Positions 1 through 64,000 of a stretch of DNA of 64,000 bases are shown here, in pieces (within the stretch, counting starts at the first letter, position 1; each line of letters begins with the position of its first letter). Source of the stretch: Cupriavidus taiwanensis (GTDB taxonomy: Bacteria; Pseudomonadota; Gammaproteobacteria; Burkholderiales; Burkholderiaceae); contig NZ_LT976853.1 of NCBI RefSeq assembly GCF_900249755.1, positions 2,019,274 to 2,083,273 on the forward strand. The letters run 5' to 3'. The notes under the pieces are model-generated. The model was not told the origin of the DNA, ran no database searches, and saw nothing but the letters and a program-made list of their open reading frames with translations. The translations under genes and the position numbers were made by a program.

Positions 1-6
1 CCAAAA

Positions 7-37
7 AATAAGGCGCCTCGACGGCGCCTTATTTATT
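7..37. terminator. Bidirectional intrinsic terminator left of the island
   Basis: An 11-bp perfect stem (7-17 paired with 23-33, GGCGCC core) with a 5-base loop is flanked by A-rich and T-rich tracts. It lies just outside the left att copy, so it may be the ancestral guaA terminator, now separated from the gene by the island. That assignment is inference. Confidence 0.7.
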
Positions 38-56
38 CGATCGCGAATCTCTTCCC

Positions 57-73
57 AATCATTCCCACTCGAT
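57..73. other. Left attachment site, remnant of guaA 3' end
   Basis: AATCATTCCCACTCGAT matches 15 of 17 bases of the sequence at the end of intact guaA (27,901-27,917). Read on the minus strand it still encodes IIEWE followed by a stop, against TIEWE-stop in guaA. Target-gene duplication at the two ends is expected for integrases that enter the 3' end of a gene. The two mismatches suggest that one copy came with the element from another host. Confidence 0.85.
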
Positions 74-157
74 TATCTATAAGCATAAAAACTCGTTTAA
101 CAGCAACAACTTACGAATAGACGGCCTATTGATGCCATGAAAAGTGCCATACCCAGA

Positions 158-421
158 TCAAGAGGATGAACTCTGCCTGCGCTGGTGCCGGGCAATGGCC
201 TCTTCCAGAGTCTCCCCGGGCTGCCATCCGTACAGGTCGCGGACGCTCTTCGTTCTGGCATGGCCGGGGGGTTTGAACTCGTAGCCGGCAGCGGCCATCT
301 CGGCGGCCATGTCCTCGGTGATGAAGAACGGTTCGTTTTCTTCGTGCAGTTTCATGCTGACACCATAGCGACGTTCTAAAAACCAGAAGTCTATCCACCC
401 CCCTCCCAGCCGATCAGTCAA
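158..421 (-). CDS. Small hypothetical protein, last gene of the defence-like operon
   Basis: This 87-residue protein is of unknown function. Its ATG overlaps the stop of the preceding AlbA_2 gene as ATGA, so it is probably translationally coupled. An internal Met at residue 23 (MKLHEENEPFF) is an alternative start. The sequence is acidic and soluble, with no membrane segment or motif that I recognise. It is the island gene closest to the left att site. Its position suggests an accessory subunit or antitoxin-like role in the operon, but nothing in the sequence proves this. Confidence 0.6.
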   Translation of the reverse strand: MTDRLGGGWIDFWFLERRYGVSMKLHEENEPFFITEDMAAEMAAAGYEFKPPGHARTKSVRDLYGWQPGETLEEAIARHQRRQSSSS

Positions 422-1593
422 GAACTTCCGGCCGGCTCCAGCAAGCTGGGACGCGCCACGATAGCCTTGAACAGATTGCCGGACCGATCATCGATGAGTT
501 CGATCTGCGGCCATGCCCTCAGTGAGCGCAGCAGGCCGCTACCCAATCCGCGATAAGGCAGGAGCTTGGCGGCAAAGGACGCCAGGATGGGGTTGCGCAT
601 ATTGGAGTTGCCGGCCTTGATGTTCTCGATAGTCAGGTTGTTGGGCAGGTGGCCAGGGCTGATGATCTCGACACGATCCGCGAAGACCAGTACGCGGATC
701 GGCGCGCTGACGAAGTAGTCGCGGTGAATGAGGGCGTTGGCGACCAGTTCTTCCCAGACGATGCGGGGAATCTCAGGCTGCCCCTGGGAGTTGAAGCCCT
801 GCTCGCCCTGCGCGGCGCGGGTGTTAGCGACGATAAAGCCCAGCGTCTGCTGGAACACGTCGGCCAGCTTGCCGACGATGTCGCGGCTGTCGATGTAGCG
901 TTCGTCCTCAATCTGGGTGCCGACAAAGGCGACGGCCTTGACGACGAAGGCGGGTAGCGCGTAGTGCGGTGATTTGGCGAACAGCAGACCGCCCGCCACG
1001 TTGAGCTGCCCCTGGTTCATCAGGTTCATGTTGGTCAGCAACTGCGGCAGCGGCTGGTTATGCTGGGCGAGCGGCTCACCGAATTGCTGCTCGAAGAAGG
1101 TTTCGAAATAGGGCATGTCCACATCGCCCGCGCTCAAGCCCGCTACGGGCGTTTCGTCGGCGTGCACCAAACCCGCCTGCTGGAACAGGCGCTGCAATTC
1201 CTCGCGCGAGGTGGCGCGGCGCTTGTCCGAGCCGTTCTTCACCCAAATCGCGCCGTTCTTGTCCATGTAGGGCTTGTTGACGCCCTCAGCGATAGAGAGC
1301 ACCAGCACCGTGCCTGCCGGGTGAGGCACGTTTTCCGTGAGCGGGTTCACGGCGGGACGCACGACCTGCGAGGCCACGTTGGCGATGAGCATGTTGAGAC
1401 GAGCAACGTCGGCGCCGGATAGACCGCGCACCGAACCGTCGTCGTTCACCCCAATGAAGATGCGACCACCAGCGGTGTTGCTGAAGGCAACGATCTCTGC
1501 TGCCAAGGCGTCGGCATTGTTGATGTCCGTCTTGAACTGCTGCCGACTGTCCTCGCCCCGGCTGAGCAGGTCGATCAGCTCTGTGGTTTCCAT
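418..1593 (-). CDS. AlbA_2 (Schlafen-like) domain ATP-binding protein
   Basis: A 391-residue protein. Residues about 1-130 match the AlbA_2 / divergent AAA_4 fold often annotated as a putative DNA-binding domain: ESRQQFK-like start (here DSRQQFKTDI), then EIVAFSNTAGGRIFIGV and the IWVKNGSDKRRAT strand. The C-terminal part (about 265-385) looks like the HATPase_c_4 region (WEELVANALIHRDY, GLGSGLLRSL). Such proteins act as regulators or as components of phage-defence operons. The gene overlaps the PHP-ATPase gene by 19 bp at its start and the next small gene by 4 bp at its end, so it is co-translated in the cargo operon. The biochemical activity cannot be read from the sequence. Confidence 0.8.
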   Translation of the reverse strand: METTELIDLLSRGEDSRQQFKTDINNADALAAEIVAFSNTAGGRIFIGVNDDGSVRGLSGADVARLNMLIANVASQVVRPAVNPLTENVPHPAGTVLVLSIAEGVNKPYMDKNGAIWVKNGSDKRRATSREELQRLFQQAGLVHADETPVAGLSAGDVDMPYFETFFEQQFGEPLAQHNQPLPQLLTNMNLMNQGQLNVAGGLLFAKSPHYALPAFVVKAVAFVGTQIEDERYIDSRDIVGKLADVFQQTLGFIVANTRAAQGEQGFNSQGQPEIPRIVWEELVANALIHRDYFVSAPIRVLVFADRVEIISPGHLPNNLTIENIKAGNSNMRNPILASFAAKLLPYRGLGSGLLRSLRAWPQIELIDDRSGNLFKAIVARPSLLEPAGSS

Positions 1594-4244
1594 AGGTTGT
1601 AGACCTCTTTGCGACGGTTGAAGGCTTCCTGGCCTCCTTCCATGATGTTGATGATGGCGTCCTGCACCGGGCGGGCGTCGATGCTGCCGCTTCGCGTGGC
1701 GACCTTCTCGTCCTGGTATTGGCAGGCGTGCACCTGTTCCGCGTCACCCAGCACCGGGAAGTTGGCGTTGTGGGTGGCGAAGATGAATTGGGCGTGAGGC
1801 TTCATTTCCCGTAGCAGCTTGATCACATCGTCGTAAATGGTCTGGTTGTCCAGATCGTCTTCCGGTTGGTCGATGATGATCACGTCGTTCTGGCGTTGAC
1901 TGAGCACGTACAGCAACAGCGCCGAAGCGCGCTGCCCGAGAGAGTGGTGCTTCAACTCTTTGCCGCGATAGCGGATGACGAAGCGGTTGGGCACCTGCCA
2001 GGTGACGAAATCGGTCAGGTTCTGCATGAAGGTCTTTTCGAAGACCTCGGGGGTGCTGCCGGCCTTCGCCAAGGCTCCCGGCAGGGCACGCAGGAGGCCG
2101 CCGAAATCGGCATAGTCCTCCATCACTGCGCGCAGCGTGGTTTCGCGAATGTTGCTGCCCTTGAAGAGCTGCTGCATGAAGCTGATGGCGGCTTCCTTGT
2201 CGCCCTTGAAGTCCGCTTCGATCTGCAGGGCGGTGTGGCCAGCGTTCACGCGGTCCAGCTCTACCTTGATGGTGTTGAACTCGCGCAGCCATAGTTCATT
2301 GAGTTTGTCGATCTCGGCAAACAGCGCGTCGCGGATGCTGGTCTGCTGTGATTCCTGCTTGGCCAGCGCCTCCAGCATTTGCTCCGCCTTGGTTTTGCGC
2401 TGCTGCTGGGCCAGGAAGTCGTCCGGCTGGATGGCAGTCATGCCGGTTTGCTTGAGCTCCTGAGCCAGTTGGCGCTCGACTTGTGCGAACTCCTCCTGAA
2501 GGCTCCTGCTTGCGCCTTCAAATTCGCCCTGTTTGGTCTTGAGGCGAGCTGCAATGACGTTCGCTTCTCGCTCGATCTGCTTGAGCTGATCGACCTTGGC
2601 AACGAGGCTGGAGAACTCAGCGTAGTAGGCCGTGAAGAAATCCGGGTTCTGCTTGGAAACGTAGCTCGTTGCGTTCCGCAGCTCGTCCTCATGCTCGGCA
2701 ATCAGACTTCCTAGAGCGAGGATGAAGCTGTCTGCCCGCTCCATCATGCGCGCGAGCGCTGTGGCGTCCTGCTGGAAGCCAAGTCGCTTTTGGAGCTTAT
2801 CGGCGACACCGTGCTCCGCGAACTTGGTCAGACGGAAGTTGGCATCATTTAGTTGGGTCTCGAAGTCGCGCTTGAGTTCGGCCGTGTTGCTGAGCTTGAG
2901 CCAGCGCTGAGCAGCGTCACGCACGCGCTGGCGTTGAACCTCTATTTCGTCACGCAGCACACGCAGCTTCTCGCCAACCAGCTTTTCCACCAGATCGGTC
3001 TCGAAGCCTTCGCCGGTGCTGGAAAGGTCCTTCTGGCCGAAGTAGATCGGACGGCGCAGTACGGTCTCCCGGATCGACACGCCGGGTTGCAACTTGCCGC
3101 CCAGATAGACATTCGGGGCTTCGCGGAAGATGCGGGAGATGGTGAATTCCTGTCCGTACACGTCACATGCTGTCAGCGTCACCTTGCCGCCGCTGCCAAG
3201 GGTATGGCGGATCAACTCATCCTTGTACTTGGTGTCCTGCGCCTTCTCGCCGCGTGGAATGTCGAGGGCGTAGCGTACTGCCTCCAGGATGGATGATTTG
3301 CCGCTGCCCCGGATGCCGATCAACGTGTTGAGTTCGGAAGAGAAATGCAGCACTTGCCCATCGAGGATGCCGCCGTCGAAGCGGATGCTGCGGATGTGCG
3401 ACGCTTGATGTTTGGGCGGCTCCATGGCTACCCGCCCAGCGGGATCGCTCAAGGCAAACTTGACCGCCTCGAAGGACAGTTCGCCCAGCTTCAGGTAGCT
3501 GGCTTTGCCTCGACCGATTTCATCGACACTCTTAGGGTCGCTGCCTTCCAGTTCGGCGGGGTACCAGCTCTGTAGCCAGCTTTGAATCTTGGTGCGGCAG
3601 GGTTTGTCTTTGCCTGCGCCGTCGTGCGTGCGTACCTTCTGAAAAGCCAGCGTTCTGCGTCGGAAGAACTCGTTTTGCCCCAACTCAGTAAGCCGGCCGC
3701 CATCCAGCTCCGCCCACAGGCCACTCGGGGCTTCGACATGGGCGAAGACAAGGAAGAAGTCCCGGTGATAGCCTTCCAGCTTCTTGATGGTCTCCAGAAG
3801 CGACCATGAAGTGCGCCCGTTCTCCTGCTCGTACTGCGCGGGCGTTTTACCTTCGAATGCGCTGGTCAGAAAGGGGTTGATGTAATTGTGTTCATCGATC
3901 CATTCGTCGGAGAACACAACAAGCGTGTGGATGCCATTAGCCCCGTCATTGACCGACAACTCAACGCCTGGCAGCAGCGCAATACCCTTCTTCTGGGCCG
4001 TCTTGCGCAGTGCTTTGAATTCTTCGAAGTCGAACTTGTTGTGGTTGGTGATGACGCCCAATCGGATGTCCGCTTTCTCCAACGCATCCACATAGTTGCT
4101 GTTGTAGAAGTTGTCATCGCCCGTGAACTTGAATTCTCGGTCCGCTCGGGTATGCAGATGAAAGTCAGCACGGACCCACTGCGCCCCTTCTGCAAAGACC
4201 ATGGATCGAGCCTCTGACTGCTTCGGTCGCAGACTTTCCATCAT
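1575..4244 (-). CDS. PHP-domain SMC-like ATPase (TrlF / PpL type)
   Basis: An 889-residue fusion. The N-terminal PHP phosphoesterase domain shows DFHLHT at 27-32, then TNHNKF, a LLPGVELSV strand and VFAHVE, all expected metal ligands. From about residue 300 it is an SMC/RecF-like ATPase: Walker A GIRGSGKSS, a long Glu/Gln-rich coiled-coil region, Walker B IIIDQPEDDLD, and the H-loop ATHNANFPV. This architecture is annotated as the TrlF family and matches the single-gene PpL anti-phage protein of the Gao et al. 2020 survey as I recall it. The start overlaps the GIY-YIG stop (ATGA) and is preceded by AAGGATGA. Likely role: nucleic-acid sensing ATPase with a nuclease or phosphatase head. Confidence 0.85.
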   Translation of the reverse strand: MMESLRPKQSEARSMVFAEGAQWVRADFHLHTRADREFKFTGDDNFYNSNYVDALEKADIRLGVITNHNKFDFEEFKALRKTAQKKGIALLPGVELSVNDGANGIHTLVVFSDEWIDEHNYINPFLTSAFEGKTPAQYEQENGRTSWSLLETIKKLEGYHRDFFLVFAHVEAPSGLWAELDGGRLTELGQNEFFRRRTLAFQKVRTHDGAGKDKPCRTKIQSWLQSWYPAELEGSDPKSVDEIGRGKASYLKLGELSFEAVKFALSDPAGRVAMEPPKHQASHIRSIRFDGGILDGQVLHFSSELNTLIGIRGSGKSSILEAVRYALDIPRGEKAQDTKYKDELIRHTLGSGGKVTLTACDVYGQEFTISRIFREAPNVYLGGKLQPGVSIRETVLRRPIYFGQKDLSSTGEGFETDLVEKLVGEKLRVLRDEIEVQRQRVRDAAQRWLKLSNTAELKRDFETQLNDANFRLTKFAEHGVADKLQKRLGFQQDATALARMMERADSFILALGSLIAEHEDELRNATSYVSKQNPDFFTAYYAEFSSLVAKVDQLKQIEREANVIAARLKTKQGEFEGASRSLQEEFAQVERQLAQELKQTGMTAIQPDDFLAQQQRKTKAEQMLEALAKQESQQTSIRDALFAEIDKLNELWLREFNTIKVELDRVNAGHTALQIEADFKGDKEAAISFMQQLFKGSNIRETTLRAVMEDYADFGGLLRALPGALAKAGSTPEVFEKTFMQNLTDFVTWQVPNRFVIRYRGKELKHHSLGQRASALLLYVLSQRQNDVIIIDQPEDDLDNQTIYDDVIKLLREMKPHAQFIFATHNANFPVLGDAEQVHACQYQDEKVATRSGSIDARPVQDAIINIMEGGQEAFNRRKEVYNLWKPQS

Positions 4245-5452
4245 GGTTCATCCTTATAGTTAGTCCGCGCGTAGCCCACCAGTCGAGCGGTCTGCGGGTC
4301 ATAGATAAACTCGGTGATCGATCCATCTCGAATGCGCTGAACCGCCTCGTCGATCACATGAAGTGGCACTAGGAACCATTCCTCAGGCTGCACAGGATGA
4401 CCGAAGCGGTCGTTGATCGTGATGTTCAACCGCGCGGGCGCGAACAGTCTGTGGAACAGGTTCTCCATCCGGGTGCGGTTGACGCCCGCGAGCTTGTAGG
4501 TCGCTACCACTTCGACCTTCGCCAGCAGGTAGGTGGAGTCGTGTTCGGCGTTGGCAATGCGCGTCTCCACCCTGCCCCCGGTCACGCCCATCTTGTGGAT
4601 GATGTCGCGGTGCTGCGCGACATAGGGATGATCGGAGAGGGAGCGCAGGACGTAGATCGTGCCGCTTTCGACATCATCGGCCTCAAGCTCGCCGCCGAAG
4701 GAGAGTTGTCCGCTCTCGGGCGAGGCCAGCCGCCGCGCGGCGGGGTCGTTGTAGAAAGCGCGCTGGAGCGAGCGCAACAGCAGATTGCTTTCGGTGCCGT
4801 TGGAGAAGATGAGGCGCAGGCGGCGGTCCACTTCCCCGGCGGTGGTTTTCAGCGGTTCGCCGACCTCTGCGACGTAGAGCGTGATTCCATCGAGAACGAA
4901 AAAGTCCCCGGCCTCAATCGCGCGGCGGCCCGCCTCTATGGGCTGGGACTGGCGCAAGCCGGTCTTGACTTCCGTCGCTACGCGCTCGAACAGTGGCTTG
5001 AACGCCTCGAAGTCTTCGCAAGGCTTGCGATCCGCGATCTCCTCGGCCGCGCGCTTGTCGGCGCTGGTGCGGACATGGCGTAGGACCGTGATGTCGTCTG
5101 CGTCGGCTACGCCCGCCAGCTCGGCGGCCAGGTCGTCGATGTCGATGGCTTCATCTGCCGAAGCGGCAACGGTAGGCGCCCCGGCGAGCAAGCTCTGACA
5201 GTCCAGCGGCTCCAGCAGGGCGCGGCAGTCCGGGAGCGCACGCAAGCGGTCCAGGCGCACGGCGTAGAGGCGCTCGAATATGTAGCGACCCTCACCATGC
5301 TGCGGCGCACGCCCGTGCTTCTCGGTGAAGCGTTGGATTTCCTCGAAGCCCGCGATGACGCGCTCCTCACTGGCCGGCCGTCCGGCCTTCGCCTCGGGCG
5401 GTGCGAACTCGGCAAGCTCCGCAGCGAGTTCGTCAAGATCGGAGTTACTCAT
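4241..5452 (-). CDS. GIY-YIG nuclease family protein
   Basis: A 403-residue protein. I chose the ATG at 5452 (MSNSDLDEL) over an upstream ATG at 5518 because GGAGGGG sits 6-7 bases upstream and the start then overlaps the helicase stop by only 8 bp. The C-terminal 140 residues hold a GIY-YIG fold of the T5orf172 type: GTIYVLRSL near 264, KMGVTGGRVETRI with the catalytic Arg, MENLFHRLF with the catalytic Glu, then EEWF. The second Tyr of the family motif is replaced (KMG). The N-terminal 250 residues are acidic helices of unknown fold. Being between a helicase and a PHP-ATPase, it is probably the nuclease of the system; nuclease activity is inference. Confidence 0.8.
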   Translation of the reverse strand: MSNSDLDELAAELAEFAPPEAKAGRPASEERVIAGFEEIQRFTEKHGRAPQHGEGRYIFERLYAVRLDRLRALPDCRALLEPLDCQSLLAGAPTVAASADEAIDIDDLAAELAGVADADDITVLRHVRTSADKRAAEEIADRKPCEDFEAFKPLFERVATEVKTGLRQSQPIEAGRRAIEAGDFFVLDGITLYVAEVGEPLKTTAGEVDRRLRLIFSNGTESNLLLRSLQRAFYNDPAARRLASPESGQLSFGGELEADDVESGTIYVLRSLSDHPYVAQHRDIIHKMGVTGGRVETRIANAEHDSTYLLAKVEVVATYKLAGVNRTRMENLFHRLFAPARLNITINDRFGHPVQPEEWFLVPLHVIDEAVQRIRDGSITEFIYDPQTARLVGYARTNYKDEP

Positions 5453-7499
5453 AGCGCCCCTCCGCCTTGAATCGCATAAAGGCGGCCGCGCCTTCGGCCA
5501 TGCGTCGCTCCCAGGCATCCTGGGAATCGAGTGCAGGAATGCGTCCGCGCTCCTTCTTGAACTGAACGGCGCGAACAGCCATCTCCTTCGCCTCGTCCGG
5601 CGTCAGACTCGTGCGCTTCGCCGAGATGGCCGCCGCAACCTGCTTCAAGCTGTCCTCGCTCATGGTCTTCGCAAGGATGGCGTAGGCTTCGCCAAAAGGG
5701 TTGATGCGGTCGATCAGGTCGATGTCCAACTCGCGCACGTCCATCGCAAAGCGGCGCACGCCGTCGATCAGGGCGGTGTTGGGTGTTCCATCGCTCTCAC
5801 CTTCGGTCACCAGCCGCTTGGCCTGCTGCGTGAGGTTGAGGGCAGCAATGGCGTGCTGACGCACGGCCTCCTGATCTTCGGCGTCAAGCTCGGGATATTT
5901 GTCCTTGATGATCTTGCCCATGCGAACCTGCGTCAGTTCCTCGGGCACCAGCTCCTCATCGAACAGGCCGCGCTCGATGGTGGGCTTGTCCTGCACAAAG
6001 GCCGCAATGACTTCGTTCAGGTCTTCCTGACAGATTCGCGCCGCCTCCTTGCTCTTGGGCTCGGCGAGGCCCTTGATCTCGATCTGGTAAGCCCCTGTCT
6101 GCTCATTGACACCGACATTGCAACGGTCCGCGTCGTAGCCACCCTCGCCGTAGTTAAATCCCGGCGTCGGGCCGCTGTCGGGGTTCTTGGGCTTGAACTC
6201 GAAGCGCGGAGCTAGAACCTGCTCCATCAGCAGGCTTGCCGCGATGGCCTTCAACGTATCGTTGACGGCCTCGGTGACAGCTTCCTCCGCCGCATCCGGC
6301 TCGGCGATCAGGTTGGTGAACCTCGCGCGGGTCTTGCCGGGGGCGTCGCGGGTAGCTCGGCCGATGATCTGCACGATCTCGGTCAGGCTAGCGCGGTAGC
6401 CCACGGTGAGCGCATGTTCGCACCAAATCCAGTCGAAGCCTTCCTTCGCCATGCCCAGCGCGATGATGATGTCCACATGGTCGCGGTTGTTCTTCTGCGC
6501 CGGGTCTTTGAGCGCGGCGGACACGCGGTCGCGCTTGGCGGCATCGTCATCGACGAGATCGGCGATGCGCAGCACGCGGCCATCGGGGCGCTTGACACGT
6601 TGGAAGCCGGTCGCAGGGTCGATGCCCTGCCATTCACCCAGCGCCTCGATGATGTGCTCCACTTCCCGCATCTTGTCCTTCGTGCTCTCGCGCGAATTGA
6701 CATTCGGGATGTGAATGATGGTCTTCTCGGCGGGATCGAGGACGTTGAGGATGTCATCGACGTAAGGCCCGCTGTAGAAGAAGTAGCCGATGTCGAGTTG
6801 CTTGAGGTACTCGTAGCCGTTGAGCTGCTCGTAGTAGGTGTAGGTGACAGTATCGAACTTCGACTCATCCTGCGGCGCGAGCACGGCCTCGGCGTCGCCA
6901 CGGAAGTAGGAGCCTGTCATGGCGACGATGTGCGTCTTGCCCCGCGCGAAGAACTGCCCCAGGTGCAAGCCGAGCTTGTTGTCCGGATTGGCCGAAACGT
7001 GGTGGAACTCATCGACCGCGATCAGTCGGTCGTCGAAAGCCTCCACGCCGTAGGCATCGACCGCGAAGCGGAAGGTCGCATGGGTGCAGACCAGCACCTT
7101 GTCGTCGCCTTCGAGGAATGCGCCCAGCGACTTGACCTTGCCGCCGTTGTCGTTGCCCGGCGCGTTACACAGGTTCCACTTGGGTTCGACGTGCCAGTCG
7201 GTCCAGAAGCCGTACTTCGACAGCGACTCGTCGTTGAAGCTGGCACCGATGGACTTCTCCGGCACGACGATGATGGCCTGCTTCAAGCCTTGGTTCTTCA
7301 GCTTGTCGAGTGCCACGAACATCAGCGCACGGCTCTTGCCCGATGCGGGCGGCGACTTGATGAGCAGGTATTGCTCGCCCCGCTTCTCGTAGGCCCGCTC
7401 CTGCATGGGCCGCATCCCAAGCGCATTGGCCTTGGTCGACGCACCGTTGCGGGCGTAGGTGACGGAAACGGACGGTACGGACTTGATCTTGTCGCTCAT
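5445..7499 (-). CDS. DEAD/DEAH-type SF2 helicase
   Basis: A 684-residue superfamily 2 ATPase, with motif I SPPASGKS at 49-56, motif II VDEFHH at 162-167, motif III MTGS at 194-197, and motif VI QIIGRATRD in the second RecA domain. It resembles the translocase subunits of type I/III restriction systems and other defence helicases. Residues beyond about 420 are a family-specific C-terminal extension. No nuclease motif is visible within it, which fits with the nuclease being supplied by the next gene. Start and stop overlap the neighbours (ATGA with the methyltransferase; 8 bp with the GIY-YIG gene), implying fixed stoichiometry. Confidence 0.85.
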   Translation of the reverse strand: MSDKIKSVPSVSVTYARNGASTKANALGMRPMQERAYEKRGEQYLLIKSPPASGKSRALMFVALDKLKNQGLKQAIIVVPEKSIGASFNDESLSKYGFWTDWHVEPKWNLCNAPGNDNGGKVKSLGAFLEGDDKVLVCTHATFRFAVDAYGVEAFDDRLIAVDEFHHVSANPDNKLGLHLGQFFARGKTHIVAMTGSYFRGDAEAVLAPQDESKFDTVTYTYYEQLNGYEYLKQLDIGYFFYSGPYVDDILNVLDPAEKTIIHIPNVNSRESTKDKMREVEHIIEALGEWQGIDPATGFQRVKRPDGRVLRIADLVDDDAAKRDRVSAALKDPAQKNNRDHVDIIIALGMAKEGFDWIWCEHALTVGYRASLTEIVQIIGRATRDAPGKTRARFTNLIAEPDAAEEAVTEAVNDTLKAIAASLLMEQVLAPRFEFKPKNPDSGPTPGFNYGEGGYDADRCNVGVNEQTGAYQIEIKGLAEPKSKEAARICQEDLNEVIAAFVQDKPTIERGLFDEELVPEELTQVRMGKIIKDKYPELDAEDQEAVRQHAIAALNLTQQAKRLVTEGESDGTPNTALIDGVRRFAMDVRELDIDLIDRINPFGEAYAILAKTMSEDSLKQVAAAISAKRTSLTPDEAKEMAVRAVQFKKERGRIPALDSQDAWERRMAEGAAAFMRFKAEGRYE

Positions 7500-10282
7500 G
7501 CGTTGGCTCCCGCTTTGCGCTTCTTGCCCTTGGCTGGTGCAGCCGAAGCGGTCATCTTGGTATAGAGGTCAAACAGCTTTTCCAACCGCTCGGTGTCGTT
7601 CTTGAAGCGCCGACCGATGTAGACGCGCTCCAGCACTTCGTCGTTGCGATCATGGGCGGCGCGCAGGTCGGCGGGCATGTTTTCGGGGTCGTACAGGTCC
7701 GCGATGGTCGCGGGAAAGTGATGCTCCCGCGCCAGCAGGATGTCCTCCGCGCAGCGAGTGAGATCGGCCTTGTTTTTCTCGGTCAGCGTCGGCACCGGAA
7801 ACGTGTTCCAGCCGAGGGTGTTGGAGTAGCGGTAGCGCGTTTCCAGCTTGCCGCAGACGGTGGCGATCCATACAAGATGCAGGCGCGAGGCAATGAGCGC
7901 CATGTTCCATAGAGGCGCGTCGTACAGGCCATACGCAGCATTGGAAATAATGCCACCTGTTGGGAGCAGCCCAACTGGAAGATACGGCCGAGACTCGCTC
8001 GAATGGATCGGAACGATGATTGACTGGTTGCCCGGTTTGCCCTGAATCTGCCGGAATCTGTGCGGGTACTGCGCAGCAGGGCGCGTTTCCTTCGCCTTGC
8101 TACTTTCCCGAAACTCCCTCACCTGTTCAAAGCGGAGAGCAAGGCTCGGGACGGAACTGGCCTCGCTTTCGTCAGCATCAGTGACCCAAATGCAAACCCG
8201 CGGCGAACCCTTGATGAACTCATCCGAACCAAAGTAGGGCCGCAGGAATTTTTTAGCAGTCGGCGACTCACGGGTGATCTGCCGCGCCTCATCGGGCGAC
8301 AAGATCAGATTTCCGCCGTCTGTGGGCTTGTTGCCCCAGTACATGTCGGGGCGACCCGTTGGCGCTCTACTTGCGGCATCAACGTAAAGATTTGGTCCGG
8401 GCACTATGTATGCGTTGATGTTCGGAACGAATTTCTCGATGACCTCTTCACCATCCGAGGCTTCGAAGAGTCGTGCCCCCCTACCTGTATCGGTGGTCAG
8501 ACCAATGATCAGGACGGTGACGCCAGCATTGTGCGCAGCCAGGTTGCGCCATTTAAACGATGAGTAGGCAAAGAAGATGCGTGACGAAGCGTCCAGGAGC
8601 AGCGGCCAGAACATGTGGACGAGCTGCCCTTGGCAGATTGAGTTCGTCGCAACGAAGGCCGCTTTGGCCGTCTGATGTTGCATGAACTCATGCGCTTTCC
8701 AAAACCAGCCCATTACGTAGTCGAACGACTTCCAGTATTGACTATGGCCTTCGAAGAGCCACTTGAGGTCGGCTTTCTGCTCCGGAGTTTGGGAACTCAG
8801 ACCGGCGTAAGGCGGGTTCCCGCAAATATACGTCTCGCCGCCTTCGTTCTCGAAGTCGATCTCAGCCTGATCAAGCGGTGTTTGCAGAAGATCGTCATAA
8901 ACTAGCTTCACCCCTGAGCCGCCGACATCCATTAAGCTCAACCAGTCAAGCCGCAACGCATTGCCGCAGGTGATCCAATTCTCGCTGCGCAAGGGCAGAA
9001 ACTCGGCCAAGGCCAGCTTCTGCCCACGATAGAGCACGTCGCACTGGTACTCAGCGATAACCAGCGCAAGGCGTGCAATCTCTGCCGGGAAGTCACGCAC
9101 CTCGATTCCGCGAAAATTCGTGAGCGGGATAACCGAACACAAGTCAGGTTCGCCTCGTCGCCTGTTGATCTCGGCCTCGATGGCGCGCATCTCCTTATAG
9201 GCGATGACAAGGAAGTTGCCCGAACCGCAGGCCGGATCGAAGACCCTGATCCTTGCCATGCGCTTGCGCAGGTTCAGCAACATGCGAGGGTTATCGCCTG
9301 CCTCTTCAAGCTTGGCCCGCAGGTCGTCGAGGAACAGCGGATTCAGCACCTTCAGGATGTTGGGGACACTGGTGTAATGCATCCCCAGCTCGCCGCGCTC
9401 CTCGTCCTCGGCGACAGCCTGGATCATCGAACCGAAGATGTCCGGGTTGATCTTGGTCCAATCCAACCCGCCGACGTGCAGCAGGTAGGACCGGGCGATC
9501 TTGCTGAATCGCGGCACTTCGTCGCCACCAGAGAACAACTGCCCGTTGACGTATGGGAAGTCTTCGGCCCATCGGGGAATCTTGGCGGCGGCCCGGTCCT
9601 CGCGCTTGGTGTTCATGGTGCGGAACAGCGTGGCGAGAACTTCGTGCGTGTTCGATGAGTCCCTGGCGCTCATCTGCGCGACGGTTTCAGTGAAGCGGCC
9701 CTTGCCGACAAAGATGTCGGTGTCCTCAGCAAAGAAGCAGAAGATCAGCCGCGCCATGAGGTTGTTCATGTCGTGGCGACGCTCCGCCGTGCCCCATTCG
9801 GGGTTGTCCTTCAGCAGTTCGACGTAGAGTCGGTTCAGGCGGCTGGTGGCCCGGATATCGAAGGCGTTTTCGCTGATCTGGCGGACAGTGCTGATGCCCG
9901 CCAGCGGCAGAAAGAAGCCGAAGTGGTCCGGGAAGTCCTTGAAGGCGCAGGCAACGGTCTCGCCGCTGGTCAGGTCTTCGGCCTCGAAGTCCACCCCGTC
10001 CGTGGCGAGGATGAACTTCGCCTTGGCCTTGGCCGTCGCCGGGCTGGCCTTGAGAGCGGCCAGCGTCTGCGTCACCCCCCCGGCGTCGCAGGTCAGAATG
10101 TGGATGTTGCTGGTCTGGAGAACACCGCTGAGGTCGGACTTGTTCGACGCCCCGGCGCGCAGGCGCTTGATGGTCGTCGCTTTGTTGCCGAACGCCTCAA
10201 GGAAGGCATAGGGGAACTCCGCACGGTCGAACGGCTGCTCCGCGAGGTCGGTGATGGCTTGTTCGATTTCTACGGCATTCAT
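7496..10282 (-). CDS. MmeI-like class I DNA adenine methyltransferase
   Basis: A 928-residue protein with the domain order of MmeI/type IIG-like enzymes: N-terminal region, helical domain (about 130-330), gamma-class methyltransferase, then target-recognition and C-terminal domains. SAM-binding motif I FDPACGSGNF lies at about 348-357 and the catalytic NPPY at 489-492, typical of N6-adenine methylation. I do not see a convincing PD-(D/E)XK nuclease motif in the first 130 residues, so cleavage is probably delegated to other subunits. It is the first large gene of the operon, 58 bp after the small HTH gene. Likely role: self-marking and target recognition for the system. Confidence 0.85.
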   Translation of the reverse strand: MNAVEIEQAITDLAEQPFDRAEFPYAFLEAFGNKATTIKRLRAGASNKSDLSGVLQTSNIHILTCDAGGVTQTLAALKASPATAKAKAKFILATDGVDFEAEDLTSGETVACAFKDFPDHFGFFLPLAGISTVRQISENAFDIRATSRLNRLYVELLKDNPEWGTAERRHDMNNLMARLIFCFFAEDTDIFVGKGRFTETVAQMSARDSSNTHEVLATLFRTMNTKREDRAAAKIPRWAEDFPYVNGQLFSGGDEVPRFSKIARSYLLHVGGLDWTKINPDIFGSMIQAVAEDEERGELGMHYTSVPNILKVLNPLFLDDLRAKLEEAGDNPRMLLNLRKRMARIRVFDPACGSGNFLVIAYKEMRAIEAEINRRRGEPDLCSVIPLTNFRGIEVRDFPAEIARLALVIAEYQCDVLYRGQKLALAEFLPLRSENWITCGNALRLDWLSLMDVGGSGVKLVYDDLLQTPLDQAEIDFENEGGETYICGNPPYAGLSSQTPEQKADLKWLFEGHSQYWKSFDYVMGWFWKAHEFMQHQTAKAAFVATNSICQGQLVHMFWPLLLDASSRIFFAYSSFKWRNLAAHNAGVTVLIIGLTTDTGRGARLFEASDGEEVIEKFVPNINAYIVPGPNLYVDAASRAPTGRPDMYWGNKPTDGGNLILSPDEARQITRESPTAKKFLRPYFGSDEFIKGSPRVCIWVTDADESEASSVPSLALRFEQVREFRESSKAKETRPAAQYPHRFRQIQGKPGNQSIIVPIHSSESRPYLPVGLLPTGGIISNAAYGLYDAPLWNMALIASRLHLVWIATVCGKLETRYRYSNTLGWNTFPVPTLTEKNKADLTRCAEDILLAREHHFPATIADLYDPENMPADLRAAHDRNDEVLERVYIGRRFKNDTERLEKLFDLYTKMTASAAPAKGKKRKAGANA

Positions 10283-10340
10283 GGGCGTGCAGCCCCCTCT
10301 CGGGGCGAGGCCGCCTGGTTGCTATCGTTTTTCGGGGCGC

Positions 10341-10541
10341 TCATGTCTTGTCCTGCGTTTTCTCGGCTATCTGCGCGGCAATCCAGCGATCCAACTCGCT
10401 GCGACGAAACCGCCAGGTGCCGCCCAGCTTGAATCCCGGTATCTCCCCCTGCTGGGCCAGCCGGTAAACGGTCTTCTTCCCTGCCTTGAGGTAGACCGCC
10501 ACTTCATCCAGCGTGAGAATTTCGCTATCAGGTTGGTTCAT
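10341..10541 (-). CDS. Small MerR/excisionase-type HTH protein
   Basis: A 66-residue DNA-binding protein of the HTH_17 (excisionase) family: LTLDEVAVYLKAGKKTVYRL helix-turn-helix followed by the wing GGTWRFRRSELDRWI. It heads the cargo operon, 58 bp before the methyltransferase start, and lies far from the integrase. It is therefore more likely to be the operon's own regulator than the island excisionase. A CCAAAGTTTGG palindrome upstream at 10,579-10,589 is a possible operator. Confidence 0.8.
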   Translation of the reverse strand: MNQPDSEILTLDEVAVYLKAGKKTVYRLAQQGEIPGFKLGGTWRFRRSELDRWIAAQIAEKTQDKT

Positions 10542-10870
10542 GTCAGGCGGCTCGCTTGGTGTCGCGCGGCGAAGTCTTCCAAAGTTTGGCCAAGTTTACC
10601 ATCTGATCCACCCAAGTGAACCCCGAATCTCATGTGCGCGAAGCCATGGATTCGGCCGGCGCCATGCGTTGCGGCGGGCTCGCGGCACCGGCTGGATGGC
10701 AAGGCCATGTGCTTTAGCCACCAGGTCGTAGATGGTTTACGCCAAGAAGGTGGTCGGCGTGTCTTCTTCCGGGGAAAACACGCAACGTAGTACCCTTTGG
10801 CCTTCACAGCCGCGCTCTCTGTGGCCTCATCTGGATGAGACGGGCTAGGCAAATCAGCGTGAGGTGTGCG
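10542..10870. promoter_or_regulatory. Divergent intergenic region with possible operator
   Basis: This 329-bp gap separates the minus-strand cargo operon from the plus-strand antitoxin-like pair, so both promoters should be here. The 11-bp palindrome CCAAAGTTTGG at 10,579-10,589, followed by a second half-match CCAAGTTT, lies about 40 bases upstream of the HTH gene start. I found no convincing open reading frame; the rest has no structure that I could interpret. Confidence 0.4.
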
Positions 10871-11239
10871 ATGGGCAGGAAGGAAACCGAAGAAGCAATT
10901 GCAGACAGCCGCGCCGGCCGTATCTCGGGGCGGTTCGCCACAGTCGCCGAGCTGCTGGCCGACCTGAACGCTGACGACACCCCGAACATTCAGCAGGGCA
11001 GCGCCAACGTCTATGCCGACCTGGGCTATCCCGACGCCGGCGAAATGCTGGTCAAGACCCGACTCGTCACCAAGATCGGCGAGGCCATCAAGGCGCAACA
11101 GTTGTCGACCGAGCAAGCGGCTACGCTTCTCGGATTGACGCCGGCCGCGCTGCACGAGCTGCTGACCGGCCGCTTTCGCTCGCAATCGGTCAATGACCTG
11201 GAGCGCCTGGCATCCATGCTTGATGAGGCCAGCCGATGA
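10871..11239 (+). CDS. Mosaic antitoxin: RelB-like tail fused to XRE/HigA-type HTH
   Basis: A 122-residue protein starting at ATG 10,871, preceded by GAGG about 9 bases upstream. Residues 1-35 resemble the C-terminal half of RelB-type antitoxins (GRFATVAELLADLNADD). Residues about 45-118 form an XRE helix-turn-helix of the kind found in HigA-like antitoxins (VYADLGYPDAGEMLVKTRL, LSTEQAATLLGLTPAALHEL). The stop overlaps the next start as ATGA. No toxin gene is adjacent. It may be a functional orphan repressor or a recombination product; I cannot tell which. Confidence 0.7.
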   Translation: MGRKETEEAIADSRAGRISGRFATVAELLADLNADDTPNIQQGSANVYADLGYPDAGEMLVKTRLVTKIGEAIKAQQLSTEQAATLLGLTPAALHELLTGRFRSQSVNDLERLASMLDEASR

Positions 11240-11595
11240 CATGCTCGAAGAACCTGGAAAACTGGCTGCATGAGAAGGTCGGCCCGGCCTATGACGCCTT
11301 GAAGGCCGACCCGGCCCGCGCCGTCACGCCTGGCCAGGTGCGCTACACCCTGGCCGAGCTGCTGGCCGAGGCCGAAGCCGCCGGCGTGTATCCACTGCCG
11401 CCGGAACAACGCGAATGGGTAGATGCGCCGGCCGTTGGCCGTGAGCTGACGCCTTTCGACCCGGCCGAGACGCTGACCTCGGCCGAGGCGATCAGGACCT
11501 TCCTGGCCGAAGCCAAGGCCACAGCCGACCCGGCCTATATCGAACACGCACAGGCCGTCGCAGCGCGGGCGAAGGCCATGCACGGCATCGAGTAG
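11236..11595 (+). CDS. Mosaic antitoxin-like protein (RelB/ParD-type head, HI1420-type tail)
   Basis: A 119-residue protein coupled to the gene before it by an ATGA overlap. The first 40 residues (LENWLHEKVGPAYDALKADP) look like the N-terminus of RelB/ParD-family antitoxins. Residues about 70-118 (LTPFDPAETLTSAEAIRTFL, then DPAYIEHAQAVAARAKAM) resemble the N-terminal half of the HI1420-family addiction antidote. It stops where that family would continue into its HTH, so the tail looks truncated. Function is unknown; DNA binding of a truncated HI1420 head is unlikely without a partner. Confidence 0.6.
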   Translation: MTCSKNLENWLHEKVGPAYDALKADPARAVTPGQVRYTLAELLAEAEAAGVYPLPPEQREWVDAPAVGRELTPFDPAETLTSAEAIRTFLAEAKATADPAYIEHAQAVAARAKAMHGIE

Positions 11596-11608
11596 GAGAG
11601 CTGGCCAG

Positions 11609-11780
11609 CATCGCCATTCCTGGCGGTGCTGCAGCTCGACGTGCGCCGTTCTGGTGCGCTGGATCTCATCGCTAGAAACGACGATGCGAGATCCACGCCA
11701 AGGAGAAGGCCAGAGCGGCCGTCATCGTCCGATCTGGCGATGCTCGAGCACGCCAGCGCACATCGTCACCCTTGACGATG
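11609..11780. repeat. Left cluster of 20-bp imperfect palindromes
   Basis: Four 20-bp units of the form CATCGYC-N6-GRCGATG lie at 11,609-11,628, 11,667-11,686, 11,723-11,742 and 11,761-11,780. The second sits inside a larger GGATCTCATCG / CGATGCGAGATCC inverted repeat. The first is followed by CTGCAGCTCGACGT, as is the last unit of the other cluster at 22.4-22.6 kb. This 197-bp gap before IS1071 has no gene. Confidence 0.75.
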
Positions 11781-11995
11781 CAGGCCCGGGAAGGGGTCTC
11801 CTCGTTTTCAGTGCAATAAGTGACGGTACGCAAAGCTAGCACTGGCGCGGGGGTGGTCTGGGTAGACCGTTGATTTCATTGACTTTCCTGTTCGCTTTGT
11901 AAACGGGTATGGTGGCCTCCCACTTTTGAGGTTCACGATGCAGGGTTGGCACACTGAACTTGACCCCATCCCACGGACAGGTATTCGCTTGGTTC

Positions 11996-13009
11996 TCAAG
12001 CGATCGGTGATGCCGACGCAGGGTTGTCCACGGCGGCGGGCGGCGTTTGCGACGAACTGACCGCCGCGGTGGGCAACCCATGTTTGTCGCCGGCTTGTGC
12101 GTGCTCATGGCTGCGTTCGAACTCGTTGGGTGAGCGGTATCCGAGCGAGGAGTGGAGCCGCCGCGGGTTGTACCAGCCCTCGATCCAGGTGAACAGCGCC
12201 GTGCGGGCCTGGGCCTTGCTCGGCCAGCTGCGCCGCGCGATCAACTCGCACTCCAGCGTGGCGAAGAAGCTCTCGGCCATGGCGTTGTCGTAGGCGTCGC
12301 CCACCGTGCCCATGGACGGGCGTACGCCCATCTCGCGACAGCGCTGCCCGAAGGCCAGGCTGGTGTACTGGCTGCCTTGGTCGGAGTGGTGGATCACCGA
12401 TTCGGGCTTGCGCGTGTGCAGCGCCATGTTCAGCGCCGAGACCACCAGCGTGGCCGTCATCTGCTCACCCATGGCCCAGCCGACCACCTTGCGGCTGAAT
12501 GCATCGAGCACGACGGCCAGATACACGAAGCCGGCCCACGTTGGCACGTAGGTCATGTCGGCCACCCACAGCTCGTTGGGGCCGCGCGCGTAGAAGCGCC
12601 GGTTGACCAGATCGGGCGCGGGGCGTGCTCGCACGTTGCGCTCGGTGGTGACCGTGAAGCTGCGCCGCCGGCTCACGCCACGCATGGCGTGCGTACGCAT
12701 CAGCCGCGCCACGCGCTTGCGGCTGACCTGCTCGCCTTGCTGCTGCAGTGCTGCACGCACCCGCGGCATGCCGTACGTTGCGTCTGAATCGGCATGGACC
12801 TGCCGGATGCGCTCGATGAGCACCGCGTTGTCCATCGTGCGCCGGCTCGGCAACCTCTTGAGCCAGTCGTAGTAGCCGCTGCTGGAGATGCCCAGCACGC
12901 GACACATGGTTTGCACGCCCGCACCTTTGGCGTCGGCCTGGTTCGCGCTCACGAGTTCGTAGACGGCGTGCACGTCTTCTCGCTTCTGGCGGCGAACCAG
13001 GCCGTAGCC
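11996..13009 (-). CDS. IS3-family transposase OrfB (DDE integrase)
   Basis: The catalytic half of the transposase, read in the -1 frame relative to orfA and probably made as an OrfAB fusion by frameshifting near 13,000. It has an HTH_21 region (RRTMDNAVLIERIRQVHADS, YGMPRVRAAL) followed by the rve integrase core with WVADMTYVPTWAGFVYLAVV (first Asp), SDQGSQYTS (second Asp) and NAMAESFFATLE (Glu). No stop interrupts the core, so the element looks potentially active. Confidence 0.85.
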   Translation of the reverse strand, partial: GYGLVRRQKREDVHAVYELVSANQADAKGAGVQTMCRVLGISSSGYYDWLKRLPSRRTMDNAVLIERIRQVHADSDATYGMPRVRAALQQQGEQVSRKRVARLMRTHAMRGVSRRRSFTVTTERNVRARPAPDLVNRRFYARGPNELWVADMTYVPTWAGFVYLAVVLDAFSRKVVGWAMGEQMTATLVVSALNMALHTRKPESVIHHSDQGSQYTSLAFGQRCREMGVRPSMGTVGDAYDNAMAESFFATLECELIARRSWPSKAQARTALFTWIEGWYNPRRLHSSLGYRSPNEFERSHEHAQAGDKHGLPTAAVSSSQTPPAAVDNPASASPIA

Positions 13010-13272
13010 TTTGCCAGGATTTCTCGCTCCGTCTCCAGCTGGCGTACCCGACGGCGCAGCCGGCTCAGCTCCTCGCGCTCCACACTGCTCAGGCCCTCCT
13101 TGCCGGCCAACGGCTTGCCGGCGTCGATCGCCTCCTGTGCGATCCAGTTGCGCACCGCCTGCGCCGAACAACCGAATTCATGGGACAGCTCCTGCGGCGT
13201 GCGGCCCACTCGGGCCAATTCGATGATCTGTTGACGAAACTCCGCCGGATATGGCGGTCTACTCTTAGGCAC
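12949..13272 (-). CDS. IS3-family transposase OrfA
   Basis: A 107-residue HTH protein (PAEFRQQIIELARVGRTPQE, CSAQAVRNWI) with a C-terminal leucine zipper (LSRLRRRVRQLETEREIL). It precedes and overlaps orfB by about 60 bp and supplies the DNA-binding part of the OrfAB transposase. Confidence 0.85.
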   Translation of the reverse strand: MPKSRPPYPAEFRQQIIELARVGRTPQELSHEFGCSAQAVRNWIAQEAIDAGKPLAGKEGLSSVEREELSRLRRRVRQLETEREILAKATAWFAARSEKTCTPSTNS

Positions 13273-16200
13273 TTCGGACTCCTTCTCTTGCTACGGTAAG
13301 GTGTCCGTGAAAAGGGGTCAACTTCACACAACGTTTTTGGGGATGCGTGGGCTCCCCCGCGATATCAGCGACTTCGAGATGAAGGCATTTTTCACCTTCG
13401 ATGGTGCCGAGCGCGACGCAATCAATGCACGCCGAGGTGATTCCCACAAGCTTGGTCTGGCGCTCCATATTGGTTTCCTGCGCATGAGTGGGCGTTTGCT
13501 CGGTGCCTTTCGGGTAATTCCAGTAGCCTTGTGGCGCCACCTTGGCAACGAGCTTGGCATTGCAGCACCAGAAGTCGCCTCGCTGAGAGCCATGTATGAA
13601 CGCGGGCGCACGCTATTCGATCACCAACAAGTAGCCTGCACGGTCCTTGGATTCCAGTGGATGAGCGAGCACCAGCGCCGCTCACTGGTACGTGAACTGC
13701 GCGACGAAGTGGCGCGCTGCGCCGACCGCGATCAGCTACTCGTGCGGGCGCGTCAATGGCTGTACAAGAACAAGCTGGTGATCGTGCACGAGCGGGCAAT
13801 TCGGACACTGATTGCGGCGGCACTTGCCCAGCTTGAAGTTGAAACAGGCACCGCCATCGCCGCCAGCGTTGATCCAGCAACACTTGATCGCTGGCGAGCC
13901 TCAGTTTCAGAGCTGCGCCCAGATGGACAAACCCAGCAGAGTTGGCTATGGGCTGCACCGGCGAAACACTCAACCCGCCAAATCAGCGAGGTACTGGAGC
14001 GCATCGACCTGCTTTACACGCTGGACGTTCATAAGCACCTGGCAGACATCCCCGATCTCATCTTGCGCCGCTACGCGCGCCGACTTGTCTCCAGGCCGCC
14101 CTCAGCCGGAGCCAAGATCAAAGAGCCAGCGCGCACCGTGGAGGTCGCATGCTTTCTTCGGTATTGCCTGTTCACCACCACAGACCAGTTGATCCTTATG
14201 GTGCAGCGCCGGATCGCCGATCTGTGGCGTCAGGCTGCCGCCGATGTCCCCGCTACCGTCAATTGGGCCGCAATGTACAAAACGCTGCTCGGCGAACTTG
14301 TTGCCTTGAGCGCGCAAGGTGCGGTGCCAGATGCTGAGTTGCGTGCCCGTCTTGAAGCCTTGATCACCGAAACCCAGAAACGCAAACCACCGAGCAGGGC
14401 CTCCCTGGTCCGCGAGGGATTGATTGATGGAATTCGCCCCGTGCGGTCGTTGCTCGTCGCCATTGCAAAGCTGCCCTGGCAGGCCACCGGCGAGCATCCT
14501 GCCATCGAGTACCTTGCCAAGCTGCAAGCTTTATATCTCAAAGGATCCAGAAAGCTGCCAGTTGAAGTGGTGGCACCAAGTCTGGGAATGATCTGGCAGG
14601 TTTCGATCTCCAGCCCAGACCGGGAACGGGCGTTTCAGGCGTTGGAGGTGGCCACCCTGTTTGCCCTGCGCCGCGCGGTGCGCAATGGCTCGGTCTGGAT
14701 TGAGCACAGCCTGAGCTTTCGGGGTCGTGCGCGCTTGTTCTTCACGGACGAGCGTTGGCAGGCAGAGTCCAAGAAACACTATGCCCGTCTATCGTTACCC
14801 AGCAAGGCTGCCACTTTCTTGAAGCCTTTGCTGGCCAGAGTAACTGCCGGTGTCGATGCGGTGGCCGCTGCAGCCCGCAGTGGCGTACTGCGCGTGGATG
14901 ATGAACTCCATTTGTCGCCATTGCCCGCAGAGGACGAAGACCCAGAAGTGACCAAGCTGCGCGCGGCTTTGGATCACCGCATCGGTGAGGTTCAATTGCC
15001 GGAAGTGATTCTGGCCGTTGACGCCCAGGTGCGCTTTAGCTGGATCATGCTCGGACGTGAGCCGCGCTCTACCGACGAGCTGCTGATGGTCTATGCCGGC
15101 ATCATGGCCCACGGCACCAGTCTGACTGCGGTCGAATGCGCGCGCATGATTCCGCAATTGTCTGCCACCAGCATTCGCCAGGCCATGCGCTGGGCGCGGG
15201 ACGAACGGCGTCTGAGCCAGGCCTGCCAGGCTGTGCTGGAATTCATGCAGCGACACCCGATTGCCGCCACCTGGGGGCGGTCCGATTTGGCATCTTCTGA
15301 CATGATGACCATGGAGACCACCAAACGGGTGTGGCAAGCCCGGCTTGATCCTCGGCGCAACACACCTTCCATTGGAATCTACTCCCATGTAAAAGACCGG
15401 TGGGGCATCTTCCATGCGCAGCCCTTTGTGCTCAATGAGCGCCAGGCGGGCGTGGCCATTGAAGGTGTCATCCGCCAAGAAAAGCTGGAGACCAGCCAGC
15501 TTGCTGTGGATACCCATGGCTACACCGACTTTGCCATGTCACATGCCCGTTTGCTTGGTTTTGATCTTTGCCCGCGGTTGAAGGAACTCAAACAGCGCCA
15601 CCTCTTTGTGCCACGCGGCACCAAAGTGCCCGCAGAAATCGCTGCGGTGTGCGAAGCCAATGTCGACGTCGCTTTGATCGAAAAGCATTGGGATAGTCTG
15701 GTGCACCTGGCAGCCTCGGTCATGAGCGGACATGCCAGTGCGGTGGCAGCTCTTGCGCGGTTCGGTTCTGCCGCCCAGGGCGATCCAATCTATGAGGCTG
15801 GCGTGCAATTGGGGCGGTTGCTGCGTACGGCGTTTTTGGCTGACTACTTTGTCAAGGACGCTTTCAGGAACGAGTTGCGCCGGGTGCTCAATCGGGGCGA
15901 GGCTGTTAACGCCCTCAAGCGCGCCATTTATACCGGCCGGATCAGCCCGGCGCAGGCCAAACGTGTCGATGAAATGCAGGCTGTGGCCGATGCGTTGAGC
16001 CTGATGGCCAACATCGTGATGGCGTGGAATACCTCACAGATGCAGGCGGTCCTGGATCGCTGGTCGAACCGCCGCCAGGTCATTCCACCGGAACTGATCG
16101 GGAAGATTGCGCCCACCAGGCTGGAGAGCATCAACTTGCGGGGTGTGTTTCGCTTCCCGGTTGACCGCTATGCTGACCAAATCCTGCCTTCGCGGCCAAA

Positions 16201-16380
16201 TGCATCGATAACTGGCACCAATGGATGAAACCGACCACGGTTTGACGCCACGAATCGCAGATTTGAAAGTGAACAGGAAAGTCAATGAAATCAACGATCT
16301 ACCAACACCACCTCCGCGCCAGTGCTAGCTTTTCGTACCGTCACTTATTGCACTGAAAACGAGGAGACCCCGGGAATGAC

Positions 16381-16403
16381 AAGGGCGGCCAATGGCCGCC
16401 CTT
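16381..16403. terminator. Hairpin downstream of the trb gene group
   Basis: AAGGGCGGCC-AAT-GGCCGCCCTT is a perfect 10-bp stem just after the 76-residue gene, which ends at 16,424 on the minus strand. No clear T-tract follows on either strand, so it may be a weak terminator or an mRNA-stabilising hairpin. It sits immediately beside the IS1071 insertion point. Confidence 0.5.
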
Positions 16404-16423
16404 GCTGCTCCTGGTTCGCGTGC

Positions 16424-16654
16424 CTACGCGGCGCCGAGTGACTGCCGCACCGCGTCCAGGGCCTCGCGAAAGTCGGCAGGTGTCGCCTGGCCCGTCTCGG
16501 CCTGGTAAAACACGACCATGAAAGCGTTCGCCACGGCCTCGGCGAGCGGCCCGAGCTGCCGCGCCGCGTCCTGGTCTAGCCAGTCGAGCGCGGCGAGTTG
16601 CACGGCTGCATGATGAACGGCCTGCGTTGCATTGGTAGGATTCAGGGTTGCCAT
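16424..16654 (-). CDS. Small hypothetical protein at the end of the trb group
   Basis: A 76-residue, Ala-rich helical protein (MATLNPTNATQAVHHAAVQL). It is preceded by GAGAGGTG, a plausible ribosome-binding site, and lies 62 bp after the TrbL-tail-like gene in the same direction. I recognise no family. Its place suggests an accessory gene of the transfer module. Confidence 0.6.
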   Translation of the reverse strand: MATLNPTNATQAVHHAAVQLAALDWLDQDAARQLGPLAEAVANAFMVVFYQAETGQATPADFREALDAVRQSLGAA

Positions 16655-16716
16655 GATTCACCTCTCTAACAGGTGGGTTGTGGAAGTGTCGGCCGGCCCC
16701 ACGCCGGCCGACGCGC

Positions 16717-16995
16717 TTATCGGCTGCCGGTGCCGTAGAAGCCGGCGGCCTCGGCCAGCGGCGTGCTTCTCGCGCTGCTGCCGTAGCTGCTGGCATTGCC
16801 GCCCGACCTGGCCGCCAGCTTGGTGGCCTCAATGACGGGCGGAGCAGGTCGATCAACAAAGGCCGCAACTTCTGCCGCCGGGTCTGCATCAGTCGATTGA
16901 TCGTCGACCGGCTCAACCTCACCCGCCTGCGCCTGGCGCTGCTCGGCAGCGGCAACGTCCAGGCAGTCGAAAAATCCTCTCGGCGTCATCGTCAT
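16717..16995 (-). CDS. Small protein resembling the TrbL C-terminal tail
   Basis: A 92-residue protein whose ATG overlaps the trbL stop (ATGA). Two stretches echo the TrbL tail: EVAAFVDRP against EVAAFANRD, and STPLAEAAGFYGTGSR against STPLGQAAGFYRSGSS. It has no membrane segment. It may be a duplicated and detached TrbL tail serving as a cytoplasmic partner; this is inference from the internal similarity only. Confidence 0.6.
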   Translation of the reverse strand: MTMTPRGFFDCLDVAAAEQRQAQAGEVEPVDDQSTDADPAAEVAAFVDRPAPPVIEATKLAARSGGNASSYGSSARSTPLAEAAGFYGTGSR

Positions 16996-18590
16996 ACCTC
17001 CTTGTCGCGGTTGGCGAACGCGGCCACTTCATCATCAGGATCAGCAGCAGCCGAATCGGCCCCTGCCAGGCTGTTGCCGCCGAAGCTGGGCACATCCTCC
17101 ACCGCCTGGTCTGTCTGGCTGCTCGCCCGGATCGCGGCGGCGATCTTCCCGCCTGTGGTGTCGGCGATGCGTTCGGCGGCGGCGTCGCGGATGCTGGCCG
17201 CCTTGGCCTTCGCAACGTCGCCAATGCCTTGCACCAGGTTCGCAGCCGTCGCAGCGACAAGGCTTCCCGCACCTCGGCCGGCTTGGCCGCCGGCGTCGCT
17301 GCTGCCGCCGGCCTTCGAGCCGCCGCCATCGCCGCTACCCTTCGAGCTGGAGCCGGCTTTGTCGCCGCCCCTCGATTCGCCGCCGCTGCTGCCCGAACTG
17401 CTGGAGCTTCCAGATCTGTAAAAGCCGGCCGCCTGGCCGAGCGGCGTACTTGTGCCGGCACTGGAACCGCCGCCACCAAAGCCCGCCGCCTGCGCGAACG
17501 ATCCAACATCGGAATCACCGCCAGCACCACCACCAAACATGGGCACTCCGCCCGATTCGCCACCGGCGCTAGCCCCTGCTTTCTCGAACGCCGCCTTAAT
17601 CGCCGACATGCCGCCGGCGGCCGAGGTCGCACCGCCCATCACGGCCGCGCCAGCCACGCTGGCCGCTCCGGCGGCCATGCTCGCCGCGCCCATAGCCGCA
17701 CCGATGGCGGCACCTGCACCGAAGTTGCCAATGCCGCCAGCGCCACCGATGCCCGAGCCGGTGATGATGCCGGCGACAAGCGGGGGCACACGATTGACCA
17801 GCATGAGCAACGCCACGCAGAAAACCAGCATCACGCCCAGCTCTTCAAAGTTCAGGGTGCCGGTGTTCATCCTGGCGTAGAAGCTGGAAAGCAGGTCGTT
17901 CCCGATGCCGACCAGGAGCACCATCGTCATGATCTGCGCGGCCACGCCCAGCACGGTCTTGTAGTAGTTGATCGCCATGTCGGAAGTCCAACGGCTTCCA
18001 CCGAAGCCGAGGAAGAAGATTCCGGCGTACATCAGCAGCCAGCCTGATACGAGCAGCAGCAACATATTCACGGCGACAACAGCCAGCAGGATCAGGATGC
18101 CGACGCTCAAGGCCACACCGATGAAGCTATCCACTGGCGACCAGATCGACGAGTTCCTGAATGCCTGCTTCAAGATCATGAAGCCGATATCCACAATGCC
18201 CGAGGGTGTCACCGACGCCACCCCGGACGCCTGCTCGCCGATCCGGGCCAGTGACTGGATGATCGAGTTGGCGAAGGCCGGGCCGTTGCGCAACAGCCAG
18301 AGGAAGAAGCCGAAGAACAGGATGAACCTGATGAACTCGGCGAAGAACTCGCCAATGTCAGCCTTGCGCAGCGCCATGAAGCCGAAGGTGAAAACCAGCG
18401 AGATCGTGCCCAGCGTCCAGAACAGGAACATCGCGGCATTCATCATCACCGTCTGCCAGGACGTGGCTCGCGTGGCGAACTCCGTCACCACCTGGTCAAG
18501 CATCCCCTGATTGGTGAGTTGGGCCGATGCGGCGGTGGAGTAAAGCGCGAGGGCGACGCCGATCAGCACCGCCTTTTGCAGTGTTTTCAT
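16992..18590 (-). CDS. trbL: P-type conjugative transfer protein TrbL
   Basis: A 532-residue polytopic inner-membrane protein of the mating-pair formation apparatus (VirB6 equivalent), close to the 528 residues I recall for RP4 TrbL. I chose ATG 18,590, which overlaps the trbK stop as ATGA. There is a signal peptide (residues 1-22, ending AASA), followed by five or six hydrophobic segments through about residue 280. A long Gly/Ser/Ala-rich cytoplasmic tail follows, including a GSSSSSGSSGG run. The rest of a trb operon (trbB-I) is missing, so it cannot build a pore alone. Confidence 0.9.
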   Translation of the reverse strand: MKTLQKAVLIGVALALYSTAASAQLTNQGMLDQVVTEFATRATSWQTVMMNAAMFLFWTLGTISLVFTFGFMALRKADIGEFFAEFIRFILFFGFFLWLLRNGPAFANSIIQSLARIGEQASGVASVTPSGIVDIGFMILKQAFRNSSIWSPVDSFIGVALSVGILILLAVVAVNMLLLLVSGWLLMYAGIFFLGFGGSRWTSDMAINYYKTVLGVAAQIMTMVLLVGIGNDLLSSFYARMNTGTLNFEELGVMLVFCVALLMLVNRVPPLVAGIITGSGIGGAGGIGNFGAGAAIGAAMGAASMAAGAASVAGAAVMGGATSAAGGMSAIKAAFEKAGASAGGESGGVPMFGGGAGGDSDVGSFAQAAGFGGGGSSAGTSTPLGQAAGFYRSGSSSSSGSSGGESRGGDKAGSSSKGSGDGGGSKAGGSSDAGGQAGRGAGSLVAATAANLVQGIGDVAKAKAASIRDAAAERIADTTGGKIAAAIRASSQTDQAVEDVPSFGGNSLAGADSAAADPDDEVAAFANRDKEV

Positions 18591-18856
18591 GGCTTCGCCT
18601 CTTTCTGGTCTTTCGGGTCGGCCAGTTCGAGCCAGTTCATGGGCTTCTCGGTCGGCGCGATGCCGCCGGCGGCCGGCGACCGGCGCGAGCACAGCCCGGC
18701 GAATTTCTCGCGCGTGGCCCTGTCCTGGATCTTCTTGATCGCCTCGATCTGGCAATTGGTGTCATTGACCTCGGGCATGGGCGGGATGGCCGGCTTGTTG
18801 TCGCAACCAGCCACCAGCACCACCACGAGGCCGGTAAGCAGCATCGTTTTCTTCAT
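18587..18856 (-). CDS. trbK: Entry-exclusion lipoprotein TrbK
   Basis: An 89-residue protein with an N-terminal lipoprotein signal (LVVVLVAGCDNK, lipidated Cys at 18), as in IncP TrbK, which blocks entry of related plasmids into the cell. It lies between trbJ (15-bp gap) and trbL (4-bp overlap), exactly as in IncP plasmids. The NWLELADPKD tail resembles the end of TrbJ (NWLELTR). Confidence 0.85.
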   Translation of the reverse strand: MKKTMLLTGLVVVLVAGCDNKPAIPPMPEVNDTNCQIEAIKKIQDRATREKFAGLCSRRSPAAGGIAPTEKPMNWLELADPKDQKEAKP

Positions 18857-18871
18857 GGTGCAGGGCCTCCG

Positions 18872-19657
18872 TCAGCGGGTCAGTTCGAGCCAGTTTCTCG
18901 GGTTGGCCGTCCGCTCGATCCTGGACTCCCGGGAAGTCGCGCCGGCGGCCTGCTGTTGCGCCTCTAGGTCGGCCTGCGCCTGCATCCTGGCCGTCGCGGC
19001 GTTCTGCTGTGCGATCAGCAGGCCACGGATTTGCAGAAGCTGGTTTGCCTGGTTGGCGGCGAGCTGGTTGGCGTAGCCGATGGCCTGCATCTGCCCGGTC
19101 GCGCCCTGCGCGGCGGACTGGAGCCGTTCGAGCTGGCGAGCATCGGCGGAAAGGTTGCGCTGCTGTTGCTCCAGGCCCTTGAAAAGCGCGTCGTTCGCCT
19201 TCTTCTGACTCTCGCTCGCCAGGCTGCGGTTTTGCTCCATCGCAGCGCGCTCGGCATCCGAGCACCCAGCGGCCGAGAAGCAAGGCGAACCACGGTAATA
19301 GGCCACATCCTGGAACTTGCCCAGGTACGCATCGATGCTGCCGAGCTGATTCCGGTAGTAGTTCAGCGTGTCGGTGGCGGCCATCAGTCCGTTGATGGTG
19401 GACTGCGCCTGGTCCCAGATATAGGCGGCCGGAGCCATGGTGTTTTGCAGCATGTTTTCGTACTGCTGCAATTGAGTCTGGTACTGCTCGATCTGCTTGA
19501 GCGTCTGCGCCACCGACTCAATGGCGGTCATGACGTTCTGCACCAGGTTGCCGCCGTCGATGACGGGGATGCCGGCCTGCGCCGGGGTGACGATGATGCT
19601 GCCGGCCAGAGCGGCGGCGAGCGCGGTTTTAGCCGCTAAAAAACGGACGTGCTTCAT
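18872..19657 (-). CDS. trbJ: P-type conjugative transfer protein TrbJ
   Basis: A 261-residue periplasmic, pilus-associated protein (VirB5 equivalent) with a signal peptide ending TPAQA at about 28. A long helical, Gln-rich body follows (LKQIEQYQTQLQQYENMLQN) together with the Cys pair in SPCFSAAGCS. Start ATG 19,657 is preceded by GGAGA. A KorB operator is embedded in codons 6-10. The native promoter region upstream is cut by an IS3-family element at 19,882. Confidence 0.9.
   Translation of the reverse strand: MKHVRFLAAKTALAAALAGSIIVTPAQAGIPVIDGGNLVQNVMTAIESVAQTLKQIEQYQTQLQQYENMLQNTMAPAAYIWDQAQSTINGLMAATDTLNYYRNQLGSIDAYLGKFQDVAYYRGSPCFSAAGCSDAERAAMEQNRSLASESQKKANDALFKGLEQQQRNLSADARQLERLQSAAQGATGQMQAIGYANQLAANQANQLLQIRGLLIAQQNAATARMQAQADLEAQQQAAGATSRESRIERTANPRNWLELTR
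19628..19640. promoter_or_regulatory. KorB operator 1 (within trbJ)
   Basis: TTTAGCCGCTAAA is a perfect match to the IncP-1 KorB operator TTTAGCSGCTAAA. It lies inside the beginning of trbJ and encodes LAAK of the signal peptide. Confidence 0.8.
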
Positions 19658-19920
19658 GGTCGCAATCTCCATTCGATGAAAGAAAGGCAATGCCTTGACC
19701 AAGCTCGCGCTTGCCCACGGCAAGGTTTCATCGAAGAGCTACGCCACTAGCTAATCGGTATCGCCCTTGGCACTGAGGCCAGGGCTTCGGTGGTTCTGCT
19801 CTCGGCCCTTACGGGGTGTCCCTGGCCTTATGCGTCCTCCCGAGAGTTGATAACGCTCAGGCCCGCGGCCTGGAAGTGCCTTGAACCGCCCCGGGTTTCG
19901 TGGAGGCTGGTTGGTTTAAG

Positions 19921-20868
19921 TCAGACCTCCACTGTGGAGGCTTGACTGGCGAGTTGCCGGTAGTAGTTTGCCTCAGCTTCTGCCGGCGGGATGTATCCAA
20001 TGGGTCCGAATAACCTGTGGTGGTTGAACCAGGACACCCATTCCAGTGTTGCCAACTCCACCGACTCCCGGGTTGGCCAGGAGCGGCGATGAATCACTTC
20101 AGCCTTGTACAGCCCGTTGATGGTCTCGGCCAGGGCGTTGTCGTAGCTGTCGCCCTTGCTGCCCACCGAGGGCTCAATGCCGGCCTCCGCAAGCCTCTCT
20201 GAGTAGCGAATGGACACGTATTGAGAGCCGCGATCGGAATGATGGATCAATGAGCCATCGCGCTCGGGCTGTCTGTCATAGAGCGCCTGTTCCAGGGCAT
20301 CCAGAACGAAGTCCGTGTGCATGGAACGGCTCACGCGCCAGCCCACGATACGCCTCGCATACACGTCGATCACAAAGGCCACGTACAACCAGCCCTGCCA
20401 AGTGGAGACATAGGTGAAATCTGAGACCCAGAGCTGATTGGGGCGGTCCGCTTTGAACTGCCGATTGACCCGATCCAGTGGGCACGGTGCCTTGGCATCA
20501 CTGATGGTGGTTCGCACCACCTTGCCTCGCACCACACCGCGCAGGCCCAGGCGACGCATGAGCCGCTCGACCGTGCAGCGCGCCACCTTGATGCCCTCCC
20601 GGTTCATCTGCAACCAGACCTTGTCGGCACCGTAGACGCATTTGTTGGCCTGCCAGACGCGCTCGACCTGAGGAACCAAGGTCTCGTCACGTTTGGCACG
20701 AGCACCGCGCAGTTGGGGATTGCGTTGATGGGCAGCATGGCGCCAATAGCCTGAAGGGGCGATCTGCAGCACTTTGCAGATCGACTCGACCCCGAAGGCC
20801 TGTCGATGCTGATCAACGAAGTTGTTCAGGACTTCAGACGGCGGTCGAGCTCCGCCTGGGCGAAAAAC
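19921..20868 (-). CDS. IS3-family transposase OrfB
   Basis: The integrase-core half, in the -1 frame of orfA. It carries an HTH_21 segment, then [29 protein letters not shown] and [14 protein letters not shown], the three DDE positions. Frameshifting probably occurs at the T-run in GCGTTTTTCGCC (20,861-20,870). A GTG at 20,772 is an alternative independent start. The frame is open throughout. Confidence 0.85.
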
Positions 20869-21152
20869 GCACTGGCCAGTTTCAGAATCTCGTTGGCTTT
20901 GCGCAGCTCCTTGTTCTCGCGCTCGAGCTCCTTCAGGCGCTGCAGCTCGGAGGTGGTGATGCCTTCCTTGACCCCCGTATCGATTTCATCGCGCTTGACC
21001 CATTCGTTGAGGGTCTGCGGCACACAGCCAATCTTGGGAGCGATGGATTCAATGGCGGCCCACAGCGAGGGGTACTCGCCTCGGTGCTCCTGCACCATGC
21101 GAACAGCCCGCTCGCGGACCTCGGGTGAGAACTTGTTTGACTTCTTGCTCAT
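20826..21152 (-). CDS. IS3-family transposase OrfA
   Basis: A 108-residue HTH protein ([36 protein letters not shown]) with a leucine zipper region ([20 protein letters not shown]). It is the first reading frame of the element and overlaps orfB by about 40 bp at the frameshift site. Confidence 0.88.
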
Positions 21153-21229
21153 GGCTCAATCCTCTCAGAGAAAAGAGCCTCCTCAAAATCCGGGGCGGTT
21201 CACCTCGTGTCGCGTCCGGCACACGAAAA

Positions 21230-21242
21230 TTTAGCCGCTAAA
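21230..21242. promoter_or_regulatory. KorB operator 2 (downstream of traJ, upstream of the trb group)
   Basis: TTTAGCCGCTAAA is an exact operator match. It lies 4 bp beyond the traJ stop and, without the IS, would be about 260 bp upstream of trbJ, where an IncP trb promoter would be expected. Confidence 0.8.
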
Positions 21243-21246
21243 ACTC

Positions 21247-21618
21247 TCAACGGTCGGCCCTCGGCTGCACCACCGATTTCATAAGCCGACTCATTTCATC
21301 CTGAGTAGCTTCGATCCGAGCCAACAGGGCGAGGATCGTTGCATCGCCGAAACGGGCAGTGCGCGGATCGTCGGTCAGCCAGAGCTTGAGCAATCCGCCC
21401 AGCCGGCCAAGGTCGCCATTCACCCGCACCAGCTCACGCACGTAGTGGTAGTCCATGACTCCCTTGACCTGGTAGCCCTGGCCTACGTCGCGCAGATAGC
21501 GCGCCACGCTGATCCCCGCCATCTTGGCGTTCGCCTCAATCAGTTCGCGTTCTTCTGGAAGGCAGTACACCTTGATCGGCGGGCTGCCCTTCCTGGTGAT
21601 TCGATTCTCGTCACCCAT
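21247..21618 (-). CDS. traJ: IncP-type relaxosome protein TraJ
   Basis: A 123-residue protein, the same length as RP4 TraJ. It binds oriT next to nic and helps load the relaxase TraI. The sequence keeps the family pattern: RKGSPPIKVYCLPEERELIE, a ribbon-helix-helix-like start, then NGDLGRLGGLLKLWLTDD and ATILALLARIE. I chose ATG 21,618, preceded by GGAGG at 5-6 bases; longer frames upstream run through oriT. No traI follows; the next native genes are trbJ-L. Confidence 0.92.
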   Translation of the reverse strand: MGDENRITRKGSPPIKVYCLPEERELIEANAKMAGISVARYLRDVGQGYQVKGVMDYHYVRELVRVNGDLGRLGGLLKLWLTDDPRTARFGDATILALLARIEATQDEMSRLMKSVVQPRADR

Positions 21619-21640
21619 GTGTCCTCCAACCGGCGGTAGC

Positions 21641-21760
21641 CGGCAGCCTCGCAGAGCAGGATGCCCGTTGAGCGCCCCGCGCGAATAAGGGACAGTGAAG
21701 AAGGACAACCGGCTTGCCGGTGGGCCTACTTCACACATCCTGCCCGCCTTACGGCGTTGT
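21641..21760. other. oriT: IncP-type origin of transfer (oriT) with nic site
   Basis: The stretch is nearly collinear with the RP4/RK2 oriT as I remember it: GCAGAGCAGGA, CGAATAAGGGACAGTGAAGA, an ACCGGC-TT-GCCGGT TraJ-site hairpin (21,708-21,721), then TGGGCCTACTTCAC and ACATCCTGCCCG. The expected relaxase cut is between G 21,742 and C 21,743 in ATCCTG/C. It is adjacent to traJ in the same relative orientation as in RP4. Confidence 0.93.
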
Positions 21761-21937
21761 TTTTGCCTCGTATGACTCATCGAACTTCGCGCTGTAACCG
21801 CACCGTTGCTTCGCAACAGCGCGCCAACAGCGGGAAAACCAACGGAAATTGCCAATGTCCGCGTGCTTGCAGCGATCCAAGAGGCCGGTAACAGCGTTTC
21901 AGCCATGCGCTTGCAGCGATTGAGCATGGAACTTTGC

Positions 21938-22216
21938 TTACTTCGTACCCTGCCCCATGGAGCTAGGCCGCGCATTGGTGATGTGCTGGCGAACGTACTT
22001 CAGGAACGTCTCATACCGGAAAGGGATGCGCCCGACCTCGCGCAGGTGCTCCCAGATGATCTTGAGCGCGTAGCCGGCCTCCATCGCTTCCTTCACGTCC
22101 GAGCGCACCGCCATGAAAGCGGCCAGGTAGTCCCTGCGCTTTGTTTGCGAGGTCTTCTGCTGAAGAGCCAGCCGTGCGGCCAGCTCCTCGGGGTAGCTGC
22201 TTTCTGTCGTCGCCAT
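21938..22216 (-). CDS. traK: IncP-type oriT-binding protein TraK
   Basis: A 92-residue protein matching the core of IncP TraK (YPEELAARLA, VRSDVKEAMEAGYALKIIWE, GRIPFRYETFLKYVRQHI). It lacks the Pro-rich tail of the RP4 protein (134 residues as I recall). TraK wraps oriT and promotes transfer. A strong GGAGG lies 8-9 bases upstream of ATG 22,216. Unlike RP4, where traK points away from oriT, here its 3' end faces oriT and it runs in the same direction as traJ. Confidence 0.85.
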   Translation of the reverse strand: MATTESSYPEELAARLALQQKTSQTKRRDYLAAFMAVRSDVKEAMEAGYALKIIWEHLREVGRIPFRYETFLKYVRQHITNARPSSMGQGTK

Positions 22217-22219
22217 GTC

Positions 22220-22313
22220 CGTAAACCTCCGTTATCAACTGAACTACTGCGAAGGTTACGGAGTGCTGGCCTACACAACATTCCAATAATTGGCCGAAAT
22301 GGTTGACATGGAG
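22220..22313. repeat. Leader repeat, copy A (upstream of traK)
   Basis: This 94-bp stretch is closely similar to 24,906-25,000. Shared blocks are CGTAAACCTCCG, TATCAACTGAA, CGAAGGTTA, GCCTACA and ATGGTTGACATG. On the minus strand it supplies the GGAGG site of traK. It ends with a plus-strand ATGGTTGACATG, the same first codons as the regulator gene at copy B, but no similar gene follows here. Confidence 0.75.
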
Positions 22314-22441
22314 CCGATGACACAGGCACGCCCATCGAAACAGGGATGGCAGCTCATTCAGCACGGAAAATTGAACGCCAAGAGGGGAGTAGGCCGGGAG
22401 ATCCCCGCCGCTCGGCCCCTCAAGTGTCAAAGAGAGGACCG

Positions 22442-22582
22442 CATCGTCAGAAGTGGCGATGCGAGCTCCAGCGCCGGCGGCCGTCATCGTCAGAACTGGC
22501 GATGGGGCCCTCGGTGCATCGTCGGACGTGGCGATGGTCGACCATGGCCCGGACATGGCCAGCCTCGCCGGAGATGACGATG
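22442..22582. repeat. Right cluster of 20-bp imperfect palindromes
   Basis: Units CATCGTCAGAAGTGGCGATG (22,442-22,461), CATCGTCAGAACTGGCGATG (22,485-22,504) and CATCGTCGGACGTGGCGATG (22,517-22,536), plus a degenerate one at 22,563-22,582. The last is followed by CTGCAGCTCGACGT, the same sequence that follows the first unit at 11,609. Confidence 0.75.
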
Positions 22583-22650
22583 CTGCAGCTCGACGTAGCG
22601 CGCGAAAGAAAGGCCGATCTCATGGCGTGGCCAGGGCATTGAATTGAACT

Positions 22651-22682
22651 GTTGTATGTTGTAGCGCGCTACAACATACAAC
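22651..22682. promoter_or_regulatory. 32-bp perfect palindrome, probable operator
   Basis: The half-site GTTGTATGTTGTAGCG (22,651-22,666) is followed by its exact reverse complement (22,667-22,682), without a spacer. It lies 9 bp upstream of a TTGACA -35 box. A dimeric or tetrameric repressor site is the natural reading; the protein that binds it is unknown. Confidence 0.7.
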
Positions 22683-22691
22683 ACCTGCCTA

Positions 22692-22727
22692 TTGACACTT
22701 GAGGGGCGCAGCGTTTTAGCCGCTAAA
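22692..22727 (+). promoter_or_regulatory. Promoter overlapping KorB operator 3, directed into the iteron region
   Basis: TTGACA (22,692-22,697), a 17-bp spacer and TTTAGC (22,715-22,720) form a promoter whose -10 is part of KorB operator TTTAGCCGCTAAA (22,715-22,727). An inverted 36-bp copy with two differences lies at 26,296-26,331. It would drive transcription toward the iterons; a short reading frame (to 22,877) exists, but I do not trust it as a gene. Confidence 0.65.
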
Positions 22728-22839
22728 AAGAACCGGCCGGAGCTGACCGCCCTTCTGGCGTACAACTCGGCCGCAGGCCGACCATCGGCAAGGACTTGGC
22801 GTCGCCCTAAAGGGCGGCGGCAAGTGCCGCGCCTAGTGG

Positions 22840-22857
22840 ATGATCTTGGAAGATCAT
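22840..22857. repeat. Inverted repeat near the iterons
   Basis: ATGATCTTGGAAGATCAT is an 18-bp palindrome, 60 bp before the iterons. It could be a replication-control or single-strand initiation structure; no function can be assigned. Confidence 0.45.
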
Positions 22858-22917
22858 GGATGGAATTTGCGGACTAGCCGCAAGCCCGCGCCGTTGCTCT
22901 GTTTTCCGGTTTGAGGC

Positions 22918-22978
22918 GGGGAGCGTTGCTACGGGTGAAGGGGAACGTTGCTACGGAGCTTGGGGAACGTTACTACGG
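22918..22978. other. oriV: Three 22-bp iterons, putative IncQ-like oriV
   Basis: GGGGARCGTTRCTACGG occurs at 22,918, 22,940 and 22,962, spaced exactly 22 bp. IncQ-type plasmids have 20-22-bp iterons bound by RepC. The array overlaps the 3' end of repC: the repC stop at 22,929 is inside the first iteron. Autonomous replication of the excised island would need this site to be functional. Confidence 0.75.
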
Positions 22979-23798
22979 GCTTCGGCCTGCCAATTTCCCA
23001 CTTCCCTGCCGCATACTCGCTGACCTTCCATCCCACGGTGGCAAGCTCGGCCAGAGCCTTGCGGGCCTTCTGGCGGCGCTTCTTCATGGCCTCGGCGTTC
23101 GCCTGGTCCGGCCAGACATAACCGGAAAGGGTATCCAGTTCCACACGCCCGGCTTTGCCCGGATCGATCCAGCCGCATAGCCGCTGGTGAATCAGACGGG
23201 CCGGGTCAGTCTGTAGCGCCCGCACCTCGGCCATCTCGATGCGGGTATACGGGCGACGCCCAAGAATCGCCTCTGCAATCTGAGGATTCAGCGCGACGAA
23301 TAGCCGTCCGTCCTCCTCGTCGAAGGCGTAGCTCATCAGGTGAAAAGACCTTTGCCTGCTCCCCTTGGTGACGACCACCGTCACGTTTGCCATGCGCAGC
23401 AAGCTCGCCTTGATCGCCCTGATATTGTCGCCGCCATCGGTCAAGCCGATTTCGCCTAGCAGGCTGGTCATACTCTCTCTCACGACCAGCGCATCCTGCC
23501 CTACCGCGTCGAACTTCGGCTCAAGGAATAGACGGAGTTGCTTCGGCAAGTCCGCTGTTGGCTCTGGCGTCAGGATGATGCCCTTCGGCCCTCCAAGAGC
23601 CACAAGACCTTGCAGCAGCCGCATGTCATCTGCGCCAAGAGGCTCGAATCCGACGAACCGCGCTAGTTCATTTTCGGCGTAGTGATACGTCACATCGAGC
23701 TTGAGCTTCTTCCGTTCGCCGCGCTTGAGACTGCGGAACAAGCCGGGGACCAAGCAGTGCATTGGATCGTGCCTGGCATGGGTGAGGTCAAAAGCCAT
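22929..23798 (-). CDS. repC: IncQ-type replication initiator RepC
   Basis: A 289-residue protein, like RSF1010 RepC (283 as I recall). Shared features are HARHDPMHCLVPGLFRSLKR, RGERKKLKLDVTY, EPLGADDMRLLQGLVAL, then LIHQRLCGWIDPGKAGRVEL and LSGYVWPDQA. RepC binds iterons and opens oriV. I chose ATG 23,798, preceded by GGAGGCGAGG; it overlaps the repA stop by 11 bp, so the two are coupled. The 3' end runs into the iterons. Confidence 0.9.
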   Translation of the reverse strand: MAFDLTHARHDPMHCLVPGLFRSLKRGERKKLKLDVTYHYAENELARFVGFEPLGADDMRLLQGLVALGGPKGIILTPEPTADLPKQLRLFLEPKFDAVGQDALVVRESMTSLLGEIGLTDGGDNIRAIKASLLRMANVTVVVTKGSRQRSFHLMSYAFDEEDGRLFVALNPQIAEAILGRRPYTRIEMAEVRALQTDPARLIHQRLCGWIDPGKAGRVELDTLSGYVWPDQANAEAMKKRRQKARKALAELATVGWKVSEYAAGKWEIGRPKPVVTFPKLRSNVPLHP

Positions 23799-24666
23799 CG
23801 CCTCGCCTCCGACCGTCACGTCCCTTTTCCTCATTCCGGCTGGCCACATACAGCTCCACCGGCACCAGCACGCCGCCGGCGTTCCGCATGTACCAGCGAT
23901 CAAGCGGCGTGGCGTCGTAGTTCTGCTTGCTGACGCCGAAACGCACGAAGAAGCCGCGCCGCTCATCGCCGATGGGCTGCCGGTCATGGGCGCGGTCGCT
24001 GAGGCGCTTCGCCTCGTCCTCAGTCATGCGGGCGACGTAACCGCACCACCTGGCGTTGTCGATCAGCGCGGACGCGCCACGCGCGGCCTGCTGCTGGTCG
24101 GTCTGCCCTTCGCGGGCGCTTCCTTTGCTGACGTGGTGCAGGTAGAGCACGGATGCGCCCGTGGTAGCCGCGACCTGCTCCAGCACGGCCACGAGGTGGG
24201 CCATGTTGCCGTTGCTGTTCTCATCGAGGGCGTGGATGCGGCTCAGGGTGTCCAGCACGATCAGCCTCGCCCCGGCGCTGTACTCGATGACGCGGCGCAA
24301 GTGAGCCTCGTCCATGACGTTCAGGCGCTTGCCCATGATCGGCTCAAGCACGAGGTTCTCGGCGATGGCTTGGCGGGCTGTATGCCCGAGGTGCTGGCCG
24401 ATGGCGTGAATGCGCCGGACAAGCGCGGGCGGCGGGTCTTCCCCGGCCAGATAGACCACGCGCCCGGTGTGTGCGGGGGCCAGGCCCACGAGGTCGCCGC
24501 CGGCAACGCTGCATGCGATGCTCATGGCCGCTTCCAGCGCCCAGAAGCTCTTGCCCGTGGCCCCTGGGGCGACGAGCGCGCCGACGGTTCCCGCGAGGAA
24601 GCCCGGCCATATGAAGTCCAGCACCGGCGGTTCGCACTCGAACGCCGCCAGGACGTCAATCGCCAC
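23788..24666 (-). CDS. repA: IncQ-type replicative helicase RepA
   Basis: A 292-residue RecA-fold hexameric helicase related to RSF1010 RepA (279 as I recall). Walker A APGATGKS lies at 33-40, then YLAGEDPP, Walker B LIVLDTLSRIH, and LYLHHVSKGSA. It unwinds DNA at oriV after RepC binding. In IncQ plasmids the third partner is the primase RepB; no repB is found in the island. It follows the small HTH gene by 3 bp and overlaps repC. Confidence 0.9.
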   Translation of the reverse strand: MAIDVLAAFECEPPVLDFIWPGFLAGTVGALVAPGATGKSFWALEAAMSIACSVAGGDLVGLAPAHTGRVVYLAGEDPPPALVRRIHAIGQHLGHTARQAIAENLVLEPIMGKRLNVMDEAHLRRVIEYSAGARLIVLDTLSRIHALDENSNGNMAHLVAVLEQVAATTGASVLYLHHVSKGSAREGQTDQQQAARGASALIDNARWCGYVARMTEDEAKRLSDRAHDRQPIGDERRGFFVRFGVSKQNYDATPLDRWYMRNAGGVLVPVELYVASRNEEKGRDGRRRGDGF

Positions 24667-24669
24667 GAC

Positions 24670-24903
24670 TCAGTTCCCCGTTCCGTACAGGGATTCGTCG
24701 CTCAGCACCTCGGCGATCTGCGAGGTTCGAAAGTAGACGCGCCGACCGATCTTCAAGCGAGCCTTGTTGATTCGCCCCGCCCATTCGCTCGTCGTGCGCA
24801 AGCTGACCCGCAGGCCATCCGGTGATCGATCCAGGACGGAGGCGAGCTGTGCCATGCTCAGCAGCGGGCCGAAGCGTTGCAGTAGCGTGTCTTCTATCGT
24901 CAT
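24670..24903 (-). CDS. Small HTH DNA-binding protein upstream of repA
   Basis: A 77-residue protein beginning MTIEDTLLQRFG. I chose ATG 24,903, with GGAGG upstream, over a start 7 codons earlier. The middle (LLSMAQLASVLDRSPDGLRV) and the wing (KIGRRVYFRTSQIAEVL) match excisionase/MerR-like HTH_17 proteins. It is the first gene of the repA-repC operon and probably autoregulates it. Confidence 0.75.
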   Translation of the reverse strand: MTIEDTLLQRFGPLLSMAQLASVLDRSPDGLRVSLRTTSEWAGRINKARLKIGRRVYFRTSQIAEVLSDESLYGTGN

Positions 24904-24905
24904 TG

Positions 24906-25000
24906 CGTAAACCTCCGCTATCAACTGAATTGCTACGAAGGTTAGGCGTTATTGGGGGTTGCCTACATCTTATTAGTTGTCCAAAATGGTTGACATGAAG
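24906..25000. repeat. Leader repeat, copy B (divergent promoter of rep operon and regulator)
   Basis: A duplicate of 22,220-22,313. It holds the ribosome-binding site of the HTH-repA-repC operon on the minus strand and the first codons ATGGTTGACATG of the regulator gene on the plus strand. The TTATTAGTTGTCC part (24,970-24,982) reappears in inverted form just after the regulator gene (ACCAACTAATAGGAC, 25,976-25,990). Confidence 0.7.
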
Positions 25001-25975
25001 AATGATCCAACCATTGTCATCTGGGAAGGCTGCGATCCCACTGTCTCGGAAGCCATCGGGCAGTTTGAGGATCGGTGGCGGCCGTATTCCGCCTCCTCGC
25101 GGCGCTACCCCATCGTTGGGCTGTTACAGGAACTCATTGACCCCGCCGTGGCTGCGTACACGGCGACGCTGCCACAACGCTACTTGGGCCATATCCCCGG
25201 AGCAGGAACAGGGGTGAGCTTCAGCGGAATCATTCGACTAGTTGGACTTGATGCGATGGTTCGCATGCAGCGGCAGTTGCTGCGCCAGTTCATCAAAACG
25301 GAGGATAGGCAGACGCCAAGAGATCGGCGGTTTGTTGCAACACTTGAATCGTTGATCGGGCTTGTATGGGACTGCGCCTGCAAACGGCCGGTGAAGTCGA
25401 AGGTGCGCGACACCCGACTGAATGGCGAACGCCTCCAGGGGTTCTGCCGGTTCTGCGGATCACTCGCCGAGCTGACCTCATTCGCCGGCGGGAGCGATGA
25501 TCCGAAGGCGGACGATCCAGAGGAAAAGCTTCGACTAAGCAGCCTGTATTGCCTGGATCACCGGCCTAAATTGCCGAGCGGCGCATGGAACCCTGTCTAC
25601 AGACAAGCAAGGCGATCCCTCGCGCAATTCGACCTCGAACTGGCGAGACTCAACCAGCAATGCGCGAAGCCGGCCACTGCCCAAGTGAAATCGGGCGATC
25701 AACTGGTTGACAGCTACTTCTTCCACTATGTCGCAGGCCAGACCTTACAGCCGGCGGACAAGGCAGAGCTGCGCAATCAAGCACGGCTGATGGTGGACTC
25801 GAAGCTATCGGATCGCAAAAAGCAGATGCTGATGCTCCAGCGGTCTGGACTCAATCAGTCGGAGATTGCGCGAAAGCTCGGCATCGAGCGCCAAGCGGTA
25901 TCGAAGGCGCTGGCGGCGATCCCCGCGATGTTCCGCTTGAGTACAAAGCCGCGCTCACGGCGTCAACCTAATTGA
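24986..25975 (+). CDS. Island regulator with Cys cluster and C-terminal HTH
   Basis: About 329 residues from ATG 24,986 (MVDMKND); ATG 24,995 is an alternative. A probable zinc site lies near residues 125-190: WDCACKRP, FCRFCGS and YCLDHRP. The C-terminus has a sigma-factor/LuxR-like helix-turn-helix (LMLQRSGLNQSEIARKLGIE, then RQAVSKALAAIP). Inverted sequence motifs flank the gene. I do not know its function; it is probably a transcriptional regulator of the rep or tra genes, transcribed divergently from the replication operon. Confidence 0.65.
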   Translation: MVDMKNDPTIVIWEGCDPTVSEAIGQFEDRWRPYSASSRRYPIVGLLQELIDPAVAAYTATLPQRYLGHIPGAGTGVSFSGIIRLVGLDAMVRMQRQLLRQFIKTEDRQTPRDRRFVATLESLIGLVWDCACKRPVKSKVRDTRLNGERLQGFCRFCGSLAELTSFAGGSDDPKADDPEEKLRLSSLYCLDHRPKLPSGAWNPVYRQARRSLAQFDLELARLNQQCAKPATAQVKSGDQLVDSYFFHYVAGQTLQPADKAELRNQARLMVDSKLSDRKKQMLMLQRSGLNQSEIARKLGIERQAVSKALAAIPAMFRLSTKPRSRRQPN

Positions 25976-26054
25976 CCAACTAATAGGACGAAACAATCCG
26001 CATTGCCAGGCACCATCAGGCACATGTTCGCAAGTGACTGAAAGAGGCCAGGGG

Positions 26055-26300
26055 ATGCAGGCAACGACAAGCAAGACGCTCATCAATCGGAAGAAGCTAC
26101 TGGCAATGATCCCGCTGTCTGAGCGCACGATCTTCAACATGGAGCAGCGCGGGGAGTTTCCGCGCCGGATCGCACTCACCAGCCGAAACGTTGCCTGGGA
26201 CTTGGCCGAGGTCGAGGAATGGATCGAGGCGCGGAAGTCGTCGGGCACTCAGGCGATGCGGCCAGGCTTCACTCAGTCGGTCGCAGCCGCCACTTTTTAG
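26055..26300 (+). CDS. alpA: AlpA-family regulator, probable excisionase
   Basis: An 81-residue protein with the AlpA pattern: LINRKKLLAMIPLSERTIFN, then GEFPRRIALTSRNVAWDLAE and EEWIEARK. AlpA proteins activate P4-type integrases or act as excision directionality factors. Start ATG 26,055 follows GAGGCCAGGGG. The stop codon TAG is itself part of a KorB operator (26,296-26,308). It is 91 bp from the 3' end of the convergent integrase gene. Confidence 0.8.
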   Translation: MQATTSKTLINRKKLLAMIPLSERTIFNMEQRGEFPRRIALTSRNVAWDLAEVEEWIEARKSSGTQAMRPGFTQSVAAATF

Positions 26301-26331
26301 CCGCTAAAACGCCGCGCCCCTCAAGTGTCAA
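26296..26331 (-). promoter_or_regulatory. Promoter-KorB operator composite overlapping the alpA stop
   Basis: KorB operator 4 (TTTAGCCGCTAAA, 26,296-26,308) is followed by CCCCTCAAGTGTCAA (26,317-26,331). Read on the minus strand this is TTGACA, a 17-bp spacer and TTTAGC. It matches the reverse complement of 22,692-22,727 at 34 of 36 positions. If active, it transcribes antisense to alpA. Confidence 0.6.
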
Positions 26332-26391
26332 TGACGCGCGAAGCCACACCTCGATGCTCGGGCGGTGCTGCTGAACCCGCCCTCCTCTGAC

Positions 26392-27594
26392 TTACGCCTT
26401 CGGCCGTCTCAGCGTCCATTCGTCGATCATGTCCGCCCAGTCCTGCAACATCGCCGTGCGCTGCTCGCGGTACTCGGCCTTGTTGTAGACGGCCCTGACG
26501 CCCCGCTGTTCGTGCGCCAGGCACTTCTCGATCCAGTCCGTGTTGTAGCCGGCCTCATGCAGCAACGTACTGGCCGTGCGCCGCAAGTCATGCGGCCCGA
26601 ACTTGGCGAGCGACTTCCCTTCCTTCTGCGCCAGCCGATACGTCAGCGTCAGCACCTGGTTGAGCGTGGCGCTGCTCATGGGTAAGTCCGAGTCATACCG
26701 CGACGGAAGCACGTAGTCCGATCCCCCCGCGAAGGTTTTCAGGGCGATGAAGATGTCCAGCGCCTGCCGGGACAGGAACACTAGATGTGGATTGCGCCGC
26801 TTCATCCGCTCCTTCGGGATCGTCCAAAGCGCGTCGCTGAAATTGATCTCGCTCCAGGTCGCGTTGGTCAGCTCGCTCTTGCGCACCATCGTCAACAGCA
26901 GCAGCTTGGCCGCCGCCCGAATGGATGGCGCTGTGCCGATGCGCTCCATGTACTGGTACATCAGGCCGATCTCGTCGGGCGTCAGCGCACGGTCGCGCGG
27001 CTCGAACTTGGCAATGGTCGTCGGGCGTACCAGCTCGGCCGGGTTCTCGACCTTCTGGCCGCGCTCGATGGCCCAGCGAAAGACCTGGAGCACCACCTCG
27101 CGGACATGCACGGCCGTCGCCGGCGCGCCGCGCTCGACGATGGCATCGGTCAGCGCGCGCAGGTCTTCGTGGGTGATCTCCACCAGCTTCTGATTGCCGA
27201 ACTTTGGCTTCAGCTCGCGCTCGTAGACCGAGCGGCGCATGTCGCGGGTGGAGTCGGCCATCTGGTAGCCGCGCAGCCACTTTTCCGCCCAGGCCCCGAA
27301 CGTCTCCGCGTCCTTGACGCGGGCCTTGTCCCGCGCCTTTTCCTTGGCCGGCGACTTCCCGGCCGCGATCATCTTCTTGGCCTCGCCCAACCGCTCGCGG
27401 GCTTCCGCCAGGGTGATCCCGCCGACACCGTAGCGGCCGAAGGTGATGGTCTCCTGCCTACCGTGGATCGAGTAGTTGTAGCGGAACGAGATCGCTCCGG
27501 CGGCCGTGACGGCTACATAGAGGCCGTCACGGTCATTCACCTTGTAGAGCTTGTCCTTCGGCTTCAGGTTGCGCAGCTTGGTATCGGTCAACAT
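26392..27594 (-). CDS. int: P4-type tyrosine integrase (guaA-specific)
   Basis: A 400-residue tyrosine recombinase. The N-terminal DUF4102 arm-binding domain (LRNLKPKDKLYKVNDRDGLY, GVGGITLAEARERLGEAKKM) is followed by a SAM-like core-binding domain. The catalytic domain has MVRKSELTNATW (first Arg), GPHDLRRTAST (His-x-x-Arg), LAHEQRG and the nucleophile in RAVYNKAEY. It faces away from guaA, with its start 310 bp from the att site, the usual layout for islands that reconstitute the 3' end of their target. Confidence 0.93.
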   Translation of the reverse strand: MLTDTKLRNLKPKDKLYKVNDRDGLYVAVTAAGAISFRYNYSIHGRQETITFGRYGVGGITLAEARERLGEAKKMIAAGKSPAKEKARDKARVKDAETFGAWAEKWLRGYQMADSTRDMRRSVYERELKPKFGNQKLVEITHEDLRALTDAIVERGAPATAVHVREVVLQVFRWAIERGQKVENPAELVRPTTIAKFEPRDRALTPDEIGLMYQYMERIGTAPSIRAAAKLLLLTMVRKSELTNATWSEINFSDALWTIPKERMKRRNPHLVFLSRQALDIFIALKTFAGGSDYVLPSRYDSDLPMSSATLNQVLTLTYRLAQKEGKSLAKFGPHDLRRTASTLLHEAGYNTDWIEKCLAHEQRGVRAVYNKAEYREQRTAMLQDWADMIDEWTLRRPKA

Positions 27595-27686
27595 GGTTCT
27601 CGCCCTGATTCAGCTCAAATACCATGATCCGAAGACCGGCCCGTCCTAGCGTAAAACATCAATTAAATCATCGTATTACGCAAATT

Positions 27687-27726
27687 CGATACCATGAACA
27701 TTCAGCAAGGGGGTCGCATGGTATCG
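27687..27726. repeat. Inverted repeat between int and attR, possible Int/Xis arm sites
   Basis: CGATACCATG and CATGGTATCG are inverted with a 20-bp spacer. ATACCATG also occurs at about 27,619. Nearby ATGCCATGAAAA (27,767-27,778) repeats at 132-143, inside the opposite end. The 308-bp gap between int and guaA has no gene; these repeats are candidate recombinase-binding sites. Confidence 0.5.
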
Positions 27727-27829
27727 GTGACTTCTCATGGCATAGAAGCATTCAATGCCATCCATCATGCCATGAAAAAACGGTGCTTGGCGATGCCAAA
27801 TGTTGCCAGGCGGTGCCGAACGAGATCAC

Positions 27830-27853
27830 AAAAAAGCCCGCAATGACGCGGGC
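27830..27853 (-). terminator. Intrinsic terminator after guaA, carried by the island
   Basis: On the minus strand GCCCGC-GTCATT-GCGGGC is followed by TTTTTT. It lies about 50 bp downstream of the guaA stop and inside the island, so the element supplies its own terminator for the reconstituted guaA transcript. Confidence 0.8.
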
Positions 27854-27902
27854 GTAGGTGTGTTTTCGTGCTACCAGATGCTAGCCGGTGCCAGACGCCG
27901 AA

Positions 27903-29496
<1,594 letters not shown>

Positions 29497-29522
<26 letters not shown>

Positions 29523-30108
29523 GATGGGCCGATGGCGTGTCTTCCGGGATGGGCTCGGTCACGACTTCCGTGCCGGGGCCATAGCCCGGCGGCGGCGTGA
29601 TGACCGGCTCGCGCCGGTATTCTGGGGTATTCGTCGGGCGCGCCGCGGGGGCGACGCCGGGTTCCTTCCTGCTTTCCTGTTCCTGCAGCGCGCGTTCCAT
29701 CTTTCGTTGCTGTTCGCGCACGCGCACGCGCTTGGCCGCCGGGATCTGCACCACGGCGAAGAACAGCAGCACCACCGCCATGGTCGGCAGCCAGAGCTTG
29801 CCGGCGCCTTCCAGCGGCAGTTCCAGGAACACCATCCAGGCGATGATCAGCACCGCGCTGGCGAGGTTCACGTAGCCTGCCGTGCGCGCCACCGGCACCG
29901 TCAGCTGGCCATTGAAGGCGGCCTGCCACAGCAGCACCGACAGCCCCACCAGGGCCACGCCCAGCAGCTGCCCGAACAGCGCAGGCTGCGGCTGCGGCAA
30001 CTGCAGCGCCGCGTACAGCGTGGTGAACGGGGACATCAGCAGCAGGACGCCCAGCAGCAGGTCCACCAGGGCATCGAAAAACAGCACGGCTCGCAGCAAC
30101 ACCTTCAT
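29497..30108 (-). CDS. Conserved inner-membrane protein between guaB and guaA
   Basis: A 203-residue protein from ATG 30,108 ([20 protein letters not shown]). Four hydrophobic segments fill the first 130 residues. A charged, Pro-rich cytoplasmic tail follows ([20 protein letters not shown], then a PPPGYGPG stretch). It overlaps the guaA start by 26 bp. I do not recognise a functional family; its presence in the gua operon may be only positional. Confidence 0.75.
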
Positions 30109-30285
30109 TGGCGCTCCTCGTCTTGGCCCCGGCCGGTGTGCGGCGGGCATCAGGACTACGCCTGCATGGCGCGCGGCCAGGTTCGGATGGGATGGCGGGT
30201 CGGGCGCGGGCACGCGCTGGCGCGCCCGCGCCCCGATGCCGGCGGCCGCGCACCGCCTGCAGGGACGGTGCGCGGCCACGGGGCA

Positions 30286-31781
<1,496 letters not shown>

Positions 31782-31872
31782 CAGGAATGCGCGATTTGCA
31801 GAGGCCCGGCAACGGCCTTTGCGGGGTGCGGTCTGCTATGCTCGTTGTCTTTTTACTCGGGCACGGCGAAGT

Positions 31873-32832
31873 ATGGGAATCGGCGTATTGTGCGGGCTGC
31901 TGGCTGGTGCGTTCTGGGGCATGGTCTTCATTGCTCCCAAGCTGCTGCCCGCGTTTTCGCCGTGGGAGCTGGCCATCGGCCGCTACCTGGCCTACGGGCT
32001 GGTGGCCTGCGTGGCGGCGCTGCCGCTGCTGCGGCGCATCGCGCGCAAGCTGACCCGTGCCGACTGCGTCGCGCTGCTGCGCCAGGCCTTTACCGGCAAT
32101 CTGCTCTACTACGTGCTGCTGGCCTTTGGCGTGCAGCTGGCCGGGGTGGGCCCGACTTCGCTGATCATCGGCATCCTGCCGATCACGGTCACCATCATGG
32201 GCCGGCGCGACCACGGCGCGGTGCCGCTGGCGCGCCTGCTGTGGCCGCTGCTGGTGGTGGCCGCCGGCATTGCCTGCATCAATATCGACCTGTTCGGCGG
32301 CGGCCAGAGCGCGCATGCGGCGGCGGCCGGCGCGGTGGCGCGGCCGGTATGGCAGAAGCTGGCCGGGGTCTGCTGCGCGGCCGGCGCGCTGGTCTGCTGG
32401 ACCCTCTACGCGGTCGACAACGCGCGCTACCTGCAGCGCAACCCGCATTACAGCGGCAATGAATGGTCGGCGCTGTACGGGCTGTCGACCGGCGCGGTGT
32501 CGGCGGTGCTGGCGGCAATCGGCTGGATGTTCGCCGGCGACACCCTGGGCGCCGCCGACAGCGGCCGCGACTGGCAGTGGTTCTGGATGGTCAATGCCGC
32601 GGTGGCGCTGGGCGCTTCGCTGATCGGCAACAACCTGTGGAATATCGCCAGCCGGCGCCTGCCGCTGACGCTGTCGGGCCAGATGATCGTGTTCGAAACG
32701 CTGTTTGCGCTGGCCTATGGCTTTGTCTTCGACCACCGCTGGCCGCGTCCGCTGGAGATCGCCGCGATCGTGTTGCTGATGATCGGCGTGGCCTGGTCGG
32801 TGCGCTTGCACGCCACCGACAAGTCTGCGTAG
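31873..32832 (+). CDS. DMT-superfamily (EamA) transporter
   Basis: A 319-residue membrane protein with about ten hydrophobic helices, typical of the drug/metabolite transporter superfamily. It begins MGIGVLCGLLAGAFWGMVFI and ends with a Lys-rich-side EamA repeat (GQMIVFETLFALAYGFVFDH). I chose ATG 31,873. It is divergent from guaB with a 123-bp gap. The substrate cannot be predicted. Confidence 0.88.
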   Translation: MGIGVLCGLLAGAFWGMVFIAPKLLPAFSPWELAIGRYLAYGLVACVAALPLLRRIARKLTRADCVALLRQAFTGNLLYYVLLAFGVQLAGVGPTSLIIGILPITVTIMGRRDHGAVPLARLLWPLLVVAAGIACINIDLFGGGQSAHAAAAGAVARPVWQKLAGVCCAAGALVCWTLYAVDNARYLQRNPHYSGNEWSALYGLSTGAVSAVLAAIGWMFAGDTLGAADSGRDWQWFWMVNAAVALGASLIGNNLWNIASRRLPLTLSGQMIVFETLFALAYGFVFDHRWPRPLEIAAIVLLMIGVAWSVRLHATDKSA

Positions 32833-33019
32833 ACTAGCGAACCATGGCGCGGGGGTCACACGCGCCAGAAAAATACAAAGCATCTTCCAGGGTCAGACCG
32901 GCGCTACGCATTGCCTCGCAGGCGGGGCGCCCGGCCATCGCCGCGGCTGTGCTGCCGTGGCCTTGCCATGCATGCAGCCGGCGGCCCGTGCTTCCAGAGC
33001 CACTTCGAGACGCCTCGCC

Positions 33020-33526
33020 ATGCTCCGCTCTTCCGTGCCGTGCCTGCTTGCCGCTGCCCTTGCCGTCCCTGTGCCGGCCCTTGCCTACTGGCAGTGGCGC
33101 GACGCCAACGGGCACATGGTCTACAGCGACGTGCCCCCGTCCACGGCGGCCGCCAAAGTGCTGCGCGCCCCCGGTCGCCATGCCGGCGAATTCCAGCCAG
33201 TCCAGGCCCAGGCGGCGGACGCCGCAGCGCCCGCCCCGGCCAAGGCTTCGAGCAAGCCCGCCGTCGCCGCGCCAACGCCCGAAGAAGCCTTCCAGAAGCG
33301 CCGCGAAGCCAGCCTCAAAGCCGCCGCCGAAGACGCCCGCAAGGAAACCGAGGCGGCCGAGCGCGCCGTGCGCTGCGCGCAGCTGCGCAATTACGCCACC
33401 GGACTGCAGCAGGGCATGCGCGCCGCGGTCGCCGGGCCGGATGGTTCGCTGCAGCACCTGAACAGCGAGCAGCGCCAGGCGGAAATTCTCAAGACCAGCG
33501 CCAATCTGGAGAAGCACTGCAGCTGA
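33020..33526 (+). CDS. DUF4124-domain periplasmic protein
   Basis: A 168-residue protein with a signal peptide (about 1-21, VPALAYWQ), followed at once by the DUF4124 motif YWQWRDANGHMVYSDVPP. The remainder is Ala/Lys/Glu-rich and helical. I chose ATG 33,020 because it gives a proper signal peptide. The function of DUF4124 proteins is unknown. A terminator-like hairpin follows. Confidence 0.8.
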   Translation: MLRSSVPCLLAAALAVPVPALAYWQWRDANGHMVYSDVPPSTAAAKVLRAPGRHAGEFQPVQAQAADAAAPAPAKASSKPAVAAPTPEEAFQKRREASLKAAAEDARKETEAAERAVRCAQLRNYATGLQQGMRAAVAGPDGSLQHLNSEQRQAEILKTSANLEKHCS

Positions 33527-33537
33527 AGCAAAGGAAG

Positions 33538-33558
33538 ACGGGGCCGATCCGGCCCCGT
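33538..33558 (+). terminator. Hairpin after the DUF4124 gene
   Basis: ACGGGGCC-GATCC-GGCCCCGT is a perfect 8-bp stem followed by TGGCTTTGG, a weak T-tract. It lies between convergent genes, so it may serve both. Confidence 0.55.
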
Positions 33559-33581
33559 TGGCTTTGGCGGCGAGGCGCGGC

Positions 33582-33929
33582 TCAGCCGTTGCCGCGCAAC
33601 CATTTCTGGCCTTCGCGCGTGCCGCTGGCGCGCTGCTTCTGTACCCGCTTGCGGCGCGCCTGCTTCGGATCCGCCGTCAGCGGCCGGTACACCTCGACGC
33701 GATCGCCCTCGCGCACCACCGTCTCCGGGGTCTTGAGCTTGCCGAAAATGCCCACGCGCATGGTGGCGGGGTCGACCTCCGGACAAGCCTGCTGCAGCCC
33801 CGAGCCGACGATGGCCGCGGCAATGGTGGTGCCGGCGGGCACGTCGATCGCCTTCAGGAACACGGCATCCGGGCGCGCGTAGCAGACCTCGACATGCACC
33901 GTGCCGGCGCCGCGTTCAGCTGGTGCCAT
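33582..33929 (-). CDS. rnfH: RnfH-family ubiquitin-like protein
   Basis: A 115-residue protein from ATG 33,929, overlapping the ratA stop by 14 bp. The family hallmarks are VHVEVCYARPDAVFLKAIDV, MRVGIFGKLKTPE and GDRVEVYRPLTADPKQARRK. RnfH has a beta-grasp fold and is almost always paired with ratA; its role is unclear. The tail is basic. Confidence 0.9.
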   Translation of the reverse strand: MAPAERGAGTVHVEVCYARPDAVFLKAIDVPAGTTIAAAIVGSGLQQACPEVDPATMRVGIFGKLKTPETVVREGDRVEVYRPLTADPKQARRKRVQKQRASGTREGQKWLRGNG

Positions 33930-34353
33930 ACACCACCTCGGCGCGCTTGACGAAGGCATCGACAAAGGTATTGGCGATCATGCTGAACACCGGGCCGATG
34001 AGCTTCTCCAGCAGCAGGCTGGAAAACTCATAGTGCAGGTGGAACTCGATCTTGCAGGCGTCTTCGCGCAATGGCGTAAAGCGCCATGACCCGTTGAACG
34101 TCTTGAACGGCCCGTCGGCAAAGGTCATGTCGATACGCGTGGGACGCTCCTGGGTGTTGCGCGTATGGAAGAACTGCTGGATGCCCTTGAAGTGGATATG
34201 GATCTTGGCGTCGAGCATGGTCTCGGTCTGCTCGAACACCTCCACGCCGCCGCACCATGGCAGGAACTTGGGATAGTCCTCCACGCGGGTGACCAGGTCG
34301 TACATCTGCGCGGCGGAGTAACCGAGCAGGACGGATTTATGGACGTCTGCCAT
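33916..34353 (-). CDS. ratA: RatA-type START-fold protein (type II toxin/coenzyme Q-binding family)
   Basis: A 145-residue START/COQ10-like protein: [33 protein letters not shown] and [19 protein letters not shown]. coli RatA was reported to block 70S assembly; COQ10 homologues bind ubiquinone. It is divergent from smpB, as in most proteobacteria, and is followed by rnfH. Confidence 0.9.
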
Positions 34354-34533
34354 GTATGGGGAAATCTGGCTTGCGGCCCTGCCGCGCGCGCTGCGCGGCA
34401 GGCATGCGCCTGTGCCGGGGGCTGGTTTGCTAGAATCCCGATTTTAGCCGACACGCGCGCCCCGCGGCATCCCGCCATGTGGCGGTGCAGCGAACCGGCC
34501 AGAATCCACCCTACCGCACCCCTACCCGCACGC

Positions 34534-34986
34534 ATGACCATTGCAGATAACAAGAAGGCCTTCTTCGACTATTTCATCGAGGAACGTTACGAGGCCGGGA
34601 TCGTGCTGGAAGGCTGGGAGGTCAAGGCGATCCGCGCCGGGCGCGTGCAGATCAAGGAAGGCTACGTGGTCGTGCGCGACGCCGAGATGTTCCTGATCGG
34701 CGCCCATATCAGCCCGCTGCAAAGCGCCTCCACCCACATCAAGCCCGACCCGGTACGCACGCGCAAGCTGCTGCTCAAGGCCGACGAGATCAAGAAGCTG
34801 ATCGGCAAGGTTGAGCAGCGCGGCTACACGCTGGTGCCGCTGAACCTGCATTACACCCGCGGCCGCGTCAAATGCGAAATCGGCCTGGCCAAGGGCAAGA
34901 AGCAGTTCGACAAGCGCGAGACCGAGAAGCAGCGCGACTGGCAGCGCGAGAAGGCCCGCATCATGAAGGGCGACGCCAAGGACTGA
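34534..34986 (+). CDS. smpB: SsrA-binding protein SmpB
   Basis: A 150-residue protein binding tmRNA to rescue stalled ribosomes. The OB-fold core shows [39 protein letters not shown] and the [20 protein letters not shown] strand, ending in the basic C-terminal helix that enters the decoding centre. Start ATG 34,534. No tmRNA gene is in the window. Confidence 0.95.
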
Positions 34987-35018
34987 GCCCCGGCGGCACC
35001 CTGTTATTCAGCCGCCCA

Positions 35019-35951
35019 TCAAGCGGCCTTCTGCTGCCCCTTCACGATCTGCAGGGCCGTGGCGATCATGCTGCTCATGTCGCCCAGATTGCCCGGCACG
35101 ATCAGCGTATTGCCCTGCTTGGCCAGGTTGCCGAACGCGGCGACGTATTCCTCGGCCACCTTCAGGTTGACCGCATCCATGCCGCCTTCGGCGCGGATCG
35201 CGTTGCCGATCTTCTGGATCGCCTGCGCATTGGCCTCGGCCACCGCCAGGATCGCGCTCGCCTCGCCCTGGGCGGTGTTGATGGCCGCCTGGCGCTCGCC
35301 CTCCGACTTCTGGATCGCCGCTTCGCGCGCGCCGGTGGCCAGGTTGATCTGCTCCTGGCGCTTGCCTTCGGACGCCGCGATCAGCGCGCGCTTTTCGCGC
35401 TCGGCGGTGATCTGCGCCTGCATCGCATGCAGGATTTCCTTGGGCGGGGTCAGGTCCTTGATCTCGTAGCGCAGCACCTTCACGCCCCAGTTGGAGGCGG
35501 CTTCGTCGAGCGCGTTGACCACGCTGTGGTTGATGAACTCGCGCTCTTCAAAGGTCTTGTCCAGTTCCAGCTTGCCGATCACCGAGCGCAGCGTGGTCTG
35601 CGACAGCTGCGTGATCGCGACCACGAAGTTGCTCGAGCCGTACGACGCCTTCATCGGGTCGGTGACCTGGAAGTACAGCACGCCATCGACCTGCAGCTGC
35701 GTGTTGTCCTTGGTGATGCAGACCTGGCTGGGCACATCCAGCGGGATTTCCTTGAGCACGTGCTTGTAGGCGACGCGGTCGACGAACGGCACCACGATCG
35801 ACAGCCCCGGCGTCAGGGTGGCGTGATAGCGGCCCAGGCGCTCGAGCACCCAGGCATGCTGCTGCGGCACGATCTTGATGCCCTTGGCAATCAGCACGAT
35901 CACGGCGATAAGGATAATCAGCGGCAGCAAACCAAGCTGAAAAGCGAGCAT
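35019..35951 (-). CDS. SPFH/stomatin-family membrane protein (QmcA-like)
   Basis: A 310-residue protein with one N-terminal membrane helix (FQLGLLPLIILIAVIVLIAK) and a Band 7/SPFH domain (VPQQHAWVLERLGRYHATL, VPFVDRVAYKHV). A coiled-coil rich in Glu/Ala (EKRALIAASEGKRQEQINLA) follows. It forms membrane microdomain scaffolds with NfeD partners; nfeD is 109 bp upstream on the same strand. Confidence 0.9.
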   Translation of the reverse strand: MLAFQLGLLPLIILIAVIVLIAKGIKIVPQQHAWVLERLGRYHATLTPGLSIVVPFVDRVAYKHVLKEIPLDVPSQVCITKDNTQLQVDGVLYFQVTDPMKASYGSSNFVVAITQLSQTTLRSVIGKLELDKTFEEREFINHSVVNALDEAASNWGVKVLRYEIKDLTPPKEILHAMQAQITAEREKRALIAASEGKRQEQINLATGAREAAIQKSEGERQAAINTAQGEASAILAVAEANAQAIQKIGNAIRAEGGMDAVNLKVAEEYVAAFGNLAKQGNTLIVPGNLGDMSSMIATALQIVKGQQKAA

Positions 35952-36059
35952 GTCACGACCCTCCAGGCAGAACACATCGGTACGGCGCCGCCGGTCGGCG
36001 GCAGGCGGAACCCACCGCGGCGGCGGCCGCGATGGGCAAAAAAGTCAGAAGACAGGGCT

Positions 36060-36494
36060 TCAGCGCGGCGACACCACCAGCGTGCTGCCGCGCACCGCGA
36101 CGATGCGGTAGCGGCCCGGCGCCAGGGCGCGGTCAGGCGGGCAATCGGGCGCGAGCTCGACGGTCCAGTCGGCGCCGCGGTACGGCACGCGGGCGCGCCG
36201 GTTGGCGTCCCACGCGGGCACGTCGAGTTCCTGGCCGATATCGAGATTGACGTTGGGATCGGCCGCGGCATTGCCGCGCCGCAGCTTGCCGAAGCGGGTG
36301 CGGCGCAGCCCGGCGATCAGCACCGCCGCGACCAGCGCGCCGGTCAGTGTCTGCGCCGCGGGCGATGCGCCGAGCAAGGCCGCGATCCCGGCGGCGGCCA
36401 GGCCCACCGAAACCATCAGCAGGTAGAACGTGCCGGTGTTCAGTTCGACGATCACCAGCACCACCGCTGCCACGAACCAGATGTAGTACGCCAT
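36060..36494 (-). CDS. NfeD-family membrane protein
   Basis: A 144-residue short NfeD (NfeD1b type) with hydrophobic segments over residues 1-70 and a C-terminal OB-fold (ARVPYRGADWTVELAPDCPP, GRYRIVAVRGSTLVVSPR). It is the usual partner of the stomatin gene downstream and probably modulates its assembly. Confidence 0.88.
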   Translation of the reverse strand: MAYYIWFVAAVVLVIVELNTGTFYLLMVSVGLAAAGIAALLGASPAAQTLTGALVAAVLIAGLRRTRFGKLRRGNAAADPNVNLDIGQELDVPAWDANRRARVPYRGADWTVELAPDCPPDRALAPGRYRIVAVRGSTLVVSPR

Positions 36495-36531
36495 CCAAGC
36501 TCCCGTTCGTCCTGCGACTTCCCGAAAAAGT

Positions 36532-36569
36532 AAAAAACCCCGCAGCGCCGTTCAGCGTCTGCGGGGCTT
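36532..36569 (-). terminator. Intrinsic terminator of ppsA
   Basis: On the minus strand CCCCGCAG pairs with CTGCGGGG across a loop and is followed by TTTTTT. It lies about 80 bp beyond the ppsA stop and before nfeD. Confidence 0.8.
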
Positions 36570-36647
36570 TGCAACACCTGACGCAGGGCCGGTGCTTCCG
36601 CCGGCTGCCCGAAGGCGCCGGCAATCGTTATTGTGACGTCAAATGCC

Positions 36648-39032
36648 TCAGGAGGCCAGCTTTTGCCAGGTCTCGACCACCGAGTCCGGGTTCAGCGAGA
36701 TCGACTTGATGCCTTCCTTGGCCAGCCATGCGGCAAAGTCCGGATGGTCCGAAGGACCCTGGCCGCAGATGCCGACGTACTTGTCCAGGCGGATGCACGC
36801 CGAGATCGCGCGCGACAGCATGAAGCACACCGCCGGATCGCGTTCGTCGAAGTCCTTGGCCAGCAGTTCCATGCCGGAATCGCGGTCCAGGCCCAGCGTC
36901 AGCTGGGTCAGGTCGTTCGAGCCGATCGAGAAGCCGTCGAAGTACTGCAGGAACTCTTCAGCCAGGATCGCGTTGGACGGCACTTCGCACATCATGATGA
37001 TGCGCAGGCCGTTCTCGCCGCGCTTCAGGCCGTGCTTGGCGAGCAGCCCGATGACCTTCTCGGCCTGGCCCAGCGTGCGCACGAACGGCACCATGATCTC
37101 GACGTTGGTCAGGCCCATTTCGTCGCGCACGCGCTTCATGGCCTTGCATTCCATCTCGAAGGCTTCGGCGAAGTCTTCGGCGATGTAGCGCGACGCGCCG
37201 CGGAAGCCCAGCATCGGGTTTTCCTCGTCCGGCTCGTAGCGCGAACCGCCGATCAGCTTCTTGTACTCGTTGGACTTGAAGTCCGACAGGCGCACGATCA
37301 CGGGCTTCGGGTAGAACGCCGCGCCGATGGTGGCGATGCCCTCGGCCAGCTTGTCGACATAGAACGCGCGCGGGCTGGCATGGCCGCGGGCCACGCTTTC
37401 GACGGCCTTCTTCAGGTCGGCGTCGACTTGCGGGTAGTCGAGGATGGCCTTCGGGTGGACGCCGATATTGTTGTTGATGATGAATTCCAGGCGGGCCAGG
37501 CCGACGCCGTTGTTCGGGATCTGCGCGAAGTCGAACGCCAGTTGCGGATTGCCGACGTTCATCATCAGCTTGACGTCGATTTCGGGCATCTCGCCACGCT
37601 GGACCTCGGTCACTTCGGTTTCCAGCAGGCCGTCGTAGATGCGGCCTTCGTCGCCCTCGGCGCACGACACGGTCACCAGCGTGCCGTCCTTGAGCACGTC
37701 GGTGGCATCGCCGCAGCCGACCACGGCCGGCACGCCCAGTTCACGCGCGATGATGGCGGCGTGGCAGGTACGGCCGCCACGGTTGGTGACGATGGCCGAG
37801 GCACGCTTCATCACCGGCTCCCAGTTCGGGTCGGTCATGTCGGCCACCAGCACGTCGCCGGGCTGCACGCGTTCCATCTCGGACGGGTCGTTGATCACGC
37901 GGACCGGGCCGGTGCCGATCTTCTGGCCGATGGCGCGGCCGCTGGTCAGCACCGGGGCGGTGCCCTTGAGCTTGAAGCGCAGTTCGGCCTTGCCGGCGGA
38001 CTGGCTCTTCACCGTTTCCGGGCGGGCCTGCAGGATGTAGATCTTGCCGTCCTTGCCGTCCTTGCCCCACTCGATATCCATCGGGCGGCCATAGTGCTTC
38101 TCGATGATCATCGCGTAGCGCGCCAGCTCGGTCACGTCCTCATCAGAGATCGAGTAGCGGTTGCGCAGTTCGCCCGGCACGTCGACGGTCTTCACGCGGC
38201 CGGCTTCGCCCGGCTTGGTGAATTCCATCTTGATCAGCTTGGAGCCGATCGAGCGGCGGATGATCGGGTACTTGCCCGCTTGCAGCGTCGGCTTGAAGAC
38301 GTAGAACTCGTCCGGGTTGACCGCGCCCTGCACCACCGTTTCGCCCAGGCCGTAGCTGGAGGTGATGAAGACCACGTCGGGGAAGCCCGATTCGGTGTCG
38401 ATGGTGAACATCACGCCCGAAGCGGCCAGGTCCGAACGGACCATGCGCTGGACGCCGGCGGACAGCGCCACCACGTCGTGGGCAAAGCCCTTGTGCACGC
38501 GGTAGGAAATGGCGCGGTCGTTGTACAGCGAGGCGAACACGTGCTTGATCTTGTCGAGCACGTCGTCGATGCCGCTGACGTTGAGGTAGGACTCCTGCTG
38601 GCCGGCGAAGGAGGCGTCGGGCAGGTCTTCGGCGGTGGCCGACGAACGCACCGCGAACGAGGCCTCGGCGCCTTCGCGCTCGGCCGCGCGGGCATAGAAT
38701 TCGCGGATTTCCTGTTCCAGGCGCGGCTGGAACGGGGCGGTGGCGACCCAGTCGCGGATCTCGGCGCCGGCCTCGGCCAGGGCCTTGACGTCGTCGACGT
38801 TCAGGGTCTTCAGGCGCTGCGAGATGCGCTCGGTCAGGTTGTTGTGGGCGAGGAAGTCGCGGAAGGCGAGCGCGGTGGTGGCAAAGCCGCCCGGGACCCG
38901 GACGCCGGCTTCGGCCAGCTGGGAGATCATCTCGCCCAGCGACGAATTCTTGCCGCCGACGATTTCCACGTCAGCCATGCGCAACTGCTCGAACGGCAGC
39001 ACATAGGCGCCGTTATCTGCCTGGTTAGTCAT
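36648..39032 (-). CDS. ppsA: Phosphoenolpyruvate synthase
   Basis: A 794-residue enzyme making PEP, AMP and phosphate from pyruvate and ATP. It has an N-terminal ATP-grasp domain ([20 protein letters not shown], then [19 protein letters not shown]), the swivelling phosphohistidine domain with [20 protein letters not shown] (His near 420), and a C-terminal PEP-binding barrel with [12 protein letters not shown] and [14 protein letters not shown]. It is divergent from its regulator ppsR, 310 bp away. Confidence 0.97.
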
Positions 39033-39342
39033 GAGAGCCTCAAAACAAAGTAGAAAACTGGTTGCGCATGCCCGGTATGTTCTTGATGTTCTGTTCCCGG
39101 GCGGATCGCTTGGCTAAGCAACCCCGAACTGGCGCTGCGGACCTGGCGCTACGGCTCTCATGGCGTAGCGCGCATTGTCGACAATTCCGGGCGCGGTTTG
39201 TGGCATGGGCATGTTGCGGGGCCGGCCACCCTATGGAATTGCTTAGCGAAAAGATCGCCGCTATTCTACCGTGCTGCGCCGCACTTTTCTGCGGAAGATT
39301 GAATCTATTTCTTAACGCGCCATGCCAATGTGCGCCATCCCC
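39033..39342. other. 310-bp divergent gap between ppsA and ppsR
   Basis: It should hold promoters for both genes. I found no gene, clear -10/-35 pair or operator repeat that I could support. Confidence 0.4.
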
Positions 39343-40278
39343 ATGTCCCAGCCAGAAGCGCCCGGAACGGCGACACCCGGGTCCCAGCCTGGAGCGCAGC
39401 CCGATACCCCTGCCACCCCCGCGCCCGCCTCACCCGCCGCCCCCCAGGCGGCCGAGCGGCCCGCGGTGCGCACCGTGTTCATCGTCTCGGACGGCACCGG
39501 CATCACCGCCGAGACCTTCAGCCACTCGATCCTGGCCCAGTTCGAAATGCGCTTCCGCAAGGTGCGCATGCCCTTCGTCGATACCCCGGAGAAGGCACAT
39601 ATTGCCGTCGGCAAGATCAACGAGGCGTTCCACAACGAAGGCGTGCCGCCGATCGTCTTCACCACGCTGGTCAACCAGGAAGCGAACAAGGCGCTGCGCC
39701 GCGCCAAGGCGATGATCCTGGACATGTTCCAGACCTTTATCGAGCCGCTCGAGAAGGAACTGGGGCTCAAGTCGACCCACGCCATCGGCCGCTTCCACCA
39801 GAATGCGGACACTGAGGCCTACAAGAACCGGATCGAGGCGATCAACTTCTCGCTGGCGCATGATGACGGCCAGTCACACAAGAACCTGGAAGAAGCCGAT
39901 GTGATCCTGGTGGGCGTGTCGCGCAGCGGCAAGACCCCGACCAGCCTCTACCTGGCCATGCAGTACGGGCTGAAGGCCGCCAACTATCCGCTGATTCCCG
40001 ACGACTTCGAGCGCGGCCGGCTGCCGTCGGCGCTGTATGCGTTCAAGCCCAAGATCTTTGGCCTGTCGATCGACCCGCAGCGGCTGACCGAGATCCGCAA
40101 CGAGCGCCGTCCCGGCAGCAAGTACGCCGCGCTGGAAAACTGCCGCTACGAGGTCAACGAGGCCGAGGCGATGATGCGCCGCGAAGGCATCAAGTGGCTG
40201 TCTTCGACGCACAAGTCGATCGAGGAGATCGCGACCACGATCCTGCAGGAGATCAAGGTCGATCGCGACAACTACTGA
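39343..40278 (+). CDS. ppsR: PEP synthase regulatory protein (kinase/pyrophosphorylase)
   Basis: A 311-residue DUF299 protein that inactivates PEP synthase by ADP-dependent phosphorylation and reactivates it by phosphate-dependent dephosphorylation. Family features are [20 protein letters not shown], the P-loop [16 protein letters not shown] near residue 190, and [15 protein letters not shown]. The start could also be ATG 39,322; the first 40 residues are a low-complexity Pro/Ala extension. It is divergent from its target gene ppsA. Confidence 0.93.
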
Positions 40279-40284
40279 AGCAAA

Positions 40285-40312
40285 AAGCGGCCGCACGGGC
40301 CGCTTTCTTTTT
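40285..40312 (+). terminator. Intrinsic terminator of ppsR
   Basis: AAGCGGCC-loop-GGCCGCTT is followed by TCTTTTTCT, directly after the ppsR stop. The opposite strand has an A-rich end, so it could also stop the convergent operon. Confidence 0.8.
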
Positions 40313-40328
40313 CTCCGGGCCGGCGGCT

Positions 40329-41111
40329 TCAGCCGGCGCGCCGCTGGCGCACCGCCTCGAACAGGCAGATCGCCGTCGCCGCGGCCACGTTCAGCGATTC
40401 CATGCCGCCCGGTTGCGGAATGCCGACCTTGCGCGTGACATGCGCCATCCAGCCCTCGCTGACCCCTGCCCCTTCGTTGCCCACCACCCACGCCACCGGC
40501 CCGCGCAGGTCGGTATCGAACACCGCGGCCTCGGCGTGCGAAGAGGTCGCCAGCAACGGGATCGCCAGGCGCGGCGCCAGCGTCTCGAGCGTGCAATGCT
40601 CGACGATATTCAGGTGGAAGTTCGCGCCCATGCCGGCGCGCAGCGTCTTGACCGACCACGCGAAGGCGCAGCCGGTGGCGAGGAAGGCGTCGCGGATGCC
40701 GGCCGCGGCCGCGCTGCGCAGGATCGAGCCGACATTGCCGGCGTCCTGCACCCCGTCGAGGATGATGCAGTCCTGTTCGATGCGCGCCGGCAGGTGCCCC
40801 ACCGGCGTCTCGATCACCAGCATCAGGTCGATGCCGTTGACCACGCCGCTGATCTGCGTGAACAGCGCATCGGCCAGCACCACCACGCGCTCGCTGTCCA
40901 TCCGGGCCAGCAGCGGCGCGACTTCGGGGTGGTCGTAGTGGCGCTCCGACACCAGGCAGGTCACGGGCTGGCCGCGCGCGGCCACATAGGCCTGCGCCAG
41001 GTGCACGCCGTCGAGCAGCGACTGGCCGGCCTTGCGGCGCTGGTGCGTGGAACCGGCAAGCGCCTTCAGGTGCTTGAACAGCGCGTTGTCGCGCGAGGTG
41101 ACGTGCTTCAC
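40329..41111 (-). CDS. TrmH/SpoU-family RNA 2'-O-methyltransferase
   Basis: A 260-residue SPOUT enzyme with an N-terminal substrate-binding domain (ITSRDN-like start, [14 protein letters not shown]) and the knotted SAM domain: motif 1 [15 protein letters not shown], motif 2 [11 protein letters not shown], motif 3 [20 protein letters not shown]. The target nucleotide cannot be predicted. It is the last gene of the lipid A cluster, overlapping rnhB by 4 bp. Confidence 0.9.
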
Positions 41112-41881
41112 GATGCTTCGGGTGGCAGGAACGTGACGTGCTGCGCGGCCTCGGCGGCCGCGGCACCGGCAAAGGCGTCGGCGTCGGCATCAGCCATGTC
41201 GTCGATGACCGGCGCGGCGGCGGCCATGCCGGTGAACAGCGGCCGCTGCCCCAGCGCCTCGCGCACGGGCGCGAACGAGCGGCGATGGTGCGGGGTCGCG
41301 CCGAATTCGGCCAGCGCGGCCAGGTGCTGCGGCGTGCCGTAGCCCACGTGCGAATCGAAGCCGTACTGCGGGTAGGCCGAGTGCAGCGCCATCAGCGCGC
41401 GGTCGCGCGCCACCTTGGCCAGGATCGACGCGGCCGAGATCGCCTTGACCAGCGCATCGCCCTTGACGATGGCTTCGACCGGGAACGCGACCTGCGGGCA
41501 GCGGTTGCCGTCGACCTGCACCAGGTCCGGCACCACGCCGCTGGCGGCCAGGCCCTGCACCGCGCGCTGCATCGCCAGCATGCTGGCGTGCAGGATGTTG
41601 ATGGTATCGATTTCCTCGACCGTGGCGAAGGCGATATGCCAGCCCAGCGCGCGCTCGCAGATCTTCTCGTACAGCGCCTCGCGTTTGGCCGCGGTCAGGA
41701 TCTTGGAATCGGCCAGGCCGCGGATCGGGCGTTTCGGGTCCAGCACCACCGCGGCGGCATAGACCGGCCCCGCCAGCGGGCCGCGGCCGGCTTCGTCGAC
41801 GCCGCACAGGTACTGGATGGCGCGGGCATCCGGCGCCAGGTCCAGCCCCAGCTGAGGCGTGGCAGCATTGCGGCGTGCCAT
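41108..41881 (-). CDS. rnhB: Ribonuclease HII
   Basis: A 257-residue enzyme removing ribonucleotides and RNA primers from DNA. The active-site motifs are [20 protein letters not shown] (Asp-Glu-Gly), [15 protein letters not shown] and [14 protein letters not shown], with [13 protein letters not shown] later. I chose ATG 41,881, which overlaps the lpxB stop. It has an Ala/Asp-rich C-terminal extension of about 35 residues. It is in the usual lpxB-rnhB arrangement. Confidence 0.95.
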
Positions 41882-43098
41882 CAGACGGTCCCCCGGCTGC
41901 GCATCAGGTCGACCACGACATCGGCCGCCAGTTGCGCGGTGTTGCACTTGAGCGTTTCGTGCATCCGCGTGAAATGCTCGTAGAGGAAGGCGGTGTTGCC
42001 CTCGTCGTTGAGCTGCAGCAGGGTCTCGCGGGCCAGCGCCTCGGGCGTGGCGTCGTCCTGCAGCAGTTCGGGGACGACAAAGCGCCCTGAAAGGATATTA
42101 GGCAATCCCACGTACGGCAGGTAACCCTGCCGCTTCATGATCTGCGCGGTCAGCCAGGGCACCTTGTACGAGATCACCATCGGCTTCTTGTACAGCGCCG
42201 CCTCCAGCGTCGCGGTGCCGCTGGCCAGCAGCACCACGTCGGCGGCTTCCATGGCCTGGTGCGACTTGCCGTCGACAATGGTAAGGCGCAGTTCCGGGTA
42301 TTGCCGGTGCAGGTCTTCGACGATGGCGCGCAGCGGCGCGCTGGCGGCCGGCAGCGCGAACGCCAGGTTCGGGTCCATGCGCTGCATGCGAGCCATCGCC
42401 GCGAAGAAGGTGGCGCCGAGGTTGCGCACCTCGGACTGGCGGCTGCCCGGCAGCACGGCGACGATGCGGTGCCCGGCCGGCAGGCCGAGTTCGGCGCGCG
42501 CGCCGGCGACATCGGGCACCATCGGGATCACGTCGGCCAGCGGATGGCCGACATAGGTGGCCGGAATGCCGGCCCTGGCGTAGATCTCAGGCTCGAACGG
42601 GAACAGGCACAGGATGTGGTCGACCGCGCGCGCAATGGTGCGGATGCGCCCGCCGCGCCAGGCCCAGATCGACGGGCTGACGAAATGCACCACCGGAATG
42701 CCGGCACGGCGCAGCGGCACTTCCAGGCCGAAATTGAAGTCCGGGGCATCGACCCCGATAAAGCACAGCGGGGGCTCGGCCAGCAGCCAGTCGCGCACCG
42801 CGCGCCGGGTGGCGAGGATCTCGCGCAGCGAGCCCAGCACCTCGACATAACCGTTGACCGACAGCGTTTCCATCGGCCAGCGCGAGGTGAAGCCCCGCGC
42901 CATCATGCGCTTGCCGCCGATGCCGGCGTAGTCGACCGACTCTCCCGTTTCAGCCAGGCGGGCCTGCAGCCCGCCCATCATCAGCGAAGCCAGCAGGTCG
43001 CCCGATGCCTCGCCGGCCACCATGGCGATGGTGCCGCGCTTGCCCGCGGCGCCGGCGTTGCCCGCTGGCAGGTCCTTCCGAATCGCGGCGTCAGCCAT
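41881..43098 (-). CDS. lpxB: Lipid-A-disaccharide synthase
   Basis: A 405-residue GT19 glycosyltransferase joining UDP-diacylglucosamine and lipid X. Characteristic segments are [40 protein letters not shown] (here [11 protein letters not shown]), [29 protein letters not shown] and [20 protein letters not shown]. It is 12 bp after lpxA. Confidence 0.96.
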
Positions 43099-43110
43099 GT
43101 GGGTCCGGTC

Positions 43111-43914
43111 TCAGCGCACGATGCCGCGCTGGGTGGCGGCAAGGAAGTCGACAAAGGCCTGCAGCGGCGCCGCGGTGCCGGCATCCACCTGCGCCAGCAA
43201 TGCGGAGATCTCGTTGCGCGCCTCGTCGAAGCTGAGGTCGGACTTGTACAGCAGCTTGTAGGCCTGCCGCAGCGCGGCGATCTGGCCGGCGTCGAAGCCG
43301 CGGCGGCGCAGCCCTTCGACATTGATGCCATGCGGCGTGGCCTTGTTGCCGCTCTTGTCGCTGGCCGCGATCACGTATGGGGGCACGTCCTGCACCAGCG
43401 CCGAGGCGCCGCCCAGCATCGCATGGGCGCCGATGCGCACGAACTGGTGCACGCCGCTCATGCCGCCCAGGATGGCCCAGTCGCCCACCTCGACGTGGCC
43501 GGCGATCTGCGCGTTGCTGGAAAACACGGTGTGGTTGCCGACCATGCAGTCATGGGCGATATGGACATAGGCCATGATCCAGTTGTCGTTGCCGATGCTG
43601 GTCAGGCCGCGGTCCTGCACCGTGCCGGTGTGGATCGTGGTGAATTCGCGGATGGTGTTGCGGTCGCCGATCTCGAGCCGGGTCGGCTCGTTGCGGTACT
43701 TCATGTCCTGCGGCACGCCGCCGACCGACGCATAGGGGCCGATGGTGTTGCCCGCGCCGATCGTGGTATGGCCCTCGACCGTCGTATGCGAGCCGATCCG
43801 GGTACCGCTGCCGACCCGCACATTGGGGCCGACGATGGAGAACGGGCCGACGCTTACGTCGGCGGCCAGTTCCGCCTTCGGGTCGACCAGTGCGGTGGGG
43901 TGGATTTGCGTCAT
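43111..43914 (-). CDS. lpxA: UDP-N-acetylglucosamine acyltransferase
   Basis: A 267-residue left-handed beta-helix enzyme starting lipid A synthesis. It has hexapeptide repeats from [20 protein letters not shown], the catalytic His region [15 protein letters not shown], and the C-terminal helical domain ([20 protein letters not shown]). A 134-bp gap separates it from fabZ. Confidence 0.96.
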
Positions 43915-44048
43915 GCGTACTGTCCTGTGATGGGTCTGGTGAAGGATGGGCCAATGCGCCTGGCAAAGGTTCCCGTCCGGTCCGTCCGCCCCCGCACGGC
44001 GGGGACGCGGCAGTCAGCCCGCGGCAGCGCCGCGGGCCGCGGGCGGCC

Positions 44049-44498
44049 TCACTCGGCCTGCTTCACGGTGCACATCAGCTCCGCCTCGCAGGCCACCTTG
44101 TCGTCGACCGTGGCGAACGCCTTGAACTTCCAGATGCCGCGGATATAGCGCTCGACCGTCACGTTCATGTGCAGCTGGTCGCCCGGGTACACCACCTGCT
44201 TGAAGCGGGCGCCGTCGATGCCGACGAAGTAGTACAGCGCGCCTTCCTTGCGCTCCATGTCGGCGCCGAAGGTCAGCAGGCCGGCCGACTGCGCCAGCGC
44301 TTCCAGGATCATCACGCCCGGCATCACCGGCTGCTCGGGGAAATGGCCCTGGAAGTACGGTTCGTTGATGGTGACGTTCTTCAGGGTCTTGATCCGCTTC
44401 TGCGCTTCGAACTCCAGCACGCGGTCGACCAGCAGGAACGGGTACCGGTGCGGCAGCAGCTTGAGGATCTTGCGGATATCGATTTCGGCCGCGCTCAT
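44049..44498 (-). CDS. fabZ: 3-hydroxyacyl-ACP dehydratase FabZ
   Basis: A 149-residue hot-dog-fold enzyme of fatty acid elongation. It has [18 protein letters not shown] and the active-site helix [20 protein letters not shown], with catalytic His and Glu. It is placed between lpxD and lpxA as usual, so it competes with LpxA for hydroxyacyl-ACP. Confidence 0.96.
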
Positions 44499-44510
44499 GA
44501 TGATTTCTCT

Positions 44511-45602
44511 TTAGTCTTGTGAGGGTTGGGACCCGGCGGCCTGGCCGCGCAGGCGGCGTTCCAGCGCCACCACCCGTTCGCGCAGCTTGCTCAGGCCGCG
44601 CACGATGGCTGCGTTGCGTTCCCACTCGCCGTGCGGCAGGAACGGGAACACGCTGGTGAAATGCCCGCCGGGCTTGGTAATGGACTTGGTGATCGAGGTG
44701 CCGCCCGACACCGTGGTGCGGTCGGCGATGGTCAGGTGGCCGGCAAAGTTGGCCGCGCCGCCGATCACGCAGAAGCGGCCGATGCGCGTGCTGCCCGACA
44801 CCGCGGCGCAGCCGGCGATGACCGTGTGCGCGCCGACCCGCACGTTGTGCGCGATCTGGACCTGGTTGTCGATCTTGCAGCCGTCCTCGATCACGGTATC
44901 GGCCATGGCGCCGCGGTCGATCGCGGAATTGGCGCCGACTTCCACGTCATCGCCCAGCACCGCGCGCCCGGTTTGCGGGATCTTCACATATTCCACGCCG
45001 GTCGCGCTGATGTCCGGCGCAAAGCCGAAGCCGTCGGCACCGATCACCACGCCGCTGTGCAGGATGGCGCGGGCGCCGACCACGCAGTGGTGGTAGACCG
45101 AGACATTGGCGTAGAGCAGCGCATCGTCGCCGATCTGCGCGTGCGCGCCGACGTAGCCGTTGGCAAGAATGCGCACGCGCTCGCCCAGGCGCGCGCCGGC
45201 TTCGATGACCACGTTGGGGCCGATATAGCACGATGCCGGCACCACCGCGTCGGGCGCCACGGTGGCGCGCGCGTCGATGCCGGTGCGCGCATCGGTATTG
45301 GCGGCGCGGTCGAAACGCTGCGCCACGCGGGCAAAGCACACGTAGGGATTGCGCGCCACCAGCCAGTTGCGGCCGTCGGCCTTGCCTTCGGCGCGCACGC
45401 GCTCGAGGTCGGCGGCCGAGACGATCACGGCGCCGGCTTTCGCATCCAGCGCCTGCTGCAGGTAGAGCGGATTGGACAGGAACGAGAGTTCGCCCGGTCC
45501 GGCCTGGTCCAGGGGGGCCAGGCCGGTGATCGCCAGGTCGGGGTCACCCACAACCTGCGCGCCGTTCTCGGTGGCGAGCTGACCCAGTGTGGGTGTCTGC
45601 AT
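44511..45602 (-). CDS. lpxD: UDP-3-O-acyl-glucosamine N-acyltransferase
   Basis: A 363-residue lipid A enzyme with an N-terminal uridine-binding domain (LTLGQLA-type start, SFLSNPLYLQQALDAKAGAV), a long hexapeptide beta-helix (VEVGANSAIDRGAMADTVIE; KIDNQVQIAHNVRVGAHTVI, catalytic His), and a C-terminal helical tail. It follows skp by 51 bp. Confidence 0.96.
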   Translation of the reverse strand: MQTPTLGQLATENGAQVVGDPDLAITGLAPLDQAGPGELSFLSNPLYLQQALDAKAGAVIVSAADLERVRAEGKADGRNWLVARNPYVCFARVAQRFDRAANTDARTGIDARATVAPDAVVPASCYIGPNVVIEAGARLGERVRILANGYVGAHAQIGDDALLYANVSVYHHCVVGARAILHSGVVIGADGFGFAPDISATGVEYVKIPQTGRAVLGDDVEVGANSAIDRGAMADTVIEDGCKIDNQVQIAHNVRVGAHTVIAGCAAVSGSTRIGRFCVIGGAANFAGHLTIADRTTVSGGTSITKSITKPGGHFTSVFPFLPHGEWERNAAIVRGLSKLRERVVALERRLRGQAAGSQPSQD

Positions 45603-45653
45603 GGCGGTACTTCCTGATGGAAAAACGAAAGAAGGAGATGAAGCCGCGGCGGC

Positions 45654-46181
45654 TTACTTGCTGCCGGCGTTCAGCACCTTCATCACGTCGTCGGTGATAT
45701 CGATGCGCGGATTCACGTAGACCGCTTCCTGCACGATCAGGTCGTACTTGCGCTGTTCGGCGAGCTGGCGGATCACGCGGTTGGCGCGTTCCAGCACCTG
45801 GGCCAGCTCCTCGTTGCGGCGCTGGTTCAGGTCCTCGCGGAATTCGCGCTGCTTGCGCTGGAACTCGCGGTCCAGGTCAGCCACTTCGCGCTGGCGGCGC
45901 TGGCGGTCGGAATCGGCCAGCACGGCCGTGTCCTTGTCCAGCTTGTCGGCCATGCCCTTGATCTTCTGGGCCATGTCCTGCAGCTCGCGGTCGCGCTTGG
46001 AGAACTCCTGCTCCAGCTTGACCTGCGCCGCCTTGGCCGGCTGCGAATCGCGCAGGATGCGTTCGGAATTGACCGCGGCGATGCGCGCTTCCTGGGCCGA
46101 AGCCGGCGTCGCGGCACAGATCGCCGCGGTGGCGAGCGCGGCGGCGCCGAGGGACTTGACCAGTTTGAATGTTGTAGTCAT
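45654..46181 (-). CDS. skp: Periplasmic chaperone Skp/OmpH
   Basis: A 175-residue protein with a signal peptide ending ATPASA at about 29, then EARIAAVNSERILRDSQPAK and the charged coiled-coil tentacles (QEFSKRDRELQDMAQKIKGM). It carries unfolded outer-membrane proteins to BamA, whose gene is just upstream (22-bp gap). Confidence 0.94.
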   Translation of the reverse strand: MTTTFKLVKSLGAAALATAAICAATPASAQEARIAAVNSERILRDSQPAKAAQVKLEQEFSKRDRELQDMAQKIKGMADKLDKDTAVLADSDRQRRQREVADLDREFQRKQREFREDLNQRRNEELAQVLERANRVIRQLAEQRKYDLIVQEAVYVNPRIDITDDVMKVLNAGSK

Positions 46182-46203
46182 GAAAACAGATCCTTTTTCA
46201 GAA

Positions 46204-48537
46204 TCAGAATGCCGTGCCGATCTGGAACTGGAAGCGCTGGACCTTGTCGTTGGTGTCGCGCCGCAGCGGGAAGCCCATGCTGAGCTTCAGCGGCCCGATT
46301 GGCGACAGCCACGACATGCCGAAGCCGGTCGAGTACTTCAGTTCGCTGAAGCTGAGCGGCTCGCCTTCCTGGTAGACGTTACCGAAGTCGAAGAAGGTGA
46401 ACAGGCGCAGCGTGCGATCCACGCCGGAGCCCGGCAGCGGGAAGATGAACTCGATGTTGCCGATCATCTTGGAGGCGCCGCCCACCGGGTTGCCGTTCTG
46501 GTCCTTCGGGCCCAGCGTGCTGGTCTGGTAGCCGCGCACCGAGCCGATACCGCCGGCGTAGAAGTACTTGAACACCGGGAACGGCGTGTTGCCGTAGCCA
46601 TGGCCGTAGGCGACCTCGCCGTTCAGTGCCAGCGTGAAGGCCTTCGAGATCGGGTAGAAGTACTGCTGCTGCACGCTGGCGCGGTAGTACTGCGTATCGC
46701 CGCCCGGCAGGCCGACTTCCAGGTTGGCCTGGGTGTACGGGCCCTTGGTCGGGACCAGCGCACTGTCGCGGCGGTCGCGTGCCCAGCCGATCGTGAACGG
46801 GAAGTTGTTGATGCCGTCGCCGGAGTTCTTGCCGATCTTGTTGAGCCAGTCGGTGTACTGGGTCGGGGTGTTGACCGAGGTGTACACCTGGGTGCGTTCG
46901 TAGCCGATGCCGAAGAACACGGTATCGACTTCGGAGAACGGAACGCCGAACTTGAAGCCGCCGCCGGCCGACACGATCTTGTAGTCCTGGTCGCCGGTGT
47001 AGTACAGCGGGCGCGAGGTACGGTAGTAGATATCGGTCGAGCGGCTGATGCCGTCCACCGTGAAGTACGGGTCGTACTGCGTCAGCGCGATGGTGCGGAA
47101 CGACTTGGCGGTGTTCACGTCCAGACCCAGGCTGGTGCCCGAGCCGAACACGTTGTCCTGGCGCAGGCCGGCCTGCAGCACCAGCTTGTCGGTCGACGAG
47201 AAGCCCACGCCCAGGCTGATCTGGCCGGTCGGCTTTTCGGTCACGTTGACGTTCACATCGACCTGGTCGGGCGCGCCGGGCACGTCCTCGGTGGTGATGT
47301 TGGTGTCGGTGAAGTAGCCGGTACGGTTGATGCGTGCCTGCGACTGCTGCAGCTTCTCGCTGTCGAACCACGAGCTTTCCATCTGGCGCATCTCGCGCCG
47401 CACCACTTCGTCGCGGGTCTTGCTGTTGCCGACCACATTGACGCGGCGCACGTAGACGCGGCGGCCCGGATCGACCATCAGGGTCAGCGCGACTTCACGC
47501 TTTTCCTTGTCGATCTGCGGTTGCGGGTTGATGGTGGTGAAGGCGTAGCCATAGGTGCCGAGCAGGTCGGTAATGGCCTTGGTGCTCTGCGTCAGCTTCT
47601 CGGACGAGAAAATATCGCCCTTCTTCAGCTGCAGCAGCTTTTCCATTTCCTCCTGCTTGCCCAGCAGTTCGCCCGCCAGGCGCACCTCGGAAACCTTGTA
47701 CTGCTCGCCTTCCTTGATGTTCAGCGTCAGGAAGATGTCTTTCTTGTCGGGCGTGATCGAGACCTGGGTCGACTCGATGGCGAATTCCAGGTAGCCGCGG
47801 TTCAGGTAGTACGAGCGCAGCGCTTCCAGGTCGGCGGTCAGCTTCTGCTTCGAGTACAGGTCGTTCTTGGTGTACCACGACAGCCAGTTGGGCGTGGACA
47901 GCTGCATCTCGTCGCGCAGCGTGCTTTCCTTGAACGCCTTGTTGCCGACGATATTGATTTGCCGGATCTTGGCGACCGGGCCTTCGTCGACGTTGAACAC
48001 CACCGAGACGCGGTTGCGGTCGACCGGCGTGATCGTGGTCTGCACGTCGGCGGCATAGTAGCCGCGCGCGACGTACTGGCGCTTGAGCTCCTGCTCGGCC
48101 TTGTCGATCAGGGCCTTGTCGTAGTAGCGGGCCTCGGCCACGCCGACCGCGCGCAGCGAGCGGCGCAGCGTGTCCTTGTCGAATTCCTTGATGCCGACGA
48201 ACTCGAGCTGCGAAATCGCCGGGCGCTCTTCGACCTGCACCACCAGCACGCCTTCCTCGGCGCGGATCTGCACGTCCTTGAAGAAGCCGGTATTGTAGAG
48301 GGCACGGATGGCATCGGCGCCCTTGTCATCGGTGAAGGTTTCCCCGACGCGCACCGGCAGGTAGCCAAACACGGTACCCGGTTCGACACGTTGCAGTCCC
48401 TCAACGCGGATGTCCCTGACGACGAACGGATCGGCAGCCCAGCCCGCCGGGCTCCAGGCTGCAATAACGGCACTCGCCAGCAAGCCCAGCGAAATGCGCT
48501 TATGTCTGATCAATGTTGATCCCCTCTTTGATTCCAT
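46204..48537 (-). CDS. bamA: Outer membrane assembly factor BamA
   Basis: A 777-residue Omp85 protein. A signal peptide (about to WAAD, residue 35) precedes five POTRA domains starting PFVVRDIRVEGLQRVEPGTV, and a 16-strand barrel with the loop-6 motif GGIGSVRGYQTSTLGPKDQN. It ends in Phe (IQ-IGTAF), the expected terminal residue. A TTG at 48,513 could be an alternative start. It lies between rseP and skp. Confidence 0.96.
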   Translation of the reverse strand: MESKRGSTLIRHKRISLGLLASAVIAAWSPAGWAADPFVVRDIRVEGLQRVEPGTVFGYLPVRVGETFTDDKGADAIRALYNTGFFKDVQIRAEEGVLVVQVEERPAISQLEFVGIKEFDKDTLRRSLRAVGVAEARYYDKALIDKAEQELKRQYVARGYYAADVQTTITPVDRNRVSVVFNVDEGPVAKIRQINIVGNKAFKESTLRDEMQLSTPNWLSWYTKNDLYSKQKLTADLEALRSYYLNRGYLEFAIESTQVSITPDKKDIFLTLNIKEGEQYKVSEVRLAGELLGKQEEMEKLLQLKKGDIFSSEKLTQSTKAITDLLGTYGYAFTTINPQPQIDKEKREVALTLMVDPGRRVYVRRVNVVGNSKTRDEVVRREMRQMESSWFDSEKLQQSQARINRTGYFTDTNITTEDVPGAPDQVDVNVNVTEKPTGQISLGVGFSSTDKLVLQAGLRQDNVFGSGTSLGLDVNTAKSFRTIALTQYDPYFTVDGISRSTDIYYRTSRPLYYTGDQDYKIVSAGGGFKFGVPFSEVDTVFFGIGYERTQVYTSVNTPTQYTDWLNKIGKNSGDGINNFPFTIGWARDRRDSALVPTKGPYTQANLEVGLPGGDTQYYRASVQQQYFYPISKAFTLALNGEVAYGHGYGNTPFPVFKYFYAGGIGSVRGYQTSTLGPKDQNGNPVGGASKMIGNIEFIFPLPGSGVDRTLRLFTFFDFGNVYQEGEPLSFSELKYSTGFGMSWLSPIGPLKLSMGFPLRRDTNDKVQRFQFQIGTAF

Positions 48538-48637
48538 CCAGGATTGCGCTCCGATGCCTCATTGGACTGCGCCTGGCAAATGGCGTCCCCGGCGACGGTG
48601 TCCGACGACACCACCACCCCCTTGCCGACACACGTTT

Positions 48638-50041
48638 CTAGCCGTTCGCCAGAAACATTCGGCTGACGTCATTGAACAAAGCGAGCGAAGTCAGGAGCAA
48701 GATGCAGGCGATGCCAACCTTCTGCAGCATTGCCTGCCAGTGGTCTGGGACGGGCCGGCCAGTCAAAAATTCCACGCAATAATACAGCAAATGCCCCCCG
48801 TCCAGAACCGGAATAGGTAACAAATTCAGTACTCCGAGACTAACGCTGACCAGCGCCAGGAAGCTGACAAAGGCCTGTATGCCGAGGTTGGCGGCGCGCC
48901 CGGCGTAGTCCGCCACGGTCAGCGGCCCGCTCAGGTTTTGCAGCGATGCCTGCCCCACCAGCATCTTGCCCAGCAGCTTGAGCGACAGCACGCTGGTGTC
49001 CCAGACCTGGCCCGCCGCGCGCGCCAGCGCCTCGTCCGGCCGGTAGCGCACGGTCTCCATCTGCACCGCCTGGGTCAGCGCCGCGCCGAGCTTGCCCGCG
49101 GGCGCCGGCGCGGCACGGCTGGCATCGCCGGCACCGTCGCGCGCCGCGGCAGTGTCGAGCGTGACCGGCACGTCCAGGCGCTGGCCGTCGCGCTCGATGC
49201 CGAGCGTCACGGCCTGCCCCGGCTGGCTGCGCACCGCCTTGATCAGCGCGCTGGCCTGCGTGATCGGGCTGCCCTGCCAGGCCACCACGCGGTCGCCCTT
49301 GCGCAGTCCGGCGCGTTCGGCGGCCGAATCCGGCAGCACCTCGGTGATCGTCACCGGCCCGCCCTTCAGGTTCAGGCCCAGCGTGGCCAGCGGGTCCTGC
49401 TCGGGATTGCCGCCGGTATTGGGCAGGCGCGGCAGCGTGACGTCGCGCTCGGCGCCGTCGGCGCCGCGCACGCGCAGCACCGCGCGCGCATCGCCGAAGC
49501 CTTCGGCAAACACCGCCATGCGCAGGTCGTTCCAGGAGCGCACCGGCTCGGTGTCGCCGTTGGCGGTCAGCGACAGCACCCGGTCGCCGTCGCGCACGCC
49601 GGCCTGCGCCGCCATGGTGCCGGCCGCGGGCGCCGCCACCACGGGCACGGGCTCGCGCATGCCGCCGGCGAACAGCGCGAAATACAGCACGATCGCCAGC
49701 GCGAAATTGGCCAGCGGGCCGGCCGCGACGATGGCGAAGCGCTTGCCCACCGGCTGGCGGTTGAAGGCGCGCGGCAGGTCGGCCGGGTCGATCGGCGCAT
49801 CGCGCGCGGGATCGAGCTCGCGCTCGTCGAGCATCTTGACGTAGCCGCCCAGCGGGATCGCCGCCACCGTCCATTCGGTGCGGTCGCGGCTTCTGGAAAT
49901 CCAGCGCAGCAGCGGCCGCCCGAAGCCGATGGAAAAACGCAGCACCTTCACGCCGCAGGCGCGCGCGGCCAGGTAGTGGCCCATTTCGTGCACGTAGATC
50001 AGCACGCACAGGGCAACGATGAAAGCGAGTACGGTTTGCAT
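48638..50041 (-). CDS. rseP: Site-2 protease RseP
   Basis: A 467-residue intramembrane zinc protease of the sigma-E stress response. The first helix has YVHEMGHYLAARACGVKVL (HExxH), two PDZ domains lie at about 115-300, and LLPIPVLDGGHLLYYCVE supplies the third ligand. It is in the conserved dxr-rseP-bamA order. Confidence 0.95.
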   Translation of the reverse strand: MQTVLAFIVALCVLIYVHEMGHYLAARACGVKVLRFSIGFGRPLLRWISRSRDRTEWTVAAIPLGGYVKMLDERELDPARDAPIDPADLPRAFNRQPVGKRFAIVAAGPLANFALAIVLYFALFAGGMREPVPVVAAPAAGTMAAQAGVRDGDRVLSLTANGDTEPVRSWNDLRMAVFAEGFGDARAVLRVRGADGAERDVTLPRLPNTGGNPEQDPLATLGLNLKGGPVTITEVLPDSAAERAGLRKGDRVVAWQGSPITQASALIKAVRSQPGQAVTLGIERDGQRLDVPVTLDTAAARDGAGDASRAAPAPAGKLGAALTQAVQMETVRYRPDEALARAAGQVWDTSVLSLKLLGKMLVGQASLQNLSGPLTVADYAGRAANLGIQAFVSFLALVSVSLGVLNLLPIPVLDGGHLLYYCVEFLTGRPVPDHWQAMLQKVGIACILLLTSLALFNDVSRMFLANG

Positions 50042-50146
50042 GGATGCGGGACGTCGGTAAGGTCGCTGGGCCGGCCCGCGCGGTCCCGCAAGGGACCCGC
50101 CGGCGCAGCCGCTATTGTCGCAGATGCGGCGGACCGCCCCGCCGGA

Positions 50147-51328
50147 TCAGCGCGCCGCGGCGCGCGCGGCCACGCCGGCGCGGGCCGCCTCGCGTGCCAG
50201 CGCGTCGGCCGAGAGCACGGCCTCGAGCGTATCGGCCGAGCCGTTCGGTGCTTGCTCCAGCACCTCGCGCACGATGCCGGCGATATCGGTAAAACGCACG
50301 CGCCCGGCAAGGAATGCTTCTACCGCCACTTCATTGGCGGCATTGAGCACCGCCGGCGCCACCCCCGCCGCGCGCAGCGCGTCGAAGGCCAGCGCCAGGC
50401 ACGGGAACCGCGCCAGGTCCGGCTTTTCGAAATGCAGGCCGCCGGCGAGGGTCAGGTCGAGCGGGGTCACGCCCGCGTCGATCCGTTCCGGGTAGGCCAG
50501 GCCATAGGCGATCGGCGTGCGCATGTCGGGGTTGCCCAGTTGCGCCAGCACCGAGCCATCGGTGTAGGCCACCATCGAATGCACGATGCTCTGCGGGTGG
50601 ATCAGCACCTCGATGCGCTCGGCCGGGGCACCGAACAGCCAGTGCGCCTCGATCACCTCGAGGCCCTTGTTCATCATGGTGGCCGAGTCGACCGAGATCT
50701 TGCGGCCCATGACCCAGTTGGGATGGGCGCAGGCCTGGTCGGGCGAGATATCGTGCAGCGTGGCGGGGTCGCGCGTGCGGAACGGCCCGCCCGACGCGGT
50801 CAGCAGCACCTTGGCCACGCCGCGCCCGTAGCGCGGGTCGTCGGCGGGCAGGCACTGGAAGATGGCGTTGTGCTCGCTGTCGATCGGCAGCAGCGTGGCG
50901 CCGTGCTCGCGCACCGCGTCCATGAAGATGCGCCCGGACATCACCAGCGCTTCCTTGTTGGCCAGCAGCACGCGCTTGCCGGCGCGCGCCGCCGCCAGCG
51001 TCGGGCGCAGTCCCGCCGCGCCGACGATGGCGGCCATCACCGCGTCGGCCTGCGCATCGGCGGCGATGGATTCCAGCGCGGCCTCGCCGTAGCTGACCTC
51101 GGTGGCCACGCCGGCATCGCGCAGCAGCGTTTCCAGCTCACGCGCCGCCTCGGCCGTCCCCACCACGGCGCGCGCCGGGCGGAACTCGATGCACTGCCCG
51201 GCCAGCTTGCGCACCTGCCGGTGGGCGCTGAGCGCATGCGCGGCGTAGCGGCCGGGATGGCGCCGGATCACGTCGAGCGTGCTTTCTCCGATGGAGCCGG
51301 TGGCGCCCAGGATGGTGATGCGATGCAT
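50147..51328 (-). CDS. dxr: 1-deoxy-D-xylulose-5-phosphate reductoisomerase
   Basis: A 393-residue enzyme of the MEP isoprenoid pathway. ATG 51,328 gives [20 protein letters not shown], the NADPH site, and the open frame upstream of it is not coding. It has [23 protein letters not shown] and [20 protein letters not shown] around the metal and substrate site. It lies 12 bp after cdsA. Confidence 0.95.
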
Positions 51329-51339
51329 AGCAGACGGCT

Positions 51340-52161
51340 TCAGAGAAAAATCAGCATCAGGGCAGCCAGCGGGAACACCGGCAGCAAGGCGTCGATGCGG
51401 TCCAGCACGCCGCCATGGCCGGGCAGCAGCCGGCTGCTGTCCTTCTTGCCGACCTGGCGCTTGAGCAGGGATTCGAACAGGTCGCCGACCACGCTCGCCG
51501 CGACCAGCAAAGTGGTCAGCACCGCGACGTAGGCCAGCCCGCCGCGGTCGCCCATCGCCGAGAACCAGGTCGGAGCAAACGCATGGGTGGCGGCCAGCGC
51601 CAGGCCGATCGCCAGCGCCAGCACCCAGCCGCCGATGGCGCCCTCCCACGACTTGCCCGGGCTGATGCCGGGCGCCAGCTTGCGCCGGCCGATCGCCTTG
51701 CCGGTGAAATACGCGCCGATATCGGCGGCCCATACCAGCACCGCGGCGGTCAGCAGCACGCCGATGCCGGCGCCGCGCAGGATCATGGTGGCATGGGCAA
51801 ACGCGGGCAGCATCACCAGCCCCAGCACCGCGCCCAGCGCGGTGAAGGCCGGGGTGGCGGTGCGCACGCCGCGCGCCAGCAGCACCACCGCCACGCCCCA
51901 GCACACCACCGCGGCCTCGAGCAGCCAGGTGGTGGCGTGGCGCAGCGGCAGGTCATGCCAGGTGATGGTGGCGATCAGGCAGGCCAGCGCATAGACATAG
52001 GGCCACGGCCCGCGCAGGCCGATCAGGCGGCCGAATTCCCAGCCGGCCAGCAGCACGATCACGCCGAGCAGTCCGGCCAGGCCCGCCGGCGGCGCCAGGA
52101 ACAGGATCGGCAGGATCAGCAGCAACAGGCACAGGGCGGTGATGACGCGGGTGAGGAGCAT
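51340..52161 (-). CDS. cdsA: Phosphatidate cytidylyltransferase
   Basis: A 273-residue membrane enzyme making CDP-diacylglycerol for phospholipid synthesis. It has about eight hydrophobic segments and the C-terminal CDP-alcohol signature ([20 protein letters not shown], then [12 protein letters not shown]). It lies between uppS and dxr. Confidence 0.95.
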
Positions 52162-52197
52162 GCGCTGCGGTCCCGTGAAAGGTTGGAGTGGCCGGGC

Positions 52198-52968
<771 letters not shown>

Positions 52969-53014
52969 GGGCGTGAGACGGTCGCTGACAGTCCCGGCAA
53001 GGCCGGGACGGGCG

Positions 53015-53575
53015 TCAGACCGTCATGATCTCCTTCTCTTTGTCCGCGACCATCTTGTCGATCTCGGCCACGTACTTGTCGGTCAGTTTCTGCACCTCGT
53101 CCTGGCCGCGGCGCTCGTCGTCTTCCGAAATGGTCTTGTCCTTGACCAGCTTCTTGAACTGCTCGTTGGCGTCGCGGCGCAGGTTGCGCACGGCCACCTT
53201 GGCACCCTCGGCCTCGCTCTTCACGACCTTGGTCAGCTCCTTGCGGCGCTCTTCGGTCAGTGCCGGCATCGGCACACGGATGACCTCGCCCATGGTGGCC
53301 GGATTCAGGCCCAGGTCGCAGTCGCGGATGGCCTTCTCGACCGCGCCGACCATTTTCTTTTCCCACGGCTGCACCGTGATGGTACGGGCATCGGCCAGGC
53401 CGATCGCCGCGACCTGGCTGATGGGCACCATCGAACCGTAGTAATCCACCTGAACGTGGTCGAGCAGGCCGGTATGGGCACGGCCGGTGCGGATCTTAGC
53501 CAGATCGGCCTTGAAGGCTTCGATCGACTTCTGCATTTTCTGCTCGGCGCTCTTCTTTGTGTCGGCGACGCTCAT
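53015..53575 (-). CDS. frr: Ribosome recycling factor
   Basis: A 186-residue protein (one more than the typical 185) splitting post-termination ribosomes with EF-G. Features are [54 protein letters not shown] and [19 protein letters not shown]. It is 115 bp downstream of pyrH. Confidence 0.96.
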
Positions 53576-53690
53576 TTTTACCTCCGGAAATCAGCCAACC
53601 AAGATCCCCTCTGGTGGGGATCGAAAATGAATCATTCTACTCTTTGCCCGGCGGGATACCAGCGCCGCGGCGCGGCATCCGTTGCCGGAC

Positions 53691-54401
53691 TCACACGTGC
53701 ACCAGGGTACCCTCGTCCTCGCCCAGGATCACGCGCTTGAGCGCGCCGGGCTTCACGATCGAGAACACCTTGATCGGCAGCTTCTGGTCGCGGCACAGCG
53801 CGAAGGCGGTGGCGTCCATCACCTGCAGGTTGCGCGAGATGGCCTCGTCGAAGCTGATGGTGGTGTAGCGCGTGGCGCTGGGATCCTTCTTCGGGTCGGC
53901 GGTGTACACGCCGTCGACCTTGGTCGCCTTGAGCACGATCTCGGCGCCGATCTCGGAGCCGCGCAGCGCGGCCGCGGTGTCGGTGGTGAAGAACGGATTG
54001 CCGGTGCCGGCGGCGAAGATCACCACCTTGCCCTCTTCCAGCTGGCGGATTGCGCGCGGGCGGATATAGGGCTCGACCACCTGGTCCATGCGCAGCGCCG
54101 ACTGCACGCGGCCTTCGATATTGGCGTGGCGCATCGCGTCCTGCAGCGCCAGCGCGTTCATCATGGTGGCCAGCATGCCCATGTAGTCGGCCGTGGCACG
54201 GTCCATGCCGGCGGCGCCGCCGGCGACGCCGCGGAAGATATTGCCGCCGCCGATCACCACCGCCACCTGCACGCCGAGCTTCACGATCTCGGCAATGTCG
54301 TTCACCATCGCCTCGATGGTCGAGCGGTTGATGCCGAAGGCATCGTCGCCCATCAGGGCTTCACCGGACAGTTTCAGAAGGACGCGCTTGTAGGCTGGCA
54401 T
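53691..54401 (-). CDS. pyrH: UMP kinase
   Basis: A 236-residue amino-acid-kinase-fold enzyme making UDP. ATG 54,401 gives [29 protein letters not shown] and the [17 protein letters not shown] loop are conserved. Longer upstream frame is non-coding. It lies 299 bp downstream of tsf. Confidence 0.96.
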
Positions 54402-54700
54402 GTTCACCCTCGGAAGGAGCAGTTCGCTCGGTTGAGACGACTCGGTCGAGACGGCTCGGCTGAGACACACTGGGACGTATGTTTTGGCACCGGCGGCACG
54501 AGCCATCGTGCCGCCGGCAGGAGAAAGCCGGTTTTCGGGGTGCCCCGGCCTGGACCGGACCACCGCGGAAACGGACTGCTGCAGTGCAACGCCGGCTGTG
54601 CCGGGCTGCACCACTTATGCAGAGGGGCACCTTGCGGCGCCCCTGCGGCATTATAGGCGCCCGGACCGGCCCCGAAGGCCAGTCCGCGACGCCCCGGACA

Positions 54701-55579
54701 TCAGCCCTTCTGGGCAGCGGCCACCTGGGCGGCCACTTCAGCGGCGAAGTCGTCCTGCTTCTTCTCGATGCCTTCGCCGACGACGTACAGGGTGAAGCCC
54801 TTCACGGTCGTGTTGGCGGCCTTCAGCATCTGCTCGACGGTCTGCTTGTCGTTCTTCACGAACGGCTGGTTGAACAGCGAGACTTCCTTCAGGTACTTCT
54901 GCACCGAACCCTCGACCATCTTGGCAGCGATCTCGGCGGGCTTGCCCGACTCGGCGGCCTTCTGCTCGGCGATGCTGCGCTCCTTGGCGATCAGGTCGGC
55001 GGGGACCTGGTCGGACGACAGCGACACCGGCTTCATCGCGGCCACGTGCATGGCGACGTCCTTGGCGGCGGCTTCGTCGCCGTCGAACTCGACCATCACG
55101 CCGATGCGGGTGCCGTGCAGGTACGAGACCAGCTTGCCGCCGTTGGCGTAGCGGACAAAGCGGCGGATCGTCAGGTTCTCGCCGATCTTGCCGATCAGTG
55201 CGGTACGGGTGGCTTCGACGCTGACGCCGTCGATTTCCAGCGCCGACAGCGCGGCCACGTCGGCCGGGTTCTGCTTGGCGATCAGTTCGGCGACCTTGGC
55301 CGAGAAGGCCAGGAAGTCGTCGTTCTTGGAGACGAAATCGGTCTCGCAGTTCAGTTCGACCAGCACGCCGGTGGTGCCATCGATGAACGAAGCGACCACG
55401 CCTTCGGCGGTGACGCGCGAGGCGGCCTTGCTGGCCTTGTTGCCCAGCTTGACGCGCAGCAGCTCTTCAGCCTTGTTCAGGTCGCCGTCGGCCTCGGTCA
55501 GGGCCTTCTTGCATTCCATCATCGGCGCGTCGGTCTTCGCGCGCAGTTCTGCAACCATGCTTGCGGTAATTGCCGCCAT
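54701..55579 (-). CDS. tsf: Elongation factor Ts
   Basis: A 292-residue nucleotide exchange factor for EF-Tu. The conserved start is [20 protein letters not shown], with [18 protein letters not shown] in the core domain and LLNQPFVKD-like ([19 protein letters not shown]) near the end. It follows rpsB across a 282-bp gap with a strong hairpin. Confidence 0.97.
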
Positions 55580-55699
55580 TTGTCACTCCTTGAATGGTTC
55601 GCGCCGGCTGCCGGCAGTCGCCCGCGGCACCCGGTCGGTGGGTCTTCAGCGCACCCGCGGCAGATCTTGCCTGCGGCGGATGACAACAATTCAAATTCG

Positions 55700-55732
55700 A
55701 AAAAAGGGGGCGCCAGATGTGCCCCCTTTTTT
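55700..55732 (-). terminator. Terminator/attenuator between rpsB and tsf
   Basis: GGGGGC pairs with GCCCCC, with T6/A6 tracts extending the stem on both sides, so it can act in either direction. Being inside the rpsB-tsf transcription unit, it probably lets only part of rpsB transcripts continue into tsf. Confidence 0.75.
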
Positions 55733-55861
55733 GCCCTGCTGCCGACGTTCCCCGGCTTGCGCCCTGCGCGCTGCCCGGCGTGCCGGGCGGCAAGCGATGC
55801 CTGCCTGTCGTGTGTTGACGTGCGCGCTATCGGGTTCCTTTCAGCAGCGGGCCGGAGGCTA

Positions 55862-56605
55862 TCAGCCTTCCTGCACTTCGACGAATTCGTCGTCGCCGCG
55901 GGCGGCTTCAACGACTTCCTGCACCGCGTTGGCACGGCCTTCCAGGATGGCGTCGGCCACGCCGCGCACGTACAGGGCCACGGCCTTGCTCGAGTCGTCG
56001 TTGCCCGGGATCACGTAATCGATGCCTTCCGGCGAGTGGTTGGTATCGACCACGCCGATCACGGGGATGCCCAGCTTGTTGGCTTCGGTCACGGCGATCT
56101 TGTGGTAGCCGACGTCGACCACGAAGATCGCGTCAGGCACGCCGCCCATGTCCTTGATGCCGCCGATCGACTTTTCCAGCTTCATCATCTCGCGCTCGAA
56201 CATCAGCGCTTCCTTCTTGCTCATGGTTTCCAGCGCGCCGGCTTCCTTGGCGGCTTCCATGTCCTTCAGGCGCTTGATCGAGATCTTGACCGTCTTGAAG
56301 TTGGTCAGCATGCCGCCGAGCCAGCGGGCGTCGACGTAGGGCATGCCGGCGCGGCCGGCTTCTTCAGCCAGGATTTCGCGCGACTGGCGCTTGGTGCCCA
56401 CGAAAAGGATGGTGCCGCGATTGGCTGCCAGCTGACGCACGTACTTCATGGCGTCCTGGAACATCGGCAACGTCTTTTCGAGGTTGATGATGTGGATCTT
56501 GTTGCGATGGCCGAAGATGAAGGGGGCCATCTTCGGGTTCCAGAAGCGGGTCTGGTGGCCGAAGTGGCAACCGGCTTCCAGCATTTCGCGCATGGTCACG
56601 GACAT
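55862..56605 (-). CDS. rpsB: 30S ribosomal protein S2
   Basis: A 247-residue protein. ATG 56,605 gives [20 protein letters not shown]; the S2 signatures [20 protein letters not shown] and [20 protein letters not shown] (DAIF-VVD) are present. It is the first gene of the rpsB-tsf-pyrH-frr series. Confidence 0.97.
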
Positions 56606-56954
56606 GTAAATCTCCAAAGGGTTAGGTCTGAAGCCCGCCCCGACATTCCTGAAAAGGAACACCCCGGATAGGCGGGCCAGCGATTTCCAGCATTTTCTCG
56701 AATGGCAGGGAGGACCCTGCCAACATTACCGAACCGGCCGGCGCAATTGCTGCGGCGCAACCAGATCAGCCCGCTATTGTAGCAACAAAAGTTCGGACCG
56801 CTCAAGCCGCCCCGCTCTCTTGCGCCCCGGGCGCGCAGCTCCGGGCGGCCCGGAACAGGCTGCGATCCGGCGTCGATGGTGCGATAATCCCACATTGATC
56901 TATTGAATCCGGCGCGGCCAGTGGCCCCGCCATCACTTTTTCTGGCGACGCAGC
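56606..56954. other. 349-bp divergent region between rpsB and map, including the S2 leader
   Basis: Besides the rpsB promoter, it contains a roughly 160-base rpsB leader, which in many bacteria is the site of S2 autoregulation, and the region upstream of map. I found no gene and no certain map promoter. Confidence 0.5.
56776..56805 (-). promoter_or_regulatory. rpsB promoter
   Basis: On the minus strand TTGAGC (56,805-56,800), an 18-bp spacer and TACAAT (56,781-56,776). It implies an untranslated leader of about 160 bases. Confidence 0.6.
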
Positions 56955-57773
56955 ATGAGCATTTACCTGAACACCGCCGAAGACATCGCCCACATGCGCG
57001 TGGCTTGCCGCCTTGCCTCCGAAGTCCTCGACTACATCACGCCCTTCGTGCAACCGGGCGTCACCACCGGCGAACTGGACCGGCTGTGCCACACGTACAT
57101 GCGCGACGTGCAGGGCACGGTGCCGGCGCCGCTGAATTATGCGCCCCCGGGCTACCCGCCCTTCCCCGGCGCGATCTGCACCTCGGTCAACGACGTGATC
57201 TGCCACGGCATCCCCGGCGAGCGCGTGCTCAAGAGCGGCGACGCCATCAACCTCGACATCACCGTCATCACCAAGGACGGCTACTACGGCGACACCAGCC
57301 GCATGTTCATCGTCGGCGAGGGCTCGATCCTGGCCCGGCGCCTGGCGCAGGTGACGTACGAATGCATGTGGAAGGGCATCGCACAGGTGCGCCATGGCGC
57401 GCGCCTGGGCGATATCGGCCACGCCATCCAGGTGCATGCCGAAGCCGCCGGCTACAGCGTGGTGCGCGAGTACTGCGGCCACGGCATCGGCAAGAACTTC
57501 CATGAAGACCCGCAGATCCTGCACTACGGCCGTCCCGGCACCGGTGCCGAGATCAAGGCCGGCATGATTTTCACGGTGGAGCCGATGATCAACGCCGGCA
57601 AGCGCGATATCCGCACCATGCCCGACCAGTGGACCGTGAAGACCCGTGACCGCAGCCTGTCGGCGCAGTGGGAGCACACGGTGCTGGTCACCGAGACCGG
57701 CTACGAGGTGCTGACGGTGTCCGCCGGCACCCCGGCGCCGCCGGCCTTCATTACCGATTCCGTGGCGGCCTGA
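56955..57773 (+). CDS. map: Methionine aminopeptidase, type I
   Basis: A 272-residue metalloprotease removing initiator Met. The ligands are in CTSVNDVICHGIPGERVL, DGYYGDTSRMF, REYCGHGIGKNFHEDPQI, MIFTVEPMI and SAQWEHTVLVTE. It is divergent from rpsB and followed by a terminator and glnD. Confidence 0.97.
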   Translation: MSIYLNTAEDIAHMRVACRLASEVLDYITPFVQPGVTTGELDRLCHTYMRDVQGTVPAPLNYAPPGYPPFPGAICTSVNDVICHGIPGERVLKSGDAINLDITVITKDGYYGDTSRMFIVGEGSILARRLAQVTYECMWKGIAQVRHGARLGDIGHAIQVHAEAAGYSVVREYCGHGIGKNFHEDPQILHYGRPGTGAEIKAGMIFTVEPMINAGKRDIRTMPDQWTVKTRDRSLSAQWEHTVLVTETGYEVLTVSAGTPAPPAFITDSVAA

Positions 57774-57790
57774 CGCCGCGCGAAAAGCCA

Positions 57791-57817
57791 GGGCGCCTGA
57801 CCGGGCGCCCTTCTTTT
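57791..57817 (+). terminator. Intrinsic terminator of map
   Basis: GGGCGCC-TGACCG-GGCGCCC is followed by TTCTTTTT, 18 bp after the map stop. Confidence 0.8.
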
Positions 57818-57824
57818 TCCAGCC

Positions 57825-60434
57825 GTGCCCACCAACCCTTCCGCCCTCTCCATGGACACCACGCCGGAACTGCTGCTGGCGGCGCGCGTGCGCGACCAGC
57901 TCAAAGCCGACAAGCAGGCGCTGTTTGCCGACTTCAACGCCAGCGCCAATGCCGCCACGCTGACCACGCGGCTGCGCCGCGCCGTCGATGCCGCGCTGGG
58001 CGAGGCCTGGCGCGGACTGCGAATGCCGCCGGACGCGGCGCTGGTGGCGGTGGGCGGCTATGGCCGCGGCGAGCTGTTCCCGTACTCTGACGTCGACGTG
58101 CTGCTGTTGCTGCCGGCCGAGCCCGACCGCGACACCGCCGGCAAGCTGGAGCGCTTTATCGGCCTGTGCTGGGACCTGGGGCTCGAGATCGGCTCGGCGG
58201 TGCGCACGGTGGACGACTGCATCCGCGAGTCGCGCCAGGACGTCACCATCCAGACTTCGCTGCTCGAAGCCCGCCTGCTGACCGGCAACCGCAAGCTGTT
58301 CGACGCGCTGCGCAGCCGCTACCAGGCCGACCTGGACCCGGCCGCGTTCTTCCAGGCCAAGCTGCTGGAAATGCGCCAGCGCCACGCCAAGTACCAGGAC
58401 ACGCCCTACGCGCTCGAGCCCAACTGCAAGGAAAGCCCCGGGGGGCTGCGCGACCTGCAGGTGATCCTGTGGATGACCAAGGCCGCGGGCCTGGGCGACA
58501 GCTGGAAAGAACTGTTCGAGAAGGGGCTGCTGACGCGCCGCGAAGCGCAGGAGCTGGCGCGCAACGAACGCCTGCTGAAGACCATCCGCGCGCGCCTGCA
58601 CCTGGTCGCCGGGCGCCGCCAGGACGTGCTGGTGTTCGACCTGCAGACCGCGCTGGCCGAGGCCTTCGGCTACCGCCAGAACGCCAACAAGCGCGCCAGT
58701 GAACAACTGATGCGCCGCTACTACTGGGCCGCCAAGGCGGTGACGCAGCTCAACAGCGTGCTGCTGCTCAATATCGAGGCGATGCTGTTCCCGAGCGAGT
58801 CGCAGGTGACGCGCGTGCTCAACGAGCGCTTCGTCGAACGCCAGGGCATGCTGGAAATCACCAGCGACGATGTCTACGAGCGCGACCCGCACGCCATCCT
58901 CGAAACCTTCCTGCTGTACGAGCGCACGCCCGGCGTGAAAGGCCTGGCGCCGCGCACGCTGCGCGGGCTGTACAACGCGCGCACGGTGATGGACGCGCGC
59001 TGGCGCAACGACCCCGAGAACCGCCGCCTGTTCCTGGCGATCGTGCAGGAGCCGCAGGGCATCACCCATGCGCTGCGGCTGATGAACCAGACCAGCGTGC
59101 TGGGTCGCTACCTGATCAACTTCCGGCGCATCGTCGGACAGATGCAGCACGACCTGTTCCACGTCTACACCGTGGACCAGCACATCCTGATGGTGGTGCG
59201 CAACATGCGCCGCTTCGCCATCGTCGAGCACACCCACGAGTTCCCGTTCTGCAGCCAGCTGATGGCCAGCTTCGACAAGCCCTGGGTGCTGTGGGTGGCG
59301 GCGCTGTTCCACGATATCGCCAAGGGCCGCGGCGGCGACCATTCCCGGCTCGGCACCGTCGATGCGCGCCGCTTCTGCAAGCAGCACGACATTGCGCGCG
59401 AGGACGCCGACCTGATCTGCTGGCTGGTCGAGCATCACCTGACCATGAGCCATGTCGCGCAGAAGCAGGACCTGACCGATCCGGACGTGGTCCATGCCTT
59501 CGCCAAGGTGGTCGGCAACGAACGCTACCTGACCGCGCTTTATCTGCTGACCGTGGCCGATATCCGCGGCACCAGCCCCAAGGTGTGGAATGCCTGGAAG
59601 GGCAAGCTGCTGGAAGACCTGTACCACATCACGCTGCGCGTGCTGGGCGGGGCACGGGTCGACTCGCATTCGCTGTGGGCGCAGCGCAAGGAAGACACCA
59701 TCTCGGAGCTGCGCCTGAAGGCCTTCGACCCGGCGCTGGGCAAGTCGCTGTGGGCGCAGCTGGACGTGGCCTTCTTCCTGCGCCACGATTCGCACGATAT
59801 CGCCTGGCTGACGCGCCACCTGTACAACAAGGTCGACAGCCCCACCCCGGTGGTCAAGGCGCGCGTGTCGCCGGCCGGCGAGGGGCTGCAGGTCGCGGTC
59901 TACATCAAGGACCAGCCCGACCTGTTCGCGCGCATCTGCGGCTATTTCGAGCGCAAGGCGTTCTCGATCCAGGACGCCAAGATCCACACCACGCGCCACG
60001 GCTACGCGCTCGATACGTTCCAGGTCACCGACCCCGGCATGGCCGGCGACGGCGGCAACTACCGCGACATCATCGCGCTGGTCGAGCACGAGCTGTGCGA
60101 GCGGCTGCGCCTGCAAAGCGCGCTGCCCGAGCCCACGCAGGGGCGGCTGTCGCGCCAGTCGCGCAGCTTCCCGATCAAGCCGCGCGTCGACCTGCGCCCG
60201 GACGAGCGCGGGCAGTATTACCTGCTGTCGCTGTCCGCCAACGACCGCACCGGCCTGCTGTACGCCATCGCCCGCGTACTGGCACGGCATCGCGTGTCCG
60301 TGCATACGGCACGCATCAACACCCTGGGCGAACGCGTCGAAGACGTGTTCCTGGTAGACGGCAGCCGCCTGGCCGCCGACAACCGATTGCAGATTCAGCT
60401 TGAACAGGACTTGCTCGCCGCCCTCGCCATCTGA
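57825..60434 (+). CDS. glnD: Bifunctional uridylyltransferase/uridylyl-removing enzyme GlnD
   Basis: An 869-residue nitrogen sensor that adds or removes UMP on PII proteins according to glutamine. It has a nucleotidyltransferase domain ([20 protein letters not shown]), a helical linker, an HD domain ([14 protein letters not shown], near 495) and two C-terminal ACT domains ([40 protein letters not shown]). The start is GTG 57,825 or ATG 57,852; neither has a good ribosome-binding site. Confidence 0.94.
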
Positions 60435-60456
60435 GGCGGGCGGGCAGCATCAACAT

Positions 60457-62226
60457 ATGACCGACAGCAATTCGCCGAAGCGCAAGACGCTAGGCATCAA
60501 GGCCGCCAGCGAATCCGGCACGCCCGCGCGCAAGGGCGCCACCCGCCCGGTGCGCGTGTCCGACCTGAACCGCAAGCGCGTGCAGGCCGTTTCCGAAGGC
60601 ATCAAGCGCGCCCAGCAGCGCGCCGGCGGCAAGACCGGTGGCAAGGCTGGCAGCGGCGAAGCCCAGGGCGAAGCGCAGGCCCAGCCGCGCAAGCCGCGCG
60701 CGCCCCGCCCCGCTGACGGCGAACGCCAGGCGCGTCCGCGCCGCTTCGAAGGCAACGAGTCGCGCCCGCCGCGGCGCTTCGGCGATGACGACAATCGTCC
60801 GCGCCGCACCGGCGATGACCGCGGCGAAGCGCGCCCGCGCCGCTTCGAAGGCAACGAGTCGCGCCCGCCGCGGCGCTTCGGCGATGACGACAACCGTCCG
60901 CGCCGCACCGGCGACGACCGTGGCGAAGCGCGTCCGCGCCGCTTCGAAGGCAACGAGTCGCGCCCGCCGCGGCGCTTCGGCGACGACGACAACCGTCCGC
61001 GCCGCACCGGCGACGACCGCGGCGAAGCGCGTCCGCGCCGCTTCGAAGGCAACGAGTCGCGCCCGCCGCGGCGCTTCGGCGACGACGACAACCGTCCGCG
61101 CCGCACCGGCGATGACCGCGGCGAAGCTCGCCCGCGCCGTTTTGAAAGCAATGAGTCGCGCCCGCCGCGCCGCTTTGGCGATGACGACAACCGTCCGCGC
61201 CGCTTCGAAGGCGCTGACACGCGCCCGCGCCGCTATGGCGACGACGACAAGCGCCCGCGCCCCGCGCCGTCGGGCGAGCGCCGCCGCGAAGGCACGGCGC
61301 CGGCACGCCGCTTCAGCGACGCGGCCGACCGTATCCGCACCGCCGGTCCATCACGACCGTCAGGACCGTCAGGACCGGCGCGCCCGGAACGCGCGCCAGC
61401 GCCGGCCCCGCGCCGCGAAGCGGCCGCGGCACCGCGCGACGAATCGAGCCATGACGACGGCCTGGTGCGCCTGTCCAAGCGCATGTCGGAACTCGGCCTG
61501 TGCTCGCGCCGCGAGGCCGATGAATGGATCCCGCTCGGTTGGGTGCTGGTCGACGGCAAGCCCGTGACCGAACTCGGCAGCCGCATCCGCCCCGACGCCG
61601 AGATCGAGATCCTGCAGGAAGCGCGCTCCGAGCAAGGCGAGCGCGTCACCGTGCTGCTGAACAAGCCGGTGGGCTACGTTTCCGGCCAGGCCGAGGACGG
61701 CTACGAGCCCGCCGCGGTGCTGTTCGCCCCCGAGAACCAGTGGGAAGGCGACCCCACGCGCAAGCGCTTCGCGCCGTGGCAACGCAAGAACCTGGCGCCC
61801 GCCGGGCGCCTCGATATCGACTCCACCGGCCTGCTGGTGCTGACCCAGGACGGCCGCGTCGCGCGCGCGCTGATCGGCGAGGATTCGACGGTCGAGAAGG
61901 AATACCTGGTGCGCGTGGTCTGGCACTCGCCGCACGGGCCGGTCGAGCGCAACATCAGCGCGGAATTCCCGGCCGACGACCTGGAGCTGCTGCGCCACGG
62001 CCTGTCGCTGGACGGCGTGCCGCTCAAGCCGGCCAAGGTCAGCTGGCAGAACGAAGAGCAGCTGCGCTTCGTGCTGCGCGAGGGCCGCAAGCGCCAGATC
62101 CGCCGCATGTGCGAGCAGGTCGGCCTGCAGGTGGTGGGCCTCAAGCGGGTGCGCATGGGGCGCGTGGTGCTGGGGGATCTGCCGCCGGGCAAGTGGCGGT
62201 TCCTGGGGCAGTTCGAGAAGTTCTGA
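60457..62226 (+). CDS. RluF/RluB-type 23S rRNA pseudouridine synthase with repetitive basic extension
   Basis: A 589-residue protein from ATG 60,457. The C-terminal 260 residues are a complete RsuA-family enzyme: S4 domain [32 protein letters not shown], catalytic Asp in [19 protein letters not shown], and [20 protein letters not shown], closest to RluF in my reading. The first 330 residues are Arg/Asp/Gly-rich and disordered, dominated by a 33-residue tandem repeat. Such tails probably bind RNA. The exact uridine modified cannot be assigned. Confidence 0.88.
60733..61206 (+). repeat. 99-bp coding tandem repeat (four full copies plus a partial)
   Basis: Full units begin at 60,733, 60,832, 60,931 and 61,030, with a partial, diverged unit from 61,129. 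Each encodes [20 protein letters not shown] followed by [13 protein letters not shown]. Copies differ by only a few, mostly synonymous, bases. The period keeps frame, so copy number can change without frameshift. Confidence 0.92.
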
Positions 62227-62230
62227 TGTG

Positions 62231-62260
62231 AAAAAAGCGGCCGGAATGGCCGCTTTTTCT
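62231..62260 (+). terminator. Intrinsic terminator after the pseudouridine synthase gene
   Basis: AAAAAAGCGGCC-GGAAT-GGCCGCTTTTTC is bidirectional and sits 5 bp after the stop. Confidence 0.85.
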
Positions 62261-62306
62261 TGGGGTTTTGGCAAATTGCCACCGCCTCATCCCTGTACCG
62301 CTTGCG

Positions 62307-62339
62307 TGCTCCCTCTCCCGCTTGCGGGAGAGGGGAGCA
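62307..62339. repeat. REP-like palindrome
   Basis: TGCTCCCTCTCCCG-CTTG-CGGGAGAGGGGAGCA is a near-perfect inverted repeat in the gap between convergent genes. Similar CTCTCCC/GGGAGAG palindromes are common between genes in this group of bacteria. Confidence 0.6.
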
Positions 62340-62379
62340 AACCGGCAGCGTACTGATTGGCGTCGGCATTCAATCGTCG

Positions 62380-62913
62380 CTATTCGTCGCTATTCGCCGG
62401 CAAATCCGGAAACAGCACCTCGGTAAACCCAAAGTTCGAAAAATCCCGGATCCGCATCGGATAAAGAATCCCCTGCAGATGGTCGCATTCATGCTGCACC
62501 ACGCGCGCATGGAAGCCCTCGGCGACGGGTTCGATGCGGTTGCCCATCAGGTCGTAGCCGCTGTACTTCAGCCGCAAGTGCCGCGGCACCACGCCGCGCA
62601 GACCCGGCACCGACAGGCAGCCTTCCCAGCCGTCCTCCATCTCGTCGGACTGCATCTCCAGCACCGGGTTGATCAGCACGGTCTTGGGCACCGTGGGCGC
62701 ATCCGGGTAGCGCGGGTTGCGGTCGAAGCCGAAGATCACCACCTGCAGGTCCACGCCGATCTGCGGTGCGGCCAGGCCCGCGCCGTTGGCGTGGTCCATG
62801 GTGTCGAACATGTCTTCGATCAGCGTGCGCAGCTCCGGCGTGTTGAAGCGCTCCACCGGCCGCGCCACCTGCAGCAGGCGCGGATCGCCCATCTTGAGAA
62901 TCTCGCGGATCAT
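62380..62913 (-). CDS. def: Peptide deformylase
   Basis: A 177-residue metal enzyme removing the formyl group from new proteins. The three motifs are [21 protein letters not shown] and [10 protein letters not shown] (HExxH). Together with map in the same region it covers N-terminal Met processing. It lies 14 bp after ligA and may be co-transcribed. Confidence 0.96.
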
Positions 62914-62927
62914 GGTTGTTTCCCCGG

Positions 62928-64000
<1,073 letters not shown>

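Follow-up and report, generated by a model that had tools for sequence, protein, structure and literature searches.

The nearest described relative of the locus studied here is the DnmA-YeeB-YeeC cluster of B. subtilis, in which a nuclease-less MmeI-like methyltransferase (MTase), an SF2 helicase and a T5orf172/GIY-YIG protein follow one another in the same order as in our sequence. According to the available portions of two papers, DnmA methylates GACGAG, the order of the three genes is conserved, and nuclease-less MmeI homologues beside YeeB/YeeC-like genes were noted by Morgan 2009, who proposed a type I-like restriction-modification (RM) system (PMC7261158, PMC9973331). The same portions report that deletion of yeeB or yeeC left the phage results in B. 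subtilis unchanged, that loss of dnmA left plasmid uptake unchanged there, and that deletions of dnmA and yeeB in V. crassostreae led to greater sensitivity to some phages (PMC7261158, PMC9973331).

Other reports touch on the remaining genes. The available part of PMC12255303 describes a module near RptR, in four genomes lying between hsdS and hsdR, to which it assigns no function; its names match the NCBI product names for AlbA_2 and TrlF, and the module is likened to ours by description. The available part of PMC12839542 links Schlafen-family proteins having a minimal histidine kinase and a wHTH to BREX, for which backup layers including these proteins are proposed, and the AlbA_2 plus GHKL-like architecture adjoining a methylation-based defence is common to them and to our locus; 'PHP' and 'TrlF' are absent from the main text of that paper. 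Effectors lying in, or recruited to, RM or BREX operons are also represented by PrrC (EcoprrI) and PARIS, the latter with an ABC-type ATPase, and restriction guarding is known for both from the portions available (PMC12707154, PMC12839542). The likeness of our locus to these two is by analogy and without sequence membership, and the fold of the effector here is PHP.

Layout and proposed working of the locus

The window, i.e. the whole stretch of 64,000 nucleotides of Cupriavidus taiwanensis that was analyzed, contains the features collected in Table 1. Seven minus-strand reading frames with these domains had been proposed in the original prediction, and the ORF map and the family profile searches bear them out.

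Table 1. Positions of the operon genes and of the surrounding element in the window
Feature	Position	Strand	Basis
Small HTH (excisionase/MAD1-like) gene, likely operon regulator	10341-10541	-	HTH_17 5.5e-19; NCBIfam MAD1 82.4 bits, cut-off 80
MmeI/DnmA-like N6-adenine MTase (YeeA/DnmA), without nuclease motif	7496-10282	-	Five MmeI domains; MmeI 5hr4 3.7e-149
Swapped target-recognition region of the MTase	7828-8808	-	DNA and amino acid comparison with relatives
SF2 (ResIII/DEAD) helicase, YeeB-like	5445-7499	-	DEAD and ResIII domains; helicase motifs
GIY-YIG (T5orf172/MUG113) nuclease, YeeC-like; assumed start ATG 5452	4241-5452	-	Domain matches
TrlF: PHP metallophosphoesterase in fusion with an SMC/Rad50-like ATPase that has a long coiled coil	1575-4244	-	NCBIfam TrlF 585 bits; structure model
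Schlafen/AlbA_2 plus GHKL-like (HATPase_c_4) protein, TrlF partner	418-1593	-	SLFN_AlbA_2 (PF04326) 6.1e-20; structure matches
Small protein without family match	158-421	-	Accompanies the pair in L059-L063 and L101
Tyrosine integrase belonging to the element, beside guaA	26392-27594	-	ORF/family map
guaA	27903-29522	-	Sequence match
att-like guaA 3'-end copy bounding the element on its outer side	59-72	-	DNA comparison

The operon consists of six coupled genes behind the small HTH gene, from which the MTase gene is separated by a gap of 58 nt with no overlap. The helicase and GIY-YIG genes overlap by 8 nt given the start assumed in Table 1 (the longest reading frame starts at 5518), and TrlF and AlbA_2 overlap by 19 nt. 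Coupling and both of these lengths stand as predicted, while of three expected ATGA junctions two are present, MTase/helicase (7496-7499) and GIY-YIG/TrlF (4241-4244); the third, between AlbA_2 and the small gene (418-421), is a 4-nt overlap reading TTGA, with the start of the small gene uncertain. A reading frame at 10538-11242 on the minus strand was rejected as a gene, as it has no family match and lies opposite a plus-strand HTH gene.

The arrangement is not confined to one genome. All seven genes recur in the same order in L059, where 11,442 bp are 99.97% identical, and in Pseudomonas chengduensis DSM 26382 (L060), and because the order is kept in both, the operon is more than a chance assembly. 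Two further loci (L064 and L086) have the MTase, helicase, GIY-YIG, TrlF and AlbA_2 genes together with extra genes, and in L104 the core and TrlF are present up to the contig end. In comparison with the B. subtilis cluster, the window adds the HTH leader, TrlF, AlbA_2 and the small gene, and lies in an element integrated at guaA. MADS is similar in that an MTase and an SMC-like ATPase share one operon and the HTH protein of the window passes the NCBIfam MAD1 cut-off, but membership was rejected since only the HTH protein fits (MAD2 11 against 720 bits); besides MAD1, no MAD2 or other MAD equivalog was found by NCBIfam among the eight ORFs scanned.

That the combination was not a named system turned out to be half right. 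Already in print, judging from the available parts of the papers, are the core, the pair (by description) in type I operons and Schlafen-GHKL proteins with BREX (PMC12255303, PMC12839542). In the open-licence PMC literature no relevant paper was found for the TrlF-AlbA_2 pair under its names, nor for the pair with DnmA-YeeBC or spanning type I, BREX, Eco57I-type, type III-like and DnmA chassis, so the joining of TrlF-AlbA_2 to DnmA-YeeBC and the use of one pair across five kinds of chassis are apparently new within that literature.

We read the locus as a restriction core of the DnmA-YeeB-YeeC type to which a backup effector, TrlF-AlbA_2, has been added on a mobile element, with a probability of about 0.55. 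The mobile element would carry the core, and the portable pair would have been inserted into the core operon, which in this way resolves into two testable units. The MmeI-like protein is predicted to place N6-methyladenine on the host DNA, with its exchangeable recognition domain determining the site, and on unmarked phage DNA it would recruit or license the YeeB motor and the GIY-YIG nuclease for cleavage, these two jointly taking the part that HsdR plays in type I enzymes. TrlF (a PHP nuclease fold on a Rad50/SMC-like ATPase) and its Schlafen-fold partner would form a second, backup effector. It would be triggered either by DNA ends arising from restriction or when an anti-restriction protein blocks restriction, and its nucleolytic attack would end the infection.

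The TrlF-AlbA_2 pair and its neighbours

When genomes were scanned with seven TrlF sequences, 369 relatives came up, and the best 80 of these serve here as the TrlF loci. The window protein led the alignment behind the search patterns, which biases this set towards its near relatives. AlbA_2 lies directly after TrlF in 75 of these best 80 loci; two of the remaining five end at the contig (L104, L105) and three are without it (L082, L098, L106). The two genes overlap by 19 nt in 40 of the best 80, by 22 in 15, by 13 in 12, by 28 in 3 and by 31 in 2, with two odd values resulting from the choice of start codon and six loci without a value (the five without AlbA_2, and L067). Since the five lengths share one frame relation, the coupling of the two genes is conserved. 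The scan of IMG/VR with TrlF gave no relative, and among the 299 genomes of the family of the window TrlF was matched in 32, with a close TrlF (at least 81%) in two only, the window genome and G185, where the gene has an internal stop.

A methylation-based system, here called the chassis, stands beside TrlF in 35 of the best 80 loci, and in all of these except L082 and L104, 33 in number, AlbA_2 was seen as well. Type I RM accounts for 17 of the 80 (HsdR before TrlF or variants of this in 14, M-RhuM-S-TrlF in 3), BREX for 7, DnmA-YeeBC for 5, and Eco57I-type and type III-like systems for 3 each, the type III assignments being the weaker. In four BREX loci (L107, L111, L120, L122) PglX lies before the pair and BrxH and PglZ after it, and the other BREX loci have fragments of the system. 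The labels were assigned manually on the basis of tblastn and ORF maps, and several have a weak basis: an HsdR fragment in L096, PglX alone in L118 and L132, an MTase fragment at the contig end in L088, and one gene in each type III-like locus (L124, L134 and L138, the last at 26%). In L094 the type I genes seem to be broken, the labelled locus L082 is without AlbA_2, and L104 ends inside TrlF. Where 3 kb or more upstream and 2 kb or more downstream are present, 24 of 40 loci carry a chassis label; 45 of the best 80 have no recognised chassis, 29 of these being short of flank (3 kb up or 2 kb down) and 16 having both flanks. In the available part of PMC12255303 the RM operons with the module are of type I only and the leader gene is another one, unlike the range of chassis seen here.

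The pair can be built closely into its host operon. In L080, L081 and L083-L085 the HsdR/TrlF and AlbA_2/HsdS junctions on its two sides are 4-nt overlaps, and four of these five loci start with a small HTH gene. Plasmids of IncA, IncC and IncFIA have the order HTH-hsdR-TrlF-AlbA_2-hsdS; the IncA and IncC copies go on with AAA and hsdM, and the IncFIA stretch stops after hsdS.

The core likewise occurs without the pair. A helicase-anchored sample of 45 core loci was assembled from 6 plasmid/E. coli records, all 27 viral contigs and 12 family genomes, the window excluded and near-duplicates such as L025/L026 and L043/L044 included, and TrlF was found in 0 of these 45, which argues that TrlF-AlbA_2 is an add-on to the core. 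A single fixed system of six or seven genes, as the original prediction had it, was rejected on this count and on the presence of the pair in several other chassis; comparison of the loci instead suggests a portable two-gene module added to the core.

The history of the module was followed on a quick LG+G4 tree of TrlF without bootstrap (79 rows, 35 with a chassis label and 44 without). Placing the six chassis labels on the 35 labelled rows takes at least 11 changes, and when the unlabelled group is counted 25 changes are needed against a mean of 33.4 in shuffles, a value as low being reached in 0 of 200. On this tree the labels are more clustered than in shuffles, and exchange of chassis appears frequent but not free. 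The DnmA-type loci fall in two places among the labelled rows, L086 (Vreelandella) lying among type I loci. Remnants are also present: X. bromi L062 has the HTH gene and then TrlF without the core, with 34 nt resembling the GIY-YIG 3' end before TrlF; Xylophilus L063 retains the last 74 GIY-YIG codons at 89%; and L100 has the first 85 codons of an Eco57I-type MTase on both sides of the pair. Because of the remnants in L062 and L063 and the duplicated MTase start in L100, we infer that the seven-gene form was probably established in the lineage of the window and is decaying there, and that elsewhere the pair itself was probably inserted.

The same neighbourhoods bear on another explanation, in which TrlF-AlbA_2 is an independent anti-phage system that travels with or inserts into methylation operons without any functional link to them. 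Stand-alone pairs exist on a P. cerasi plasmid (91%) and on a plasmid of Yersinia ruckeri (52%, more distant), both with no RM genes adjoining, X. bromi L062 has the pair without the core, and some of the 45 unlabelled loci have other defence genes nearby (HmaA, LmuB, AbiU-like, PDC candidates, a NACHT protein). The embedding of the pair by 4-nt overlaps on both sides in the five type I loci described above, mostly HTH-led, speaks against such independence, which we consider possible but doubtful. Other neighbours of unlabelled loci are a resolvase, a peptidase and housekeeping genes such as guaA, most being unassigned, and AlbA_2 is not annotated next to two TrlF genes that are less closely related (48-50%).

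The TrlF and AlbA_2 proteins

The PHP-ATPase had been named as of PpL/TrlF type, and only the second half of this name fits: the NCBIfam TrlF equivalog is passed with 585 bits (cut-off 350), while Ppl membership was rejected with 152 bits for the Ppl_antiphage equivalog against a cut-off of 1000. The model of TrlF (mean pLDDT 83.4, pTM 0.64) has an SMC/Rad50-type head pair with long helices that matches MukB, SMC, JetABC and Rad50 by Foldseek, and the first PHP match listed for its PHP domain is RNase AM (TM 0.61 by target length, 19% identity). Nine residues of the PHP region (D27, H29, H31, D35, H68, E95, H106, H169, E171) are conserved in 98% or more of the 79 rows.

The AlbA_2 protein has the AlbA_2/Schlafen fold by its PF04326 match and by Foldseek, where its model (mean pLDDT 79.5, pTM 0.58) matches 3lmm and the Schlafen N-domains of SLFN5/11/12/13/14 and, weakly, GHKL-type kinases. 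The catalytic residues of rat SLFN13 are two Glu and one Asp (E205, E210, D248), and E205 and E210, five apart, are described as essential in the available part of PMC5862951. This five-residue spacing fits E14 and Q19 of the AlbA_2 protein, where Glu is found in 69 of 70 and Gln in 70 of 70 sequences (the window and 69 of 75 loci, six short or interrupted alignments being left out), the positions being assigned by alignment and spacing only. Five other AlbA_2 proteins occur at TrlF loci; four of them align at the Q19 position and all four have Glu. Because Gln stands at the aligned catalytic Glu, which also sets the clade of the window apart from the Schlafen proteins of PMC12839542, the AlbA_2 RNase site may be altered and the PHP site of TrlF would be the likelier effector. 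The Gln in all 70 sequences argues against the simplest version, in which AlbA_2 is a tRNA cutter.

A guardian role is suggested by the embedding in operons only: by analogy TrlF-AlbA_2 is possibly activated like PrrC or PARIS when the RM enzyme is inhibited. In a broader form, held tentatively and at less than even odds, the pair would be a chassis-independent guardian with a PHP-nuclease/SMC sensor and an altered Schlafen partner, firing on a disarmed chassis or on accumulating DNA ends. Host restriction systems and BREX are both targets of the DNA mimic Ocr, which inhibits the former and suppresses the latter according to the available part of PMC12839542; an inhibitor hitting both would account for the use of one module in several chassis. 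The presence of one module across unrelated methylation-based defences suggests a weak point common to them, which bacteria may answer with one interchangeable backup. If this is true, guarding of the PrrC or PARIS kind would gain a general and mobile form and a new type of nuclease. These observations could also be explained by sensing of DNA ends or by simple co-travel.

A further explanation is that TrlF-AlbA_2 is no suicide device and processes the DNA ends made by restriction, as a one-chain SbcCD or a Lamassu-type machine that would see to it that phage DNA, once cut, is degraded instead of repaired. Restriction systems do produce DNA ends, the modelled SMC/Rad50-like heads and the PHP domain stand in one chain, and PADLOC reports LmuB and mad3 similarity. 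Against it, BREX is not known to act by plain cutting, standalone copies have no dedicated source of ends, and the nearest PHP fold, that of RNase AM, belongs to an RNA enzyme; this explanation is rated unlikely. The nuclease activity of PglZ is cited in the available part of PMC12839542.

The predicted restriction core, its recognition region and the element

By its sequence the core corresponds to the published DnmA (YeeA)-YeeB-YeeC cluster, a predicted type I-like RM system, with the helicase at +1 and the T5orf172/GIY-YIG gene at +2 downstream of the MTase gene. MmeI enzymes (type IIL/IIG) have nuclease and MTase in one chain with an N-terminal PD-D/ExK motif; here the first alignment with MmeI begins at residue 88 and the motif search found no [DE]-x-K in MTase residues 1-170. 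The MTase retains FDPACGSG and NPPY, and the helicase retains PPASGKS, DEFH and QIIGRATR. These motifs and domains support the earlier view of a likely split RM machine, in which the MTase probably produces N6-methyladenine and the core would cleave DNA. By pairwise alignment, a domain common to the helicase C-terminus and the GIY-YIG N-terminus was not convincingly found.

The helicase is widely distributed, with matches in 264 plasmid records (in 154 of them a single place covers 80% or more; identity of the best place 90-95% in 1 record and 80-90% in 42), in 99 of 5,426 E. coli genomes by blastn and in 13 of 299 family genomes, that of the window included. In the 45-locus sample GIY-YIG is present in 42 and the MTase in 37, with the order kept; missing genes are mostly near contig ends, and L047 and L049 look broken. 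Extra genes between MTase and helicase are a PDDEXK nuclease (L024), a toxin-antitoxin pair (L023) and RhuM (L042 and L086).

Comparison of the window DNA with L060 gives 93% over 11500-8808 and 96% over 7828-58, with no similarity between these stretches, and L064, L086, L141 and L142 break at nearly identical points. In the protein, identity to all 9 of 9 relatives falls to 17-60% in every 50-residue block of 501-800, being 62-74% in block 451-500 and mostly 70-100% elsewhere. On these comparisons the DNA-recognition region, residues ~460-810, appears swapped between near relatives, a pattern expected of a working RM enzyme that changes its specificity, though swapping by itself does not prove restriction. 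That the core is a relic with the MTase as its only active part and the remainder passive, the proposal made for DnmA of B. subtilis, would agree with the B. subtilis deletion results, but is improbable in view of the intact helicase motifs, a recognition domain swapped while the helicase alongside is conserved, the wide plasmid spread and the phage sensitivity of the V. crassostreae deletions. For the reading of a working core with an added backup effector, the copies with swapped recognition domains make DNA restriction by DnmA-YeeB-YeeC directly testable.

The operon had also been placed at the cargo end of a mobile island, and this is confirmed. Similarity to three genomes (L059, L060 and L062) stops at one point, 58-59, and this end, the att-like copy there and the integrase beside guaA together define an element of ~27.8 kb sitting at guaA, with the operon at the end far from the integrase. 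The element also contains RepC, NikA-like, TrbL, Tn3 and IS3-like genes, and the source genome of the window is 5.95 Mb in size. The pair without an adjacent chassis was also seen in guaA islands.

Plasmid-type parts within the guaA-integrated element

The PtaRNA1 antisense RNA and the traJ-II RNA, together with the neighbouring RepC, NikA-like and TrbL genes, are plasmid-type parts within an element integrated at guaA. The small protein at the end of the seven-gene operon has weak relatives in about 2000 plasmid records with less than 60% identity (about 40% among the matches listed), and some of these plasmid relatives carry recombinase-family annotations. Of the two genes divergent from the operon, one is HTH_37 antitoxin-like and the other encodes an unassigned protein of 119 aa; the similarity of the window to L059, L060 and L062 covers this region as far as 11500.

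Features located in the window and in the compared loci
Feature	Location	Strand	Context
Small protein	window 158-421	-	operon end
Two small overlapping genes	window 10835-11595	+	divergent from operon
PtaRNA1	window 16648-16718	+	inside element
traJ-II RNA	window 21645-21745	-	inside element
RepC gene	window 22929-23987		in element, near both RNAs
RhuM	L086 5725-6735
RhuM	L087 7737-8747
RhuM	L042 7662-8651
AAA_13-type protein	L053 16023-17138		hsdS/hsdM interval, type I operon of IncA plasmid
Methyltransferase start, copies	L100 9708-9962, 13809-14063		either side of TrlF-AlbA_2

Genes placed within or beside the defence operons

RhuM, present also in L082 and L099, looks like another portable gene: in DnmA-YeeBC loci it separates the methyltransferase from the helicase, and in type I loci its place is between hsdM and hsdS. 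For the AAA_13-type protein, the match to the Pfam family is confined to the family's C-terminal third. Additional, different AlbA_2 proteins share the cluster with the TrlF-AlbA_2 pair in L111, L113 and L122 (BREX and HmaA-type loci).

Duplicated methyltransferase start at L100

The first 85 codons of the Eco57I-type methyltransferase are duplicated around TrlF-AlbA_2 in L100, the two copies having 90% DNA identity over 240 bp, and this duplication may be a scar of the mode by which the pair was inserted.
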